Below are positions 1 through 64,000 of a DNA stretch of 64,000 nt, piece after piece. A model generated the notes under the pieces. The model had not been told where the DNA came from. It worked only from the letters and a program-made list of their open reading frames with translations, and did not search any database. Both the position numbers and the translations under genes were made by a program. Every line of letters begins with the position of its first letter. Position 1 is the first letter of the stretch. Source of the DNA: Candidatus Obscuribacter phosphatis (GTDB taxonomy: Bacteria; Cyanobacteriota; Vampirovibrionia; Obscuribacterales; Obscuribacteraceae); NCBI GenBank assembly GCA_001899315.1, contig MOYA01000001.1, positions 1,588,599 to 1,652,598 of the forward strand. Direction: 5' to 3'.

Positions 1-1
1 A

Positions 2-1135
2 AGACCGGTTATTGAACCAGCTATTAAGGCAGATGTTGAGCCATCGACAAATGAGAAATCTGCTAGTGCTGATTTAGAGGAAAAAAGAGAAGAAAGTAAA
101 TCAGTCAGCATTAATGCCTCTTCTTCAGACGCCGGTGTCAATCAAGCATCAAGCAATAATGCAAGTCAGCCTGAAGTAATGCAAACAAGCGATGCACTGG
201 CAGATTCTCTGGCAGTAGATAAACCACGAGCGATTGCAGATGCCTCCGCGGTTTCAAGAGGCAATGACTTTGTTCCAATAGATCTGACTCCGGTTCGCCT
301 GCCGGAGAGAGTGTCAACCTTCAACAATTTTGAGAACTTTAAAGCTCATGCTCTCTACAGATTGCCTGGGCGGGTGTTCTTCAACGCTTCAGTGGAGAAT
401 AGTCTGCGCTTCGAATTGAATACATTCCAGACTGATGGTCCGTACTTGTCCGACATGATTTACAGGGTTCTTCCCAACGTCAACCTCGGCTATGCCTTGA
501 GTAAGAGAACCAGGGTTTCTGCCAACTATTTCTTCTTCAGAGATCAGTACGATAAACGCGATTCCAGTCTTTCTAGAAATATTCATTCGGTTGGTGGACA
601 GCTACAACATGATGTTCCCATCAATCAAAAGACCCAACTGACCTTCACGCTCTTCCCTCGCGCCCTCTTTATCAACACGGTAAATGCTCCATCAGTAGCC
701 TTCTACGACATCATTCCCTCTGCCACGATAAGTCGACGCGTAGGTATGAGTGGTGTCATATACGGTAGCGTGCTCGGACAGATACGTTTCAGAGATCCTT
801 TCTCAAATTTCCAGGAAGGCGACCAATTCTACTCAGCAGGTGGAGTTTGGAGAAAGGGTCCGTGGTCTTATCTCTTTGATACCACCTTAGTCACTAACTT
901 TGGCAATAGAAGATTGAGGGGCGGTCCGAACAACCAGGTAATTATTATTACCGGAGAAGTAGGAAGAAGACTAAATCCAAGACTTCCAGTCACTGCATTT
1001 GTCAGAGCCGAACCAATTTTCAATATGGGCGCCAATGGAGCTCCCGGCTTTTCAGGATTTAACTTCCGCGTATTTGGTGGATTGAGAGCCGAGATAGCCA
1101 AGCCGGCAATCTTCCCAATCAAGCTGAAAGGATAA
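2..1135 (+). CDS. C-terminal part of an outer-membrane beta-barrel-like protein (5' end outside window)
   Basis: The frame is open from base 2 with no stop before 1133-1135, so the gene begins upstream and 377 residues are visible. The first ~80 are a Ser/Glu/Ala/Asn-rich linker without predicted fold. The next ~300 alternate polar and aromatic/hydrophobic residues in short strands, as in outer-membrane barrels (for example around RLPGRVFF and the later FRVFGGLRAEI). It ends in KLKG rather than the C-terminal aromatic residue typical of BamA-inserted porins. The stop lies only 4 bp from the end of the convergent gene at 1140. No named family was recognised; the linker-plus-barrel build recalls the LptD-like gene starting at 61861. 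The barrel call is inferred from residue pattern only. Confidence 0.6.
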   Translation, partial: RPVIEPAIKADVEPSTNEKSASADLEEKREESKSVSINASSSDAGVNQASSNNASQPEVMQTSDALADSLAVDKPRAIADASAVSRGNDFVPIDLTPVRLPERVSTFNNFENFKAHALYRLPGRVFFNASVENSLRFELNTFQTDGPYLSDMIYRVLPNVNLGYALSKRTRVSANYFFFRDQYDKRDSSLSRNIHSVGGQLQHDVPINQKTQLTFTLFPRALFINTVNAPSVAFYDIIPSATISRRVGMSGVIYGSVLGQIRFRDPFSNFQEGDQFYSAGGVWRKGPWSYLFDTTLVTNFGNRRLRGGPNNQVIIITGEVGRRLNPRLPVTAFVRAEPIFNMGANGAPGFSGFNFRVFGGLRAEIAKPAIFPIKLKG

Positions 1136-1139
1136 GCAA

Positions 1140-1736
1140 CTAGTTGCCTGAGTTATTACGGCGATAGGTGGCGATTATGCCGCCTGGCTTGTGTGCTGGC
1201 GGTAAGGCACTGCCGTAGCTCGCCTGGTAACTATCAGAGCCCGAATAAGTTCTTTCACTCATCCTAGTTGGGCTCGGAGTGTTTCCGTAGGTTTGCACGA
1301 AGTAAGAATCAGGCTTATTGGCGAGATCCTTTTCGTGAGCCCGCTCCACCGACTGATCGCTGGCAATTCGCCGCATCGTAGCATTTTGGCTAGCTTGATA
1401 GTTGGCAAATTGAGGAACTTGAGCGTTCCTATACCAGCGTCTTCGCCCACGGTACCCGCGAGCACCGGCTGGAAATCCCGACTCGGAATTCCAGTCACCC
1501 CAAGTGGCTTCTGAATTAGTACCGCCATGCTGGGCTTCCGAATTCCAGCCACCCCATTTCGCCTCTGAATTCCAACCACCCCATTTTGCTTCCGAATTCG
1601 TCCCGCCCCATTGCGCCTCGGAACTCCAGCCGCCCCAGCCGGCTTCCGACTCGCTAATAGCTGGGAGGACGGCAAAGGAGAAAGACAAAACAGCGCCGGT
1701 ACTGTATGTGAGAATTTTGGAGAGATTTCTTTTCAT
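1140..1736 (-). CDS. Secreted protein with six tandem Trp/Gly-rich nonapeptide repeats
   Basis: 198 residues. An N-terminal signal peptide (about 1-32: Lys/Arg, then a hydrophobic stretch ending near AISESEA) is followed by six perfect-length nine-residue repeats at 33-86 with consensus x-W-G-G-(W/T)-N-S-E-A. A short Arg/Tyr-rich stretch (GYRGRRRWYRN, ~94-104) and a ~95-residue Ser/Tyr/Gln-rich tail follow. There is no second membrane segment, so the product should be periplasmic or released. It lies downstream of the CHAT gene on the same strand with a 46-bp gap and may be co-transcribed. I do not recognise a family. Adhesin, matrix or cell-surface repeat roles are possible but unproven. Confidence 0.75.
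   Translation of the reverse strand: MKRNLSKILTYSTGAVLSFSFAVLPAISESEAGWGGWSSEAQWGGTNSEAKWGGWNSEAKWGGWNSEAQHGGTNSEATWGDWNSESGFPAGARGYRGRRRWYRNAQVPQFANYQASQNATMRRIASDQSVERAHEKDLANKPDSYFVQTYGNTPSPTRMSERTYSGSDSYQASYGSALPPAHKPGGIIATYRRNNSGN
1479..1640 (-). repeat. Six tandem 27-bp in-frame coding repeats
   Basis: 162 bp made of six 27-bp units that encode the nine-residue repeats of the secreted protein at 1140-1736. Units 3 and 4 encode the same peptide; units 2 and 5 carry Thr in place of the second Trp; unit 6 diverges (WGDWNSES). All units keep the reading frame, so copy-number change would lengthen or shorten the protein without a frameshift. Confidence 0.9.
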
Positions 1737-1782
1737 GAGCGTACACCTCTCAGACCCTCAGCTTTATTCCCCGAAACCGCTT

Positions 1783-4700
1783 CTATTTATGTTCGCCAAT
1801 TAACTGAAAGGCGGCCCAATACCTTGGATTAGCTCGAATCTTAGTACCATCCTTGGCTGGAGGAAATTTCATATCTTTCTCCATAAAGTTAACGGTTTTA
1901 AGTTGAGCTTCGCGCAGAGCTACCGCCTTGTCTTTTCCGCTCAAGAAACTTTGATAGAAGGCACTCATCTGAAATTCTGTCATCACATCGTCGACATTCC
2001 AGAGACTGACAATAATGGAAGGTGTACCAGCCAGGAGAAAAGCTCTGGAAAGTCCAGCAACCCCATCCCCAGTAATTCTGCCTCTACCGGTTTGACAGGC
2101 CGAGAGTGTGATTAATCTTGCCTTGAGAGGGGGAAGCTTAAGAATATCTCTCACTGTGAATAGACCATCATCATTTGTACTGCATGCCAGAAGCACTGAA
2201 GAGTCCATAGGTCTATCTTGGTCAATCAGTCCATGGGTGGCAAGGTGGATCACTTCCGACTTGGGACCAAGCTCCCGCAAATTAGTCCTCGAAGCATCGG
2301 CGCCTGTCTTCAATACTGCACCAGCACCAAAAAGCTCAGCAATCTTCTTCGCCTCGCGCTCACTGTAAGGAAGGGGCGGAATACCAAGATCGCTCCTCAT
2401 AGTCGGGTTGCCAAAAACCAACATGTTGGCAGGTTTGCCGCTTAGAGATTGAGCCAGCTTATGGGTGCCGCGAAAGACGCCAATCGCCGGAACGACCGCA
2501 AGAGTATGCGATTCTATGAATAAGTTTCCCTTCACATCGGTCAATGCGGCAAATGGCACATTGTAAAGAGCGCCATGCGGAACAACCGTAACTACCTTTG
2601 CAGGTTCGGAAGGAAGAAGTCCTTCAATAGGAGAAATAAGGAGCTTATGAAGTTCCTGCAAATTTCTCTGCCGCCGCTCGTTTGAAGCCTGTAAGTCAGT
2701 CAACGACTGCGGAGGAGAAATTATAGAATCATAGGTCTTAGCCACCAGATTATTGAGATCTCGAGATGAAATAGAGAGAGGTAAAGCTGTCTTCACCTGC
2801 CCGCCTTCCACCACAAAGACGAATATACTGTCACCAGCTGAATAATACTCAACTATAGTGCTGTCCGATTCAATGGCAAGCTGTTTCAACTCAGCCTTGT
2901 CCGGAGCTTTCGCCGAAGCTTCCGAGGTTATAGAATCACCTTCCACTACCTGGACTTTAGGAACTATCTCGACAGCTCGATCCGAACCACCTACTTTCTT
3001 TGAAAGAGCGCCAATCTCAGTCAGTTTCAGGTGCTCTTCCGAATTTGAGGTAGAGACAGTACTGAGTCCCTGTTTACGTCCTTCGAGCAGATCTAGAAAG
3101 GCTCTTGCTCTGCCTCTTTCTGCAATCTCCAGAGCATCATCAAAGCGATTACTTTTCACCAAAAGCGTAACCAAAGACTGAAAGCAAGCGCCACGTAAGT
3201 CCAGTGTGTGCGTTTTTGAATCGTCTCTGGTATGTTTTGCTTTTTCCTTCTCAAACAAGCTGATCGCCTTGAAATAGTACGTCTCTGCATCTTTGAGATT
3301 GTTCAATATTTGATTTGCCGCACCTAAACCATACGAGCATTCCCATTGCAGGTCGATAATCCCAGAATCAACCGCCAAAGGTTGGGCTTTCTTGAAATAA
3401 GACAGTGCATTTGAAGCCAACTGCATAGCCTTATCATCATTGACTTGCTTGTCCGCACGATTAGCCACACCTGCCAGATTCAGCGATGTCAATCCGAGAC
3501 CATTCAATGCTCTAATCTGTCCCTTGCGGTCACTTACATCTTCAAAGTCCTGAAGAGCGATCTTGAATTCATCCAATGCTTTGCTATAGCTATCTTCAAA
3601 TCTATTGAGAAACTGAGCATGGTTGAAATAGACATAGCCAGCCAGTCTTTTGAACTCAAGTGAATCTTTTTGTTCTTTACCAAGATCCTTCATAGCATTC
3701 TCAAGCTCAGCAAATTTTTTCTGGTAAAGATCCAACTTACCGGAGTCAAGATAAAGACAAGCAAGACTATTCATAACTGCGAGCGATTTAAGCTGATTCC
3801 CATGCGAACTAAACTTTCTGAAAGCCTGTTCGTAATACTCGCTTGCAGCCGAGTACTGACCTAATTCTCTATAGCACATAGCAATTGAATTCAAGGTCTC
3901 GCCAGGCAGCTCTTTATCTTCCAAAGTCTGCCCGGACAACTTGCTGTTTATCTCCAGAAAGCGCTTGAGCGCCTTATCTATAGCGCCCTCAAGATAATAA
4001 TCATAGGCAAGCTCAAACTGATTTTCTAAGACCAAGCTATTCTCAGAAAGGCTTAAAGCCAACTTAGCAGAGTCACCATGAAAGCGCTGCGCCTCTGCAA
4101 AATTACCGATGTCGGCATAAGCTGAGCCTAGTCTAGACAATACTAAGGCAAGACTATGTTTATCATCTTCTTGGTCAAAAATCTCGTGGGCTTTATTTAG
4201 CTCTGTAAGAGCTTCATTTGGCTTACCATAGGCGAGCAAGTCGTTGGAAAGATTGAGAAGAGCCTTGCCTTCTCTCAAAGGCTCTCCGCAATTCAGGAAA
4301 ACTGCTGCCGATTTGCGGTATGCGGTGATAGCACCGGCGATATCACCTGCTAGTTCCTTCAGTTCGGCCAGAGCAAGGTTCACTTCACCGACCAGCGACT
4401 CCTGATCATTATCTCCAAGCAACTTGAGCGCGCTTTCAGCCTCGGCTATAGCCTCTTTCAGTTTCCCCTCGCTCTTCAATATTTTTGAGATATTTAGACG
4501 CGCTTGAGCTTCTAAAACATAATCGTTTGATTTAGCGGCACAGTCTTTGCTCTTTTCAAAGTAACCGCGGGCATCTTCATAGCGTCTGGCAAAAATAGCA
4601 TTGGTGCCAAGATTGGAATAAGTCAAAGCCTCCAACTTGAGAGAACCAGTTTCACGAGCTATATTCAGACACTCTCCATAAAATTTCTCAGCCGCTGCAA

Positions 4701-5031
4701 AATCTTTCTTAAAGCCATACACCATGGCAATAGCACTAATGTCTTTGAATACATCAGCTGGTTTAGCAATGCTGCGATCAATAGCCAGAGTCTCTTCAAG
4801 GAAAGGCAGAGCATCGTCAAATCTTCTTTTCTCAGCAAGATATTGACCGAGCTGATACAGTGCTAAACCGAGATCACTCTTTTTGCCAGAACTTCTTAGT
4901 TTTTCTATTTTTGAGCGCAGCCCCGCCTCTTCGTCGCCTTGGGCAAATGTAAGGCTGGCAGATAGACTCAGGGTAAGGGCGAGAAAAACTGCAACTTTCC
5001 TTGAAAGTCCTGCCACACGCGAAAAATACAT
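1783..5031 (-). CDS. Exported TPR-CHAT domain protein (predicted caspase-like cysteine protease)
   Basis: 1082 residues. A signal peptide (~1-30, ending SLTFAQ) precedes about 600 residues of tetratricopeptide repeats, with recurring helix pairs such as ALYQLGQYLAEKRRFDDA and AYADIGNFAEAQRF. The C-terminal ~300 residues form a CHAT domain (caspase HetF-associated with TPRs). The catalytic dyad is visible: His933 in HLATHG and Cys979 in LSACQTG. CHAT proteins of this build are thought to cleave proteins, with the TPRs acting as sensor or scaffold; the substrate here is unknown. The signal peptide places it outside the cytoplasm, unlike gasdermin- or Cas-linked CHAT proteases. It follows the FecR-like gene with a 21-bp gap and is probably in the same operon. 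Confidence 0.9.
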   Translation of the reverse strand: MYFSRVAGLSRKVAVFLALTLSLSASLTFAQGDEEAGLRSKIEKLRSSGKKSDLGLALYQLGQYLAEKRRFDDALPFLEETLAIDRSIAKPADVFKDISAIAMVYGFKKDFAAAEKFYGECLNIARETGSLKLEALTYSNLGTNAIFARRYEDARGYFEKSKDCAAKSNDYVLEAQARLNISKILKSEGKLKEAIAEAESALKLLGDNDQESLVGEVNLALAELKELAGDIAGAITAYRKSAAVFLNCGEPLREGKALLNLSNDLLAYGKPNEALTELNKAHEIFDQEDDKHSLALVLSRLGSAYADIGNFAEAQRFHGDSAKLALSLSENSLVLENQFELAYDYYLEGAIDKALKRFLEINSKLSGQTLEDKELPGETLNSIAMCYRELGQYSAASEYYEQAFRKFSSHGNQLKSLAVMNSLACLYLDSGKLDLYQKKFAELENAMKDLGKEQKDSLEFKRLAGYVYFNHAQFLNRFEDSYSKALDEFKIALQDFEDVSDRKGQIRALNGLGLTSLNLAGVANRADKQVNDDKAMQLASNALSYFKKAQPLAVDSGIIDLQWECSYGLGAANQILNNLKDAETYYFKAISLFEKEKAKHTRDDSKTHTLDLRGACFQSLVTLLVKSNRFDDALEIAERGRARAFLDLLEGRKQGLSTVSTSNSEEHLKLTEIGALSKKVGGSDRAVEIVPKVQVVEGDSITSEASAKAPDKAELKQLAIESDSTIVEYYSAGDSIFVFVVEGGQVKTALPLSISSRDLNNLVAKTYDSIISPPQSLTDLQASNERRQRNLQELHKLLISPIEGLLPSEPAKVVTVVPHGALYNVPFAALTDVKGNLFIESHTLAVVPAIGVFRGTHKLAQSLSGKPANMLVFGNPTMRSDLGIPPLPYSEREAKKIAELFGAGAVLKTGADASRTNLRELGPKSEVIHLATHGLIDQDRPMDSSVLLACSTNDDGLFTVRDILKLPPLKARLITLSACQTGRGRITGDGVAGLSRAFLLAGTPSIIVSLWNVDDVMTEFQMSAFYQSFLSGKDKAVALREAQLKTVNFMEKDMKFPPAKDGTKIRANPRYWAAFQLIGEHK

Positions 5032-5052
5032 GTTACTCCTTGAAGCTTACAG

Positions 5053-6054
5053 CTAATTTGAGCCCAATTGCGGTCTTTTCTCTGAGCCGTGTTCCGAACC
5101 GTGTTCCAAACCGTGTTCAAAACCCTGGGCGCCATTCATGTAGTTTAGCACCGCTGCCATTTTGGCTAGGTCTCCAAGAATTCTTCGCTCTCTAACTCCA
5201 CTTACTTTGGTTTGCAAATCGACCAATAGAGTCATTTTGTCTAAAGCCGATTCCAAGCTAAACTCACTCACAGCCATACATTTGTCTTCTAGTAAAGCGA
5301 AGTGGCGCCTTGCCACCCCATCGCGGGGTCTTAGCTCAGATCGACTGAGAGCATGATCAGAACTAACCAGTTCATGCCCAACCTTGAGAGCCATTGCCCT
5401 CGGCTCATGCTTAACAGACTCAAAAGATTGGCCATTCAGGCTGGCGCTAACTTCCGAGCCATGAATTCTTACCTTAATGCCTTCCCCTAAGCCTGATAGA
5501 TTGAGCACCCTCAAGATGCCATCTTCATACCGAATAATAACCTCGGCATCTGAATCTATCGAGATGTCGCCACGGGGCGTGGTCACTATTGCTAAATGAG
5601 CAGGGCGCCGCACACTGACCAAAAGTGTCCCTTCACTGAGGTGAATGGCAGCTGGTTGCGGTCTTTCGTATTGAGCGCCGGGCAAATGCTTGACCATGAT
5701 TCCATCTTCTGTCTCAGAGCGCGGATCTTTAAAGTTGAAGTCAATCTTTTTGACTGCATTAGCCGGATTGAGAATTGGCGCCGAGACACCAAGCGGAGCC
5801 ACCATCGACGCATTAGTGTAATCGGTGGGTACTAAAGGTAACGTGAAGTCGGTACGTGGCGGCGGCAAAACCGGGAATACCGGAAAGACAGGCTGGGTCT
5901 GAACTGGAACCACCGGAATGACAGGAGCACTGACTACCGGCGGCGGAGCAGAAGGAAAAGAAGGACTGACAGACTGAGCCAAAGCCGCTCCAGGAGCGCC
6001 AAAGATTGCAAGAAGCAGCAAGTTTACCGAAACAGCTTTGAGTTTACTCTGCAT
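5053..6054 (-). CDS. Secreted FecR-like domain protein with Pro-rich N-terminus
   Basis: 333 residues from the ATG at 6052-6054; a TTG four codons upstream is the alternative. A signal peptide (ending PGAALAQ) is followed by a Pro/Val-rich region (~25-75). A FecR-like beta-rich segment follows (~125-210, with LLVSVRRPAHLAIVTTPRGDI and DAEVIIRYEDGILRVLNL), comparable to the FecR domains found beside CHAT and sigma genes in cyanobacteria. The C-terminal ~80 residues are helical, and the extreme C-terminus carries a short EHGxEHGSEHGSE repeat. FecR domains often sense or transmit signals across the envelope; a direct link to the sigma-like protein upstream in this block is inferred. Annotation as FecR-like is moderate. 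Confidence 0.65.
   Translation of the reverse strand: MQSKLKAVSVNLLLLAIFGAPGAALAQSVSPSFPSAPPPVVSAPVIPVVPVQTQPVFPVFPVLPPPRTDFTLPLVPTDYTNASMVAPLGVSAPILNPANAVKKIDFNFKDPRSETEDGIMVKHLPGAQYERPQPAAIHLSEGTLLVSVRRPAHLAIVTTPRGDISIDSDAEVIIRYEDGILRVLNLSGLGEGIKVRIHGSEVSASLNGQSFESVKHEPRAMALKVGHELVSSDHALSRSELRPRDGVARRHFALLEDKCMAVSEFSLESALDKMTLLVDLQTKVSGVRERRILGDLAKMAAVLNYMNGAQGFEHGLEHGSEHGSEKRPQLGSN
5087..5122 (-). repeat. Three tandem 12-bp coding repeats
   Basis: Three adjacent 12-bp units (plus-strand consensus ccgtgttccRaa, third unit slightly diverged) encode the E-H-G-(L/S) repeats at the C-terminus of the FecR-like protein. The unit is a multiple of three and keeps the frame. Confidence 0.85.
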
Positions 6055-6113
6055 CACTGCACCCAATCTGAAAAGTAGCTCTATCTACCAGTCTATCGCC
6101 AAAATTAGTCGGA

Positions 6114-7370
6114 TCAGTTTTTCTTCAATAGGACAGTATTGAGAGCTTGCTCTACATCTAGTCTCAATTCGGTTGCCGTTTGATACCTGTCATCAGGTTC
6201 TTTTTTGAGCAACTTGGAAATAATCGGCTCAAAAGGATTGCCGACCTCAAGAATATCCGGGCGCACTGATGAAATCGGAGGCGCATCCTCAAGCAAATGT
6301 TTCATCAATATCGATTCTGCAGACTCGCCCTCGAACGGCACTTTGCCCGTGAGCATCTCAAACATCATAATGCCAATGGCATAGAGATCTGTTCTGATAT
6401 CAATGGGGCGATCCTTAAGCTGCTCGGGGGCAATATATTCCGGTGTTCCGACCATTCTTCCGGTCTTGGTTAGACGTTTGCTGCCGTGCACTAAGTTAGA
6501 GATCCCGAAGTCAACAATTTTGACCCAATCAGGTCGGTCTGATTTATGCTGCAGCAAGACATTATCCGGCTTCAAATCTCTATGGATAATTCCCATACTA
6601 TGGGCTTCTTGCAAGCCGCGACACATTTGAACAATGATATTGCCTGTAGTAGCATATGGCAAAGCCCCCTGACTATGTATCTTGTCGGCAAGAGCTTCAC
6701 CCTTGATGTATTCCATAACCAAATATGGTTCTTTGCCGCCAATCGAACCCACATCGTAAACAGAAACAATATTGGGATGATTGAGCTTAGCCGTCAGTTT
6801 GCATTCACGTTCAAATCTTTCAATCGAGTTTTTGTTGCTCAAAAGCCAGCCTTGCATGACTTTGATAACAACAGTACGCTCCATCTGCACATGGTTGGCC
6901 TTATAGACAACGGCCATGCCGCCTTCACCAAGCACGTTCTGAATTAGATACTTGCCATCGATGGTCTTGCCAATCAAAGCAGAATAGGGACCATCCGCCT
7001 CTTCATCGTCATCGAAATCTCCCGGTCCGGCAGTCAACTCAGCCGGTTGAGAATATTTGCTGACGTCTACGGTGTCACCGCCAAGTTCAGCCGCAGTCGG
7101 ATTAGCAACTCTCGGTGCGGTGGGCAAGGCTTCAGGAGTCGTCGTAATCTTTACAGGCTGACCCTTTAAGACTTCCAAAGAACTTCTATCAAAGGCGCAA
7201 AAATTGGCATAACCTGGAAAAAACCTGCCGCAGACATTACAGATTTTGCGAACGTCTCCACCTGTGCGCGCTAAAGTAAGATCAGTCCCATCATAGCCGC
7301 AAAATTTGGCCGCGCGAGGCAATTGCTTACCGCAAGTGGGACAGACTACAAAGGCTGCATCCTGACTCAT
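6114..7370 (-). CDS. Serine/threonine protein kinase with N-terminal double zinc-ribbon-like segments
   Basis: 418 residues. Two short Cys-containing ribbons open the protein (C10xxC13 with C24; C44xxC47 with C58). In each the usual fourth Cys is replaced by Asp in a CxxD context, so zinc binding is uncertain. After an acidic linker a complete Hanks-type kinase domain spans ~138-413: glycine loop GEGGMA at 148-153, Lys170, catalytic HRDLKPDN at 263-270 and DFG at 287-289. No membrane segment or PASTA domain follows, so it is probably cytosolic. Its ATG overlaps the stop of the upstream zinc-ribbon gene (TAATG), implying coupled translation. Targets are unknown; neighbouring FecR, CHAT and sigma-like proteins are candidates by context. 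Confidence 0.93.
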   Translation of the reverse strand: MSQDAAFVVCPTCGKQLPRAAKFCGYDGTDLTLARTGGDVRKICNVCGRFFPGYANFCAFDRSSLEVLKGQPVKITTTPEALPTAPRVANPTAAELGGDTVDVSKYSQPAELTAGPGDFDDDEEADGPYSALIGKTIDGKYLIQNVLGEGGMAVVYKANHVQMERTVVIKVMQGWLLSNKNSIERFERECKLTAKLNHPNIVSVYDVGSIGGKEPYLVMEYIKGEALADKIHSQGALPYATTGNIIVQMCRGLQEAHSMGIIHRDLKPDNVLLQHKSDRPDWVKIVDFGISNLVHGSKRLTKTGRMVGTPEYIAPEQLKDRPIDIRTDLYAIGIMMFEMLTGKVPFEGESAESILMKHLLEDAPPISSVRPDILEVGNPFEPIISKLLKKEPDDRYQTATELRLDVEQALNTVLLKKN

Positions 7371-8137
7371 TACTTACCTCCGGGAATGCCGGGTAATAGA
7401 GGCAGAGAAATTGGTTTATCAAGCCCGAGACAGTTGAGTCTATCTTTAGCCATCTCGATTTTCTGCAAAAGAGTGCGGCAGCCTGGGGCACTAAGGCGCA
7501 ACCTATATGCAGGCAAGGACAAATTTGTTGAATAAAAGACGCCACGGTTTGAGGTTTGCCCGGCCACATATTCCTTCCTGTCTAATGACTCTAAAAGTAC
7601 ACCAGCATTGGGTTTATCTGAAAAGACAAGTAGCCCCTGACTCGGAATTTGACTGGCAAGATAAACATGGCTAAGAAGGGTTGAACCTAGAAGAAATGGC
7701 ATTGCCAAGCCCGAAACCAAGCCCAAAATAATAAAGAGGTCAGGACGCGTCGTTGCCTTAGCCGGTACAGGCAGAGCCGGCAAAGCCACTTGAGACTGGC
7801 GAGAAGAGGAAATATTTATAGGCGATGACTGCGATGACGAAGAAGACGGCGCAGATAGCGAATTGAGATCGTCGTTAAACTTTGCCAAAGCCTCGGCTGA
7901 GGTCTTACGAGTTTGAAAGATCTCAATGTCCGAACCGCAAAACACGCAATATCTATTATTCAGTTCATCAGAGCGCCCGCAAGAATTACAAGAGCGCTTC
8001 TTGACTCCTCGCGCTTGCCTGAGAGCTTCCACAGATGAAGAGAGGACCTTGCCGCATTGGGCGCAGAAGGACATGTCGGAGCTATTTACCGCCCCACAAC
8101 TCTTACAATCTACCGATGTTGCCGCACCCGCTTGCAT
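7370..8137 (-). CDS. Zinc-ribbon membrane protein, partner of the adjacent kinase
   Basis: 255 residues. Two four-Cys zinc ribbons lie at the N-terminus (CKSCG...CAQCG at ~11-28 and CNSCG...CVFCG at ~50-68). A Ser-rich linker follows, then one transmembrane helix (~130-155, LFIILGLVSGLAMPFLLG). About 95 residues lie beyond the membrane with the feel of a carboxypeptidase-regulatory or PEGA-like beta fold (NAGVLLESLDRKEYVAG, GVFYSTNLSLPAYRLRL). It overlaps the kinase gene by one base (TAATG), and the shared zinc-ribbon style suggests a two-gene signalling unit with a membrane sensor and a soluble kinase. That pairing is inferred. Confidence 0.8.
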   Translation of the reverse strand: MQAGAATSVDCKSCGAVNSSDMSFCAQCGKVLSSSVEALRQARGVKKRSCNSCGRSDELNNRYCVFCGSDIEIFQTRKTSAEALAKFNDDLNSLSAPSSSSSQSSPINISSSRQSQVALPALPVPAKATTRPDLFIILGLVSGLAMPFLLGSTLLSHVYLASQIPSQGLLVFSDKPNAGVLLESLDRKEYVAGQTSNRGVFYSTNLSLPAYRLRLSAPGCRTLLQKIEMAKDRLNCLGLDKPISLPLLPGIPGGK

Positions 8138-8194
8138 GAGCCGATTGTACCCAATTGGAGGCTATGAGGGCAACATTGTCGAGAGCATATAGCC

Positions 8195-9466
8195 TCAATC
8201 AAGAACTTCAAGGTCGGCAACGAGGTCCTTGGTTGACTCGGCTAGATTGGCAACCTCTAGGAGACCAAGAGCTTCATTAATAGCATCGACACCACTCTCA
8301 GATGAGCTATGAGTGGCATAGGCCGGCTTGAGAGAAAGTTGCTGGAAGGCCATGCCAATCTCTTCAACTGAAGCACAGACAAAACCTTGGACTACTTCAC
8401 CGCGACTTTTCTTGATTACCGAAGCCAAATCGACGGCAACTTGATTAGAGACCAGTTGCTTAACTGCTTCGATGCTTGAGACACCTTTGATTATTTTCTC
8501 TATAAGCTGATTGGCTCTAGCCGGCACAGTCTTACCCTTTAGTTCTAGGGCTAGAGCCTCGTTAAGAAGAGTGGATTTGAAGTATGGAGAAGCAATTTGC
8601 CCACCGCAGGTGGCTCCAGTTCTCTCAACCAGCAAACGCAGCTCTTCTCTAGAAAGCCGCTCAAATCGCACTTTCAGCCTATCTACAATCTTCTCTACGC
8701 GCTCATTCCAAATAGATGCATCCTGTAGAACTTGCTTCAGCTGCCTGGCAGAGAGAATGCGAAACTCATCAAGCATGGCGCAAGTTTGCTCCGACCATGA
8801 AGAACAAATGTAAGAAAAAATCTGCTTCCGGCGTGCTGAGATAAGTTTCTCTGAACCATTGAGCAGCTCTTGAATATCGGCTTTTGGGTCAGTCAAACGA
8901 CTGGTCTGGGGCAATTTAACGATTGGCTTAGCCAAGAGTTCGACTAGGCAAGAAGCAAAATCGAAAGCGCCCTCCGGCTTCAAATCACTGAAAGCATAAG
9001 CGACCCTGTCATCTTGAGATGAGCGACAAGCTTCTTCGGTCTTCATCCACACGCCGGCGCCAATAAAGCCAAGCACCTGCCCCTTAAACTGCATATCGTT
9101 TGTCAGGTCCACCACCATGGTACCCAAACTGAGATACTGAGAGCCAATCAAAGCCCTATCAATGCTTACTTTGCCTTCGGCATCCAAAGCTCGCACATCA
9201 ATACGGTGCCCGTTGACAACAATATCACTGACCCCAACAGAAGCACAAAGATTTGCTGAACTGCACATCGCAGCAGATTCATCTATCAAAATGTCCAACT
9301 CAGGATCTAAAGAGTAGACCAGGTTCTCAACAACCAGCCTAGCTAATTCATCATTAAAAGCCCTGCCCGAGGCTCGCTTCTGGGTCATTCTCACCTGTTC
9401 AGGACTGAGCGATACAGCCCCGTTTGAGGGATCGCTGGCTAGGTCCAGATTTGAAAGGTTATTCAT
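8195..9466 (-). CDS. Protein of unknown function, possible remote DUF1822-like protein
   Basis: 423 residues with no signal peptide or membrane helix. The N-terminal half has a helical segment (FNDELARLVVENLVYSL) then a beta-rich part (SDIVVNGHRIDVRAL through TMVVDLTNDMQFKGQVLGFI). This layout resembles DUF1822 proteins that sit beside sigma-like genes in cyanobacteria, but key DUF1822 motifs are not clear enough to assign it. The C-terminal half is helical with many charged residues. An AGGAG ribosome binding site lies just upstream of the ATG at 9464-9466. It follows the sigma-HhH gene by 66 bp on the same strand. Function cannot be stated. Confidence 0.75.
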   Translation of the reverse strand: MNNLSNLDLASDPSNGAVSLSPEQVRMTQKRASGRAFNDELARLVVENLVYSLDPELDILIDESAAMCSSANLCASVGVSDIVVNGHRIDVRALDAEGKVSIDRALIGSQYLSLGTMVVDLTNDMQFKGQVLGFIGAGVWMKTEEACRSSQDDRVAYAFSDLKPEGAFDFASCLVELLAKPIVKLPQTSRLTDPKADIQELLNGSEKLISARRKQIFSYICSSWSEQTCAMLDEFRILSARQLKQVLQDASIWNERVEKIVDRLKVRFERLSREELRLLVERTGATCGGQIASPYFKSTLLNEALALELKGKTVPARANQLIEKIIKGVSSIEAVKQLVSNQVAVDLASVIKKSRGEVVQGFVCASVEEIGMAFQQLSLKPAYATHSSSESGVDAINEALGLLEVANLAESTKDLVADLEVLD

Positions 9467-9532
9467 GGGAGGCTCCTAGATTTATGGAGGTCGCACTATC
9501 TTGTGGCAATCTCAACGGCAAGCTCGAAAAAA

Positions 9533-10984
9533 TTAGTGGGGAAAAAGTGCAAGACAAGATCTTTGCCTGATTATTTGCCAAACCTGGGAATCAGGGGCAA
9601 GGTACTCTTCAAGTTCACCCCAGGTTGTGAATGGACGTCCTCTTAAAATCTTTTCACCGACAGATCTTGGCAAGCCGAGTACAAGAAGCCCTTCCAAATC
9701 GCATGAATTCAAATCTAGTCTTTTCTCTCCATCTTTGCTCTGGGCACGAACAGTGCATCCTCTTCGCAATAAGGAGTCGGCCAGCTCGGCAGAAATATGC
9801 ACCTTTTCAGTGAGATCTTCGAAGCTGGAAAAGGGTCGGAGACTGGTCAGTTTCTGCGCGAGATCTTTCTGAACACCGAGAATATCGATCATATCTCTCG
9901 TGGTGCAACTATTTATATCAACAGGTACAAAGGCAGCCACGGCGCCATTTCGACGAATTTCTTCCAATCTTCCTGACTTTTGCAGAACCGATGCGCTCAG
10001 CTCATCGAGTGTCATATATTGCCGACCAGCTACCAACCGGTCGACCTCACCCTCGGTCAGTCCAAGTTGGTGAGTAAGTTCTCTTCGAGAAGCAGTATTT
10101 ACATTGATATCTGACTGCCAACATTCAGCGACGCTTGGCATACGAGTTCTGATTCGATTGCGAATCATATCCAAACCTTTATCAAGCAGAACCTGACAGC
10201 GGGCTATTTTTCTTGCTTGTGTTTCGCCCGGCAAAGAGAGAATCTCGCAAACTTCTCTCATTGTCAGTTCTTTACCAATAGTAGATTTCTCGGTTAACGC
10301 CAAACCAAACATCATGTCGACAACTACCAAAGGCTCATGATTGACCGATTTATCCTCAAGCATCTCTTTCAATACCACTCGCAACTCATTTAGCTGGTCA
10401 ACTTGTTCGGCTGAAAGAGCTCGGTTCTCGGGCGCATACTTAACGTCATCGGCGGTGCAGTGCCGAGGGTCCTCCTGCTCAGGATCTAGATTGAGATCCT
10501 GGAGGGTTTCCTTCTCCCACTGCCACTCCTCTTTAATATAATCAATAGCGGCGTTGTGCACAGAACGCTGCACATAAGCAGGAAGCAGAACCTTGAACCC
10601 ATCTTCATTGCGCTGATCCAAGTGCTTGCGCAGAACGCCTTCCATTTTGGTAGCAAGCTCGGCTGCCAGAGATAGAGCTTGGGCTTTTTGAAACTCATTA
10701 TCATGGCGGCGCTGAGACCAGAACCGCTTTAAGCTCTGGTTGGAAGAAAGCATCTTGGAAAGCATTGGCTGGTAATACTCATCTTTGATAATCCGCACCA
10801 ATTGCGGAGAATCATTGGACAAAGCCAAGCATTTCAGAAAAACAGAACGAGCGCCAAGCCTTTCGAATAGCTGATAAGCACTGACATTAGCCCCGACGGA
10901 ATCAGCCATTAAGCTGTCATGAATTGGCTTCCAATCTGGCGCCAGAGCTAATATTTCTGCAACTATAGTGCGGCTGGTAAGCAT
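9533..10984 (-). CDS. Sigma-70-like protein fused to three ComEA-type helix-hairpin-helix repeats
   Basis: 483 residues. Residues 131-157 (LLPAYVQRSVHNAAIDYIKEE) look like sigma region 2. Residues 240-278 (LTMREVCEILSLPGETQARK...) look like the region 4 helix-turn-helix. The C-terminal third contains three helix-hairpin-helix units, each opening with (I/L)-(N/D)-(V/L)-N (291-330, 354-396, 422-462), of the ComEA type that binds DNA non-specifically. I know of no standard sigma factor with this tail. It may be an alternative sigma factor, a degenerate sigma used as a DNA-binding regulator, or a nucleoid protein. It heads a same-strand block with DUF-like, kinase, FecR and CHAT genes, and the 12-bp gap from the small membrane-protein gene suggests one operon. 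Confidence 0.7.
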   Translation of the reverse strand: MLTSRTIVAEILALAPDWKPIHDSLMADSVGANVSAYQLFERLGARSVFLKCLALSNDSPQLVRIIKDEYYQPMLSKMLSSNQSLKRFWSQRRHDNEFQKAQALSLAAELATKMEGVLRKHLDQRNEDGFKVLLPAYVQRSVHNAAIDYIKEEWQWEKETLQDLNLDPEQEDPRHCTADDVKYAPENRALSAEQVDQLNELRVVLKEMLEDKSVNHEPLVVVDMMFGLALTEKSTIGKELTMREVCEILSLPGETQARKIARCQVLLDKGLDMIRNRIRTRMPSVAECWQSDINVNTASRRELTHQLGLTEGEVDRLVAGRQYMTLDELSASVLQKSGRLEEIRRNGAVAAFVPVDINSCTTRDMIDILGVQKDLAQKLTSLRPFSSFEDLTEKVHISAELADSLLRRGCTVRAQSKDGEKRLDLNSCDLEGLLVLGLPRSVGEKILRGRPFTTWGELEEYLAPDSQVWQIIRQRSCLALFPH

Positions 10985-10996
10985 TGAATATTGTCT

Positions 10997-11428
10997 CTAC
11001 TCCGGTAAATTAGGCAAAAGCGGAGGTATGTCGTAAACCTGATCATACGCCATGGCAATGACAACACCAACCACAAGCCAGCAGACCCACAGACTTAGCC
11101 CGCTGAAATAAGTTAGTACCTTGACAGCAGTTGAAGCCCCGCTCAATCTCTGTTTAGTACCGAACATGACATCAATACGCCAGATTCCCCAGATTGAGGC
11201 AGCGCAACCCAGCCCGATGAGACCAGCCCGGAGGGCACGAGCTGCATTCAACTCTTCGTCGGTTACCGAAAAACGCCAGAGACAGACGGCATATGGAATA
11301 AAGAAGCCTGGAAATACCCACCAGAACCGCTTTACATTCTTGAACAAGCTGTTCTCAGAAGAAGCTTTTGCGCCTGCACTTGTGCCTGGGGCTCCCTCTT
11401 GGTTTTTCTCAATTGCCTGTTCGTTCAT
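10997..11428 (-). CDS. Small membrane protein with three predicted helices
   Basis: 143 residues. A ~30-residue soluble Glu/Ala/Ser-rich N-terminus is followed by three hydrophobic segments (about 34-52, 64-83 and 101-127). A short Pro-rich tail (YDIPPLLPNLPE) ends the protein. No catalytic motif is seen and the family is not recognised. It is the first gene of the minus-strand block, 12 bp before the sigma-HhH gene, so it could be a membrane partner such as an anti-sigma-like protein. It lacks any recognisable anti-sigma domain, so this is speculation from position only. Confidence 0.7.
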   Translation of the reverse strand: MNEQAIEKNQEGAPGTSAGAKASSENSLFKNVKRFWWVFPGFFIPYAVCLWRFSVTDEELNAARALRAGLIGLGCAASIWGIWRIDVMFGTKQRLSGASTAVKVLTYFSGLSLWVCWLVVGVVIAMAYDQVYDIPPLLPNLPE

Positions 11429-11521
11429 CCGCGACTCTTTCTAAGACCTCCTAATTGTATAGGCAATCGGGGTCTTTCATAAACGATCAATAGTTTGTTT
11501 AAGGCCCAGCCTAGCGTGCTC

Positions 11522-11527
11522 TATAAT
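11522..11527 (+). promoter_or_regulatory. Putative -10 box (TATAAT) upstream of the protease gene
   Basis: A consensus TATAAT lies 40 bp before the TTG start of the protease gene at 11568, in the divergent gap between it and the minus-strand block. The -35 side is weak: TTTAAG with an 18-bp spacer is the best match. Confidence 0.45.
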
Positions 11528-11567
11528 TTGAGAGCCATGACCCAAAAAAGACAGGAAAGTTCGGTCC

Positions 11568-12800
11568 TTGACTATTAACCCCGACGATTTTGCAGGATCG
11601 CTTGCCCATGTGGTCAAGACAGAAGCTGGGCAAGAAGTACTGTTAGGCCAAGCATGGGTGTCTGGTGTTTGCCAGCTTGTCACTTGCGGTCATGTTGTCG
11701 ACGCCTTTGTCAGCGTCCCCCAGCAAATCTCGGTCTTCTTTCCACTTTCCGGAAACAGATATCCAGTCAATCAAATCAAAATGCACCCGGGTTTTGTGCG
11801 ACAACCAGACCAATTGGTCCGTTTCGATGCCGCTCTTTTGCTTGTCTCGCTTAAGGCTCCAGATATAACGGCAAAGCCACTGCCGATTACCTACGAGAAG
11901 TCTCTACCGGTGCAGATGTCTCTCACTGCAGTCAGATACCCCGTACATCTTGGTCAGTTTAGCTCGTCAATGAGCCCACTAGCCCAGGCCGGCAGCTTAT
12001 TAGGACCACTTCGCAAGAACGATAATTTTCACCTTTTGCACGATTTGGCCTTGTCACCGGGTGACTCCGGTGCCGCGATATTCGCCCCAGACGGTTCAGT
12101 GGTGGGGCTTCACTGTGGCGACACTGCTACCCTGCCGGGGCTTAATCTGCCAACTACCTCTATCAGATTGGCGCTCTGGATCGACGCCCTGAGAGATCTG
12201 GAAGTGGAAGGCGAAATTGAACCGCCGGCAAGAGAACCGTCGGAGGCAATGCCTCTCTCTCTCTTCAAGTTTGCCCTTGCTTTCTTTCTTAGTTTTGCGA
12301 TTGGCGCGGCCTTCCTTCTTTATCCAACGGTGAATGCCCTCAAGGTGGACGCCGCCAAACTTAAGCCGGTCAAACTCGGCTATAACAAACCAAGAAACGG
12401 CTACAAGATGGGCGAACAGGCCCTGATCACTCTTTTGCCTGGCTCGGACTGCAATCTTTATATATTTGACGAAGACCTTTACAGCCCCGGAAAGCCGGTC
12501 TATCGAGCCTATCCACCAGGCAACACCGCTTTTGTTAAGGGGGGCGAAATGGTCTCATTCAAAAGCATAGGTTCTCAAAAACTGTTGGTGAACGACAAAG
12601 AAGACCGCCTACACCTCTTCGCCGTCAGCACAAACCTGCAGACTGTCGAGCTAGGTGATTCATACACAGACAACGAAGCAAATAATATTCAGTTCGTAGA
12701 CAATAGAAAAATACTGGACGAACTTCTCAAACTAAAAGCAGAGCATCCTGATGAAGTGATCTACTCTGAGATGGAAGGTCCTTTAGCGGTGGAAAGATAA
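11568..12800 (+). CDS. Membrane-anchored trypsin-like serine protease with C-terminal DUF4384-like domain
   Basis: 410 residues from a TTG start preceded by an AGGAAAG ribosome binding site; an in-frame stop at 11538-11540 rules out a longer protein. Residues ~5-205 form a chymotrypsin-fold protease with His42 (TCGH), Asp87 (FDAAL) and Ser167 (GDSG). One transmembrane helix follows (~232-254), then a C-terminal beta domain (~270-390) resembling DUF4384, including a CNLYIFDED segment similar to CNITIYNFD in the next gene. The protease domain lacks a signal peptide, so with a single internal helix it should face the cytoplasm and the DUF4384-like domain the periplasm. Coupling across the membrane is inferred. 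Confidence 0.85.
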   Translation: MTINPDDFAGSLAHVVKTEAGQEVLLGQAWVSGVCQLVTCGHVVDAFVSVPQQISVFFPLSGNRYPVNQIKMHPGFVRQPDQLVRFDAALLLVSLKAPDITAKPLPITYEKSLPVQMSLTAVRYPVHLGQFSSSMSPLAQAGSLLGPLRKNDNFHLLHDLALSPGDSGAAIFAPDGSVVGLHCGDTATLPGLNLPTTSIRLALWIDALRDLEVEGEIEPPAREPSEAMPLSLFKFALAFFLSFAIGAAFLLYPTVNALKVDAAKLKPVKLGYNKPRNGYKMGEQALITLLPGSDCNLYIFDEDLYSPGKPVYRAYPPGNTAFVKGGEMVSFKSIGSQKLLVNDKEDRLHLFAVSTNLQTVELGDSYTDNEANNIQFVDNRKILDELLKLKAEHPDEVIYSEMEGPLAVER

Positions 12801-12822
12801 ATTTAGGAATTCCTCCTAAATT
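12800..12822 (+). other. Perfect 9-bp hairpin between the two DUF4384-like genes
   Basis: The arms aatttagga (12800-12808) and tcctaaatt (12814-12822) pair perfectly around a 5-base loop directly after the protease stop codon. No T-run follows, so it is not a canonical intrinsic terminator. It could stabilise mRNA ends or partly attenuate read-through into the gene at 12912. Confidence 0.5.
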
Positions 12823-12911
12823 ACTCCCGAATCTGGTCTTGACCACAGGCAACCGATTTAAGGCAAAAAGATTGCGGTCGGCAATTGAACCGACAAACTG
12901 AGGATATCGAA

Positions 12912-13865
12912 ATGACCAATACCAATCACACAGTCAAATTCTTACTAAGCGCCGGTTTTTCCTTTCTGGCATCCTCAATTCTCATTTCAGGTGCTCTAGC
13001 TGAAGGCACCGTGCAAGAGCCAAGCCAGGCAGATCTGCAGAATTCAAAAGAAAGGGGGCTTTTTATTGAGCAGCCTACAATCAAGCACCCACCGGTCAAG
13101 GCGGTAGCTCCGGAAGCCAAACCCAAAGCTAAAGAGGTGAAGACAACACCTAAGTCAGCACCGGCTCTCTCTTCAACAAGTTCCAGCAATTCATCGAGCA
13201 GCGGCAAGGCTCAAAAGGTTGCTACAGTCAAAACCAAAGTAAAAAAACCAGTCGAAAATCACAAGCCAACCAGCATTCAAGTAGTGAAGAAGTCCTCTCC
13301 GACAGACCAGAGTATCAAAACTGTCGCCTATGACGGAGAGGGTATTATCTCGGCTTGGTTGAACAAGCCTGGTCAGCAGCCGGCTTATAAAGACGGTGAG
13401 ACTATGGAAGTGAACGTCAAGGCTAATAGAGACTGCAATATCACCATCTACAACTTTGACGGAAAAGGCAAGCTCACCCAGATTTTCCCCAATTCCTTCC
13501 AATCAAGCGCCCAAGTTAAGGCTGGCGAGACGGTCAGCATTGGAGGAAGAGAGAGTGATTTCGAATTCAAAGTAGGACTGCAGCCTGGTGCCAAGAAAAC
13601 CCAGGAACAGATTTTTGTTTTCGCCTATCCAGTCAACGAGGCACCACTTTCTATCGCCATGAATGCAGTGCCTGAAAGTCCGTTCAGAGCAGCCGACATG
13701 ACCCCCGAAGAGTACAGAAAAATGGTAAACCAATCAAAAGTATTCTTCTCTCGCGAAATCAAAGTGGTAAGCAAGAAAAAAGAGAGCGGCTCAGTTAGAC
13801 CCGCAAGCCATGAAACAGTCACCACTCCAAACAAGATAGAACTTACTCTTACCATAGAAGAGTAA
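12912..13865 (+). CDS. Secreted protein with DUF4384-like domain
   Basis: 317 residues from the ATG at 12912, chosen over an in-frame TTG at 12885 because GAGG sits eight bases upstream and the ATG gives a clean signal peptide (FLLSAGFSFLASSILISGALAEG). Residues ~50-135 are a Lys/Ser/Pro-rich linker of low complexity. Residues ~145-245 form the DUF4384-like beta domain (GEGIISAWLNKPG, YKDGETMEVNVKANRDCNITIYNFD, KLTQIFPN), homologous in layout to the C-terminal part of the protease encoded upstream. The protein should be periplasmic. The two genes probably work together, but the ligand and role are unknown. Confidence 0.8.
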   Translation: MTNTNHTVKFLLSAGFSFLASSILISGALAEGTVQEPSQADLQNSKERGLFIEQPTIKHPPVKAVAPEAKPKAKEVKTTPKSAPALSSTSSSNSSSSGKAQKVATVKTKVKKPVENHKPTSIQVVKKSSPTDQSIKTVAYDGEGIISAWLNKPGQQPAYKDGETMEVNVKANRDCNITIYNFDGKGKLTQIFPNSFQSSAQVKAGETVSIGGRESDFEFKVGLQPGAKKTQEQIFVFAYPVNEAPLSIAMNAVPESPFRAADMTPEEYRKMVNQSKVFFSREIKVVSKKKESGSVRPASHETVTTPNKIELTLTIEE

Positions 13866-13903
13866 TAGGGCGAAGAGTTAAACGTTCCGGATAAAAGCAT
13901 TGA

Positions 13904-13939
13904 AAAGACCCTGTCACTACTAATGGTGACAGGGTCTTT
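13904..13939. terminator. Strong hairpin terminator between convergent genes
   Basis: A perfect 14-bp stem (aaagaccctgtcac with gtgacagggtcttt) around an 8-base loop lies between the plus-strand DUF4384 gene and the minus-strand SOD gene. The stem ends in A/T bases on both sides, so it can serve both directions. Confidence 0.85.
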
Positions 13940-13975
13940 CCATTTCTTCAGCTCTAGTCTAAGTGAACTACATCA

Positions 13976-14785
13976 CTAAACAGTCAGCTCCAGACCAAGG
14001 GGGTACTTACTCACCGAAGCAAGACGCTTGGCAACAACGCCCCAGTCTACGTTTTTGGCGAATGCATCTAGATATTTAGCTCTGTCAACACCGTAGTCGA
14101 TCATGTAGGCATGTTCATAGACATCCAACGCGAGAATCGGAACAAAACCGGCTGGCGACCACATATTGTGCGTATCCAAACCAAATGTATCCAGATAACC
14201 GCCTCTCAGGTTAAAGCCGACTATCACCCAACCGCGCATGCTTTTGCCGCTTGCTTTCAAGAAATCCATAAATTTTCCGGTTGAACCAAAACGCTCATCA
14301 AGGGCTGCTTTTAAATCACCGGTAGGTTCACCGCCTGAACCTCCTAGATTGCCGAAGTAAAGTTCATGGTAGATGACACCGTTAACAGCGAAGCTTTGTT
14401 CCATGAGAAGTTCGCGCAGCGGAGAGTAAGTAGCGTTGGCACTGGCCAAATCCACTTCTTTCAGTTTGGCGAGAATCTCGTTAGACTTCCCGACATAACC
14501 CTTATAGAGCTTCAAATGCTGCTCAATTTGAGACTGGGAAAGACCGTCAAGCTTCTTGCCGACCAAACCACTAAAATCTCTAGCAACATATAGCTCGCCA
14601 GCCGCAGCATTCTTAGCCGGTGCGGCTGCTCCAGATTTAGCGGCATCGGCGGCGAGAACTTTGCCGGTGGACAAACCAGCTGCGGCAACAGCGCCCATCA
14701 AAAGTACATCACGCCTGGTGACAACACTCTTGCCACTCTGGCTGGTTTCATAATTTCCGATTGTTTCCTTATTGTCAGAGACCAT
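13976..14785 (-). CDS. Iron/manganese superoxide dismutase with Tat signal
   Basis: 269 residues from the ATG at 14783-14785, which has an AGAGGA ribosome binding site; a longer TTG start is less likely. A twin-arginine signal (VTRRDVLLMG, Arg24-Arg25) with an Ala-rich h-region (to ~47) precedes the SOD domain at ~65-265. The four metal ligands are present: His90, His140 (VIYHELYFGNL), and Asp221 and His225 (DVYEHAYMIDYG). Fe/Mn-SODs are usually cytosolic, so Tat export implies defence against superoxide in the periplasm, with metal loaded before export. Fe versus Mn cannot be told from sequence by eye. It is transcribed divergently from the malic enzyme gene. Confidence 0.92.
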   Translation of the reverse strand: MVSDNKETIGNYETSQSGKSVVTRRDVLLMGAVAAAGLSTGKVLAADAAKSGAAAPAKNAAAGELYVARDFSGLVGKKLDGLSQSQIEQHLKLYKGYVGKSNEILAKLKEVDLASANATYSPLRELLMEQSFAVNGVIYHELYFGNLGGSGGEPTGDLKAALDERFGSTGKFMDFLKASGKSMRGWVIVGFNLRGGYLDTFGLDTHNMWSPAGFVPILALDVYEHAYMIDYGVDRAKYLDAFAKNVDWGVVAKRLASVSKYPLGLELTV

Positions 14786-15009
14786 CAAAATATCCTCTTT
14801 CTGGGTTAGGTCGTAATTTTTGCGCAAGGGCTATTATTACTGTGGCAAAAACGAAGTAAATTGTTCCCGCTTTGCTTGCCAAGCTATTAAAAAACTTGGT
14901 TTAGCAGCACGATTTCGGCGCTCGTCAGCTTAACATATCCTCATTGATTAATCAGTTCGCCTCCTGAGAACCATCGGTACAGTTAGCCTCAATTCAAGAG
15001 AAAAATCAG

Positions 15010-16476
15010 ATGTCTACAACTCAAAAGCCTTCCACCAATTCGGAAAAGAACCTCAAACCAAGCGCCAGCCATAGCCTCACCTTAAGAGCCAAAATCACTA
15101 ACCTGCCGGGCATGCTCGGCAAGCTAACTTCGCGTATCGGCGAGGTGGGTGGAGACATCGGCGCGATAGATATTCACGGCTTCGAGAAAGACGCGATAGT
15201 GAGAGATATCACCATCAAAGTAAGAGATACCGAGCATGGTGAGAAGCTCGTTCAAGAAATTAAGAAGCTCGAAGGCATAGAAGTGGTAAATGTTTCGGAC
15301 CGAACCTTCCTGATGCACCTAGGCGGAAAAATCAGAGTGACGAATAAAGTTCCTCTGGCCACAAGAGACGACTTATCTATGGCCTACACGCCAGGTGTGG
15401 CGAGAGTTTGCATGGCTATTCATAACGAACCGGAAAATGCCTACAAGTTGACTATAAAGCGCAATACAGTAGCGGTAGTTTCAGACGGTAGTGCCGTACT
15501 GGGTTTGGGCAATATTGGTCCGGAAGCTGCCATGCCAGTAATGGAAGGCAAAGCCATGCTCTTCAAAGAATTCGGAAAAGTTGATGCCTTTCCTATCTGT
15601 CTTGCCACCCAAGACACCGAGGAAATCATCAAAACCTGCAAAGCCATTGCCCCCACCTTTGGTGGCATCAATTTGGAAGATATCTCGGCCCCTCGCTGCT
15701 TCGAAATTGAAGAAAGACTAAAGAACGAACTCGATATCCCAGTTTTCCATGACGACCAACACGGCACAGCCGTTGTAGTTCTGGCCGCCTTGATCAACTC
15801 GCTCAAGATAGTGAAAAAAGAAATCGGCGCTCTCAAAGTGATTGTTTCGGGAGTTGGCGCTGCCGGTGTCGCATGTTCAAAGATTCTTATGAATGCGGGA
15901 GTCAAGAATATTATCGGCTTCGATCGTATGGGCGCTATCTACAAAGGTAGAGGCGAACACATGAACTATATGAAGGACTGGTTTGCTGAAAATACCAATC
16001 CCACCGGCTTCAAAGGGTCTATAGAAGATGCCTTGGACGGAGCCGATCTATTTCTCGGGCTTTCCGGACCGGGCACGATCAAAGCTGAGTCTCTCAAGAA
16101 AATGGCTAAAGACCCAATTGTCTTTGCTATGGCTAACCCAGTTCCTGAAGTCATGCCTGAAGAAGCAGCACCTTTTGTGAGAATCATGGCCACAGGTAGA
16201 TCCGACTATCCAAATCAAATCAACAATGTCTTATGCTTTCCCGGCATCTTCAGAGGTGCACTGGACTGCCATGCTCGCGACATAAACGAAGAGATGAAAC
16301 TGGCTGCTGCTTACGCCATCGCCGCCTCTGTTCAAGATCACGAGCTGAATGAAGACTACATCATTCCCGGCGTTTTCAACGGACAGGTGGCCTCGCGGGT
16401 GGCGGAAGCTGTGGCCCAGGCGGCCCAGAAAACCGGTGTAGCGAGACGCTATAAAACCGACGATTATCTGGAATAG
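15010..16476 (+). CDS. NAD(P)-dependent malic enzyme with N-terminal ACT domain
   Basis: 488 residues. It decarboxylates malate to pyruvate, making NAD(P)H. An ACT regulatory domain (~21-100, LRAKITNLPGMLGKL) is fused ahead of the small-type malic enzyme: Tyr126 in AYTPGVA, Lys181 in MEGKA, metal-binding Glu223-Asp224 and Asp248-Asp249, and a Rossmann GVGAAG motif at 281-286. ACT domains usually bind amino acids or similar small molecules, so allosteric control of pyruvate supply is likely; the effector is unknown. The ATG at 15010 has a weak AGAGAAA upstream. A strong hairpin follows the stop. Confidence 0.95.
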   Translation: MSTTQKPSTNSEKNLKPSASHSLTLRAKITNLPGMLGKLTSRIGEVGGDIGAIDIHGFEKDAIVRDITIKVRDTEHGEKLVQEIKKLEGIEVVNVSDRTFLMHLGGKIRVTNKVPLATRDDLSMAYTPGVARVCMAIHNEPENAYKLTIKRNTVAVVSDGSAVLGLGNIGPEAAMPVMEGKAMLFKEFGKVDAFPICLATQDTEEIIKTCKAIAPTFGGINLEDISAPRCFEIEERLKNELDIPVFHDDQHGTAVVVLAALINSLKIVKKEIGALKVIVSGVGAAGVACSKILMNAGVKNIIGFDRMGAIYKGRGEHMNYMKDWFAENTNPTGFKGSIEDALDGADLFLGLSGPGTIKAESLKKMAKDPIVFAMANPVPEVMPEEAAPFVRIMATGRSDYPNQINNVLCFPGIFRGALDCHARDINEEMKLAAAYAIAASVQDHELNEDYIIPGVFNGQVASRVAEAVAQAAQKTGVARRYKTDDYLE

Positions 16477-16496
16477 GCTCAATCTGCAGTCATACT

Positions 16497-16534
16497 GGAC
16501 TAGCGCCGGCTCTCAACAGCGCCGGCGCTGGTCT
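16497..16534 (+). terminator. GC-rich hairpin downstream of malic enzyme
   Basis: The arms agcgccggc (16502-16510) and gccggcgct (16521-16529) pair perfectly around 10 bases, and pairing extends outward with two wobbles. There is no clear T-run, so termination is likely but may be imperfect. Confidence 0.6.
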
Positions 16535-16561
16535 GATCCATGTTTACAAAGACAGCTAAGT

Positions 16562-16580
16562 TGGCATGTATTAAATGCCA
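16562..16580. promoter_or_regulatory. Small dyad upstream of the charged-protein gene
   Basis: tggcat and atgcca flank a 7-base AT-rich centre 22 bp before the start at 16602. This may be an operator or part of a leader hairpin. There is no direct evidence for binding. Confidence 0.3.
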
Positions 16581-16601
16581 TAGCTTTGCGGAGAAATACC
16601 C

Positions 16602-16895
16602 ATGTCAGTCGATAAAATGAGGAAACAACGCGAAGAGGAAGCTCTAAGACGAGCCGATCGCGAAAGAGAAGAGCGTCGCCAGAAAGAGGAACGCGAGCGC
16701 AGAAGGCAAATGGAAGAACTAGAAAGACGCCGTTACGATGAAATGGTAAGAGATAAACAGAGAGAAAAGACTCAAGAAGAGACGTTAACCGCCGAACGGA
16801 AGCAAGATGAGATGATGAAGCAATTGGAGCTTGAGAAAGAAGCCCGAGAGCGTGCCCAGCTAAACCAAAACAAGCCTGGACAAGGACAAACTTAA
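16602..16895 (+). CDS. Small highly charged Arg/Glu-rich coiled-coil protein
   Basis: 97 residues, dominated by Arg, Glu, Lys and Gln (for example EERRQKEERERRRQMEELERR), so it should form a single long alpha-helix or coiled coil. There is no signal peptide or membrane segment. A GGAG ribosome binding site precedes the ATG and a clear terminator follows the stop, so it is a stand-alone transcription unit with its own signals. This supports it as a real gene despite its low complexity. No family is recognised and the function is unknown. Confidence 0.65.
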   Translation: MSVDKMRKQREEEALRRADREREERRQKEERERRRQMEELERRRYDEMVRDKQREKTQEETLTAERKQDEMMKQLELEKEARERAQLNQNKPGQGQT

Positions 16896-16898
16896 AAG

Positions 16899-16926
16899 AA
16901 AGAGCCCGGAGAATTTCGGGCTCTTT
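16899..16926. terminator. Bidirectional terminator
   Basis: A 10-bp stem (aaagagcccg with cgggctcttt) around an 8-base loop lies between the charged-protein gene and the convergent HemQ gene. The A/T-rich stem ends give T-rich tails on both strands. Confidence 0.85.
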
Positions 16927-16955
16927 CCATTACTAGTTACAAATTTCGACTTTTC

Positions 16956-17810
16956 TTACACGGGCTGTAAGGTGTTTAGCTTCGGCACTGAAGTTCCCTC
17001 AAAGAAAGTCTTCAATTCATCGAGAGAAAACTGCAACCCGGAGTAAAAGTCACCAAAATCTCCGTACTTGGCGCTTGCCTCATCAAAGCGCATCTCGTAA
17101 ACCAGTTTCTTGAAGATAAGCGGGTCATCTGCATATAGATCAACCCCCCACTCATAGCGGTCATAACCAATAGAGCCGGAGATTACTTGGGTGACAAGAC
17201 CACTGTAGGTTCGTCCAATTTTTCCGTGCTCAAGCATCATTTTGCCGCGTTCTTCATATGGCAGCATGTACCAGTTCACATTTTCGCCTCGCTTCTTATC
17301 CATAGGATAGAAGCAGACATAACGTCTTTGCGGAATACGAGCCCAAAGTCTGCCGCCATAATGAGGATGCTTCTCTTGCTCAGCAAGCAATTCGTCGAAT
17401 GCAGCATTCCATTCAGGACTGCCAGCTTTCAGCCCTCTTTCCTTTAAGGTTGCATGAATTTTCCCAGTAGCTTCGTAAAGACCTAGTTCCAAGATAGAAA
17501 CATAGGACAGCGCCGGGGTGAGGAATTCGCATATTCCGAGCTTATCAAAGGTCATCTGTGCATGGGCTAGACCGTCAAAATCCTTCGAATAGTGAGTAAG
17601 CATCAAATCGGCCTTGTGCCCGACCATTTGAGCCAAACCCAAATCAGTTTCCTTGCCTTGCTGAAACTGGGCTAAAGCAGAGCGGGCTTCATTAACAAGC
17701 TCGTTACGCTCCTGCTCGGCAAGACGATCCCAAGAATATCTATCCAGCTCGAACATGCGGTGAAGAATCCACCAGCCTTCAAGAGATTCAGGTACATTAG
17801 GGTGACGCAT
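16956..17810 (-). CDS. hemQ: HemQ-type coproheme decarboxylase (chlorite dismutase family)
   Basis: 284 residues. The conserved YPMxKKR element is present at 168-174, giving Tyr168 and Lys172 at the positions of catalytic Tyr145 and Lys149 of Firmicute HemQ. His195 lies 27 residues after Tyr168, as the proximal haem ligand does in those enzymes. The NWYMLPYEERG and HGKIGRTY motifs also match. HemQ oxidatively decarboxylates coproheme III to haem b in the coproporphyrin-dependent pathway. It lacks the Arg-centred distal pocket expected of true chlorite dismutases as far as I can judge. No other haem genes are nearby. It ends at the bidirectional terminator shared with the gene at 16602. Confidence 0.88.
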   Translation of the reverse strand: MRHPNVPESLEGWWILHRMFELDRYSWDRLAEQERNELVNEARSALAQFQQGKETDLGLAQMVGHKADLMLTHYSKDFDGLAHAQMTFDKLGICEFLTPALSYVSILELGLYEATGKIHATLKERGLKAGSPEWNAAFDELLAEQEKHPHYGGRLWARIPQRRYVCFYPMDKKRGENVNWYMLPYEERGKMMLEHGKIGRTYSGLVTQVISGSIGYDRYEWGVDLYADDPLIFKKLVYEMRFDEASAKYGDFGDFYSGLQFSLDELKTFFEGTSVPKLNTLQPV

Positions 17811-17916
17811 TACACAATCCTCAAAGCTATGAGCTACGCAGCTATGCTACCGCAGAAGCAGCCGCACTGAGGAAGATTAAAAGAAGTCTTTGCAATTTAG
17901 TATCTAAGTCAAAACA

Positions 17917-18549
17917 CTAGAGGCCGCTTGCCAATTCTCTCATCTTATTGAGATTAGCCAGGCGCGAAGCCATTTCAGAACTTTGGCTCATGGCGTCCTT
18001 TAGTTCTTTGGCAGCTTTGGCTCTTTCCAAAATACCCAGATCACCGTTGAATAGCTGCATCTCAAGTTGTGTAATGCGATATTGCAAACCGGAATAGGCA
18101 GCAAGCAAACCCCTGTTTTCTCTCTCAATCTGGCTTAGGTCGTAACCCACATCATTTGGGTTGGGTGGAGTGTGCACACCATGATTGGCGCCAGAAAAAT
18201 CCATCTCAGGACCACCGATGTACTCATCGGCCCCCCATGCCGAAGGCATGAGAGAACCATGACCGGTAGTAAGCCCGGCATCGCGAGTTCCGACTATGCC
18301 CGTATTGATACGATGGTCCCTGGTGAAATTATAGTAAGGAGGCGGTCCCTTGAAGCTTTCATCTCCATAGATTGATTCAGCCATACCGCCAGCCTGCTGA
18401 ACAAAGCTGTCCATGCGCACCGGCGGTAAATTGCGTCGCTGACTTTGTGCGGACGCAGAAGAGCAAGCTAAAACCGAAAACGAAACAAGAGACAAAAGTA
18501 TAAGAGCGACATTAAATGTCGCCACCGAAATGGCAAAGAATGAATGCAT
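17917..18549 (-). CDS. Secreted protein of unknown function with C-terminal coiled coil
   Basis: 210 residues. A hydrophobic N-terminus (~1-35, ending SSASAQ) is a likely signal peptide; the Cys at ~29 is not in a convincing lipobox. The middle (45-135) is Gly/Pro/Asn/Asp-rich with little predicted structure, and the C-terminal ~70 residues form a helix or coiled coil (LSQIERENRG...LAAYSGLQYRITQLEMQL). The ribosome binding site is GAGG, eight bases before the ATG. A near-consensus sigma-70 promoter lies ~120 bp upstream, so expression is probably strong. No family is recognised. Confidence 0.75.
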   Translation of the reverse strand: MHSFFAISVATFNVALILLSLVSFSVLACSSASAQSQRRNLPPVRMDSFVQQAGGMAESIYGDESFKGPPPYYNFTRDHRINTGIVGTRDAGLTTGHGSLMPSAWGADEYIGGPEMDFSGANHGVHTPPNPNDVGYDLSQIERENRGLLAAYSGLQYRITQLEMQLFNGDLGILERAKAAKELKDAMSQSSEMASRLANLNKMRELASGL

Positions 18550-18678
18550 AAAAAGACCTCACAAGAGGTTTGGATGAAAAATTGGGGCAAAGGACAAAGG
18601 ACGAACAATTTCTCTAGTAACTAAGAGTGGGCTATGACTAAGGGTAGATTTTTGCGATAGCGTCAAATATGGCTTGCG

Positions 18679-18707
18679 ATTCTACCAAGTAAACCGTCGA
18701 TTGTCAA
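18679..18707 (-). promoter_or_regulatory. Near-consensus sigma-70 promoter
   Basis: On the minus strand a perfect -35 TTGACA (18702-18707) is separated by exactly 17 bp from a TAGAAT -10 (18679-18684). It reads into the secreted-protein gene starting at 18549, leaving a leader of about 120 nt. This is the clearest promoter in the window. Confidence 0.8.
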
Positions 18708-18708
18708 G

Positions 18709-18718
18709 CCCCCCCCCC
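18709..18718. repeat. Ten-base C/G homopolymer beside the promoter
   Basis: An uninterrupted run of ten C (plus strand; ten G on the coding strand), one base upstream of the -35 box of the promoter at 18679-18707, extended by TCCC. Such tracts are prone to slippage. It also lies just past the 3' end of the reductase gene at 18727. Confidence 0.9.
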
Positions 18719-18726
18719 TCCCTTTT

Positions 18727-19602
18727 CTACCTCTCTAGTTCCTTATGCAGAAGTTGCAATCCCTTTCTACAACCTATAATTTCCAGTTTGGGCAGCTTTG
18801 CCTGAAGTTTTTCCATGACCAAACCACCTTCTAAGGGTCTGGCTGCTTTCTGTCCCAATTCACTCGTTTGTACCGGAATAACGAGATCTTCATCTAGACC
18901 AAATACATAAGCTGCTTCGCGAGCAAACTGGTAGCGACTGACGCGCTCGAGACCGGCAACGTTATAGATACCATTGGCGCAGTCGGCTAGCAAAGCTGCA
19001 GCTTCAGCAAGATTGCGAGAAAAAGTCGGGTTTCCCACCTGATCGCTTGGTACCTTGATTGCTTTGCCATCAAGCAAAGATTTGACCAACCTGACCACGA
19101 AATTTTTGCCTTGCCACTCTTGTCCATAAACAACAGTGGTCCTTAAGACCAAAGAATCTGCAGAGGCGAGCACAAGTTTCTCTGCCATGACCTTGTGTCG
19201 TCCATAAACAGAAATGGGAGAGACCGGCGAATCTTCACGGTAAGGTCCACTTAATCCATCAAATACATAATCACTAGAGAAATAGATCAATTTACTGCCA
19301 ACCTGCTGGCATGCGGCAAAAACATTCTCGACACCCAAAACATTGATTCTATGAGACAGCTCTGGGTCTTCCTCGCAGCCCTCTACATTGGTAAAAGAAG
19401 AACTTAGATACACATGGCGAGGACAAAGCTCTTCAAGCAGCGAAAGGACTTTTGCCTTATCGCTTATGTCTAGATGGCGCAAAGGAAAGTGGGGTGGATT
19501 GTGCGACGAATAAGTTCCGATGGCATCCACGCCGTGCCCACGTAAGAAGTCAACTAAAGCGCCCCCTACTTGACCGGAAGCACCAATAACGAGATCTCTC
19601 AT
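18727..19602 (-). CDS. RmlD-like NDP-4-keto-sugar reductase
   Basis: 291 residues, an extended short-chain dehydrogenase of the RmlD/AscF type. The nucleotide-binding GASGQVGG motif is at the N-terminus, the substrate-binding FSSDYVFDG in the middle and the catalytic YGRHK (Tyr-x3-Lys) after it. It should reduce a 4-keto-6-deoxy sugar nucleotide to the final deoxysugar. Partner genes point to a CDP-3,6-dideoxyhexose rather than dTDP-rhamnose, because a cytidylyltransferase (not RmlA) and an E1 dehydrase are adjacent and no rmlA or rmlB is present. Its ATG overlaps the epimerase stop (ATGA), so the two are translated together. Confidence 0.8.
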   Translation of the reverse strand: MRDLVIGASGQVGGALVDFLRGHGVDAIGTYSSHNPPHFPLRHLDISDKAKVLSLLEELCPRHVYLSSSFTNVEGCEEDPELSHRINVLGVENVFAACQQVGSKLIYFSSDYVFDGLSGPYREDSPVSPISVYGRHKVMAEKLVLASADSLVLRTTVVYGQEWQGKNFVVRLVKSLLDGKAIKVPSDQVGNPTFSRNLAEAAALLADCANGIYNVAGLERVSRYQFAREAAYVFGLDEDLVIPVQTSELGQKAARPLEGGLVMEKLQAKLPKLEIIGCRKGLQLLHKELER

Positions 19603-20051
19603 CGGTGCATCAGCGACCAGTCATAAGGAATATGATTATCAAAGGGATCCATACGTGATATCTCATCAGCGCTATGGGGGTGACTGGCCAGGTTAGCCAC
19701 TAGAGATGGTGCAACACCACAACCCTTGAAACCGTTCCAGACACCGGGTGGCACCTGCACCAGTTTGTAATCACTATCACCCAGGAAAACTTCCTGCAAA
19801 AGTCCTCTGGTGCTCGATTCAGGTCTATCGTCGTAAAGGACCAGCTTAATCATGCCGCTCACAACTGCATAGTTTAAGGTCATTTCGCTATGCAAATGCC
19901 AGCCCTTGATCACGCCTGGATAGACCTGCGAAAAATAAATTTCACCAAAGCCCGCAAAGAGCGGATCGTCGACCCTCATCATATGCATAATTTTGCCACG
20001 CTCATCGGCGATTTGACTAAGCTTCTTGATTACAACGCCATCGATACTCAT
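19599..20051 (-). CDS. RmlC-like sugar-nucleotide epimerase (cupin)
   Basis: 150 residues from the ATG at 20049-20051; a TTG seven codons upstream would overlap the next gene. The fold is that of the dTDP-4-keto-6-deoxyglucose 3,5-epimerase family, with a conserved GWHLH (position of the catalytic His in RmlC) and the cupin strands LVQVPPGVWNGFKG. It is shorter than typical RmlC (~180 residues). By context it may act on a CDP-4-keto-3,6-dideoxyhexose like AscE in ascarylose synthesis, rather than on dTDP-sugars. The gene lies 5 bp after the cytidylyltransferase gene and overlaps the reductase gene by four bases. Confidence 0.75.
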   Translation of the reverse strand: MSIDGVVIKKLSQIADERGKIMHMMRVDDPLFAGFGEIYFSQVYPGVIKGWHLHSEMTLNYAVVSGMIKLVLYDDRPESSTRGLLQEVFLGDSDYKLVQVPPGVWNGFKGCGVAPSLVANLASHPHSADEISRMDPFDNHIPYDWSLMHR

Positions 20052-20056
20052 TTGCT

Positions 20057-20836
20057 CTACCACAACTTCCAAGGGGCTTCATCTTCACGCCATAATTTTT
20101 GCAATGTCTCAACGTCTCTGACTGTATCCATACATTGCCAGAAGCCATAATGCAAGTAAGAACTCAATTCTCCTTCTTGCGCCAGACGCTGCAAAGGTTC
20201 TCTCTCAAATATAGAACTATCATCGGAAATATAATCACGCACCGATGGCTCAAGAACAAAAAATCCTCCGTTAATCCAGCCGGAATCTGTCTGAGGCTTC
20301 TCTTCAAATCTGGAAACAGTGCGAGAGGCGCCCTCCTCAAAATAGATTTCTCCGAAACGAGCAGGTGGTCTCACCGCAGTCACAGTCGCTTTCTTACCCT
20401 GTTTCTTATGCAGGTCAATAACACCTTTTACATCAACATCAGCAACACCGTCGCCGTAAGTGACGAGAAAAGGTTCATCGCCGATGTATTCGGAAGCTCT
20501 TTTGATTCTGCCACCAGTCATGGTGTCTTGCCCTGTATCGATAAGATGCACAGTCCAATCTTCTATGTCACCGCCGCCAGAGACCTTAATTTCGCCAGAA
20601 CGCAGCTTGACCACAAGATCGCTGTCGCGATGTCGATAATTGAGAAAGTACTCCTTGATCACCCCACCCTTATAGCCGAGTGCCACTACAAACTCTCTAA
20701 ACCCGAAATGAGCGTAAATCTTCATAATATGCCAGAGAACCGGTCGTCCACCGACTTCCACCATGGGCTTCGGCTTGACGTGGGTTTCTTCTTGCAGCCT
20801 TGTACCAAGCCCACCGGCTAAAATCACTACTTTCAT
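20057..20836 (-). CDS. rfbF: Glucose-1-phosphate cytidylyltransferase
   Basis: 259 residues, the usual length. It carries the nucleotidyltransferase signature LAGGLGTRLQEET, the KPKPMVEVGGRPVLWHIM stretch and the family-specific YRHRDSDLVV and YGDGVADVD segments that separate RfbF/AscA from RmlA. It makes CDP-glucose from CTP and glucose-1-phosphate, the first step to CDP-linked 3,6-dideoxyhexoses. It is the first gene of a three-gene minus-strand operon and is divergent from rfbH across a 76-bp promoter region. Confidence 0.92.
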   Translation of the reverse strand: MKVVILAGGLGTRLQEETHVKPKPMVEVGGRPVLWHIMKIYAHFGFREFVVALGYKGGVIKEYFLNYRHRDSDLVVKLRSGEIKVSGGGDIEDWTVHLIDTGQDTMTGGRIKRASEYIGDEPFLVTYGDGVADVDVKGVIDLHKKQGKKATVTAVRPPARFGEIYFEEGASRTVSRFEEKPQTDSGWINGGFFVLEPSVRDYISDDSSIFEREPLQRLAQEGELSSYLHYGFWQCMDTVRDVETLQKLWREDEAPWKLW

Positions 20837-20880
20837 TTTTGGGTTTATGAACTCGCTTAGTATTGAGAGCCGACTGAAGT

Positions 20881-20886
20881 TATAAT
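20881..20886 (+). promoter_or_regulatory. Putative -10 box (TATAAT) for rfbH
   Basis: A consensus TATAAT lies 26 bp before the ATG of the dehydrase gene. The best -35-like match (TTGAGA at 20863-20868) is too close for this hexamer but fits an overlapping TATAGC at 20887. The exact promoter is unresolved. Confidence 0.4.
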
Positions 20887-20912
20887 TATAGCCCCATAGA
20901 AAGGGGATCTCG

Positions 20913-22244
20913 ATGTCGGATAGCCTAGATGAAGCAGAGAAACTGCGTCTCGAAATTCTGGAATTGACCGCTCGCTACCAAAAGCTGAAATGGCCTGACA
21001 AAGAATTCAGCGAAGGGCAGTTCATACCATACGCAGGGCGTATATTTGACGAGAAAGAACTTGTCAACCTGGTGGACGCATCACTTGATTTCTGGCTGAC
21101 TACAGGCAGATTCGCCCGCAACTTTGAACAGGCTTTTGCCCGTCACCTAGACAGACGCTATGCCCTTCTTTGCAATTCCGGCTCTTCGGCCAATCTATTG
21201 GCTGTAACCGCGCTTACTTCATATAGATTAAAAGAGCGAAGACTCTTGCCTGGAGACGAAATCATCACTGTGGCTGCCGGCTTTCCTACAACGGTAGCAC
21301 CGATTGTGCAAAACAATTTAGTTCCGGTGTTTCTTGATGTGAATCTCACAACTCTAAATGTCAAAACCGAGCAGCTTGAAGAAGCTTATAGTTCAAAAAC
21401 CAAAGCAATTATCCTGGCGCACACACTCGGTAATCCGTTTGACCTAGATACGGTTATGAGCTTTGCTCAAAAACACAATCTCTTTGTGATTGAAGACAAC
21501 TGCGATGCTCTAGGCAGTCTCTACAAGGGCAGACTGACAGGCACTAGAGGAGATTTAGCAACAAGTAGCTTCTATCCAGCCCATCATATAACAATGGGCG
21601 AGGGAGGCTGTGTTGTCACTTCGGATCCCCAACTCAAGATTATTGTGGAATCTTTTCGCGACTGGGGTCGCGACTGCTATTGCGATCCGGGTAAAGACAA
21701 TACTTGCGGTAAGCGCTTTGGTTGGCAACTGGGCTCGCTGCCAGAAGGCTACGACCACAAATATATCTATAGTCACCTCGGTTATAATCTGAAGCTCACT
21801 GACATGCAAGCGGCAGTGGGACTGGCCCAATTAGAGAAACTAGAAAGTTTTGGTTCTAGTAGACGCCGCAACTTTGCCAGCCTCAAAGAAGGCTTGAAGA
21901 AAATCAAAAACTTTGAGGAGTTTATGGTCCTTCCAGAAGCCACCGCTGGTAGTGACCCTTCTTGGTTTGGTTTTCCGCTAACAGTGAAAGAGAAAGCCCC
22001 ATTCGCCAGAAAGAGCTTGATTGAACATCTTGAGAGTAAGCAGATTGCCACCAGACACATATTCGGCGGCAACCTACTCAGACAACCTGCCTTTATTGAT
22101 GTGGACAAACGCACAGTTGCCGACCTTAGCAATACAGATCAAGTGATGAAAGGCTCTTTTGTTGTGGGCGTCTACCCCGGAATAACACAGCAGTCAGTAG
22201 ACTATATGCTCTACACTTTTGCAGACTTTTTCAAGCGACTTTAG
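20913..22244 (+). CDS. rfbH: CDP-6-deoxy-4-keto-glucose 3-dehydrase (E1)
   Basis: 443 residues. A DegT/DnrJ-fold enzyme in which the PLP-binding Lys is replaced by His225 ([12 protein letters not shown]), the hallmark of E1. Its [2Fe-2S] ligands are Cys197, Cys255, Cys257 and Cys265, in the exact C-x57-C-x-C-x7-C spacing of the Yersinia enzyme. It removes the C3 hydroxyl of CDP-4-keto-6-deoxyglucose using PMP and one-electron transfer, and normally needs an E3 reductase (AscD/RfbI), not seen here. The CDP-glucose 4,6-dehydratase (RfbG) that makes its substrate is also absent from the window. The 3' end overlaps the convergent TPR gene by 14 bp. Confidence 0.95.
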
Positions 22245-24126
22245 CGCCCATTTGCCTTTTAATTATATCGATACGCTCGTTGATCAACTGAGCTTTCACT
22301 CTCCTAGATTCGACTTCCTCTTTGGAAAGCTCTGGGTCTTCTTCCATTAGAAGATGAATACACATCTCGGCAGCACTTTCCATGAATATCTCACATTCGC
22401 CTTCATCTTTTTGAATCAGACATACTTCCGCCAAGTTGAGAAGGACATCTATCATATTCTCGTGCTCAGTGGGATAGACCTTATACTGAACCTCTAAGAT
22501 CTGCCTATAGCACTCTTCAGCCAGATCAAAGCGCTCCATTGCTCTATAAACTCTAGCAAGCATTTCTATTGGTCCGACTGTTTCAAGAGAAGCATCACCA
22601 AAGAGATCGAGAGAAACATCAACTAGCTTAGCACCAGCTGAAGCCGCCTTGTTATAGCTGCCGCTGCGGGTGAAGACTTCAACCAATTGCTTCAAAATCG
22701 GCAAGCCGACCGCCTTGCGACTCAGCCCAAGAGAATCTAGGGCGTAGAGCACCTCAGTGGCAAGAAAAGTCTTATGATCTTTGCTCAGTCTGGCAGACTC
22801 TAAGTGATTCATTAAGGCTACGATTGAGGAAAGGGCACCATTTATGTCTTTATCCCGATCAAACAACCTAATTGTGCAAAGCAAAATACCTTCTTTCTCG
22901 CTGTCTTCGTTGAGAAGGGTATCAGGACGATTGAGCCCTCTATTGAGGAAGGCAGCAGTATCTGCTGAAAAATACTTGAAGCTCTCTCTAGGTGCACCCT
23001 TGTCATTTAGCACAATAAATCTCAATGCACGAGCGATACCATTCCACGCTCTGTCAGCTTGACTTTCGTACCCACCCATCATCTCTGCCATTTGCAATAC
23101 TTTCAAATAAAGTATTGCCGCACAGGCATTGCGACCCTCTTGCAGATAAAAATCTGCCAAATTATGGCAAGCCCTCACAGGCTCAACTGGAGGCTCGTTG
23201 CGCAAAGCAGTTATATGGTTCTCCAGACTCATCTTCAGAGCTTCCGAAACATCTTCGCGACCGGTTCTCTCTAATACATTGACCAAGCCCCTTGTGACAA
23301 AGAAGAGTCCTTCATGATCCTCCGAGCCTCCAATGGCAAAAGATAAACGCGCTGATTGATATAGCTTCTCAGCTAGATCGTCGTCACCATCAGCTTCTGC
23401 GACAACCGCTCCCACCACCAAAGCCCAACCGGCAACATCAGAGACTACGCCATGATCGGCTAACTCTTTGAGCATTAGCCAGGAATTGGCTGAAGGATAA
23501 GCTACCGCCAATTTTCCCAAGGTTGGAATGTCTAAGACTGAATCAAGAGAAGAAAGCAGACATTTCCGGCGATCTTCAGGATCTTCAAGAGAGGCAATGA
23601 AGCGATCTAAAACTGATGCTCTGGCATATGCTTGTCCGTCAAAATCATTCTGCTGCCCTTGGGGTAAGCTGGAAAGGGCCTCATTCACTTCCGTAACCAG
23701 CCTGGTCATATTGGACTTAATGCTTGAGATTTCGTTGACCGGCTCCAACTCCTTGAGAAGTTCGGTATGTTTTCTCTCAAATCTATCTACTATAGTCTTG
23801 ATTGCCTTATCGAACTCTTGAGAGAGACCACTGACCTCTTTGCTGATATCTTTCTGGAGATTTTCTCTCAGTCCTCGCTCTTGCTCGGCAATAGATTCGG
23901 TTATGCCGGCCAGACTCTGGGTTCTAAATCTGGCAACTGTCTCACTCAATAGGGCTACTTCTCTCTTGAGATTGGCGATATCGGCCATAGTCTGGTTATG
24001 AGCTCGATTGCGACCCGGGTTCGACATCTCCATCAAGCGTCTGAGAGTAATATAGATGAAGATACCAAAGCCAAGCGAGGCAACGGAAACAATCAATCCA
24101 GCATAAACTAAACTATCGTGATTCAT
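22231..24126 (-). CDS. Membrane-anchored coiled-coil/TPR protein of the chemosensory cluster
   Basis: 631 residues. One N-terminal membrane helix (~8-28) is followed by a coiled-coil region (~45-125, [18 protein letters not shown] and further heptads). The remainder is helical with TPR-like pairs, clearest at the C-terminus (for example [17 protein letters not shown] and [21 protein letters not shown]). It has the outline of a receptor-like scaffold but lacks a methyl-accepting tip or kinase motif. It overlaps the Hpt gene by four bases (ATGA) and is the last gene of the hybrid-Hpt-TPR operon, so it probably acts with that phosphorelay. The function is inferred from position only. Confidence 0.75.
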
Positions 24127-24518
24127 TTAAGGTATTGCCTCAGGTATTCCACTAATTCTTGAAAAGCCCTGTTCAGTTTCTCGAATAGGGCCTCTGCCTT
24201 TAGCCAATTAGCCCCTAGACTATACTCTTCCATTTCTTTGCAGAGACCTTCCAATTCCTGTGCCACTACAATCCTCGAAGCACCTTTGAGCATATGGGCA
24301 TGAGACTTGAGTGATTTTCCATCGCGATTGAAAATCGACTCCTGCATTTTCTCCATAACATCTGCTGTATCTTCCAAGTATGCAGAAACAAGCTCTTTCG
24401 CCATGTCGCGATCGAATTGAGCTTCAAGCTCTTCCAGCCGCGCTGGTCTGGCGACGTTTCCTGCTTCTTGTCCCTCTAAGCTTTCCAATGGCATCCTTTC
24501 TGCTGATTCGCTGTTCAA
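24123..24518 (-). CDS. Histidine phosphotransfer (Hpt) protein
   Basis: 131 residues from a TTG start that overlaps the preceding stop (TTGA). A helical Hpt domain occupies ~35-130 with an intact motif SHAHMLKGASR carrying the phosphorylatable His. The surrounding helices (LVSAYLEDTADVMEKMQESI before, LEGLCKEMEEYS after) are typical. It should shuttle phosphate between receiver domains. The upstream hybrid protein has a receiver but an Hpt-like domain that lost its His, so this free-standing Hpt could supply the missing function. Overlaps with both neighbours imply a single transcript. Confidence 0.88.
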   Translation of the reverse strand: MNSESAERMPLESLEGQEAGNVARPARLEELEAQFDRDMAKELVSAYLEDTADVMEKMQESIFNRDGKSLKSHAHMLKGASRIVVAQELEGLCKEMEEYSLGANWLKAEALFEKLNRAFQELVEYLRQYLK

Positions 24519-26989
24519 CCAATAATGTGGTGGGCTTCTTCAAAAACTTCCGGACAAGCTTTACGCAGATCAGCCTGTGACCGTAAATAGACAGTCTTGA
24601 GCTTGAGATACTTGAGCCTTACCTGCGGCCAATCGGCAGCCTGAGCATAATTGATTATGTCTGCCGCGACCCGGGTCATCAGCTTGAGACCCAGTGAAGC
24701 GCAGGGACCCTTTATTGAGTTGGAAAGATGTCTAACTTTTTCAACATCATGATCATCTATAGCTTTCTGCATCGAGCCCACAAAAACTTCCATAGAAGAC
24801 AAGAAAGAACGCATGATGTCTTTCAATTCATCACGACTATAGGTAGCCGCAATATTATCAGCATCAAACGGCATAGTCTCGCCACCAGTCATAGTATCAG
24901 CAATCTGGGCTTGAACGACCTGGTCTGAGGAGCCATTGCCCTGTAAACTTTCACCACTTAACGCGGTTTCGATCACACGACTGAGAGTTCCCTCGTTTAC
25001 TCCCTTCGTGAGATAGTCATCCATACCGGCAGCTAGACATTTCTCTTTATCAGTCTCACGGTCGTACGATGTCATGGCGATTATAGGCACGTGTGAGCGT
25101 CCATTCTCTTTCTTTCTTATTTCAGCTGTAGCTTCATAGCCATTCATCACAGGCATATCACAATCCATGAAGATTATCGTGTAAGGTTTTCTCAGCATCT
25201 CAAGTGCTTCAGCGCCATTATTCGCGATATCAGTTTTGAAACCTAACTTCTTCAACTGATGAACCAACAACTTCTGATTAACTGGGATGTCATCAACAAC
25301 CAAGGCCCAACGTTCAGAAATAGAAGGTTTCGCTTCATCGAAAGACACAGGAGCCGAAACATCGCTGAAGCTCTCGACCGTGCTATTAACTGACTGAGCC
25401 TCTACAACTTCTAAATGATGATCAGTAGGTTCGGTATCAGAAAGCGGATTGAACTCAAGGATGCCAACCTCGATCTCTGCCAATGAAGGCTCACTATTAT
25501 CATCAGAGATCAGATCTATCTCTGAAATTGCTTCTGGCTCTGAAATTGCTTCTGGCTCTGAATAAGGCATGGCCGAAGATGCGGTATCGTGATTACCCTG
25601 CGCTATATCAAACTCTTCAAAACTGACAGACTCATCTCCTTCATTTGCCAAAAGAGGAGTCTCCTTGACGAAATCAGAGAATTCTTGCCACAGAGCGCCC
25701 TCGCCTTCATCCACCAGAAGATCGCTATCTTCAAGTTCATTGACCAAAATAGCGGCATCCGGCTGCGAATCCTGAGCTTTATCGGACGAGATAATATCCT
25801 CAATAGGCTCCAAAAATTGATCTTCAGCTCGGAACATCTCCGAAAGATAGCTATTGTCATGGTCGCGAGCTACTTGTCCGCCTACCGAGGCGGCATCTTC
25901 TGATTTATCTTCTGAACCAAGCTCTGGCTTGGCTTCGGCCCCCTCGTCTGCTGTCGCTTCCGAATCGTCAGATAACACTTCAGACTCGGCTTCAGATTCT
26001 TCTTTCTCATCGGCTTGAACTGCGAGTTCAGATTCTGACTCGGAAGCGACTATATCTCCAACCGGAAGAATTTCATCGATAGCCGAATCAGTCTCTGCAG
26101 CCTCGACACTTGGAGGTGACACCATCTCTTGGTGTTCATGCGGCAAGAATGTATCAGAGTTAAGTTGGTCAAAGGTGCCAAAATCGGGTTCACCTAAATC
26201 TGCATCAGGCTCGGGCGGGGGAAAGAAATCATCAGCCTGTGGCTTTCCCAGGGAAGCATCCGAGACTGGGAGAGTGGCACTAACGGGCCCAAATTCTTTA
26301 AATTCCAGCACCCGGTCTAGCACAGAACGGAAACTATTTATCGGAGCACTGATTGCGTCTATTTTTTCCTTCAATTGATTGATTAAGGCACCAATCTGCT
26401 TTTCGCTATTCACTTCATCGGTCGACTCGACTACAAAGATAAGCGCGCCTGCCGTCTCGCCACCATCCTCGGTGAGAGCTTTGTATATAAACTGAAGCCA
26501 TTTCTCGGTTTGGTCCTCATCTTTTTTGGCGAGGTATCGGTGAATGGCAAGACCAATTCCCAAGTTTTTATCACTATCATGCTTAAGCCAAGGGCAACCA
26601 TCGAGTTCCTTAAGATTCTCTGAGTCAAGAGAGAGATTATCAGAGGCACTGAAGAAGCGATAGCTTGAGGCATGACTTCCTAAAGTTAAACCAGTCAGAG
26701 CATAAAATCCGGGGCTGGCCATCAGCACCTGACCGTCTTCAGAAGTGAGAGCAGCGCCTATACTGCGCTCCTTGGAGAGTTTCATGATGATGCCTGGAAC
26801 CTTAGACAGTTCCAAATGACTCTCGCTCTCTAGAATCTCTTTAACCGACTTTTCCAAACCAGAAATAGAGGCTAATTGAGAGCGACTGGCAGAAAGATCG
26901 TCCTTGAGAGCATTCACCTGCCTTTCAAGCTGATGAATCAGCTCAGTAGCGCGGTCTGCACCCTTGACAGCATTATCGGACGATGTCAT
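24515..26989 (-). CDS. Coiled coil-PAS-acidic linker-receiver-pseudoHpt hybrid regulator
   Basis: 824 residues. Order: N-terminal coiled coil (~8-65), a PAS-like domain (~75-215), a long Glu/Asp/Ser-rich linker (~245-555), a receiver (560-680; Asp609, Thr640, Lys662 intact) and a C-terminal Hpt-like helical bundle (~705-805). In the Hpt motif the expected HxLKG reads NSIKG at 757-761, so the phosphorylatable His is Asn757. No HisKA or ATPase domain is present, so it is not a kinase. It is a clear paralogue of the protein at 29101, which has the same order and a Tyr at this site. The linker contains an 18-bp direct repeat (25522-25557). It probably integrates signals in the adjacent Che pathway. 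Confidence 0.82.
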   Translation of the reverse strand: MTSSDNAVKGADRATELIHQLERQVNALKDDLSASRSQLASISGLEKSVKEILESESHLELSKVPGIIMKLSKERSIGAALTSEDGQVLMASPGFYALTGLTLGSHASSYRFFSASDNLSLDSENLKELDGCPWLKHDSDKNLGIGLAIHRYLAKKDEDQTEKWLQFIYKALTEDGGETAGALIFVVESTDEVNSEKQIGALINQLKEKIDAISAPINSFRSVLDRVLEFKEFGPVSATLPVSDASLGKPQADDFFPPPEPDADLGEPDFGTFDQLNSDTFLPHEHQEMVSPPSVEAAETDSAIDEILPVGDIVASESESELAVQADEKEESEAESEVLSDDSEATADEGAEAKPELGSEDKSEDAASVGGQVARDHDNSYLSEMFRAEDQFLEPIEDIISSDKAQDSQPDAAILVNELEDSDLLVDEGEGALWQEFSDFVKETPLLANEGDESVSFEEFDIAQGNHDTASSAMPYSEPEAISEPEAISEIDLISDDNSEPSLAEIEVGILEFNPLSDTEPTDHHLEVVEAQSVNSTVESFSDVSAPVSFDEAKPSISERWALVVDDIPVNQKLLVHQLKKLGFKTDIANNGAEALEMLRKPYTIIFMDCDMPVMNGYEATAEIRKKENGRSHVPIIAMTSYDRETDKEKCLAAGMDDYLTKGVNEGTLSRVIETALSGESLQGNGSSDQVVQAQIADTMTGGETMPFDADNIAATYSRDELKDIMRSFLSSMEVFVGSMQKAIDDHDVEKVRHLSNSIKGPCASLGLKLMTRVAADIINYAQAADWPQVRLKYLKLKTVYLRSQADLRKACPEVFEEAHHIIG

Positions 26990-27061
26990 TCAACAAATCT
27001 CCAGCCAAAACCTAGAAACTAAATCACATAAGTAGAACAGTAAGATAGCCTACATATACCC

Positions 27062-27077
27062 GGGGCTTTTCAGCCCT
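27062..27077 (-). other. Short hairpin with GAAA loop after cheW
   Basis: On the minus strand GGGCT and AGCCC pair around a GAAA tetraloop in the 111-bp gap between cheW and the hybrid gene. No T-run follows. It could be a processing signal or a weak terminator. Confidence 0.35.
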
Positions 27078-27100
27078 AAGCAAAAGGTTATTGCTGTCTG

Positions 27101-27694
27101 TTAACTAAGCTGGGGAGAAAAACGCCCAATTGCAGAAATGACTTTCTCGGCATCAAGAATTATCAGATACTCACGGGTAACAGACACAACAAAGGAAGCC
27201 AACCGACTGGATAATCCGGAATAATCAACCGTCAGTTCAGAGGCGTCTACATCCCTTACTCCAAGTAAGTCATCGACAAGAAGAGCTAAGCGCTCTTCTC
27301 CTCGAAGAAGCACTGCATGACTGCGACCATCCGGGGAAGAGAGCTTTCGCGTGGAAGAAAGTGAAGAGACCGGGGATTGTATAGCCATCGGCGCCGAGTC
27401 TTGCAGAAGTGCTGTTGGTTCGACCACCGTGACCAGATCACCTCTCACATTGCTCACCCCCACAAAAGGCAAATTCAGTCCAGGCACATGTGTAATGCTC
27501 CGCAGCCTAAGGACCTCTTCAACAAACTTGGTTTCAAAACCAAAGCGTCCTCCACCGATAGAAACCAGCACTAGTCTATGGGCAAGGTCTTTCTTGCCTT
27601 CTTCAATCATGGGACGAGCAAGCTTGCGGGCTCGCGCTTTGAGAATTTTCTGAGTAAGTACTCTATTCAAACTGGCGCTAGGATCGTCCGACAA
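27101..27694 (-). CDS. cheW: CheW-like chemotaxis coupling protein
   Basis: 197 residues from a TTG start. A ~40-residue basic N-terminal extension precedes a CheW domain (~40-190) with the usual strands (HRLVLVSIGGGRFGFETKFVEEVLRL, ITHVPGLNLPFVGVSNVRGDLVTVVE, LALLVDDLLGVRDV). A Ser-rich insertion (~105-125) splits the domain. CheW links receptors to CheA. It lies 5 bp after cheR on the same strand. It differs from the second CheW at 36047, which lacks the extension and insertion, so the two may serve different receptors or arrays. Confidence 0.88.
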   Translation of the reverse strand: MSDDPSASLNRVLTQKILKARARKLARPMIEEGKKDLAHRLVLVSIGGGRFGFETKFVEEVLRLRSITHVPGLNLPFVGVSNVRGDLVTVVEPTALLQDSAPMAIQSPVSSLSSTRKLSSPDGRSHAVLLRGEERLALLVDDLLGVRDVDASELTVDYSGLSSRLASFVVSVTREYLIILDAEKVISAIGRFSPQLS

Positions 27695-27699
27695 CTTAG

Positions 27700-28977
27700 C
27701 TAGTCCTCCAAAGCGAGAAGATTGTCAACCAATTTTAGTAGAGAATCGACTGTCAAACCCTCTCCAAACTCTAAAGTCTCTGCCAATGGCAAAGTAAAAA
27801 GCTTAGAACGTAGACCTAGAAGTAATGCCCGCGCCGAATCTCTTCTGTCGGTAGCGAAATATAGACCCGCCAACAGAAAGGAAGCCATATGAATATCCGA
27901 ATTCAAAGCCAAGCACTTCTCCAGAGATTCTATGGCTTCCGCCTTGAGGTCAAGGTCTTGCCACTTTAGTGACTGCAAGTAAAGCTCTCTAACACTTGGA
28001 AGAACAACTTCTGAACCCAAGCTGAGTGAAGGCGAGTTGTAAGCGACCGTTCTGTTGAATTTAGCATAGACACAACCGTCAAGATCGCCAGTTGGTGAAA
28101 GGTTGAGACGTGTACATTGCTCGGAAGGCAGACCGTGCACCAGATCGGTCGGGGCGAGAACCAAATATCCTCCTGGCTTGAGAGAATTACTCAGAGATTC
28201 CACAACCAACAATTGCTCGGCTTGTTCAAAGTAAACTAGAACATTTCGGCAGATTATTAAGTCAAAACCTTGGGCAATTTCTCTCTCAACTCGCTTGTCT
28301 TCTCCTACAAAATCGACCAAGTTAAAGAAATCGAAGAGAACCATAGACTTGAGAGATTCGCAGATTTCTCTCACATCTCCGGCTTCGTCATCATTTTTGG
28401 GTTTGACATAGCGCTGTAGTAAGTCTTCGTATCGAGAATCCTCACCCAAACTGCGGAAGGAGCGCCTAGTGTATAAAGCCGAAACAGCCTGCAAGAGAGC
28501 CTCATCACTGATGTCAGTACCTAGAATACTAACACTGGCGCTCGAAAGACCGCTCTCTTTTAGAGAAATAGCCAAAGAGTAGGCTTCTTCTCCACTTGAA
28601 CAGCCAGCGCACCATACCTTCAGACTAGGAGAGCGAGAAAAATCCAGACTTTCCTTTCTTCTACCAAGTAAGACTTTGGTAGAAAATTCAAAAACTCTTG
28701 GCTCCCTGAAAAAATACGTCTCCTGATTGGTTAAGAGAGGAGCAAGTAAGCGAACCAACCCTATCGGCAGCTGCTCGTTGGGCTGAGTGCCAAGAATTAA
28801 AGACAAAATTCTCTCCAGCGGAATTGTCTCGCCAGCTTGCCACTCAACTGACGAAGAGGCAAGCTGGGTTAGGGCTGCTACAAAATCTTCCAGATTTTTG
28901 CCCGAAACTCCAATATGCCTGGAAACAATCTTCCGAGCATCCTGAAGCATATGGAGAGATTTTTTTGGTAATTCCAT
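27700..28977 (-). CDS. cheR: CheR methyltransferase with C-terminal helical (TPR-like) extension
   Basis: 425 residues. The CheR core is clear: the LTNQETYFFREP segment (82-93), the SAM-binding CAGCSSGEEAYSL (123-135), GTDIS (153-157) and CRNVLVYF (243-250). Residues ~325-425 form a TPR-like tail (LKAEAIESLEKCLALNSDIHMASFLLAG), as in CheR proteins of pilus-type systems. It methylates glutamates on chemoreceptors, with CheB at 33074 as its counterpart. It starts from an ATG with GGAAGGAGA upstream, and is divergent from the hybrid-cheA-cheB operon. Confidence 0.95.
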   Translation of the reverse strand: MELPKKSLHMLQDARKIVSRHIGVSGKNLEDFVAALTQLASSSVEWQAGETIPLERILSLILGTQPNEQLPIGLVRLLAPLLTNQETYFFREPRVFEFSTKVLLGRRKESLDFSRSPSLKVWCAGCSSGEEAYSLAISLKESGLSSASVSILGTDISDEALLQAVSALYTRRSFRSLGEDSRYEDLLQRYVKPKNDDEAGDVREICESLKSMVLFDFFNLVDFVGEDKRVEREIAQGFDLIICRNVLVYFEQAEQLLVVESLSNSLKPGGYLVLAPTDLVHGLPSEQCTRLNLSPTGDLDGCVYAKFNRTVAYNSPSLSLGSEVVLPSVRELYLQSLKWQDLDLKAEAIESLEKCLALNSDIHMASFLLAGLYFATDRRDSARALLLGLRSKLFTLPLAETLEFGEGLTVDSLLKLVDNLLALED

Positions 28978-29100
28978 CCGACCTTACGAAAGTCTCCTTC
29001 CTATTTTTTACTCCCTTTACAGCCCAATCTAATCAGCAGGTGCGGGCTTAAACAACCCCCGGTTTGTTAAAATGACAGAGACTTTGATGAGGTATGTAGA

Positions 29101-30696
29101 TTGCAAGGTGATTGGGATAAACCCCTCGACAAGCTCACCAATGAGCTAACTGAATTGCGCGAGACCTTACGGGCGATTGAGGAATGTAAAGATGAACTGC
29201 GCCCCGAGCTGACACGCGCCACCGGTGAAGTTTCCACTCTAGTGCAGCTGAAAAACTCACAAAATTCTCGCACCTCAATAGATCCCCTCTACGAACTGCC
29301 GAGAGTTCTCTCTAATATTCTCGAAAACCCTAAAATAGGCGCCCTCGTATTCGGTGCAAAGGGTGAGAGGCTGCTCCTTAACAACCGGGCGCTAGAGCTC
29401 TTGGGCGATTTTCTCTCCACACCAGAACTCGGTGGCAAAGGTCCATCCAAGATTTCTGAAGCAGGTGGTGATGGAATCTTCGATACCAGACATAAGCGTC
29501 TTCAGGAAAAAGATTTACCTTGGAATTTCTCCCAAGTCTCCAACGAATGGAAGCAAAGCGAATGCGAAATCATCCTGAAATCTGGCGGGCAAGAGCGTTA
29601 CCTTAGAGTGACAGTTAGTCCATTAGCCTCTAGTCAACCAGGACGCAGTCCGGGAGGTCTAATTGCATTCTTGGCAGACATCACGGACCACGTCAAAGTC
29701 GTAAACGAACTAAGCCAAATCTGCAGAGAAACAGAAGCCAGATTGGAGGATTTCACAAAAGGACTTGATGAACTCAAGCAACTAACGGAGAAACTTCAAG
29801 CCTCAAAAAAGTCTGAGTCCCCGCAATCAGTGGCATCTCCTACTGCTCCAGCAAAACCGGCGGAGCAGCCAAAAGAGACTAAACTGGGTGCGGGGCTCAA
29901 TGTTCTTGTAGTTGATGATGTGGCAGTCAATCAAAAGCTTCTGAAGTTGCAACTGGACAAGTTAGGCTTTGCCGTCACACTTGCAAACGATGGGCGAGAG
30001 GCCGTGGATGCAGTCTCAAGCAGAAAAACCAAGTTTGATTTGGTACTGATGGACTGTGACATGCCTCGGCTCGATGGCTACGACGCCACTCGTGAAATCA
30101 GGTCTCTAGGCGGCGAATTCAGTCAACTTCCAATCATCGCGGTCACTGCCTATGACCGGGAAGGCGACAGACAGAAGTGCCTGGATGCAGGGATGAGTGA
30201 CTACATCACCAAAGGATCACCTGAAAAAGAGCTAAAGCGGCGCATTCTAGAGTGGTGCGAAGTTGCTGCACAAAGGGCTAAAGCAGAACAAGATAAAGAA
30301 GAATCTTTGCAGGGAAGCAGCAGTATTGCCAGAGCAATTCTCTTTGAAGAAGAGAAGATAGACGGGCCGATTGCCGAAGACAAGCTGACCTATAAGGAAC
30401 TTGCCTCCATATACGGTGAGGCTGAAGCGGAAGAAATAGCCAAACTATTTATTGGTGTGACATCGACCTTCATCGAATGCTTGGAGCTAGCCATAACATC
30501 TAAAGATTTGGAAGCAACCAATCACTTCGCATACTCAATCAAAGGGCCGCTCTCTTCGCTCAAGCTCAATCATCTTGCTGATCTGTCTTCAAAGATCCCG
30601 CAGTCTGCTTCTAAATCTAAGTGGAAAGAAGCCAAGAAATTCTATGATGAGCTGGTGTCATTTTACGCCCCCATCAAGAAAGAGCTCAGTAGATAG
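29101..30696 (+). CDS. Coiled coil-PAS-receiver-pseudoHpt hybrid regulator (paralogue of 24515-26989)
   Basis: 531 residues from a TTG start. Order: N-terminal coiled coil (~8-55), PAS domain (~75-205, GALVFGAKGERLLLNNRALELLG to LADITDHV), short coiled coil and Pro/Ala linker, receiver (265-385; Asp318 and Lys371 intact) and an Hpt-like bundle (~430-530). The Hpt motif reads YSIKG at 478-482, so the phosphorylatable His is Tyr478. There is no kinase domain. It shares domain order and receiver sequence (VVDDxxVNQKLL, MDCDMPxxxGYxAT) with the protein at 24515 and probably arose with it by duplication. It lies 2 bp before cheA, so it is made with the kinase and may receive phosphate from it. Confidence 0.82.
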   Translation: MQGDWDKPLDKLTNELTELRETLRAIEECKDELRPELTRATGEVSTLVQLKNSQNSRTSIDPLYELPRVLSNILENPKIGALVFGAKGERLLLNNRALELLGDFLSTPELGGKGPSKISEAGGDGIFDTRHKRLQEKDLPWNFSQVSNEWKQSECEIILKSGGQERYLRVTVSPLASSQPGRSPGGLIAFLADITDHVKVVNELSQICRETEARLEDFTKGLDELKQLTEKLQASKKSESPQSVASPTAPAKPAEQPKETKLGAGLNVLVVDDVAVNQKLLKLQLDKLGFAVTLANDGREAVDAVSSRKTKFDLVLMDCDMPRLDGYDATREIRSLGGEFSQLPIIAVTAYDREGDRQKCLDAGMSDYITKGSPEKELKRRILEWCEVAAQRAKAEQDKEESLQGSSSIARAILFEEEKIDGPIAEDKLTYKELASIYGEAEAEEIAKLFIGVTSTFIECLELAITSKDLEATNHFAYSIKGPLSSLKLNHLADLSSKIPQSASKSKWKEAKKFYDELVSFYAPIKKELSR

Positions 30697-30698
30697 AA

Positions 30699-33065
30699 TT
30701 GAGCACAGATGAAGACTTCCTGAAAAGACTGCGCGCAGCCTTTCTTGATGAAGGCAAAGAGATTGTCGCCCAGATCAAAGAAGCATTCGACCATTTTGCC
30801 AATCGAAACAAGGCAGAGAAAGGCGACTCGAAGGGTTACAACGCCCGCGAGACAATTTCAAAGTGTGCATCTTCACTGCATAGCCTTAAAGGAGCCGCGA
30901 GAGCTGTCAACGAAGACGAACTGACGGCCGTTTGTCAGCTCTTAGAGACAGCCGTGCTCAGCTACAAACCGCTTCCTGATGAAGCACTTGAGCGAACGCT
31001 ACTATTCAATCTTGACACATTCATTGAAATTATTGACGCGCTTGAGAGCTTCGTAGACAGCGAAGGCGGTATCACCGGCGATGGTCTAACCGATGTCGAA
31101 AAGCAAGGACTCAAGGCAATGGTCGAACTCAAGATAACATCTTTGAGTCTAGATCCGATTAAGCCCGAAGAACAAGCTTCACCAGAATCAATCCGAACTG
31201 CGGAAAGCGCTTCATCAATTGAGAGCCTGATGCAAACTGGTACTTTCAATGTTACCGAATTGAGGAACATGCTCGGCACTCTGGATAACAGTACAGAGCA
31301 AAGCGCGTCAAAATCCAAGACAACTCAAAAGACAGAACAAACCATCAGAGTACCTCTGGCAAGGCTAAATAGATTGCTTGGCGAATCAGAAGAACTCTTG
31401 GTCTTAAAAGGAAGAATGACTGAACGGCTAGGCGAACTTACTGAGATTAAAGCCAGACTAGACCAAGCTGCTAGACAACAGCTTTTGCATCAAGGAAAGT
31501 CTGAGCAATATCAGCGCAGTGACCTAAAGTTTTTGGCAAACCAACTCGACGAAGTCCTAAGAGAAATCGGCAGAGATAACAATAATTCGGCACAAATGAT
31601 CTCTCGCTTTCTAGAAACAGCCAAGTCACTGACGATGCAACCAATATCGACGGTTCTTGAGGGCTTTCCTAAGTTGGTGCGAGAGTTGGCGAGAGATCTT
31701 GGCAAAGATGTAGATTTTTCAGTGGAAGGTGGACATCTCGAAATCGATAGAAGGCTTCTTGAGAGAATAAAGGACCCACTAATTCACATCATTAGAAATG
31801 CTCTAGACCACGGCATAGAATCTCCTGAGCTCCGTTCAAAAGCAGGCAAACCAAGTAAAGCCAGCTTGCAACTCTCGATAAAGAACATAAATGTCGAAAA
31901 TGTCGAAATTTCTATTATCGATGATGGAGCCGGCGTCAACGCCGATATAGTCAAGCGCAAGGCAGTCGAGAGGAACCTTCTTAGCCTGGAAGAGGCGACA
32001 AATTTAACCTATAGCCAAGCCCTTAGCCTGATTTTTCGTCCGGATTTCTCTACCAGAGATGAAGTATCTGATATTTCAGGTAGAGGACTGGGTCTTGCTA
32101 TTGTCAAAGAAAAGGTCGAAGAACTCTCTGGCAGACTGGAAATCTCCAGCACCACCGGTAGCGGCACTACATTTAGAATGGTTCTGCCCTCCAAAATGGC
32201 GGCTTTTAGCGGCATAAGAATAGTGAGCCAACAACAGAGCTTTGTCGTGCCTGTTGCCGGGCTACTCCGCGGCATCAGAGTGCATCCGCTAGCTTTCGAA
32301 ACAGCCGGAGGGAAACGTACCTTTTTCGTGGACGGTCGACTCATCCCTGTGGCTTCTTTATCGAAAGTATTGGGTTTGCCGGAAGCAGAGCACAGCGGCA
32401 ATACTTTTGAATATCTGGAAATGCTGGTTTTGCAGCATAGAGATAAATACGCTGGTCTATTGGTCGACCAAGTGGTTGACCAGGGTGAGTTTACGGTTAA
32501 GCCCCTTAGCTATCCGCTGCAAGGAATTCCGCTCTTTTCGGGTGCAACTATGATGTCCAGTGGTGAGGTCGTTCTCATCTTAAATATCCACGATGTGGTA
32601 GAAGCAGTCCATACGGTAAAGACAGATACTTCGTCTTCCATGCTTGCCAATTTGCTAGACAGTTTGGACACCAAGGGCAATACTACAAAACCAAGCAGCG
32701 AGAGGAAGACCGTATTAGTTGTTGAAGACTCGATAACCTCTCGCGTACTACTCAAGAACATTCTTGAATCAGCCGGGTATATCGTAAGAATGGCTCTAGA
32801 CGGTGCAGAAGGACTTAAGGCTCTAGCAACGATAAAGACTGATCTTGTCATCAGCGACATCGAGATGCCTGTGATGGATGGGCTAACCTTTGTCAAGAAA
32901 ATTCGAGAAAATGAAGCAACGAGAAATACTCCTGTAATTCTAGTCACCTCTTTGGGAAGTGAAAGCGATCGAAAGCAAGGAGTAGAAGCCGGCGCCAATG
33001 CCTACTTCGTTAAAGGTAATCTCGACCAAGAAGGCTTACTAGACACAGTTAAATCTTTGCTTTAG
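30699..33065 (+). CDS. cheA: CheA histidine kinase with C-terminal receiver
   Basis: 788 residues from a TTG start 2 bp after the hybrid gene. The N-terminal Hpt domain has an intact His61 in SLHSLKGAAR. A linker follows, then the dimerisation helices (~230-300), the ATPase (N-box HIIRNALDHG near 362, DDGAGV near 408, then GRGLGLAIV), a CheW-like domain (~510-650) and a receiver (~670-788, Asp720). CheA-receiver fusions are typical of cyanobacterial and pilus-type chemosensory systems rather than flagellar ones. It phosphorylates itself and passes phosphate to CheY- and CheB-type receivers. Only one Hpt domain is present. Confidence 0.95.
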   Translation: MSTDEDFLKRLRAAFLDEGKEIVAQIKEAFDHFANRNKAEKGDSKGYNARETISKCASSLHSLKGAARAVNEDELTAVCQLLETAVLSYKPLPDEALERTLLFNLDTFIEIIDALESFVDSEGGITGDGLTDVEKQGLKAMVELKITSLSLDPIKPEEQASPESIRTAESASSIESLMQTGTFNVTELRNMLGTLDNSTEQSASKSKTTQKTEQTIRVPLARLNRLLGESEELLVLKGRMTERLGELTEIKARLDQAARQQLLHQGKSEQYQRSDLKFLANQLDEVLREIGRDNNNSAQMISRFLETAKSLTMQPISTVLEGFPKLVRELARDLGKDVDFSVEGGHLEIDRRLLERIKDPLIHIIRNALDHGIESPELRSKAGKPSKASLQLSIKNINVENVEISIIDDGAGVNADIVKRKAVERNLLSLEEATNLTYSQALSLIFRPDFSTRDEVSDISGRGLGLAIVKEKVEELSGRLEISSTTGSGTTFRMVLPSKMAAFSGIRIVSQQQSFVVPVAGLLRGIRVHPLAFETAGGKRTFFVDGRLIPVASLSKVLGLPEAEHSGNTFEYLEMLVLQHRDKYAGLLVDQVVDQGEFTVKPLSYPLQGIPLFSGATMMSSGEVVLILNIHDVVEAVHTVKTDTSSSMLANLLDSLDTKGNTTKPSSERKTVLVVEDSITSRVLLKNILESAGYIVRMALDGAEGLKALATIKTDLVISDIEMPVMDGLTFVKKIRENEATRNTPVILVTSLGSESDRKQGVEAGANAYFVKGNLDQEGLLDTVKSLL

Positions 33066-33073
33066 GCGGCTCC

Positions 33074-34201
33074 ATGAAAATCGAAGCTAATTCAAAAACA
33101 GAAAAGCGAAAGACAACGGTACTTGTGGTCGAGGACTCTCTACCGGCGCAGAAGGTTCTTGTCTCTATTATTGATTCAGATCCCAACCTAGAAGTAATTG
33201 CCGTGGCAGGCAGTGGAGAAGAGGCTCTTGCCAAACTTGAGGAGATAAAGCCAGACGTCATTACGATGGACGTTCATTTGCCTGGAATGGATGGGCTTGC
33301 CGCTACTCGCAAAATTATGGAATTTTCTCCGGTGCCGATAATTGTTGTATCAGCATCAACCCTGGTGACAGATATCGAACGTGCTTTTGAGTTGATAGAG
33401 GCTGGCGCACTTACGGCGGTTGCTAAACCGATAAATATCGGCACAGGTGATTTCAAAGTGTCGTCAAAGCTTTTGATTCAGACTATAAAATCAATGGCTA
33501 ATGTCAAGGTAGTGAAGAGAAATGCGCGAGGCAAGCTAACCGAGAAAAATAATATCTCCCAGGCACTTGAGGTCGACACCTCCCCCTTGCCAACCAATCT
33601 GGAGTTGATAGCCATAGGAGCATCAACCGGTGGACCAAAGGCCGTGCAACAAATTCTCAGCAAATTATCGATCCGCTTTCCGCTGCCGATCATTTTGGTA
33701 CAACATATATCTCCTGGCTTTACAGCCGGCATGAAAGAATGGTTCAGTCAAAATCTCAAGCTCAAGGTAAAAATTGCTGAGGAAGGAGAAAAACTCAGAA
33801 AAGGCTTTCTCTACCTCAGTGAAGAAGATAAACACATTACCGTTCTAAATGGACGCTTTGTCTATAGTAGCGATGCCACCATAGCCGGACACAGGCCATC
33901 TGTGGCCAGGCTATTCCAATCGGTAGCCCAAGAGTACGGCGAGCACTCACTTGGCATCATCTTAACCGGAATGGGTGTCGATGGAGCTGCCGAGCTTTTG
34001 CAAATGAAAGAGCGTGGAGCTACGACTATAGCTCAAAGTGCAGCCAGTTCGGTTGTCCACGGCATGCCGGGGAAAGCGATAGAACTGGGAGCTGCCACCC
34101 ATGTTATGAATCTGGAAGAAATCGGAAGTGGACTTCTTGAGCTTGAAAAACGTATTAGAAGCATTAACAACACCGGCGAAAGAGAGGTTGCTAAATCTTG
34201 A
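33074..34201 (+). CDS. cheB: CheB chemoreceptor methylesterase
   Basis: 375 residues. An N-terminal receiver (~15-135, phosphoacceptor Asp66 in TMDVHLPG) is joined by a basic linker to the methylesterase domain (~175-365). The catalytic triad is visible: Ser184 (GASTGGP), His211 (VQHISPGF) and Asp303 (GMGVDGA). It removes receptor methyl groups when phosphorylated by CheA. It starts 8 bp after cheA and its stop overlaps the cheY start (TTGA). Confidence 0.96.
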   Translation: MKIEANSKTEKRKTTVLVVEDSLPAQKVLVSIIDSDPNLEVIAVAGSGEEALAKLEEIKPDVITMDVHLPGMDGLAATRKIMEFSPVPIIVVSASTLVTDIERAFELIEAGALTAVAKPINIGTGDFKVSSKLLIQTIKSMANVKVVKRNARGKLTEKNNISQALEVDTSPLPTNLELIAIGASTGGPKAVQQILSKLSIRFPLPIILVQHISPGFTAGMKEWFSQNLKLKVKIAEEGEKLRKGFLYLSEEDKHITVLNGRFVYSSDATIAGHRPSVARLFQSVAQEYGEHSLGIILTGMGVDGAAELLQMKERGATTIAQSAASSVVHGMPGKAIELGAATHVMNLEEIGSGLLELEKRIRSINNTGEREVAKS

Positions 34202-34644
34202 CTGCTAACAAGAAAGTCTTACTGGTGGAAGATACGCTAACCCAGGCGATATTTATGCAGCATTGCTTGGAAAAGATGGGCTTTTCCGTTCAGCTGAGTC
34301 GCTCTGGTGAAAAGGCGCTCGAGTATATGGCTCAAACAAGCGACAAACCTACCTTAGTATTTACCGACATCAATATGCCCGGCATAGACGGATATCAGCT
34401 TATTGAGGCACTTAGGGCGGCCAATAAAGAGACTTTGCATTGTTTGCTGCTCCTATCGCCGGCCCAGGGCGATGAAGCCGAGAAAATTCTGGCTAGCACC
34501 GCCGACGGTATTGTATTCAAATCAGGCAAAGAGGATAAGTTCATAGAGCAGGTAGAACACGCCATCAAACTGCTAGAGCAAGAGAAAACAAAAGAAGCTG
34601 TTTTTTTCTCACAAGCCTATCTTCATGTAGTACATTTACAGTAG
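34198..34644 (+). CDS. CheY-like single-domain response regulator
   Basis: 148 residues from a TTG overlapping the cheB stop. A single receiver with Glu11-Asp12, phosphoacceptor Asp57 (VFTDINMP), Ser87 in the Thr position and Lys108. A ~20-residue hydrophobic/aromatic tail (TKEAVFFSQAYLHVVHLQ) follows the fold and is unusual for CheY. It may hold a partner-binding peptide. It probably transmits CheA output. No flagellar genes are in the window, so the target could be type IV pili or another output. Confidence 0.88.
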   Translation: MTANKKVLLVEDTLTQAIFMQHCLEKMGFSVQLSRSGEKALEYMAQTSDKPTLVFTDINMPGIDGYQLIEALRAANKETLHCLLLLSPAQGDEAEKILASTADGIVFKSGKEDKFIEQVEHAIKLLEQEKTKEAVFFSQAYLHVVHLQ

Positions 34645-34665
34645 TTTCAAAAGCAGGATATTAGA

Positions 34666-36012
34666 GTGAGCCCAGATTACACCAATAGTGAATACAATCG
34701 AGCTAATTCTCAAGCATCTAATTCTCAACATATGAGTACTCAATATAAAGGCTTAGAATCCAAACTTAGCAGCACCCTCGTATTATCATCGATTGGCTTT
34801 GGGGTGTTGACGGTATTCATTGGTTGGGAATGGTGGCAGATATCGCAAGCCATAGGCAGCATTACCGACTATCCAAATCTTGGACAATTGGCGCCGGAAG
34901 CACTGAAGGCTGCAAACACTCTCAAGAGAGACAATCTCTATCTTGGTATTGCCTACTTTCTAGTCATCTCGGTAACAATCTATACCACCCACAAAATCAA
35001 GACCTTTGTCGCCCATGAAGTGGTTGATCCGCTGCAGTCGCTAACTTCCGCTGCAGCAAAAGTGGGACAAGGCGAGCTGAACTTCCCCATACCGCGCTTT
35101 AGTGATGGCGACGAAATCGGCAGTCTCACTTCCGCCTTCGACACTATGGTGACAAAGTTAAGAGAAGACACCAGTCGCATAACCGAGGCCATAGACGTTC
35201 TAAGCAGTTCTGTCGGTCAAATCGTTATCTCCACCAGTCAGTCAGCGGCTTCATCCAGTCAAACGGCCGCGACTGTCACCGAAACTACGGTTTCTGCAGA
35301 AGAAGTGCGTCAAACAACAATGGTGGCTACCCAAAAAGGACGCTTCGTAGCCGACCTAGCCCAGCAGGCGGCGCAAATCTCACTTGTGGGTAAGAATGCC
35401 TCCGAAGATACCATCAATCAAATGACTTCTGTGCGGCATCAAATGCGAGCCATCGCCAACTCTATGGCCACACTGACTGACCGCAGTCAGGCTATCGCCG
35501 ACATCACCGCCTCAGTTGATGAACTATCACAGCAATCCAATCTTCTTGCCGTTAATGCTTCAATCGAAGCAGCCAGAGCCGGAGAAATGGGTAAGGGTTT
35601 TGGCGTGGTCGCTCAAGAGGTGAAGGCTCTTTCTAATCAGAGCAAGCAAGCCACTGCCGAAGTAAGAAGAATACTCTCAGACATTCAACAAGCCGCTGCC
35701 CAAGCTGCGCTTTCTATCGAAGAAGGCAGCCGCACGGTCGAAGTAGCTGTGAAGCAGTCTGCGGAAGCTGGAAGAGCTATTGAATCACTGGCACACGCAG
35801 TGGCCGAATCAGCCAATGCGGCAGCTCAGATTGCTGCAGCCAGTCAAGAACAATTGACCGGAATTGATCAAGTTGTGACAGCCATGCAGGGCATACAAGA
35901 GGCTACAAAACAGCATGTTCTATCTAGCAAACAAATAGATGAAGCGGCCAAGAGTCTGACCGCCATCCAAGACGTTCTTGAAACTCTGGTTTGCAAGTAT
36001 AAGCTCAAATAG
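34666..36012 (+). CDS. Methyl-accepting chemotaxis protein with minimal periplasmic loop
   Basis: 448 residues from a GTG start. Two membrane helices (~36-57 and ~91-109) flank a loop of only ~33 residues, too small for a ligand-binding domain. A HAMP domain (~110-165) and a cytoplasmic signalling domain (~180-440) with a conserved tip ([19 protein letters not shown]) follow. It should feed CheA via CheW. With no sensor domain it may sense membrane state, report through a partner (for example the TPR or hybrid proteins of this cluster), or respond to intracellular cues. It is the last gene of the plus-strand operon, convergent with the second cheW gene. Confidence 0.93.
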
Positions 36013-36046
36013 ACAGCCTTACAAACTAAAGAGAATTATCTGAGGG

Positions 36047-36496
36047 CTACTTAGCCAACCATTTCTTCGCTTCTTCGCTAAGATAGTCACGCAATTCATT
36101 CAAAATAACCAAACCGTCCTCGAACTTGACCAACTTAACTTTTGAACTAGCGTAAAGCATAGAATCAGCAACCACCAACTCATCTTTTTGATAGCGCAAG
36201 ACGCCGTCTACTCCATCAACAAAGAAAGCCAGCTTTTGCTCACCTTCTTTTGCGACCACGAGCATGTCGTGCAGAGTCAGCTCTCTTGGCGGCAGACTAA
36301 AGCGATTTCGCACATTGATTACCGGTATGACTTCGCCATGAACATTAACAAAGCCTAGAAACTCCGCACTCTCATGCGACTTCATTACTTCAACAGCCGG
36401 ATGCACCCTATCGATATTCTCTAATGGCACAGCATAACGATTGTCATCCAGCCAAAAGATCAATAGAGCCAGAGGCACATCCTGGTCTATAGGCAT
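36047..36496 (-). CDS. cheW: Second CheW-like coupling protein
   Basis: 149 residues, a compact CheW domain (LLIFWLDDNRYAVPLENIDRV, FLGFVNVHGEVIPVINVRNRF, LAFFVDGVDGVLRY). It reads opposite to the cheA operon. Its ATG lies inside the last ten bases of the upstream FAD oxidase gene, so it appears translationally coupled to the polyprenyl-sugar operon rather than to the che genes it must serve. It lacks the N-terminal extension of the CheW at 27101. Confidence 0.9.
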   Translation of the reverse strand: MPIDQDVPLALLIFWLDDNRYAVPLENIDRVHPAVEVMKSHESAEFLGFVNVHGEVIPVINVRNRFSLPPRELTLHDMLVVAKEGEQKLAFFVDGVDGVLRYQKDELVVADSMLYASSKVKLVKFEDGLVILNELRDYLSEEAKKWLAK

Positions 36497-37920
36497 AGAC
36501 GTTTTGAAACCTCAGACTGAAATAAGCGCTCAGAATCGAAGTCTCTCAATCGCCTTTTGAAATCATGATAATTATTGCCGTAACAGCGCTCCACCACCGA
36601 TAGTGGCAACCTCGAATCTTTCACTATATAGGGAAGAAAGCCTTCTTTGAGGCAAAGTTTATCGAGGAACTCGATAAGCAGACGACCAGGTTGGCAACGC
36701 GGGAAATTGAGAGCAAAGCAAACACCGTCACCATTAAACCTCAAAAGTTCTTGCCGCCCGCTGAAGTATTTAGCTGAAGCCAGGGTAATCGGTACTTCGA
36801 ACTTATTGATGGCATACTGAATTTGTTCGATATAGAACATAAATTTGTCTTCTGGAATGATCAACTGACATTCATGAAAACCATTGATACCAAACATCTT
36901 GTAATAGTACTCTCTAAGCGTGGTCATGGGCTGCAAGCAATCATAGATGGCAATAGTGCTTGCCTCGGCTCTAGAGCGGCTAAGGGTGCCATAAAAGACA
37001 TTCATCAATCTTGTGAAGGGCAGACTATAGTAAGACGCACCCAAGAGAGGTGACATAGGCCACTTGCGACTTTCTGCATCAAGCCCCCATGTCTCCGCCA
37101 TCTTGCCGCCGAATTGCTCGGGTTCGCCCGCATCTGACGGAAAGAATTTTCCCATCATAAGGAAACCGCGTCCAAAAGCCGTATCAGGCGCAGTCATATC
37201 ATGCCATGAAACTACAAAGTCATTATTCTTGGCACATTCTTTCAGCATCAAAGGTGTCATCGATAAATCATCAAATGGAAGCTTGATGAGAGCCATCCTT
37301 CTAGAGGTAATGGCTTTGGTCTTCAGCTTGGCGCTCAAAATATGCCCAGTTAATCCATATCCACCGCAAGTCAATTCGAAAACTTCTTTATTGACCTCGG
37401 GCGAGGCTTCGATTATTCCGTAAGCCGGATGATAGAGCTTAAGCGATGCAACCTGAGCCGTGCAATTGCCGTCACGCATTTGGTTCTTACCGTGTACATC
37501 TACGGCAATACAGCCACCGATGGTGATAGAGGGGTAGCCAGGCTGGGTGACTATATAGCGCCCTTTATCAATCAAAAAATTGTAGATATGAGCCATGGTG
37601 GCACCTGACTCAACTTCCACAATTCCGGTATCTTCTTCGTAGCTAAGAACCCTGGTAAAAGCAGTATGGTCTATCGAAGTGACATCTTCGCCGAACTGCG
37701 GTGAGGCGAATGATAAACCAGCCCCCATTGGAATTCTCGCCTTTTGTCGTTTGAGCAGTTTATGCTCTATTTCGACAAAGTCTTTCAGATTATTGGTCAG
37801 GGGTCTGGCGTAGCTACCCTGAGCGGTCACGCCGCCATCAAAAGACTGAAAGCGGCGTTTGTCCGAGACAAAAGCCGGCTGTGAGGCGGAAGCCTGGTTG
37901 AATTGCGAATTGTCGGTCAC
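36487..37920 (-). CDS. DprE1-like FAD-dependent polyprenylphosphoryl-sugar oxidase
   Basis: 477 residues from a GTG start with AGGAA upstream. The FAD-binding half (~30-220) has GAGLSFAS, the IGGCIAVDVHGKN segment (His143) and GGYGLTG, matching mycobacterial decaprenylphosphoryl-ribose 2'-oxidase (DprE1) closely. The C-terminal half has KDSR with Lys434 at the place of DprE1 Lys418. Ala403, 31 residues before it, sits at the position of DprE1 Cys387, the residue trapped by benzothiazinones, so Cys is absent here. DprE1 oxidises C2' of a polyprenyl-linked ribose to make arabinose donors. The substrate in this organism is unknown. The stop of the glycosyltransferase gene lies 3 bp upstream. Confidence 0.85.
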   Translation of the reverse strand: MTDNSQFNQASASQPAFVSDKRRFQSFDGGVTAQGSYARPLTNNLKDFVEIEHKLLKRQKARIPMGAGLSFASPQFGEDVTSIDHTAFTRVLSYEEDTGIVEVESGATMAHIYNFLIDKGRYIVTQPGYPSITIGGCIAVDVHGKNQMRDGNCTAQVASLKLYHPAYGIIEASPEVNKEVFELTCGGYGLTGHILSAKLKTKAITSRRMALIKLPFDDLSMTPLMLKECAKNNDFVVSWHDMTAPDTAFGRGFLMMGKFFPSDAGEPEQFGGKMAETWGLDAESRKWPMSPLLGASYYSLPFTRLMNVFYGTLSRSRAEASTIAIYDCLQPMTTLREYYYKMFGINGFHECQLIIPEDKFMFYIEQIQYAINKFEVPITLASAKYFSGRQELLRFNGDGVCFALNFPRCQPGRLLIEFLDKLCLKEGFLPYIVKDSRLPLSVVERCYGNNYHDFKRRLRDFDSERLFQSEVSKRLCL

Positions 37921-37923
37921 AGA

Positions 37924-38847
37924 CTATTCCTGCAAAATCGAGTGCTTGTGATCGATTACGAAATTAGGTCTGCCCAGAGAGTTTTTATAAGTCCTTCCCA
38001 CATAGATTGCGATAAAGGAAATAGCCGACCCGAAATATGAGCAAACCAAGAGCAAGATGATGACATCAAGCCAGCGGCTGTCGATATACACGCGTGCTAC
38101 TGCGCAAGCGGTAACCGCCAAAAGCCACACAGGTAAAGTATATATCGGCAGCCTCAGGAATAGTGTAGAGGAAGAAAGAATTCCGGCAATTGCAAAGTGG
38201 GCCATACCCAGAAAGCGGAAGTGACTTTGTCCTCCGACCCGTTTGTGGCGCTTGTAGGGCAATCCTTTGCGCTTGAAACCAACCCTGCCGATGGATGCTC
38301 TTATGAAGGGAAATGAAGTGTGGTCCTTGACCACCGCATCCCTGACATGGGATGCCATGAGCGAGAACTCAGCCATATCTAAAATGACATCGTCATCTGC
38401 CACAACTTTCAAAACCCGATAGAAGAGTTTTCGACCCCACTTAATCAAAGTAGGTTCGGAACGATCTCGCCTATCACCATATACGATGTCATAGCCTTCT
38501 TCGTAATATTTGACGAAATCGAGAATCATCTCGGGCGGGTCTTCAAGATCGACATCAATAAAGACAAATACATCACCCTTGGCAGTGCGCAAACCGCATT
38601 CAAGTGAGTTTTGATAGCCGACATTCTTGCTGATCGTTATCAAAAAGACATTGGGATGGCTCTCTCTTATCTTCAAAATGGCACTAACAGTGCCATCTGT
38701 TGAAGCATTGTTGGTAAAGACTAGAGCCGGCTCGTACTTCTCAGAAAGCGCCGCCATGACAGGCTTGATTCTCTCGAAGAAAATACTAACTGTAGATTCT
38801 TCGTTGCAAACCGGGCAAATTATTGTCAGTCGCGGTTTATCTATCAT
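37924..38847 (-). CDS. GtrB/DPM1-like family 2 glycosyltransferase with two C-terminal membrane helices
   Basis: 307 residues. A GT-A fold domain (~5-225) with ICPVCNEESTV, NNASTDGT and the metal-binding FIDVDLEDPPE precedes two membrane helices (~235-258 and ~262-288). This is the layout of enzymes that load a sugar onto polyprenyl phosphate at the inner face of the membrane (ArnC/GtrB/DPM1). It is followed 3 bp later by the DprE1-like gene, and two GT-C-like proteins that could use its product lie upstream. The sugar is not predictable from sequence. Confidence 0.88.
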   Translation of the reverse strand: MIDKPRLTIICPVCNEESTVSIFFERIKPVMAALSEKYEPALVFTNNASTDGTVSAILKIRESHPNVFLITISKNVGYQNSLECGLRTAKGDVFVFIDVDLEDPPEMILDFVKYYEEGYDIVYGDRRDRSEPTLIKWGRKLFYRVLKVVADDDVILDMAEFSLMASHVRDAVVKDHTSFPFIRASIGRVGFKRKGLPYKRHKRVGGQSHFRFLGMAHFAIAGILSSSTLFLRLPIYTLPVWLLAVTACAVARVYIDSRWLDVIILLLVCSYFGSAISFIAIYVGRTYKNSLGRPNFVIDHKHSILQE

Positions 38848-38950
38848 CAGACCATCAATAAATAAGAGTTCTTATTACTAGTCCAATTTATGCCACAAAA
38901 TGGGAGATTACTCTACACCTAAGGCGATTATCAGACGCTCGCATCGTAAC

Positions 38951-39748
38951 TTAAATATCGAGCAAACCTTGGGCGGTCAAACTAGTCATACCTCCATCCA
39001 CCACCAAAACCTGCCCGGTCATATACGATGCTGCCGGCAGTGCCAGAAAAGCTATGACATCGGCGACCTCTTCAGCTTCGCCTACTCTTTTTAAGAACGT
39101 CCTTGAGTCAAGCAGGTTATTAACCTCAGGTCTGGCCATAAGCGCACCAGTCAAGGGCGTTCTTATAAATCCAGGGGCAACGGCATTGACTCTGATGCCG
39201 TCTTTAGCCCATTCATGGGCAAGCGAGCGAGTCAATTGATTGAGTGCCGCCTTGGTCATGGCATAAACGCTGCCAGTCAAGACAGAACCTATCCCGGCGA
39301 TTGATGAAACAAAAACCAATGAAGCAGCTTTTGATGCTTTCATCTTACTGTGCAGTCTTCTGGACAATTCAAAGGCAGAAAGTAAATTGGTATCAAGCAA
39401 GAACTTAATATCTTCAGAGGTAAACTCAATAGTTTTTTTGCGAATATTGGTGCCGGCATTATTCACCAAAACATCGATTTTCTCCAAAGAAGAAATCCCC
39501 TCTTCGATTTTAGCCAAGCCGTCTGAGTTGGATACATCGGCAGCTAGACAAAGAACTTTTCTTTCACTGTAGGTCTCTTGCAGTTCGGCAGCGCGCCGCT
39601 CCAATTCGGCATTGCCTCGCGCTACCATGATCACGTCGCACCCCAAGGCAAGCAAACTTGCTGCGGTAGCAAGACCAATCCCTTTTGAAGCGCCTGTGAT
39701 CAGGGCAGTCTTTCCAGTCAGGTTCCATCTCGAACTAAGTTCAGTCAC
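38951..39748 (-). CDS. Classical short-chain dehydrogenase/reductase
   Basis: 265 residues from a GTG overlapping the preceding stop (GTGA). The cofactor motif TGASKGIG (18-25), NNAG, a catalytic Ser (FVSSIAGIG) and YAMTK (Tyr-x3-Lys) are intact. The sequence is of the FabG/gluconate 5-dehydrogenase type, not clearly DprE2. In this operon it might reduce the keto-sugar produced by the DprE1-like oxidase, or make a sugar precursor; this is inferred. A 103-bp gap separates it from the glycosyltransferase gene. Confidence 0.88.
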   Translation of the reverse strand: MTELSSRWNLTGKTALITGASKGIGLATAASLLALGCDVIMVARGNAELERRAAELQETYSERKVLCLAADVSNSDGLAKIEEGISSLEKIDVLVNNAGTNIRKKTIEFTSEDIKFLLDTNLLSAFELSRRLHSKMKASKAASLVFVSSIAGIGSVLTGSVYAMTKAALNQLTRSLAHEWAKDGIRVNAVAPGFIRTPLTGALMARPEVNNLLDSRTFLKRVGEAEEVADVIAFLALPAASYMTGQVLVVDGGMTSLTAQGLLDI

Positions 39749-41673
39749 TTGCTCTTTCCTTTCTTTTGGATTACTTGGATTGTCTGAGTATCTCTCAACT
39801 TTCCTTCTAATTCATTTATCCTAAGCCTGGCATTCTTCAACTCTTCCATAAGGGCTATCTCGCCGCCCTGAGCCGCATTAGAAAGCAATTCTTCCAAGGC
39901 CGCCTCGGTGCGCTGCAAAAGCGAACGCAAATAGATAGACGATACACCGGCACTGGCAGCCAAAGATTCAGGCTTTTCACCGGCTAATAGTCTCTTCACC
40001 AAAAGCAATTCTTGACCAGTGGCTGGAACATCTTTGCTCTTCTGCAATTTATAGACCTTCATGCTTTCAAAGCCAAGATCGCCAAGACTGAAGTAATCGC
40101 CCATATACTTCCGGAAGAAATCACGCGAAGCAAAAACTTCAAAAACAGGTCCACCTTGAATAAAAACTAAAGCCGGCTTGTTCTTCAAAATATCGTCACC
40201 GTATTCAGTGACCACCCGGTCAAGCTTCTCCTTATATTTCAAATCGCTAGTTTCACCCAAACATTGATCCAACATAGGCACATGCATACCGTGCAAATAT
40301 CTAGATCCTGGTCGGCGATTAGCAAGAACAATTGGTGGATAGCCCGGGAAAACGCCGGTAGAGATACTGATGATGGCATCACCTTTCTGGCTATGGGCAA
40401 TAATTGCACGCAAAAGCGGCGATACCTCGCGCGTAGAACTATCACCAAGTGCTCCCATACTCAAATGTGAAAAGGAAGGAGAGGTAAGTCTTTCCTTTGT
40501 CCACTTTTGAAAAGAGGCAAACGTGTCTTGTAGACAAAAAGATAGCATGCCCAAGGGAAGCAAGAGCCTGACGAGCAAATGAGCGAAAGGCAGCGGCTTG
40601 AGCATCTGAAAAACAGAGGCAATGACAAGACCGACTTCAACTGAAAGTAGAATCAAACTACTGAAGTGACAGGGCAGATAGCGATATGTCCAAGAAGTAC
40701 TAAAGAAAATGAAGAGAGCAAAGGCGGTCAAATTGAAGGTGAGAAGAGGCACAATCAGTGCCGACCGCCTCAATAGCGGAATGGCAAAGATAAAGCTAAG
40801 GCAAAAGAGTAAGGTGGTGGTGAAATTTTCGGGAGTACCGCCGAGACAAGCCAGGGTTGAAGTCTCATACCAACCCATGCCGGCAGCATAAAGAGGCAGG
40901 GCTTGACCAAGTAGAACATCGAGAGCGGCTTTGGGATAGAGCAGAAAATGTAAGCCATAGAGTGAAAGAAACAAGCAAAGCCACAGCACTTCGCTTGAGT
41001 TAAAAGTCTTTTTCTTACCGCCAGTGACATTTTGCCATCTTCTCAAACGGGAGAGAACGAATTCACTTACCAGCCAATACAAAACGAAGTAGGGCTTGAG
41101 CGACAGCGCCAAAAACGCCATTAGAGCTGCACAAAAATTTAATGCCTCATTATCTTTCTTTTCAGAGGTGGTGCTGTCCTTGAAGTAGCGCAATAGTAAG
41201 AAAGGAAAAAAGCCAATTACAAACAAATACTCTCTTTGCCCTAAATCGATTATTTGTTCACTTTGAAAATAAGCAAACCCCAAAAGAATATAGAGAAGTA
41301 AACCAAGGTCTTTGGGGGATTTTTTTGACTCTCGAAACCTAATATAAATTGCCAAAATCAGGCTAACTGCTAAGAGAAACCACAAATAGATGGACAGAGT
41401 AAAAAGCAAAGATATAGGTAAAGGAAAGAGCTTACCCATAAGAGCCGGGAAACTGCTCAAATAGATAATCATCGGCAAGTTAAAATCGAAGAAATCTCGA
41501 TATGGTATCCAGCCCTTGAGAAGAAGCTGACCCATAGCCAAATAGACCGATTGATCATTGCCGATAATCAAAGGATGGAAGAAGAAAAAGCCTAGGCCCT
41601 TAAGTAGCAGCGATAGACATGAAAGTGCTAGAAGAATAAAGCTATAGAGTGTGAGCAGTCTTTTCAGTCTCAC
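39745..41673 (-). CDS. GT-C-like polytopic membrane protein (predicted glycosyltransferase) with C-terminal coiled coil
   Basis: 642 residues with about ten hydrophobic helices in the first ~390. The first external loop contains PYRDFFDFNLP with two Asp residues, the region where polyprenyl-sugar-dependent GT-C enzymes (PMT/ArnT type) keep their catalytic Asp. After the membrane part a soluble domain (~400-560) is followed by a helical tail with a helix-turn-helix-like stretch (PESLAASAGVSSIYLRSL) and a coiled coil. It overlaps both neighbours by four bases. It probably transfers a lipid-linked sugar on the outer face of the membrane; the acceptor is unknown. Confidence 0.78.
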   Translation of the reverse strand: MRLKRLLTLYSFILLALSCLSLLLKGLGFFFFHPLIIGNDQSVYLAMGQLLLKGWIPYRDFFDFNLPMIIYLSSFPALMGKLFPLPISLLFTLSIYLWFLLAVSLILAIYIRFRESKKSPKDLGLLLYILLGFAYFQSEQIIDLGQREYLFVIGFFPFLLLRYFKDSTTSEKKDNEALNFCAALMAFLALSLKPYFVLYWLVSEFVLSRLRRWQNVTGGKKKTFNSSEVLWLCLFLSLYGLHFLLYPKAALDVLLGQALPLYAAGMGWYETSTLACLGGTPENFTTTLLFCLSFIFAIPLLRRSALIVPLLTFNLTAFALFIFFSTSWTYRYLPCHFSSLILLSVEVGLVIASVFQMLKPLPFAHLLVRLLLPLGMLSFCLQDTFASFQKWTKERLTSPSFSHLSMGALGDSSTREVSPLLRAIIAHSQKGDAIISISTGVFPGYPPIVLANRRPGSRYLHGMHVPMLDQCLGETSDLKYKEKLDRVVTEYGDDILKNKPALVFIQGGPVFEVFASRDFFRKYMGDYFSLGDLGFESMKVYKLQKSKDVPATGQELLLVKRLLAGEKPESLAASAGVSSIYLRSLLQRTEAALEELLSNAAQGGEIALMEELKNARLRINELEGKLRDTQTIQVIQKKGKSK

Positions 41674-43310
41674 CGACTCACCTCGTCTAACTTCCCGTCT
41701 AACCTATAGATTATGAAAGGCAGTCTCAAGCCATTAGACTCTTTAGGCTCACGGTTGCGCGTGTAATAGTAAGCCTTGCCGAACTCTGTATACTTCACAT
41801 CGAGGAAGTATGCCAACCCAATGGTTTTCAGATCTTCCACTTCATGATTGAGATGAATGAGCATGAGCTTAATCTTGTCAGACTCAAGATCTTTGCGAAT
41901 CATCTCAGCTAAAAACTTCACTCCATTTTCGGCGAACACTCTAGTGGGCGCATTTGTACGCAAAGAAAGCAATAGATGCAAAGGTTCGCCATAAGTAAGA
42001 TACCCAGCCTGCTTTCGATCGTAATAGAGCAAACTGGGATAGGCTGCCTCAGGAAAATGGCTGACAATCAATACTTGCTGCCCAGGCTTGGTTTCATTAT
42101 TTAGCACCTCAGCCAGATCGGGGTCGGCATTACGTCGCAAAACTGCAGGCAGAGACAAAGAATCATCAATTGCTCTGCGAGAAGAGATAAATAGCGAGCC
42201 GGAAGCAAACAAGAGAATTACCGAGATTATTGTCATTGCCATCGGTTTGTGCAAGAGAATTCGAACATAGGTAAAAGCGCTGATAATGATGGTCATGCCG
42301 GAGGCAAAGAGAGTTATGACTAAGTCGCTGGAGAGCCCTCTCATCTCTGCAGCATAGAGAACTAGCCCAGCGCAGGCAAGATACATAAATGGAGCAAGCA
42401 AGATGTTCTTTCTTAACGAAAGAAGCCCGGCGAACATAGAGGCGGTAAAGAAAATCAACTGATAACGCAGGTCAGGAGCACAGCTGATATTGGTCATCGC
42501 ATCATCAAATAAGCCCAACTTCATTACTCTCAAGGGCAAAACAAACTGAAGGAACTTTTCTTTAGCTACCTCGGGTAGAAAAGCAATGAGCACGAGACTA
42601 ATTAGAAAGCCGCCAATTAGACCCCAGCAGGCACTATCAATACTGACTTTCCTGGCCCTCCATTGAACCAATATTTCATGCCCTAAGACAAGAGGCAGAA
42701 AAACGATATCTAAGCCAGCAGCTAAACCGGCAAAGAATGCCGAAACAAAAGAGAGAAAGCCACCATATCTAATACCAGCAAAAGATAGCCATCGCATAAA
42801 TAAATAGGGACAAAGGAACAACAAAAAAAGATGTTGTTCGTCACCCCATTGAAAGCGCACTAAGTAATGTGAGAGCAAAAAGGCTGGAGCTAGTGCCGCA
42901 CAAGTAGCCGAAAGAGAAGTGCCATCACTCTGTTGAAGGGGCAGTTCGCCCTCCAATTTTCTGGCTCCGTATACGATAGAAATACAAGCCGAAAGTGACA
43001 AGCAAATGAGCAACCCAAGCAACACCTTAAAAGAACTAACCACTGCAAGAGGCAGTCCCATAGCAATGAAAGCCTTGCTGGCAAAAGCCGGCAAAGCACC
43101 AAGATACAAAGTGAGAGGACTATCAAAGGTAAAAAAACCGCTGTAGGGAGATACTCCACTTTCTAGGCGCGAGGCTAGACAAAGGCGCATGGCAGGAAAG
43201 GCTGACAAGTCGCCGGTTGACGAAAGCCAGTCATAGAAGACAAGCAAAAGTATGGGCAAGGCTACAAGCAAATAAAGAGAGACAGCTTCTCGCCTAGCTT
43301 TAAAGACCAT
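41670..43310 (-). CDS. Second GT-C-like polytopic membrane protein
   Basis: 546 residues from the ATG at 43308-43310; a TTG one codon upstream is the alternative. About ten membrane helices span ~15-370, followed by a ~170-residue soluble domain. The first loop reads PYSGFFTFDSPLTLYLGALPAF, aligned with PYRDFFDFNLPMIIYLSSFPAL of the downstream protein, so the two are paralogues. Here the first Asp of the pair is lost (PYSG), though a later Asp remains, so activity or donor may differ. It is translationally coupled (GTGA) to the downstream GT-C-like gene. Confidence 0.78.
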   Translation of the reverse strand: MVFKARREAVSLYLLVALPILLLVFYDWLSSTGDLSAFPAMRLCLASRLESGVSPYSGFFTFDSPLTLYLGALPAFASKAFIAMGLPLAVVSSFKVLLGLLICLSLSACISIVYGARKLEGELPLQQSDGTSLSATCAALAPAFLLSHYLVRFQWGDEQHLFLLFLCPYLFMRWLSFAGIRYGGFLSFVSAFFAGLAAGLDIVFLPLVLGHEILVQWRARKVSIDSACWGLIGGFLISLVLIAFLPEVAKEKFLQFVLPLRVMKLGLFDDAMTNISCAPDLRYQLIFFTASMFAGLLSLRKNILLAPFMYLACAGLVLYAAEMRGLSSDLVITLFASGMTIIISAFTYVRILLHKPMAMTIISVILLFASGSLFISSRRAIDDSLSLPAVLRRNADPDLAEVLNNETKPGQQVLIVSHFPEAAYPSLLYYDRKQAGYLTYGEPLHLLLSLRTNAPTRVFAENGVKFLAEMIRKDLESDKIKLMLIHLNHEVEDLKTIGLAYFLDVKYTEFGKAYYYTRNREPKESNGLRLPFIIYRLDGKLDEVSR

Positions 43311-43324
43311 CAAGACTTAAGCCT

Positions 43325-44584
43325 TCACTGCGGTTTATTTTGACGCTGCCGATGTCGGTTCAAAACTTCAGCAAAGAACAAAGCCATAATAAGCACGCTG
43401 GCGATGAGCTTGAGATAGTATTCTTGCTGCCCAACAAAGAATGTAGCCACAAGTCCTAGTAGTGCCGAAACAAAATAGATGATATAGGCGACTTTCTTTT
43501 GATCTAAACCAGCATCTAACAAACGGTGGTGAATATGCAGACGATCCGGCGAGAAAATTGACTTCCCTTTGGCCACACGTCTAACAATTGCCCATGAAGT
43601 ATCAAGCAGAGGAAAGAAGAGGATAAACACAACCAATAAAGAAGTGGGCACAATCACAGTGGCAGCCGCAGCCCCCTTAATCACACCGGTGATTGATATT
43701 GCCGCCAAGGTAAAGCCCGTCAAATAGGCGCCCGAATCACCGAGGAAGATTCTGGCTGGATTGAAATTCCATCTGAGGAAACCTAGTAAAGCACCGGCCA
43801 TGACCGCAGCCATCAAAGCCGCATAAGGTCTCGAGATACTATCACCAAGGGCGACGCTCCATATGGTCAAAGCCGAGATAGCCGAAACTCCAGCAGCCAG
43901 ACCATCCATACCATCTATAAGATTAACTGCATTGGCTACGCCAACAAGCCACAAAACTGTGAGTGGCAAACTCAACTGCCCTAACTCAATAGGGACTCCG
44001 CCGGTTAAATGAATAAAGCCCAAATCTATATTGAGGCTTGCCGGTATGGGAATAGACTTGATGCGCACACCCAAAGAATAGGCAGCACAGCCGGCTAAAA
44101 TTTGAACCAATAACTTGGTTTTGGCCCTGAGATTTTCAAGATCATCTAGCAAACCAAGCACAAAAATAATAGTACCGCCCACAGCAATACCGGCTATGCC
44201 TTCGGTAAAGCGAGCATCTTTAGGCAGACGCCCGGCGATGGCAATCAAAGCAGAGACCGTGGCCAAAATACTTATATAGATAGCCACTCCACCCAGTCTG
44301 GGCACAGCTACTTTATGAATACGCCTATCGTCACCGGGCTTGTCGAGCAATTTCAATTTCACTGCTCGCGAACGAATCTCAGGTGTAAGCCACCAGCTTG
44401 CCGCCAAAGCAATCAAGAAACCTGGAATCTGCGCCTGATCAAGCCTTTGCTGGGCGGGTCCAAAGGCCCACCACAAGCCAATCCCCAAGAGCAAGACTTG
44501 GCAGACTCGCTGCGAAACCTTAGAGACACGCGACCTGGTGGTCGTGCTCTGATCCGGTTCAAGTTCCTGCTCGGTCATGGTCAT
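43325..44584 (-). CDS. WecA/MraY-family polyprenyl-phosphate sugar-1-phosphate transferase
   Basis: 419 residues with about eleven membrane helices. Family motifs are clear: [16 protein letters not shown], the [13 protein letters not shown] segment with two adjacent Asp residues, [24 protein letters not shown] and the C-terminal HIHHRLLD. Motif style fits the WecA/TagO type (UDP-GlcNAc or related donor) rather than MraY. It would start lipid-linked glycan synthesis by placing a sugar-1-phosphate on undecaprenyl phosphate. It overlaps glyA by four bases (ATGA) and lies 14 bp before the GT-C pair. Confidence 0.92.
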
Positions 44585-45831
44585 CTTACAGCTTCAACCT
44601 TGTTCTCATAGAGTGGGAATTTGCGGCAGAGTTCACTTACTGTAGCGAGAGTTTTATCTTTGGCTTGTTCGCTTTCAGGATGCTTGAGCACATCGGCAAT
44701 GGCTTCGGCAATAAGCTTCATCTCGCGTTCGCCCATACCACGACTGGTCACGGCTGGGGTTCCCAACCTAATGCCCGATGTGACCATTGGTTTTTCGGGA
44801 TCGTTGGGAATAGCATTTTTGTTGGTGGTGATATGCACTTCTTCCAAAATCTGGCAGGCTTTCTTGCCGGTCATACCAACCGGACGCAAGTCTACTGTCA
44901 TAAGATGGTTGTCTGTGCCGCCGGATACAATTGCCAGACCATGCTCGATAAGAGCAGACGCCAAAGTGCTGGCGTTCACGACAATATTCTTTTGATACTG
45001 CTTAAACTCAGGCTTGAGTGCTTCGCCGAAAGCAGCAGCCTTAGCAGCTATTACATGCATAAGCGGACCGCCCTGAATGCCAGGAAAAACAGCCTTGTCG
45101 ATTTCTTTGGCAAATTCTTCCTGACACATGACCACACCACCTCGAGGTCCACGCAAAGTCTTGTGGGTGGTGGTGGTGACGAAATGCGCATGCGGAAAGG
45201 GATTGGGGTGCAGACCGGCGGCAACCAAGCCGGCGATATGGGCAATATCAGCCATGAGATAAGCTCCGACTTTATCGGCAATCTTGCGCATTCTTTCAAA
45301 GTCGATAATGCGGGGATAATTGCTGGCGCCGCAAATAATCAGCTTTGGCTTTACTTCCAGGGCGACGGCTTCCGCCTTTTCATAATCAAGCCTACCGGTT
45401 TCGGGGTCGACGCCATAAAACTTTGAATCAAACCACTTGCCTGAGATGTTCACAGGTGAGCCATGGGTAAGGTGCCCGCCTTGGTCTAAGGCCATACCCA
45501 AAATGGTATCGCCCGGTTTGAGCATAGCGAAGAAAACAGCCATATTGGCTTGGGCGCCGCTATGGGGCTGTACATTGGCGTGCGGAGCATTAAATAGGGT
45601 CTTGATGCGTTCGATGGCTAATCTTTCAACGCCATCTACGAATTCGCAGCCGCCGTAATAGCGTTTTCCAGGCAAACCTTCGGCATACTTGTTTGTGAGA
45701 ACCGAGCCTTGCGCTTCCAAGACTGCCTGCGAAACAAAGTTCTCACTGGCAATAAGTTCGATGCAATTTTTCTGCCGGTGCAACTCTTCATCGATGAGTT
45801 TTGCCAATTCAGGATCGCTATTTGAAAGCAC
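44581..45831 (-). CDS. glyA: Serine hydroxymethyltransferase
   Basis: 416 residues, standard for bacterial GlyA. It begins at a GTG with AAGGAG seven bases upstream. The PLP site [11 protein letters not shown], the N-terminal IELIASENF and the [12 protein letters not shown] segment are intact. It interconverts serine and glycine with one-carbon transfer to tetrahydrofolate. It leads the minus-strand envelope operon, being coupled to the WecA-like gene by a four-base overlap. That arrangement has no obvious metabolic logic and may reflect shared growth control. Confidence 0.97.
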
Positions 45832-45923
45832 CGGACTACTCCTTGGTTAATGCCACACATGAGTATTGTAGTCGCTTTTCAAGGTATTGATCTATTAGTA
45901 ATATCTAGCCTCTAAAACTAGTT

Positions 45924-46805
45924 TCAAGAAACTGCACCCAAGACATCAAGAGAGCGCATTCTTCGCCCGGACTTATATTCGATATAGCCAAGAACCAATC
46001 TCTGGGCAGCCGTCAAGCGGCTATGCACTTGCTTATCTCCGTCATCCCTTGTAAACCTTTGAGGGGAAGTGACAGAGCGAACTTCGGTCTCTAGATTGGT
46101 TAAATCGTGCCCGGCGGTGCCGATGCTTCTCGCCAAGACAAGTTGCTGCCAAACCATCGGGGTGATCATCACCGAGGCTAATTTGCCTTCCCTGGCTTCA
46201 CTTCTGGCATTTTCGGCCACCTGAAAGCCGCGACTAGCCTGACCACGCATTCGTCTTTCGCAAGCCTCGCAAAGCACACCCCCCAGCTCAAAATTGAAGG
46301 TGCTTATGGTGCGCTCTTCTAGAGGATTGCGGCAGGAAACACAAAAGGTAAGCTCGGGCAATAAGCCGAGCATATTGAGCAGACTCATCTCAAATTCCAA
46401 ACATTGCAAAATAGGCAGAGTCTCGCTTTCTGCCATATAGGCAATAGCCAGAGACAATCTTTCAAAATAGGTTTGAGAGTCTTCGCCTAGGTCGGCACCA
46501 AAAACCTGGCTCAACTCGGCAAAATATAGGGCATAGGTCAATCTTTCCAGGTTAGAACGCAAGCCGGGAAAGGTTTCCAGTGTCTCGCATTGGGTGATGA
46601 TATCTAGGCTCTTCCCCTTTGCAAGCAAGAACTTGCAAATATTTAGAGGTTCTGACTTACCTGACATCTTTGAACCTGGCTTGCGCGCCCCCTTGGCGAC
46701 AGCTCGGTGGAGACCTTTCTCGGCAGAGAAAAGCACAACAATGCGGTCAGCTTCACCAAGAGGGAAGGTGCCTATGTTTACGGCATTAAGAGTGAAACTG
46801 GTCAA
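45924..46805 (-). CDS. recO: DNA repair protein RecO
   Basis: 293 residues from a TTG start. An N-terminal OB-fold (FTLNAVNIGTFPLGEADRIVVLFSAEKG), a helical middle and a four-Cys zinc site (CVSC near 156, CEAC near 182) match RecO. RecO loads RecA on SSB-coated DNA in the RecFOR pathway. The C-terminal tail (~225-293) is longer than usual. It begins 5 bp after gnd on the same strand and so may be read from the pentose-phosphate operon. Confidence 0.9.
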   Translation of the reverse strand: MTSFTLNAVNIGTFPLGEADRIVVLFSAEKGLHRAVAKGARKPGSKMSGKSEPLNICKFLLAKGKSLDIITQCETLETFPGLRSNLERLTYALYFAELSQVFGADLGEDSQTYFERLSLAIAYMAESETLPILQCLEFEMSLLNMLGLLPELTFCVSCRNPLEERTISTFNFELGGVLCEACERRMRGQASRGFQVAENARSEAREGKLASVMITPMVWQQLVLARSIGTAGHDLTNLETEVRSVTSPQRFTRDDGDKQVHSRLTAAQRLVLGYIEYKSGRRMRSLDVLGAVS

Positions 46806-46810
46806 GCATC

Positions 46811-48256
46811 CTACTTTTGAATAAGCTCAGCCCATTCAGTGTGCATAAAGCCGGCTTGTGGTTTATCGACTCTCTCGTAGGTATGAGCCCCAAAGAAATC
46901 TCTTTGCGCTTGAGTGAGATTTTGAGGCAAGTTCTGCGACCTGTAAGAATCGAAATAAGAGAGTGACGATGCCATAGCCGGCATGGGCACACCATGATCA
47001 ATGGCCGCTTTTACCACTTCACGCATACTCATATGACACTGCACCATAAATGGTGCAAAGTCTTCATCGACCAACAAGTTAGGCAGATCGTTGTTTCGAT
47101 CAAAGGCTCTTCTGATGCGCTCTAAAAGCTGGGCGCGAATGATACAGCCGCCGCGCCAAATGCGAGCGGTCTCAGAGAGATTTACACCCCAGCCGTATTT
47201 ATCAGAACCTGCTTTGATAAGCGACATACCTTGGGCATAGCTGCACACTTTGGCGGCATACAAAGCCTTTTCCAGATGATCGATAAGAGGATGAGAAGTA
47301 TCGCCTTTGCTCTGACCGAGATCTTGTGAGACTGCAGCGAAAACCCTGGCGGCATCCATACGCTCATTTTTCATGGAAGAAAGAACACGGGCGGTAAGAG
47401 CAGCATCGATGGTCGGTACAGGCACGCCAAGTTCCAAGGCCGCTTCAGAAGTCCACTTGCCAGTACCTTTTTGACCAGCCTTATCTAAAATAAGGTCAAC
47501 TAGGGGCTTTCCTGTCTCAGGGTCTTTGGCAGTCAAAATCTTTGCCGTGATCTCAATCAGGAAGGAATTCAAAATTCCTTCATTCCACTTGGAAAAGATA
47601 TCAGCAATTTGTGTGGCAGAGAGATTCAAGGTCTTCCGCATAAAGTCATAAACTTCAGCGATTAGCTGCATGTCACCATATTCGATACCATTGTGCACCA
47701 TCTTGACAAAGTGGCCGGCACCGTCGCCGCCGAGATAAGTAACACAAGGGCTGCCTTCGACCTTGGCCGAAATGTCCTCCCATATGGCCCTAATCTCTTC
47801 GTAGGCTTCCTTATCGCCACCCGGCATTAAAGAAGGTCCCCAGAGCGCGCCTTCTTCGCCACCAGAAACACCAGAACCGATAAACTTCAAGCCCTCGGCT
47901 TTGAGAGCTTTCTCGCGGCGCTGCGTATCAATATAGTGAGAATTTCCGCCATCGATAATGATGTCGTCCTTCTCTAGATAGGGCTTCAATTTATCTATGG
48001 TCTGGTCTACAGCATCGCCGGCCTTGACCAATAAAATAATTCTTCTTGGTTTCTGCAGTGATTCGACAAAAGACTTTTCGTCGGGCGAACCAACAACTTT
48101 CTTACCCTTGCCGCGATTCTCAATAAAGTCTACTGTTTTGGCATGTGAGCGGTTGAAAACCGAGATCTGATAGCCGTGCCTCTCGATATTGAGAGCGAGG
48201 TTTTCACCCATTACTCCAAGACCGACAAGCCCTATGTCACTTTTCTTTTCTTGCAT
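46811..48256 (-). CDS. gnd: 6-phosphogluconate dehydrogenase (decarboxylating)
   Basis: 481 residues, typical of the long bacterial form. The cofactor motif GLGVMGENLALN, the GVSGGEEGALWGPSLMPGG signature and the KMVHNGIEYGDMQL active-site helix are intact. It oxidises 6-phosphogluconate to ribulose-5-phosphate, releasing CO2 and NADPH. It is the last pathway gene of the zwf-opcA-pgl-gnd operon, 12 bp after pgl. Confidence 0.97.
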   Translation of the reverse strand: MQEKKSDIGLVGLGVMGENLALNIERHGYQISVFNRSHAKTVDFIENRGKGKKVVGSPDEKSFVESLQKPRRIILLVKAGDAVDQTIDKLKPYLEKDDIIIDGGNSHYIDTQRREKALKAEGLKFIGSGVSGGEEGALWGPSLMPGGDKEAYEEIRAIWEDISAKVEGSPCVTYLGGDGAGHFVKMVHNGIEYGDMQLIAEVYDFMRKTLNLSATQIADIFSKWNEGILNSFLIEITAKILTAKDPETGKPLVDLILDKAGQKGTGKWTSEAALELGVPVPTIDAALTARVLSSMKNERMDAARVFAAVSQDLGQSKGDTSHPLIDHLEKALYAAKVCSYAQGMSLIKAGSDKYGWGVNLSETARIWRGGCIIRAQLLERIRRAFDRNNDLPNLLVDEDFAPFMVQCHMSMREVVKAAIDHGVPMPAMASSLSYFDSYRSQNLPQNLTQAQRDFFGAHTYERVDKPQAGFMHTEWAELIQK

Positions 48257-48268
48257 TCTCCAACGCTC

Positions 48269-49036
48269 CTATATCAGGCTTGATGCACAAGCTTCGTCAA
48301 GATACCACTCTACTGTGCCTTGCGGGCACATATCAATTACAGAAAGAGAGGGGAAATCCCCTTCCCTCTTCAAAACTTTTCCGACAATCTCAGTTTTCTT
48401 GCTGCCGCTGACCAAGAAGACGACTTTCTTACAGGCGGCAAACACCGGCATTGTCAAAGTCAAACGATGGGCGGCGAATTTTGGCACATAGTTCTCCACA
48501 CAAATTCGCTTACGCTCTTCTAAAGCCTCTGTACCGGGGAAAAGTGAGGCGGTATGTCCGTCTTCGCCAAGACCCATGAGAGCCAAATCAAACTCCGGCA
48601 TGGGCGCAGTTTCATCTTTCTCAAATTTGAAAAAACGCCTTATTGTTTGATCGTAAATGCGCGCCGATTCTTTAGGGTCGCTATCTTGCTTAATCGTCGG
48701 AAAAACGTTGGTGCTGGGGATATCAATGCGACTGAGCAAAGAGTCAGAGATCATCTTATAGTTGCTCTCACCGTCGTTATGACCGACACAACGCTCATCG
48801 CCTAGAAAAAGATAAGTACTAGCCCAAGGCATCTTTCCTTCAGGCAGTTGGGAAAGCCTTTGATACAAACCACGGGGAGTGCTACCGCCGGAAAGTAACA
48901 TGGTAAACAATCCATCTGTTTGGACTGCTTCGTTAGCCAAAGCGGCGATCCTCTCTGCAAGACAATCAAACAAGGCGCGCTCATCTGATGCCACATTCAA
49001 GACCTGACCGCCCAAATTAGCCTTACGCTCGCCCAA
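48269..49036 (-). CDS. pgl: 6-phosphogluconolactonase
   Basis: 255 residues from a TTG start with GGAGG upstream; no in-frame ATG fits the N-terminus. Family motifs are LSGGSTPRGLYQ, FLGDERCVGHNDGESNY and ALMGLGEDGHTASLFPG. It hydrolyses 6-phosphogluconolactone between the Zwf and Gnd steps. It lies 7 bp after opcA and 12 bp before gnd. Confidence 0.95.
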   Translation of the reverse strand: MGERKANLGGQVLNVASDERALFDCLAERIAALANEAVQTDGLFTMLLSGGSTPRGLYQRLSQLPEGKMPWASTYLFLGDERCVGHNDGESNYKMISDSLLSRIDIPSTNVFPTIKQDSDPKESARIYDQTIRRFFKFEKDETAPMPEFDLALMGLGEDGHTASLFPGTEALEERKRICVENYVPKFAAHRLTLTMPVFAACKKVVFLVSGSKKTEIVGKVLKREGDFPSLSVIDMCPQGTVEWYLDEACASSLI

Positions 49037-49043
49037 GTTCCAA

Positions 49044-50252
49044 TCAAGCCTCCGACTTTAGTATGTTCAATAGATAAGAAACTGTCTCGAGATAGATAGG
49101 GTCTTGTTCAATACAAGCTAGCGCATCGTCAACCAACTCAGAGCGTCCGCATTCGGTAGAACTATAGACTCCGGCGCGGCACTGTAGACGAGGCAATTCA
49201 ACAAACTCTTTGCGATCTTCATGCTTGACAGTGAGAGCGCCTTCTTGGAAGGTAACATGCAAATGCTCTTCAACCGAACAACAGCCAAGCTTATGAAAAG
49301 ACACCTGCATAGAGGCTAAACCTGCCACAGGCCCATCTGCCCGAATATTGACTGTGAAAGGTTCGTGCGCACCCATAAAAGCAAGGCGACAAGCACCGTC
49401 ATCCAGCCTAATTAGTTTGAGAAAACGAAGCTTGAGTCGGCTGCCGAGCCAAGCAACAAACAAGAGACTCTGAATAAAGCCGCCCTTGTCTCCGCAAACC
49501 AAATCTATGGTGTCAATAGCATTGAGACAATCGGTGCTCAATGAGACGTCTTTCTCATCAAAAGCAAAGGCAATAGCTTGCCGCCAAGGCTTTATCGCCA
49601 GCCAAGCCAGGTCGATAACATTGACGTTCTTAGCCTCTTCCAAGAGGAAAGAAAATCTTTCGAATGTTGCTTGGTCAAAAGTGGGCTGCGGTGAGCGAGA
49701 GTCGACTATCAGATAGTCAAAAGAGGGCAAGAAGGTCTTCAGCTCAGAAGGTTGGAAGTGCAATTGGGGAACATAGAGCCAGGAAGGCAAGTCGGCTATC
49801 ACCAGGGGCGATATCACCGAGCTAAGACTGGCTGGACAAAATTCACGGCCGGTATAGCTGACCGTAATCTGCTCGCAGCACATCTGTTTGTCTAGGCGGC
49901 CGGGTAGAAAATGACAGCGGGCTGATACCCAAGCCTCAATTAGGGCATTTTCTTCGCTTCTGCTCTCATCTGTTTTGACCAGGGCAAGAAGCGCCCGCAT
50001 CGGATGGGTCAAAGTAATATCTGCCAACAAATTATCAAAGTCGACACCGCTATCATCCAGGCTGGAATCAACCAGCAAGACAAAATTGAGGGCGCAAGCT
50101 TTGATTACATAGGCACCACCTTCTCCATTCTCGGTGCTCATTTTCCAGAGTTTAGAAAGCTCTCTTTCAATCTTCGCCACTTCAACAAGAGCCATCTGTC
50201 CCGATAGAAAAGAAAGAATTGAATTTGTATCCGTAACTTCGGTCTGAGCCAT
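49044..50252 (-). CDS. opcA: OpcA-like glucose-6-phosphate dehydrogenase assembly protein
   Basis: 402 residues. It has the OpcA pattern ARCHFLPGRLDKQMCCEQITVSY followed by VISPLVIADLPSWLYV, and it directly follows zwf as in cyanobacteria and actinobacteria. In cyanobacteria OpcA activates Zwf allosterically and is redox-controlled by thioredoxin via Cys residues. Here two adjacent Cys pairs are visible (MCCEQ near 124, GCCSV near 323), but I cannot tell whether they match the regulatory ones. It overlaps zwf by one base (TAATG), implying a fixed Zwf:OpcA ratio. Confidence 0.87.
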   Translation of the reverse strand: MAQTEVTDTNSILSFLSGQMALVEVAKIERELSKLWKMSTENGEGGAYVIKACALNFVLLVDSSLDDSGVDFDNLLADITLTHPMRALLALVKTDESRSEENALIEAWVSARCHFLPGRLDKQMCCEQITVSYTGREFCPASLSSVISPLVIADLPSWLYVPQLHFQPSELKTFLPSFDYLIVDSRSPQPTFDQATFERFSFLLEEAKNVNVIDLAWLAIKPWRQAIAFAFDEKDVSLSTDCLNAIDTIDLVCGDKGGFIQSLLFVAWLGSRLKLRFLKLIRLDDGACRLAFMGAHEPFTVNIRADGPVAGLASMQVSFHKLGCCSVEEHLHVTFQEGALTVKHEDRKEFVELPRLQCRAGVYSSTECGRSELVDDALACIEQDPIYLETVSYLLNILKSEA

Positions 50253-51841
50253 TACAGCCTTCTCCAGCTATGACCAGTGGCGGCAAGCAATTGATCCGAT
50301 TCCACCGGACCCCAACTACCGGCAGCATACTTAGGAATCTCAGGCGCATCTTGCCAGGCGTCGATGATGGGCTGAATATAAGACCAAGAAGCATCGACGA
50401 AGTCGGAACGAGCAAAGAGCGATGGGTCACCATGCAGACAATCTAGTATCAGTCTTTCATAGGCAGTCGGAGTACGGGTGCCGAAAGCAGTGCCATATTT
50501 GAAATCCATATTTAGCCAGCGCACAGTGGTGTGAGGACCAGGTTGCTTAGTGGCAAACTTGAGCGAAATGCCTTCATCAGGTTGAATCTGCATAACCAAA
50601 ACATTGCCTGGAATATGACGCATTTCCCCCGAAACTTGATCTTTGCTATCAAAGAGACGATGAGGTGGTTCTTTGAAAACAACCGCCACTTCAGTAATTG
50701 ACTTGGCAAGACGTTTGCCGGTGCGCACATAAATCGGCACTCCCGACCAGCGCCAGTTATCGACCGAAAGCTTGAGAGCGGCAAAAGTAGGTGTATTTGA
50801 TGTTTTCGACACAGAGGGCTCATCGCGATAGGCAGGCACCTGGCTGCCTAAAATAAAACCGTTGGCATACTGACCACGGACAACCTCACTAGCGAGACTC
50901 TCTTTGGTAAGCGGTCTCAAACTCTTCAAGACTTTATTCTTTTCGTCTCTGGTGCTTTCGGCATCCATAGAGATGGGCGGTTCCATCAATACAAGAGCCA
51001 TAAGTTGCATAAGATGATTCTGCATCATGTCTCTCAAGGCGCCGGCATCATCATAATAGGCACCGCGCCCTTCCACCCCGAGTGTCTCAGCATTGGTCAC
51101 TTGAATATGATCAACATGATTGCGATTCCAGAGTGGTTCAAAAATTGCGTTGGCAAAACGAAAGACCATTATGTTCTGCACAGTCTCTTTGCCCAAATAA
51201 TGATCGATGCGATAAATCTGATGCTCTCTCATTACCTCATGAATCTGCTCGTCCAGATAGCGAGAAGAAACCAAATCGTGACCAAAAGGTTTTTCAATCA
51301 CCACACGCGGATAGGTGGTTTCATTGGCTTTCGTCTTTACAACCAGACCACTTGCAGAGAGTCCTTTGATAATGGGCAGATAAAGACTCGGTGAAGTAGA
51401 AAGATAGAAAACATGCCGCCCACCGGTACCATGCTTTTCATCAAGTTCGGACAAGGTCTTCTTGATTTCTTGAAAGCCCTCATCTTTACTGGAATCAGCA
51501 GGCTGATAGTAAATTGATTGGGCGAAGCGTCCCCAAGATTCTTCAGTAAAAGACAGGTCTGGAGCGAACTTAATTAGCGACTCTTTCATTGCCGCCCTGA
51601 ATTCATCATGGCTGAAGACTGTGCGCGAAGTGCCCAAAAGCACAAAGCTGGCAGGCAGCAAGCCCTGCAAAAACAGTGCATAGACGGCTGGAATGAGCTT
51701 GCGCTTGGTCAGGTCGCCATTGGCGCCAAAAATGACAAAGGACAGGGGTTCAACCTGTTTCTCCGGTTCTAAACCGGCCAATAAAGGATTATCCAGAGCT
51801 GCCGATATCGTGGCCATAGGTGAAGCCATCTCCTCAGTCAT
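50252..51841 (-). CDS. zwf: Glucose-6-phosphate dehydrogenase
   Basis: Roughly 520-530 residues depending on start. The cofactor motif IFGANGDLTKRKLIPA, the active-site RIDHYLGKE and the C-terminal IQPDEGISL are intact. It makes 6-phosphogluconolactone and NADPH. The start is uncertain: TTG at 51874, ATG at 51841 (used here) and ATG at 51817. The last is preceded by GAGGAG at a 12-bp spacing and aligns best with cyanobacterial Zwf N-termini. It is the first gene of the zwf-opcA-pgl-gnd operon. A possible promoter upstream is TTGGCA-17-GACAAT. Confidence 0.95.
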   Translation of the reverse strand: MTEEMASPMATISAALDNPLLAGLEPEKQVEPLSFVIFGANGDLTKRKLIPAVYALFLQGLLPASFVLLGTSRTVFSHDEFRAAMKESLIKFAPDLSFTEESWGRFAQSIYYQPADSSKDEGFQEIKKTLSELDEKHGTGGRHVFYLSTSPSLYLPIIKGLSASGLVVKTKANETTYPRVVIEKPFGHDLVSSRYLDEQIHEVMREHQIYRIDHYLGKETVQNIMVFRFANAIFEPLWNRNHVDHIQVTNAETLGVEGRGAYYDDAGALRDMMQNHLMQLMALVLMEPPISMDAESTRDEKNKVLKSLRPLTKESLASEVVRGQYANGFILGSQVPAYRDEPSVSKTSNTPTFAALKLSVDNWRWSGVPIYVRTGKRLAKSITEVAVVFKEPPHRLFDSKDQVSGEMRHIPGNVLVMQIQPDEGISLKFATKQPGPHTTVRWLNMDFKYGTAFGTRTPTAYERLILDCLHGDPSLFARSDFVDASWSYIQPIIDAWQDAPEIPKYAAGSWGPVESDQLLAATGHSWRRL

Positions 51842-51989
51842 GGTTATGTAAGGCGTGATTTTAGCACCTATCAATTGTCAAACTGTTTATGAAGCCTGCC
51901 AAGCTTTCCCTATCTGCCCCAAAATGAAAGTAGGTGAAAAGCAAAAAACCAGAGAACTAAAGTAGTAAAACCTCTGCAATTGGGAAATC

Positions 51990-53426
51990 ATGTCTGTTAT
52001 CTATGATGTACATTCAGGGCTAGAAAGTGGGAGTGGCAAGATTCTCCAAATCAGCTCACTTGCCTCTCTGCAGAAAGTCCTGGCTAACCAAACTCCGCAA
52101 AACTCTCATTTTATTGCCCATGGCGCCAGGCATGCCATGGGCGGTCAGCAGTTCATTGATGGCGGCACCATGCTTGATCTGCGTCATCTAAATAGAATGC
52201 TTTCTCTAGATTGCCGCGCCGGCACCGCTAAGTTTGAAAGTGGTGCCACCTTTAAAGACGTAATCGAGAAGCTCATTGATCATCAAAACAAGAAAGGCAG
52301 CGAAGCCGATAAACAATGGACAATTAGACAAAAGCCCACCGGAGTCGACAGTGTTACTCTGGGCGGTGCGGTTTCTTCCAATATTCATGGTAGAGGGCTG
52401 AAGATGTCTCCCTTTGCCGATGATGTCGAAGCAATTGAGTTACTGACACCGCAAGGAGAGCTTGTCAATTTAGAGAGAGCAAGCGCCGACGATAACAAGC
52501 TATTCAGGCACGTGCTGGGAGGCTTTGGACTCTTCGGAGTGATTACATCGGTGACTTTGCGCCTAAAGAGAAGACATACTGTGCAAAGAGAGGTCAGCCT
52601 TTGCCGCAGCGAAGATCTTAACGGACTTTTGGAAAAGCGCATTGCCGGCGGTGCAGAGTACGGTGATTTTCAGTTTGCCATTGATAGCAAAAGCGACGAT
52701 TTTCTCTCACTTGGCATATTGTCCACCTATAAGCCGGTGCCGGTGCCAGAAGCCCAAGTTAGAGAGTTGCAAGGTAAACAGTCGTCTCTTTCACCTGAGA
52801 ACTGGCGAGAACTTATCTATTTGGCGCATACAGATAAGAGAAAAGCTTTCAAACTGTATAGCGATCATTATTTGCGCACAAATGGCCAGTTATATCTCAC
52901 CGACGCCATGCAGCTGAGCACCTATTTTGAGAACTATCACCGCGACATGAAGCAGGAGCATTTGAGACATGGTTCTGAAATCATCACCGAACTCTATGTA
53001 CCAATGCCCTATTTGCCCTATTTCCTAAGAAAAGCAGCCACTATTTTGAGAACTAGAATGGCTGACCTTATTTATGGAACAGTTCGCTTAATTGAAAAAG
53101 ACAGCATCAGTGCCTTACCTTGGGCACGGGAGCAAAGAGCCTGCATCGTTTTTAACCTGCATGTCGATCAAGCGACTTTAGGCAACACACAAGAAACACT
53201 GAGAGAACTGATTGATCTGGCTCTCGCTCTGGCAGGCAGCTTTTATTTGACTTACCATCGCTATTTCAGAGAAGATCAAATCAGACATGCCTATCCTGAG
53301 ATAGAGGACTTCCTGGCTTACAAATGTGAGATTGATCCGCAATGGCGAATAAGGAACAACTGGCTTTTAGATCTTGAGCGAAAGCTCAATTTAAAGATGG
53401 TATCTCATCATCAAACTGCACGTTGA
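51990..53426 (+). CDS. FAD-binding oxidoreductase (FAD_binding_4 family)
   Basis: 478 residues. The N-terminal FAD domain (~20-220) has IAHGARHAMGGQ, an SVTLGGAVSSNIHGRG segment and LGGFGLFGVIT. It resembles sugar-alcohol or aldonolactone oxidases and is a distant cousin of the DprE1-like protein at 36487, but lacks that family's KDSR motif. The substrate is unknown. It is divergent from zwf and might feed sugar acids or lactones to central metabolism, which is speculation. Its 3' end overlaps the convergent gene at 53386 by 41 bp. Confidence 0.85.
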   Translation: MSVIYDVHSGLESGSGKILQISSLASLQKVLANQTPQNSHFIAHGARHAMGGQQFIDGGTMLDLRHLNRMLSLDCRAGTAKFESGATFKDVIEKLIDHQNKKGSEADKQWTIRQKPTGVDSVTLGGAVSSNIHGRGLKMSPFADDVEAIELLTPQGELVNLERASADDNKLFRHVLGGFGLFGVITSVTLRLKRRHTVQREVSLCRSEDLNGLLEKRIAGGAEYGDFQFAIDSKSDDFLSLGILSTYKPVPVPEAQVRELQGKQSSLSPENWRELIYLAHTDKRKAFKLYSDHYLRTNGQLYLTDAMQLSTYFENYHRDMKQEHLRHGSEIITELYVPMPYLPYFLRKAATILRTRMADLIYGTVRLIEKDSISALPWAREQRACIVFNLHVDQATLGNTQETLRELIDLALALAGSFYLTYHRYFREDQIRHAYPEIEDFLAYKCEIDPQWRIRNNWLLDLERKLNLKMVSHHQTAR

Positions 53427-53982
53427 CCACTTCAATTCCTAGCCCAATCAAATAGTCAACCAGGTCATTTCTTCTTTCGCCTAGAGGCCAGAGCGGCACC
53501 TCGAGATGGCTATAGGCTGTATGAAAAATCATCGATGCCGAATCGGGGTAGGGATAGTATTCGCAATAGCGTACATCAGGCAGATAGACCATGACTCGCC
53601 CAATTTTACGTCTTTGCGAGCGCTTATCTCGGCTTTGCTGCTGCTTCTGCTTCTTGACTTGATCTGACGATTCTGGCGGTAAGCTGGATATCTCAAGAAT
53701 AAGTTCGGTTGGGGTAATTTCAAAGTTATAAAGGCGCTGCCCGTTTGAGAGCATACGCCAGGCAACAGTTAGAACAATGAAAAGAAAGGCCAAAGCTGAC
53801 GCTGAAAGGAGCAGAGCAAAAATGGCATTCTGAGCAAAGAGAAGAAATGACAGAGCCAAAGTGACGGCAATTTGCACTAAGGCTAAAGCAAGACCAACAA
53901 CTAAGGGCAGATTGCTGCTGCGCCCACCTTTGTTTCCGGCGGCACAGCTAAATTTAAGACCATTGTCGCCAAGCAAAAGCAT
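53386..53982 (-). CDS. Two-helix membrane protein of unknown function
   Basis: 198 residues. Two membrane helices (~26-48 and ~51-75) are followed by a soluble domain with a short Lys/Gln/Arg-rich stretch (KKQKQQQSRDKRSQRRK, ~111-127) and a final segment (VMVYLPDVRYCEYYPYPDSASMIF...). The layout resembles small PH-like membrane proteins, but no family is recognised. Its last 41 bp overlap the antisense 3' end of the FAD oxidoreductase gene. Confidence 0.65.
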   Translation of the reverse strand: MLLLGDNGLKFSCAAGNKGGRSSNLPLVVGLALALVQIAVTLALSFLLFAQNAIFALLLSASALAFLFIVLTVAWRMLSNGQRLYNFEITPTELILEISSLPPESSDQVKKQKQQQSRDKRSQRRKIGRVMVYLPDVRYCEYYPYPDSASMIFHTAYSHLEVPLWPLGERRNDLVDYLIGLGIEVVNVQFDDEIPSLN

Positions 53983-54045
53983 CGCTTACACCCAAAGATG
54001 CCAATAGCTAAATTATGCCCGCTAAGGAAGGAAAAATTCCGGTTT

Positions 54046-55617
54046 CTAAGAACCAAAAATAGAACTAATGACAAAAAAAGTTCCACTATTCCACATACAA
54101 TGCGCAACCATCGAAGGAATGAGTGAACGAGTGCGTTCAAAAACAAAGGCGAAAACAAAGCCTAGTACAAAAAGCTGAATAAATGCCCCCTGATCAAGAT
54201 GGATACCGGCAAAAACAGCCGCAGAAATAATCATAGATAGGAAAGCAGAAAGTTTGGTTCTTAACGATGTATAGAGAAAACCTCGGAACAAGGTCTCTTC
54301 GCAGAGAGCCGGCAATACACCCAAAGCAATTACGAACAAAACGGAAGTGAAGGCGTCGCCGTTGCGCGCTGCTTCCATTACTACAGCCAAAATAGGATTA
54401 GAAGATCCATTCGAGTTTAAGTAGCCTTTGGCCAGTGCCGAACCAACCAGAACCAAGGGCAGACAGGCGCACCAGGTGAGGACTCCCGCCAAAACAAGGC
54501 CAAACCAGCCCCGGCGCGGTGTCTTAAATTTCAACTTAACAGCATCGACAAACTTAATGCCTGTTCCGCGCAAGCAAAGCAACCAGACCAAAAGCAAAGA
54601 AGGCACATTATTCATCAAATAAATCACCATGGTAATCAAGGCGATTGTGTTTGAGTTCATGCCCAAACCCTTGAGGGGGCGAGCAACATTTACTATTACC
54701 GGCGAAATCATACATTCAAGGGCAAGCCAGAATACAAAAACGGCAAAGACCTTCTCAAAGCCGTAATTGATTGGCGCCTTAATCTCTTCAAGAGCTGGTC
54801 CTTGGCTGATATTGCGTGGAATGAGGAAAAGCTGAACGATAAGGACGACTAGACCAACCAAGCCACAAACAAGAGCGGTAAAGAAAGTGAGCAAAATCTT
54901 CTGCACAAAAGAAGAAGCAGCCTGGTTGTAGCGATTCAAGGCTTTGTCGGCTTCGGCTTTCATACCGGCAACGCGGTAAAGCTCAACCCGGGTGACGTCC
55001 CTAAACCAGCCGGCTGGAACCTTGCCTTCCACAAACTGAGCGTAGGTTTCCACTTCGGACTTATTGAGCGAGCGCTTCAGATACAGTTTATCGATTAGTT
55101 CAGAGCCGAGGATAGCCAGTTCAGGTTTTTCAACCTTGGCAAGCTTGATGCGATTGACCAACTCCTTCACTTCGGCGACTGAGCCTTTTCCGCCTACCTC
55201 TCCTAGTAGAACAGCCTTTTTCAGACAAAGCATGAAAGACTTACTGTCTTTGTCGGCGGCTAGGGACATTGCCTTGCGGGCTTGCTCCTTAATGCGGTCA
55301 GCCTCTTCGCTAAACTTGCCGGTAACCTCAGCGCTGCCGGGCATGTCGTCAAAAGTGCCGGAAAGCGACTTAATGGCACTGTAAAGGCGCATACAAAACT
55401 CAACCTGGGCTAAATCCATAGTTGAGCCGGAACGGTCCTGGCTTTCACGCTTAATCAGTGTTTGACCGAGCACAACCACCACAAGGGTTGTAGCGGCTGC
55501 CAATAGAGAGCGGAATGTAATAACCTTGAAGTCCGTCTCCCTGGCAAAGAAGGCGACACAAGCAAGTAAAACAACCAATACTTGCAGAGCTTGACTGATA
55601 TTATCAACGCTAAACAC
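54046..55617 (-). CDS. CPBP-family intramembrane protease
   Basis: 523 residues from a GTG start. Two N-terminal hydrophobic segments, a charged helical region (~90-210) and a set of membrane helices (~240-515) are seen. The CPBP (Abi/Rce1-like) motifs lie near the C-terminus: CEETLFRGFLY (Glu-Glu pair), AGIHLD and the closing MVAHCMWNS. Such proteins are predicted glutamic-type proteases or act in bacteriocin immunity; the substrate is unknown. The ~200-residue soluble insert near the N-terminus is not part of the minimal CPBP fold. Confidence 0.82.
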   Translation of the reverse strand: MFSVDNISQALQVLVVLLACVAFFARETDFKVITFRSLLAAATTLVVVVLGQTLIKRESQDRSGSTMDLAQVEFCMRLYSAIKSLSGTFDDMPGSAEVTGKFSEEADRIKEQARKAMSLAADKDSKSFMLCLKKAVLLGEVGGKGSVAEVKELVNRIKLAKVEKPELAILGSELIDKLYLKRSLNKSEVETYAQFVEGKVPAGWFRDVTRVELYRVAGMKAEADKALNRYNQAASSFVQKILLTFFTALVCGLVGLVVLIVQLFLIPRNISQGPALEEIKAPINYGFEKVFAVFVFWLALECMISPVIVNVARPLKGLGMNSNTIALITMVIYLMNNVPSLLLVWLLCLRGTGIKFVDAVKLKFKTPRRGWFGLVLAGVLTWCACLPLVLVGSALAKGYLNSNGSSNPILAVVMEAARNGDAFTSVLFVIALGVLPALCEETLFRGFLYTSLRTKLSAFLSMIISAAVFAGIHLDQGAFIQLFVLGFVFAFVFERTRSLIPSMVAHCMWNSGTFFVISSIFGS

Positions 55618-55674
55618 AACTACAGAATAGCAAAATTGCCGGCTCTTAGTTGCATTCTTATATAAGTTCGCCGG

Positions 55675-56001
55675 TTATTCGCCCGAGCTGGTGGCATCGA
55701 CACCACCGGTAAAGAAGGTATTGCCGTATTCGCCCAGTTGCCCGAAACCGCTGAATTCGCCATACTCACCAAAGCCTTCCAAACCGCCGAAAGCCGTGCC
55801 GGTATCGTGCAGGAAGTCTTTGTCATTACCGGGAAAGAGAGCTGGGTCTCCTTGCGGCACCTGGTCGGCATAATAGCCCCAAGGAAAGCCATTCATTAGA
55901 TTTCGACGCATCATAAAACGGGGTTTGGCAACAAAACCCAAGCCCAGAATAACAACCACCACAAAGGCAAACTCTGTTAAGGCTATATTCCAGAAGTTCA
56001 T
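55675..56001 (-). CDS. Small single-helix membrane protein with Gly/aromatic tail
   Basis: 108 residues. One N-terminal membrane helix (~4-25, IALTEFAFVVVVILGLGFVA) is followed by RRNLMNGFPWGYYADQVPQGDPALFPGN. The tail is rich in Gly, Phe and Tyr (FGEYGEFSGFGQLGEYG). AGGACGAAG lies directly before the ATG. Its layout recalls small envelope or secretion-accessory proteins. No family is recognised. Confidence 0.6.
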   Translation of the reverse strand: MNFWNIALTEFAFVVVVILGLGFVAKPRFMMRRNLMNGFPWGYYADQVPQGDPALFPGNDKDFLHDTGTAFGGLEGFGEYGEFSGFGQLGEYGNTFFTGGVDATSSGE

Positions 56002-56202
56002 CTTCGTCCTACTCCGAACACTCGGTTCTCAAACCTGTTCATCAAACTCGCTTGAATTTTACTGAAAAACTCGTTTTCTTAAAAATCCAGAAGCCAGATG
56101 CCCCAAATTCCGGGGCGACCCTCATATTATGAGAAATCGGACCCCGGTACAAGGGGAAAGATTAAAGACGATGGGAGAAATACTACTGAGACTGGCTAAC
56201 TA

Positions 56203-56409
56203 TTACTCACTATCGGTGAGAATAGCCATTTTTTGATTACCGACCTGACTGACCTGCATTCTAGGTCCCTGATTACGCTTAAAACCGTCGATATAACGAC
56301 GCAGCGCTTCTCTTATCAGATCGGAACGTGTGCGATGTTCAACTGAAGCAACAAAGTCGATTTGCTCAAGTAAACCAGGGGGTAGAGCAACTAGTACTTT
56401 CTTAGGCAT
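56203..56409 (-). CDS. Ribbon-helix-helix (CopG-type) DNA-binding protein
   Basis: 68 residues from the ATG at 56407-56409, supported by AGGAAC six bases upstream; a longer TTG start is less likely. Residues 1-45 form a ribbon-helix-helix: strand KKVLVALP, then helices LLEQIDFVASVEHRT and SDLIREALRRYIDGF. It binds DNA as a dimer. No toxin gene is adjacent, so it looks like a free-standing regulator rather than an antitoxin, although a short partner could have been missed. A 7-bp inverted repeat just upstream (56424-56455) is a candidate self-operator. Confidence 0.85.
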   Translation of the reverse strand: MPKKVLVALPPGLLEQIDFVASVEHRTRSDLIREALRRYIDGFKRNQGPRMQVSQVGNQKMAILTDSE

Positions 56410-56423
56410 GCAAGTTCCTTTTT

Positions 56424-56455
56424 GTAAATTCCAAAAAAGTATCACCAAAATTTAC
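56424..56455. promoter_or_regulatory. Inverted repeat upstream of the RHH gene (candidate operator)
   Basis: gtaaatt (56424-56430) and aatttac (56449-56455) form a perfect 7-bp inverted repeat with 18 bases between, starting 15 bp before the RHH start codon. It is well placed for self-repression. Confidence 0.45.
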
Positions 56456-56848
56456 GAAATCAGCCAAGTTACAAACAGGCTGTGCCAGGTAAACTAGACA
56501 CGACAAGTTGGTTGGCACGACAAGTGAAACAGTGCGCAAGCTCACCGTTTTTGCCAGGCGTGACCGCCGATTTCCATAACTAAATCTACACGCTCTACTA
56601 ACCTTTTTAAAGGGCTAAAACGCCCATAAAACCTAAGCTCTATCAAACTAATCTAAAAGTCCCCGACATAGCCCCCAAAAGACACCCAAGCCGCCAACAA
56701 GAAAACCCGCATAGATAGACGCTTTTCATAAGACCCAAGCAAACGAAAACAAAAGCATCAACAAGGAGACTCCAGAAAAATTTTAAGCAAACTGTCCAAA
56801 AGCTAGCTTTCATGCGGATACTCAGCAAATACACAATCATCCTTTTAT
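56456..56848. other. Intergenic region without a supported gene
   Basis: About 390 bp between the RHH gene and selD. It holds a 10-bp direct repeat (cacgacaagt at 56499-56508 and 56516-56525, 17-bp period) and a short Cys/aromatic-rich minus-strand frame (56643-56840) that does not look coding. I see no tRNA or recognisable ncRNA. The A-rich distal part lacks a good ribosome binding site for selD. Confidence 0.6.
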
Positions 56849-57928
56849 ATGTCTATCGACAATCCAAAAGACGACAACACGAACAACACACATCGCTTGA
56901 CGAGTAATGTCAAAGCTGGTGGCTGTGCAGCCAAGATGAGTTCGTCCGAACTAAAGCAGATTTTGGCTAATCTGCCCAAAGCAAAAGATCCCAGGCTTCT
57001 TACCGGCATCGATAATTTCGAGGACGCGGCCGCTTTTCAATTGAACGGCGATCTGGCTCTTGTCAAAACTGTAGATTTCTTTCCGCCTCTTTTAGATGAT
57101 CCCTATCTCTACGGTCAGATAGCCGCCACCAATGCCCTATCCGACATCTACGCCATGGGAGCGAAACCCGCACTAGCCCTGGCTCTATTGGTATTTCCCA
57201 GCTGCGATTTTCCTCTCGATATAGCGGCTGAAATTCTCAAAGGTGGTGCCGACCAGGTTAGCAAAGCCGGTGCCATCATCGCTGGTGGTCATTCCATACA
57301 GGGCAGCGAGACATTATATGGACTTTGCGTCTCTGGTTTTGTTCATCCCGATAAACTGCTCACCAATAGTGGTGCCAAGCCTAAAGACAGAATCATCGCC
57401 ACAAAATCCCTGGGCGCCGGTGTTAGTCTCTTGGCACTCAAAGCCGGATTATTGAATGATGAAGCCAAAAGTCGACTCTTTTCCAATCTCACCACCCTTA
57501 ACGATAAGGCAATTGATGCACTTAGCTATTTGTCGCCCAACATACATGCTTGTACAGATATAACCGGCTTCGGTCTGATAGGACATATACAAGAGATGTC
57601 CAAAGCCAGCAAACTAGGAGCGGTGGTGGAAGTTAGCAGCATCCGCTTCCTGCCCGGTGTGCTTGAACTAGCCAGCCAAGGCTTGGTGCCGGCGGCGGCC
57701 TATGGCAATCGCAAATCATTCCAAGGAAATGTTTCCTATATAAAGGATCTGCCTCTTGAGGTTACCGACCTACTCTACGATCCCCAAACTTCTGGTGGTC
57801 TTCTATTCGCCGTGCAGCCCGAGCATAGCGAAGACTGCCTAAAGGCTCTAGCTTTGGTAGGCATTGAAGCCTCGTGCATAGGACACTTTGAAGAAGGTAT
57901 TCCAGGACACATAGATATCAAACCCTGA
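56849..57928 (+). CDS. selD: Selenide, water dikinase
   Basis: 359 residues. SelD makes selenophosphate from selenide and ATP. The N-terminal glycine-rich loop is AGGCAAK, with Cys26 and Lys29 at the positions of E. coli Cys17 and Lys20. The catalytic position carries Cys, not selenocysteine. The ATP-binding segments (VKTVDFFPPLLDDPYLYGQIAATNALSDIYAMG and the CTDITGFGLIGH stretch) match the family. There is no clear ribosome binding site before the ATG. It lies 23 bp ahead of yedF, a known selenium-metabolism partner. No selA, selB or selC is present here. Confidence 0.95.
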   Translation: MSIDNPKDDNTNNTHRLTSNVKAGGCAAKMSSSELKQILANLPKAKDPRLLTGIDNFEDAAAFQLNGDLALVKTVDFFPPLLDDPYLYGQIAATNALSDIYAMGAKPALALALLVFPSCDFPLDIAAEILKGGADQVSKAGAIIAGGHSIQGSETLYGLCVSGFVHPDKLLTNSGAKPKDRIIATKSLGAGVSLLALKAGLLNDEAKSRLFSNLTTLNDKAIDALSYLSPNIHACTDITGFGLIGHIQEMSKASKLGAVVEVSSIRFLPGVLELASQGLVPAAAYGNRKSFQGNVSYIKDLPLEVTDLLYDPQTSGGLLFAVQPEHSEDCLKALALVGIEASCIGHFEEGIPGHIDIKP

Positions 57929-57951
57929 CTTTGAAAGAGAATGGACCATCA

Positions 57952-58593
57952 ATGAAAAAAGATATAGATCTTAGAGGCTTACTTTGCCCCGAGCCGGTGC
58001 TCAAGACCAAGAAAATTTTGGACGACCAGACCGTGACCAGTGTGGAAGCATTGGTCGATTCGGAGGTAAATATCCAGAATCTAGCCAGATTGGCCCGTTC
58101 TCAAAATTTCGGATTCAAGAGTGCAGCAAAAGGTGAACACTTTGTCGCCACCATCTCGAAAGAAGAGGTTGCACCAAATACGGCGCCAGAACCACCGGCG
58201 GCGGCAAAACAAAGTAAGGCCAAGTCAGGTGTAGTGATCTTTATAAGTAAGGATAGATTTGGAGAACCGGTAGCCGCCCCGCCCGGCGAAGAACATGAGA
58301 AGAATCAAGCCTTTAGCTTGAACCTACTCAATGTTTTTCTGCAGACAATTAGTCAAAGCGGACACGATGTGCAGGCTGTGCTCTTGGCCAATAGCGGCGT
58401 CAGACTGATGGACCCTGAGTCGCCCTGTGTGAAAGTGCTCGATGAACTGAAAGAAAAGGGAGTAGAAGTGCTGGCCTGTGGGCTATGCCTTGATTATTAC
58501 GGCTTGAAAGAAAAGGTCAAGACCGAACAAATAACCAATATGTACGCTATCTGCGAGTATCTTTTCGCCGCGGAAAAGGTACTGAGCCCATAG
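57952..58593 (+). CDS. yedF: YedF-like selenium-metabolism protein (TusA-DsrE fusion)
   Basis: 213 residues from the ATG at 57952; an in-frame TTG lies seven codons upstream. A TusA/SirA domain (~1-70) with the sulfur-carrier LLCPEPVLKTK is fused to a DsrE-like domain (~95-205) with FISKDRFG and CGLCLDYYG. This fusion is the YedF family found with SelD. It is proposed to carry or sequester selenium for selenophosphate use, but its exact reaction is not established. It is co-oriented with selD and probably co-transcribed. Confidence 0.88.
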   Translation: MKKDIDLRGLLCPEPVLKTKKILDDQTVTSVEALVDSEVNIQNLARLARSQNFGFKSAAKGEHFVATISKEEVAPNTAPEPPAAAKQSKAKSGVVIFISKDRFGEPVAAPPGEEHEKNQAFSLNLLNVFLQTISQSGHDVQAVLLANSGVRLMDPESPCVKVLDELKEKGVEVLACGLCLDYYGLKEKVKTEQITNMYAICEYLFAAEKVLSP

Positions 58594-58621
58594 CGGGCTA
58601 TTTTATTTAAGTGCAAACAAA

Positions 58622-58759
58622 TCAGTCTATTTGCGAAAAATCGCTTTTAAACACTCGCAAGAGCACAGCAATCACAGCCACTGCTAGCAGTATCAAAGCA
58701 ATCGTCGAGAAAACCGCCATCTCATGAAAGGCTTCGAACAGATCAAATATTGCTTGCAT
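58622..58759 (-). CDS. 45-residue single-pass membrane protein
   Basis: A small gene on the minus strand starting at the ATG at 58757-58759, with AGGCGG six bases upstream, and ending at TGA 58622-58624. The peptide opens MQAIFDLFEAFHEMAVF, then a strong hydrophobic helix (~16-35: VFSTIALILLAVAVIAVLLR) and the basic/acidic tail VFKSDFSQID. A good ribosome binding site, a membrane helix and the lack of any other gene in the 255-bp gap support it. No family is recognised. Confidence 0.6.
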   Translation of the reverse strand: MQAIFDLFEAFHEMAVFSTIALILLAVAVIAVLLRVFKSDFSQID

Positions 58760-58848
58760 GGATACCGCCTGTGAAATGTTTCCTCAGCCAATACTAGCAA
58801 GTGTATATATTTTGGCAGCGGTGTTAATACGAAAAGCAGATAAATTAA

Positions 58849-60003
58849 TCAGGAAAGCAAGGCTTGCACTTCGGCTAGAGTCGGCAGACCTGACGAAGCA
58901 CTTATGGTGCGAGTGGCTAAAGCGCCGGTAGCATTGGCAAAGCGAGCAGCTTCATCCCAATCGAGAGCCAAAATATCCTGCGGTCTAATGAAATTGACAC
59001 CCGGCATTTTGCCCGAATTTTGCCTGTTTTGCTCTAATTCTTGCTGCATCTTAGCCGGCAAGAGCACCGCCTGCCTAGGAGGTCCGCCCGGCATTGCCAA
59101 AAGCTTTTGATAGTTATCGTATAGTTTGTAGAGAATTGCCGCTACATAGGCATCACCAGCCCCAACCCCGGCCAGCGACTTGACCTTATAGGGCGGGTAA
59201 AACTTTTCACTTTCGGCATTAACGACAATAGATCCGAACGCCCCTAGGGTGCATAGCACCACTTCGGCACCGGTTTGATTGAGAAAATCACGGCTATAAG
59301 TCAGTAAGATTTCCAGATGTTTTTCTTTAGTGGGATTGGCAGCCAACTCGCTCACCGCCACTTCGTGCTTGCTGCGACCGAGCCAATATATTAGCTCGGG
59401 CAAGTTGACCTTCAAGAGATGAGAAAGCGACATGGCTTCCTTTGTCAGTTTGCGAGCCAACTCTCCCTCACCGTAAGGAAAGCCGGCATCGAAAGAAATA
59501 AGCAGACCCAGTTCTCTAGCTCGACGCATGGCAGCGATAACAAAATGACTACGGGGCTCAACCGTGAGTGAAATGCCTGTAGCATGCAAGGCGTATGACC
59601 CCTCAAACATATCGGGCGAGAGTTCCTTGACTGTGAGCTGGTGACAGGCATTGGGTTTTGGCCAGTTGAAAAATATGTTCTCTTCGTCTTCAGAGGTCAA
59701 GACATAACACTGGGCGGTCGGGTAACGACTGGTTTCAAAGACGAAACGAGTATCAATGCCCGAATCACTCAAGGTTTCAAGCAAGTAGCGTCCATGAATA
59801 TCGCTGCCAACCTTGGCCACCAAGCGAGTCTTGCCGCCAAGCCGAGCATAAGCAGTGGCCACATTGGCAGCATTGCCGCCGGCCGAACGCAAAAATGTGT
59901 CCGGACCAGACCAAGAAGCGCCCTTGGTGGTGGCGATCCAGTCAACCACCAATTCACCTATGGTCAATAATGACTGCTCAGGTTGACTATCTAGTTCTGA
60001 CAA
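58849..60003 (-). CDS. PfkB-family carbohydrate kinase with an inserted segment
   Basis: 384 residues from a TTG start. PfkB/ribokinase motifs are present: N-terminal SAGGNAANVATAYARLGGKT and C-terminal GVGAGDAYVAAIL with the catalytic Asp. The enzyme should phosphorylate a sugar such as fructose or 2-keto-3-deoxygluconate; the specificity is not clear. About 50 extra residues, rich in Pro/Gln/Met, sit between GAGDAY and the closing helix (RFANATGALATRT), longer than in ordinary PfkB kinases. The start overlaps the end of the SCP2-like gene by 13 bp, so it is the last gene of a three-gene operon. Confidence 0.88.
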   Translation of the reverse strand: MSELDSQPEQSLLTIGELVVDWIATTKGASWSGPDTFLRSAGGNAANVATAYARLGGKTRLVAKVGSDIHGRYLLETLSDSGIDTRFVFETSRYPTAQCYVLTSEDEENIFFNWPKPNACHQLTVKELSPDMFEGSYALHATGISLTVEPRSHFVIAAMRRARELGLLISFDAGFPYGEGELARKLTKEAMSLSHLLKVNLPELIYWLGRSKHEVAVSELAANPTKEKHLEILLTYSRDFLNQTGAEVVLCTLGAFGSIVVNAESEKFYPPYKVKSLAGVGAGDAYVAAILYKLYDNYQKLLAMPGGPPRQAVLLPAKMQQELEQNRQNSGKMPGVNFIRPQDILALDWDEAARFANATGALATRTISASSGLPTLAEVQALLS

Positions 60004-60401
60004 TTGGCTCTCTTCAACTCCAAGATAGTCGGATAGATGGGAAAGGCGGGCTTAAGAGCCGGCAAGAGCGCAAGGGCTTTGTTCACTGGACCTTTGGCAA
60101 CAATCTGACCCTTGATCAAGGCCATGGGCACATTCACTTTACCAAGCCAAAACTCATGAGCCACGTCTGACTTCATAAACATCTCTATGGTGGCCTTCTT
60201 GCTGGTTTCCCCCACCGATATTTCCATTTCCTTGCCATCGGAACAATCGACAGTTAAGCGACCTTCGGGCTCACGATAGTGAAAGCGCACAACCAAGCGC
60301 GAATCGAGCAAAGCACGAGACATCTGCTCGTCTTTCTTGATTGCAGACCAGAGGTCGAGCATGACCCTGTTCAATTCATCGGTGTTGGCAAAAACGGCCA
60401 T
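59991..60401 (-). CDS. SCP2-like small protein
   Basis: 136 residues. Its fold looks like the SCP-2 sterol-transfer family: an N-terminal helix, strands LVVRFHYREPEGRLTVDCSD and a closing helix after VPMALIKGQIVAKGPVNKALAL. SCP2 proteins bind hydrophobic ligands such as lipids or acyl chains. It lies between the iron alcohol dehydrogenase and PfkB genes with overlaps on both sides. A role in lipid or aldehyde metabolism is possible but not shown. Confidence 0.7.
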   Translation of the reverse strand: MAVFANTDELNRVMLDLWSAIKKDEQMSRALLDSRLVVRFHYREPEGRLTVDCSDGKEMEISVGETSKKATIEMFMKSDVAHEFWLGKVNVPMALIKGQIVAKGPVNKALALLPALKPAFPIYPTILELKRANCQN

Positions 60402-61582
60402 CAGTACGCCCTCTTTATAAGTTCTATCAAATCATCGCCGCTGGCTTCTCTTGGATTGAACATTATGGCAGGATCTGAACTGGCCATACATGACAGCTCG
60501 TTTAGCACCGTTTCCTTCAAAAGGTTCTCATTCAAAGCAGCCACACCTAGTTCGCTCAGACGACTTGGCATGGAAAGGCGCTGCAAAAGCCCACGTACTT
60601 CATCAATGAGGAAGGCGGCGCGCTCTTCCACCGAAGCCGGCAGGACTCGCTCAGAAAAGACATAGGAAGCAATTCGGGCATATCGGTCAGCAGCACACTC
60701 TAAGTTAAACTCCATGCCCACAGGAAGGAAAACGGCATTAGTCATGCCATGATGGGTGCCGAACATGCCCCCCACCGAATGAGCCAAAGCATGCACAATG
60801 CCCACCCCAGAGTTTGTAAAGGCTATGCCGGCCATTGTACTGGCGGCAAGAGTATTGGCCCTTGCATCGATACTGTCACCCTGACTGCAAGCCAGGGGCA
60901 GGTTGTCAAAGAGCAACCTAATAGACTCAAGACAGAGAGCATCAGTTACCACAGAGAAAGTACCAGAGGCGACAAAAGCTTCAATACCGTGGGTGATGGC
61001 ATCCATGCCGGTGGCGGCGGTCAGTCGCGGGGGCAAAGTAAGCAATAAAGAAGGGTCTAGGACAGCCACATCAGGTGCCAAGTAAGGACTGCCGAACATG
61101 AGCTTACGACCTTCTTTATGGTCTTTGATCATGGCCACAAAAGAGACTTCCGAACCAGTACCGGCGGTGGTGGGGACGACTATTAGAGGCAGCAAACGTG
61201 ACTGAATGATGTTCAATCCTTGATATTCAAGTAAGTCACCGCCCAAACTAAGGCATATATCAACCACTTTGGCTGTGTCTATGACCGAGCCGCCGCCCAC
61301 AGCCACAATACTGTCGCAATTATGGCGACGAGCTAATTCGGTCGCTTTTACGACACATTCAAGGTCTGAATCGGAAGGCACTTCGGTAAAGACCGGCGGT
61401 TCCTGCCCCAGACTGCGCAAACCTTCAAGCAGAGGCTCAAGCGCACCGCTTTCGAAGAGAAAGCCATCTGCCACCAAAAGAGGTCTACTGGCTTTCAGTT
61501 CTATCAAAGCATCGGCACAATCGGCGATGCTGAATTCGCCGAAAAGAACTTTGGTAGGAGACTGAAAGACAAAAGGATTCAT
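60401..61582 (-). CDS. Iron-containing alcohol dehydrogenase
   Basis: 393 residues from the ATG at 61580-61582; a TTG six codons upstream is the alternative. Motifs: GGGSVIDTAK for the cofactor, TGMDAITHGIEAFVA and VGIVHALAHSVGGMFGTHHGM supplying the metal-binding Asp and His residues. It interconverts alcohols with aldehydes or ketones using NAD(P)H; the substrate is unknown. A possible promoter (TTGAAA-17-GGTAAT) lies 18-46 bp upstream. It is the first gene of the operon with the SCP2-like and PfkB genes (TGATG overlap). Confidence 0.92.
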   Translation of the reverse strand: MNPFVFQSPTKVLFGEFSIADCADALIELKASRPLLVADGFLFESGALEPLLEGLRSLGQEPPVFTEVPSDSDLECVVKATELARRHNCDSIVAVGGGSVIDTAKVVDICLSLGGDLLEYQGLNIIQSRLLPLIVVPTTAGTGSEVSFVAMIKDHKEGRKLMFGSPYLAPDVAVLDPSLLLTLPPRLTAATGMDAITHGIEAFVASGTFSVVTDALCLESIRLLFDNLPLACSQGDSIDARANTLAASTMAGIAFTNSGVGIVHALAHSVGGMFGTHHGMTNAVFLPVGMEFNLECAADRYARIASYVFSERVLPASVEERAAFLIDEVRGLLQRLSMPSRLSELGVAALNENLLKETVLNELSCMASSDPAIMFNPREASGDDLIELIKRAY

Positions 61583-61860
61583 ACTTAACTCACAGGGCAA
61601 TTACCGCATATGATGAGCATAATTTCAACTAAATGTTGATTAGTGAAACTTTATTTTGCCATACAAGTGCGGCAGTTATAAAGATGTAGCCAAAAATCGG
61701 CTTGATACTTATCGCAATTGATTTGTAGGAAGTAATAAAGAGAAGGCGTTTTGCTGAGACAATAGTGATTCTATCGGGGAACCTGAGTTGGAGATTCTCG
61801 TCCAGACTCTTATACGAACTAGAGCCAACAGGCAGAGCCGCAAACAGGAAACGCTACACG

Positions 61861-64000
61861 GTGCCAGAAAAAACCGCCAATACAAACAAAAGAAGATCAG
61901 CCTTCGGTTTGGGCTTGCTATATCTGAGTAGTCTGGCTTTATCGACCTCGCTGCAACTAGCAAACGCATCTTCGGCGCTGGCTGCAAGCAGCAAGAAGTC
62001 GAGTTCGACCATGCTCTTGCCTTTGACGCCTCGTATTGACGATGCCGAATTGCCGCTCGAAGAAACACAAGAAAAGAGCCAAACACAAGGCAAGAGCCAG
62101 CCTCAAGAAAAGATTCAGCCAACCAAAAGTCAGCCTGCTACAAAGCCATCGACTAGCCAACCCCCAGAAAGTTCTAAGCCTGAGACTTCTACAGGTGCCT
62201 ATAAGAGTTCAGAAAGACTGGACGATGCCGGAGAAATTGGCGAACTCAAGCAAGAAGAGCCTAAGTTAGACACGTTAGAAACCACCGAGCTTAAGGACCA
62301 ACCGAATCGGGTCAGTGCTGAAGGCTCTATTCCATCCGATAGTTCTTCCAGACTAGAGCTGGAAGTCTCGGAAGACGATCTGCGCATGGCCGAAATGGAC
62401 GGCGGCGTCACCGAAGATACGACCCTGAAAGGCACAATTCAAATCGTCGCCGACGATACTGAATACGACCAAGACAAAAATACTTTCTTGGGCACCGGTA
62501 ATGCTGTTGCCATCATCGGCGGTCAAAATTCAAAACTGGAAGCCGACCTCATTCTTTACGATCAAAACACCCAAATGATCGATGCTCGCGGCAATGTCAA
62601 AATCTTGCGAGATGGTCAGCTCACCACAGGCAGCGCCTTTAAGTTCAATGTCAATTCCGACGAGTATCTAATCACCAACCCAGATACCGAATTGAATGGC
62701 ACACAAGTAATCGCCCGCAGCGGTTACGGCGACAAGCAAAATCTCTCTTTCAAGAAGGGCAATCTCACCTTGCCTAAGCCCATCCACATGGGCAGAAATG
62801 CCATGTGGGGCACACTCAGTACTGGTCAAGAAATTGCCGAGAAGGTCGCTCACCCCGATATCGTAGGCAAGCCCAGCTATACTTTCAAAGCGCGCAAGAT
62901 GGTTTATGAGCGCTACAAAGATGTGGGCAACCTGACAGTTTTCGGCGGCAGAGTTTGCTTTGGCAAATTCAATGTGCCCATTCCTAAATTTGTCACCACA
63001 GTGGGCAACGAATCGAAGATTCGTATGCCAGTCAGTCCGATGCTGACAAACAACCTCATGTCCGGCGGTATCAATATAGGTCCCAGCTTCAATACGGCTG
63101 TGGGCAAGACCGGCGTTCTCAGTTGGGCTCCCATGGTCCAACTCGGTGGCAATTCGGTGAGCGGAGACACCTCCGGCGGCGGCATTGGTCTTTCAGGAAG
63201 AGTGGGCTTCTCAAACAGTCGAATCACCTCCAACCTAGCCTATGGTTCAGTGTCTAACCTGTTGGTGGCAGACTTCAGAGGCAAAATCAATAAGGACACC
63301 GTCTTCCAGGCTGGTATCAACCGCTTTATGAACGACGGTATGTTCGGCTTCACACGTCCACGCTTGCTGGCTGAAGTAGTGCATAACAAGAGCCTTTCTG
63401 TAAAAATACCCGGCATCGCCGGTGTCAACTTCAGATCATCCGGTGGCTGGGCCCAGGACAATCCGCAGCTAATCAACCTCAACTCCGACTATGCCGCGCT
63501 CTTCGGCGGTCCAACCACGGTAAAGACCCAGCCATCTGCCTTCCGGATACAAGAACAGATTTCGGTCTCCACCCAACCTATATTTGCCGTGGGTAACGAC
63601 AAATACGGTGCCAAAGCCTTCTTATTCGGCGGCTTAGGCGTAGGCGCCTATTCCACAGGCGAGGCCAGATCTTTGCTGCAAGGCGGACCCACTTTAGATA
63701 CAAGATTGAACAGACTGCACTTCCAGGTGGGCTATACCCAGTCGGCAGTGCGCGGTTCATCGCCCTTCTACTTCGACCGCTTTATTCAAGGTACTCGTTC
63801 AACCTATATCTCGGGTGATGTAAAAATCAATAAATGGCTCACACTGGGCGGTACCTACGGCTATAACCTCAACCTCAATCTGCCCTATCAAAAGTCTCTG
63901 TCGGCTGTGATCGGACAAGATGATCTGAAGCTAATGGTAACTAGAAACTTCATCACCGGTATGAACAGGGTCGGCTTCGACATCTTCTATGGTCAGCCTG
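61861..64000 (+). CDS. LptA/LptD-like outer-membrane assembly protein (3' end outside window)
   Basis: 713 codons are visible, from a GTG with AGGAAA upstream, and the frame stays open to the end of the window. A signal peptide (~1-40) is followed by a Lys/Gln/Glu/Ser/Pro-rich linker (~55-180). An OstA/LptA-type beta domain spans ~190-300 (GTIQIVADDTEYDQDKN, LEADLILYDQNTQMIDARGNV) and a long barrel-like region follows. LptD has this LptA-plus-barrel order and inserts lipopolysaccharide in the outer membrane. The Ser/Glu-rich linker is not typical of LptD, so a related outer-membrane assembly or lipid-transfer protein is possible. Two Cys near the barrel start would need checking against the LptD disulfide pattern. 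Confidence 0.75.
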   Translation, partial: MPEKTANTNKRRSAFGLGLLYLSSLALSTSLQLANASSALAASSKKSSSTMLLPLTPRIDDAELPLEETQEKSQTQGKSQPQEKIQPTKSQPATKPSTSQPPESSKPETSTGAYKSSERLDDAGEIGELKQEEPKLDTLETTELKDQPNRVSAEGSIPSDSSSRLELEVSEDDLRMAEMDGGVTEDTTLKGTIQIVADDTEYDQDKNTFLGTGNAVAIIGGQNSKLEADLILYDQNTQMIDARGNVKILRDGQLTTGSAFKFNVNSDEYLITNPDTELNGTQVIARSGYGDKQNLSFKKGNLTLPKPIHMGRNAMWGTLSTGQEIAEKVAHPDIVGKPSYTFKARKMVYERYKDVGNLTVFGGRVCFGKFNVPIPKFVTTVGNESKIRMPVSPMLTNNLMSGGINIGPSFNTAVGKTGVLSWAPMVQLGGNSVSGDTSGGGIGLSGRVGFSNSRITSNLAYGSVSNLLVADFRGKINKDTVFQAGINRFMNDGMFGFTRPRLLAEVVHNKSLSVKIPGIAGVNFRSSGGWAQDNPQLINLNSDYAALFGGPTTVKTQPSAFRIQEQISVSTQPIFAVGNDKYGAKAFLFGGLGVGAYSTGEARSLLQGGPTLDTRLNRLHFQVGYTQSAVRGSSPFYFDRFIQGTRSTYISGDVKINKWLTLGGTYGYNLNLNLPYQKSLSAVIGQDDLKLMVTRNFITGMNRVGFDIFYGQP

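Follow-up and report, generated by a model that had tools for sequence, protein, structure and literature searches.

Kaur and colleagues described ECF sigma factors and DUF1822 proteins encoded beside EACC2-caspase proteins, in systems that they regard as conflict-associated (PMC8195603). In type III-E CRISPR systems, the sigma-factor inhibitor Csx30 is cut by a TPR-CHAT protease (PMC10028731). The cyanobacterial locus L126 comprises a sigma-like gene, DUF1822, CHAT-CHASE2, DUF928 and TPR-CHAT, and bears out the view, in a first reading of the DNA studied here from its letters alone (the sequence-only reading), that cyanobacteria have sigma/DUF1822/CHAT clusters. Our literature search found no experimental function for DUF1822.

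Here we analyse a locus of Candidatus Obscuribacter phosphatis (genome of 5.49 Mb in 8 contigs), contained in a 64,000-nucleotide stretch that we call the window, together with its counterparts in the Obscuribacterales. Like the cyanobacterial EACC2-type loci, it has a sigma-like gene beside a DUF1822 gene, a nearby membrane protease-sensor and, in some loci, an exported TPR-CHAT protein. The ECF-sigma-like gene adjoins the DUF1822 gene in all 33 relatives' loci, the DUF1822 assignment of gene C being made by profile and lying below the Pfam cut-off. EACC2 followed by a caspase or CHAT domain in a multidomain protein was not found, in searches run without an EACC2 model. The Obscuribacterales loci differ from the cyanobacterial ones in that C has diverged beyond the reach of Pfam DUF1822, in that a divergent trypsin-TM-DUF4384 protein may replace CHAT-CHASE2, and in three additions: a zinc-ribbon TM protein, a zinc-ribbon kinase and, on the sigma-like protein, a helix-hairpin-helix (HhH) tail. 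Neither CHAT-CHASE2 nor any further cytoplasmic CHAT protein was recognised in the 33 loci, where the sole CHAT protein found is the exported TPR-CHAT of 11 loci. The locus probably represents a form, specific to this lineage, of a protease-to-transcription switch of cyanobacteria that has received little study; we regard it as a variant, and not as wholly new, because sigma-DUF1822-caspase-like loci have already been published as EACC2 (PMC8195603).

Layout and conservation of the locus

The sequence-only reading had drawn the locus as seven same-strand genes, A to G, separated by gaps of at most 66 bp. Recomputing the ORFs, strand and spacing gave the same result, with all seven on the minus strand at unchanged coordinates and with intergenic gaps, in transcription order, of 12 (A-B), 66 (B-C), 57 (C-D), -1 (D-E, an overlap), 47 (E-F) and 21 bp (F-G). 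The interval was nevertheless drawn too narrowly: it omits an eighth same-strand ORF as well as a divergent unit whose two genes belong to the conserved block (Table 1). The eighth ORF (1140-1736) lies 46 bp after G and is kept in the closest relative only.

Table 1. Features of the locus in window coordinates
Feature	Position	Strand	Evidence
Gene A, small membrane protein, 143 aa	10997..11428	-	homologues upstream of B in 14/33 loci
Gene B, sigma-70/ECF-like with C-terminal helix-hairpin-helix tail, 483 aa	9533..10984	-	TIGR02937 in 16/28 members; HHH_3 in 28/28
HhH tail of B, about residues 290-475	9560..10117	-	Pfam HHH_3 and T2SSK in window protein
Gene C, DUF1822-related, partner of B, 423 aa	8195..9466	-	adjoins B in 33/33 relatives' loci and in the window
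C residues 45-235, alignable to N-terminal region of Gastranaerophilales DUF1822 proteins	8762..9334	-	hhalign E 3.6e-7
-10-like box TACAAT, 6 nt before ATG of D, GGTACAATCGGCTCATG	8135..8151	-	conserved among D genes
Gene D, double zinc ribbon - TM (residues 134-152) - C-terminal domain predicted extracytoplasmic, 255 aa	7370..8137	-	DZR 2.6e-7
Gene E, double zinc ribbon and Hanks-type Ser/Thr kinase, 418 aa, without TM	6114..7370	-	Pkinase 4.1e-56; DZR 3.5e-6
Gene F, exported FecR-like protein, 337 aa	5053..6066	-	weak FecR match in family; N-terminal hydrophobic segment
Gene G, exported TPR-CHAT protease, 1082 aa; CHAT domain 788-1080	1783..5031	-	CHAT 2.8e-69
Trypsin-like domain - TM (232-250) - DUF4384 domain, 410 aa	11568..12800	+ (divergent)	Trypsin_2 1.3e-9
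Exported DUF4384 protein, 326 aa	12885..13865	+	DUF4384 2.5e-18
Terminator-like hairpin, 16-17 pairs, end of divergent unit, read on both strands	13904..13939 or 13901-13942	+	sequence

We used the distribution of the genes over the order as a guide to which of them form the core. B is present in 40 of 53 genomes and C in exactly the same 40, each as a single copy. The association is more than chance, with a hypergeometric probability of 1.2e-12 that ignores relatedness and overstates independence, because absences cluster by genus and in a sister family (f2), so that events are fewer than genomes. Gene order was compared in 33 loci taken from the 40 B-positive genomes, where some gene absences are contig ends. 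B and C are adjacent in every one of them, as in the window, with gaps below 115 bp; the A-to-B gap runs from -59 to 130 bp. The sequence-only reading had staked its case in part on a neighbourhood conserved in relatives, and this adjacency and joint occurrence supply it.

The divergent trypsin-TM-DUF4384 gene is found in 31 of the 33 loci, and its orthologue occurs in all 40 genomes with B and C plus one incomplete genome; under a stricter threshold the exported DUF4384 gene was assigned in at least 22 loci. D occurs in 25 loci and E in 26, set against 10 for F and 11 for G. Thus the core of the locus is not where it had first been placed: B-C and the trypsin-DUF4384 side are best kept, and F-G is the variable end. 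The zinc-ribbon/kinase pair had been called an insertion, a view that the greater frequency of D-E over F-G reverses; a recent insertion of D-E is ruled out by this wider conservation together with the zinc-ribbon protein found beside sigma-DUF1822 in Gastranaerophilales. Flanking superoxide dismutase (SOD; 14 loci) and malic enzyme (6 loci) genes are kept less often, which marks the edge of the block. Tree similarity among the locus proteins was no higher than to a neighbouring gene, making that correlation uninformative.

The sigma-like protein B and its likely partner C

The sigma-like call on B stands at the level of the family: the NCBIfam model TIGR02937 matches 16 of 28 members (best 1.5e-6), the window member itself not being among them. 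The CAS_III-E_sigma model matches 10 of 28 weakly (best 1.5e-4) and Pfam Sigma70_r2 matches 2 of 28 (best 0.043). Compared with the sigma partners of cyanobacteria and Gastranaerophilales, the B profile gave values near noise (0.017 and 0.044). A structure model of B (pTM 0.38) had no significant match in the PDB, and no significant sigma match, in a fold search; its comparison with the ComEA-related structure 2duy gave a probability of 1.00 but an E of 1.5, and a sequence search of solved structures returned mainly HhH proteins. Support for the HhH tail, with HHH_3 in every family member, is far stronger than that for the sigma part. The tail had been singled out as new, and within the genomes and records searched the HhH-tailed sigma-like protein is indeed confined to this lineage. 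Over 194 genomes of the phylum, the B profile found only HhH look-alikes outside the order, and among the named GenBank records matching B almost all belong to Candidatus Obscuribacterales/Melainabacteria or to uncultured Cyanobacteria, a few bins bearing other labels. Judged by these relatives, the host would be a cyanobacterial relative that does not photosynthesise.

The proposal that the 423-residue protein C is DUF1822-like could not be confirmed with Pfam, as neither C nor any of the 30 family members scanned matched DUF1822 (PF08852). This model scored above its cut-off in most cyanobacteria sampled and also in proteins from a second order, which we read as Gastranaerophilales, in the class to which the Obscuribacterales belong. 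Through the latter, a transitive profile link was obtained: the C profile aligned with Gastranaerophilales DUF1822 proteins (hhalign E 3.6e-7, probability 92.9; best hmmsearch value 4.7e-7 at Z=1e6, with no reversed decoy matched), and these in turn aligned with cyanobacterial DUF1822 at 4e-9, while unrelated control profiles from the same locus gave 0.055 or worse. The direct comparison of C with cyanobacterial DUF1822 is weak and insufficient alone (E 0.0014, probability 18). Because this indirect link holds with clean controls, we read the N-terminal half of C as a diverged relative of DUF1822. The structure model of C had no significant PDB match, and a sequence search of solved structures found nothing.

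Proteases, zinc-ribbon proteins and a putative promoter

The sequence-only reading saw in the locus a possible sense-and-cleave envelope system; of the proteases encoded there, it is the trypsin-like membrane protein, and not the CHAT protein, that is conserved best. The His/Asp/Ser triad of the trypsin-like protein is conserved in 32 of 32 sequences, and alignment of its C-terminal part with the DUF4384 family (hhalign 2.1e-10) strongly indicates a DUF4384 domain there, so that both divergent proteins carry one. We expect the trypsin domain to be cytoplasmic, since the protein lacks an N-terminal hydrophobic segment; the flanks of the TM have similar positive charge, an ambiguous pattern with which the domain could also lie outside.

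The kinase and zinc-ribbon calls on E and D were upheld (Pkinase 4e-56, with double zinc ribbons recognised by Pfam in both). All eight zinc cysteines of D are conserved (26/26), and positive residues lie mostly on the N-terminal side of its TM, which makes a cytoplasmic position of the zinc ribbons likely. E has the catalytic Lys, HRD and DFG of a Hanks-type Ser/Thr kinase, the VVIK lysine being present in 27 of 27 sequences and the HRD and DFG residues in 26 of 27, one row being gapped.

Upstream of D, GGTACAAT occurs near the called start in 16 of 26 genes, where 0.43 would be expected for TACAAT. Correcting the start in one locus (L059) adds one more box with the same 6-nt spacing, and with starts corrected nearly all carriers have the box 6 nt ahead of their ATG. 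It is probably the -10 element of a leaderless transcript. Because a -10-like box stands at fixed spacing before D, D-E(-F-G) probably forms its own transcription unit, separate from A-B-C. As a genome-wide regulon motif of B, GGTACAATC is ruled out by its single exact match in the whole genome. The looser TAYAAT-N6-ATG occurs 41 times against 18 in the control, an approximately twofold excess that would fit leaderless -10 elements in general; one look-alike that we checked is antisense, inside a histidine-kinase-like gene. We found no B-dependent promoter.

At the variable end, the FecR-like call on F has weak support, with PF04773 matches in 6 of 10 family members (best E 0.011) and no match for the window protein. 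The start of F was placed at a TTG (6066), but the ATG at 6054, with which a signal peptide begins, is equally likely. The TPR-CHAT call on G proved sound, Pfam finding TPRs alongside the CHAT domain, and its His-Cys dyad is intact in each of the 11 aligned rows spanning the dyad. Within a small local set, phmmer matched G to TPR-CHAT proteins of the cyanobacterial cluster at 1.3e-71 and 1.5e-65. Beside the genome's two other CHAT genes, no sigma-like neighbour was recognised among the ORFs listed.

Comparison with Gastranaerophilales, Craspase and DegS

In the sister order Gastranaerophilales a trio of genes (L127-L135) encodes a DUF1822 protein some 1000 aa long, a region-4 sigma some 190 aa long and a protein with double zinc ribbon, AAA/STAND-like ATPase and TPRs; the single DUF1822 protein scanned has a TonB-like C-terminus, and the single sigma scanned matches Sigma70_r4 at 1.9e-9. 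The trio resembles our locus in having three matching ingredients in a conserved block, a DUF1822 protein to which C is homologous, and N-terminal zinc ribbons on a signalling enzyme; it differs in having an ATPase in place of the kinase, a much larger DUF1822 protein and a sigma without HhH. No trypsin-DUF4384 pair was recognised in its flanks. Since Gastranaerophilales have both the zinc-ribbon element and the sigma-DUF1822 pairing, and cyanobacteria the pairing, both are older than the Obscuribacterales. What sets the Obscuribacterales locus apart is its kinase, the HhH tail on B and the divergently encoded trypsin-DUF4384 pair.

Craspase (Csx29 TPR-CHAT, Csx30 and CASP-sigma) likewise combines a protease with a sigma-type protein in one locus, in its case an ECF sigma accompanied by a sigma inhibitor, and it is the CASP-sigma model that the B family weakly matches. 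Unlike in Craspase, the CHAT protein here is an exported one that some loci lack, and C has no detected relation to Csx30; among the ORFs read around the locus, no CRISPR parts (gRAMP/Cas7-11, Csx30) were recognised. The model proposed below shares with DegS/RseA/RpoE the action of a serine protease, anchored in the membrane, on an inhibitor of sigma, whereas here no RseA-like membrane anti-sigma was found and the trypsin domain is expected to be cytoplasmic.

Proposed mechanism and alternatives

Building on anatomy, conservation and kinship, we tentatively favour, while regarding it as somewhat short of probable, a module in which a protease relieves the inhibition of a sigma factor and so lets an envelope event drive transcription. 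The proposed steps, from signal and binding to cleavage and phosphorylation, are these: C would bind B and restrain it in the cytoplasm; the envelope would be sensed by the DUF4384 domain of the trypsin-TM protein and its exported DUF4384 partner; the cytoplasmic trypsin domain would then cut C, or the C-B complex, and the freed B would recruit RNA polymerase. D-E would provide a second input, with D passing a signal over the membrane and E docking through the matching zinc ribbons to phosphorylate B or C, while F and G may be accessory envelope output in some genera. We favour this protease-relieved model because B and C are inseparable, the trypsin gene tracks them, catalytic and zinc residues are kept, DUF4384 occurs in both divergent proteins, C is linked to DUF1822, parallel sigma-DUF1822-enzyme loci exist, B family members weakly match the sigma model of type III-E CRISPR, and EACC2 and Csx30 provide precedents. 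Against it weigh the near-noise B-sigma profile comparison, the lack of a significant sigma fold match, the ambiguous trypsin topology, the failure to find a B-dependent promoter and the uninformative tree similarity.

Another way to view the locus is with D-E as the main switch, D sensing extracytoplasmically and E phosphorylating C or B, and with the trypsin-DUF4384 and CHAT proteins as envelope proteases under the same signal, not upstream of B. D directly follows C in 23 of 26 pairs and E directly follows D in 25 of 26, all kinase and zinc residues are conserved and the topology of D is clear. However, trypsin-B-C is kept with no D-E behind C in at least three loci whose flanks are intact (L047, L053 and L064), and the occurrence of the trypsin gene matches that of B more closely than the occurrence of D-E does, so we hold this arrangement to be unlikely. 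Distinctly unlikely, in our estimation, is a conflict system, anti-phage or for programmed death, as proposed for EACC2 and TRADD-N loci, in which the proteases would act as effectors in a defence response coordinated by the sigma-like protein. Proteases and kinases are typical effectors and the related cyanobacterial systems carry this description (PMC8195603), but there is one copy per genome, inheritance is apparently vertical across a family, the block is intact in distant relatives, SOD and malic enzyme genes lie close by in many genomes, and PADLOC returned only generic kinase and TPR matches on the seven genes. That B is instead a DNA-binding or recombination-related protein that is no longer a sigma (with an HhH as in ComEA), in what would mainly be an envelope or DNA-uptake unit, is suggested by the better-supported tail and the low overall confidence of the structure model, but is very improbable given the TIGR02937 matches across the family and the sigma region-4 partner genes at the equivalent place in Gastranaerophilales.

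The protease-relieved model can be extended to a one-per-genome, lineage-wide switch in which the membrane trypsin-DUF4384 protein and the zinc-ribbon-docked membrane/kinase pair jointly control the HhH-tailed sigma via a DUF1822-type inhibitor, an extension that we consider rather unlikely in its full form; our literature search found no description of such dual control of a sigma by protease and kinase. The significance of C always following the sigma-like B is that it narrows the hypothesis for DUF1822 to a role as that sigma's inhibitor or partner, which is testable with two proteins. More broadly, comparison across the three groups suggests one ancestral sigma-DUF1822 pair that has been plugged into differing sensor enzymes: CHAT-CHASE2, a STAND-like ATPase, and trypsin-DUF4384 with a kinase.

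Probable promoters and gene neighbourhood of the block

Ahead of A, the gene for a small membrane protein, a TACAAT box was found in 8 of 15 loci, against an expectation of 0.25, most commonly in the form YTATACAAT, so that A, the sigma-70/ECF-like gene B and the DUF1822-related gene C are probably transcribed from an ordinary sigma-70-like promoter. Before D, which encodes a double zinc ribbon membrane protein, the fixed distance from a -10-like box to the ATG, kept across genera, suggests that the transcript is leaderless; across the whole genome, TAYAAT-N6-ATG occurs about twofold over control.

Features within and around the block and in related loci
Feature	Location	Remarks
TACAAT box upstream of A	window 11429-11567
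-10-like box before D	window 8135-8151	spacing to ATG fixed, kept across genera
198-aa protein gene	window 1140-1736	same strand as CHAT gene, 46 bp after it
Superoxide-dismutase-like protein	window 13976-14827	N-terminus with RR
Two genes, each ~600 aa, between C and D	L040:8146-11891; equivalent position in L042	genus g8
Multi-membrane-spanning proteins, ~800 aa	L046:10831-18397; also L048, L050, L051, L052
DUF1822-sigma-zinc ribbon/ATPase trio	L127-L135, e.g. L130:8980-15834	Gastranaerophilales

The gene pair separating C and D in genus g8 looks, from its motifs, like TldD/PmbA-type proteases. One to three multi-membrane-spanning proteins lie within or beside the E-F-G stretch (kinase, FecR-like and CHAT genes) of L046, L048, L050, L051 and L052; the one tested had no Pfam match. 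The 198-aa protein, apparently exported, carries repeats of WGGWNSEA type and has a counterpart, among relatives' loci, only in that of the closest relative, and the superoxide-dismutase-like gene keeps its place beside the block in 14 of 33 loci. The Ser/Thr kinase repertoire of this genome and its relatives is large, most family genomes having at least 10 matches to kinase E at E <= 1e-60.

Gastranaerophilales keep a trio comprising a DUF1822 protein (with a TonB-like C-terminus in the one member scanned), a sigma protein and a double zinc ribbon-STAND-like ATPase-TPR protein.
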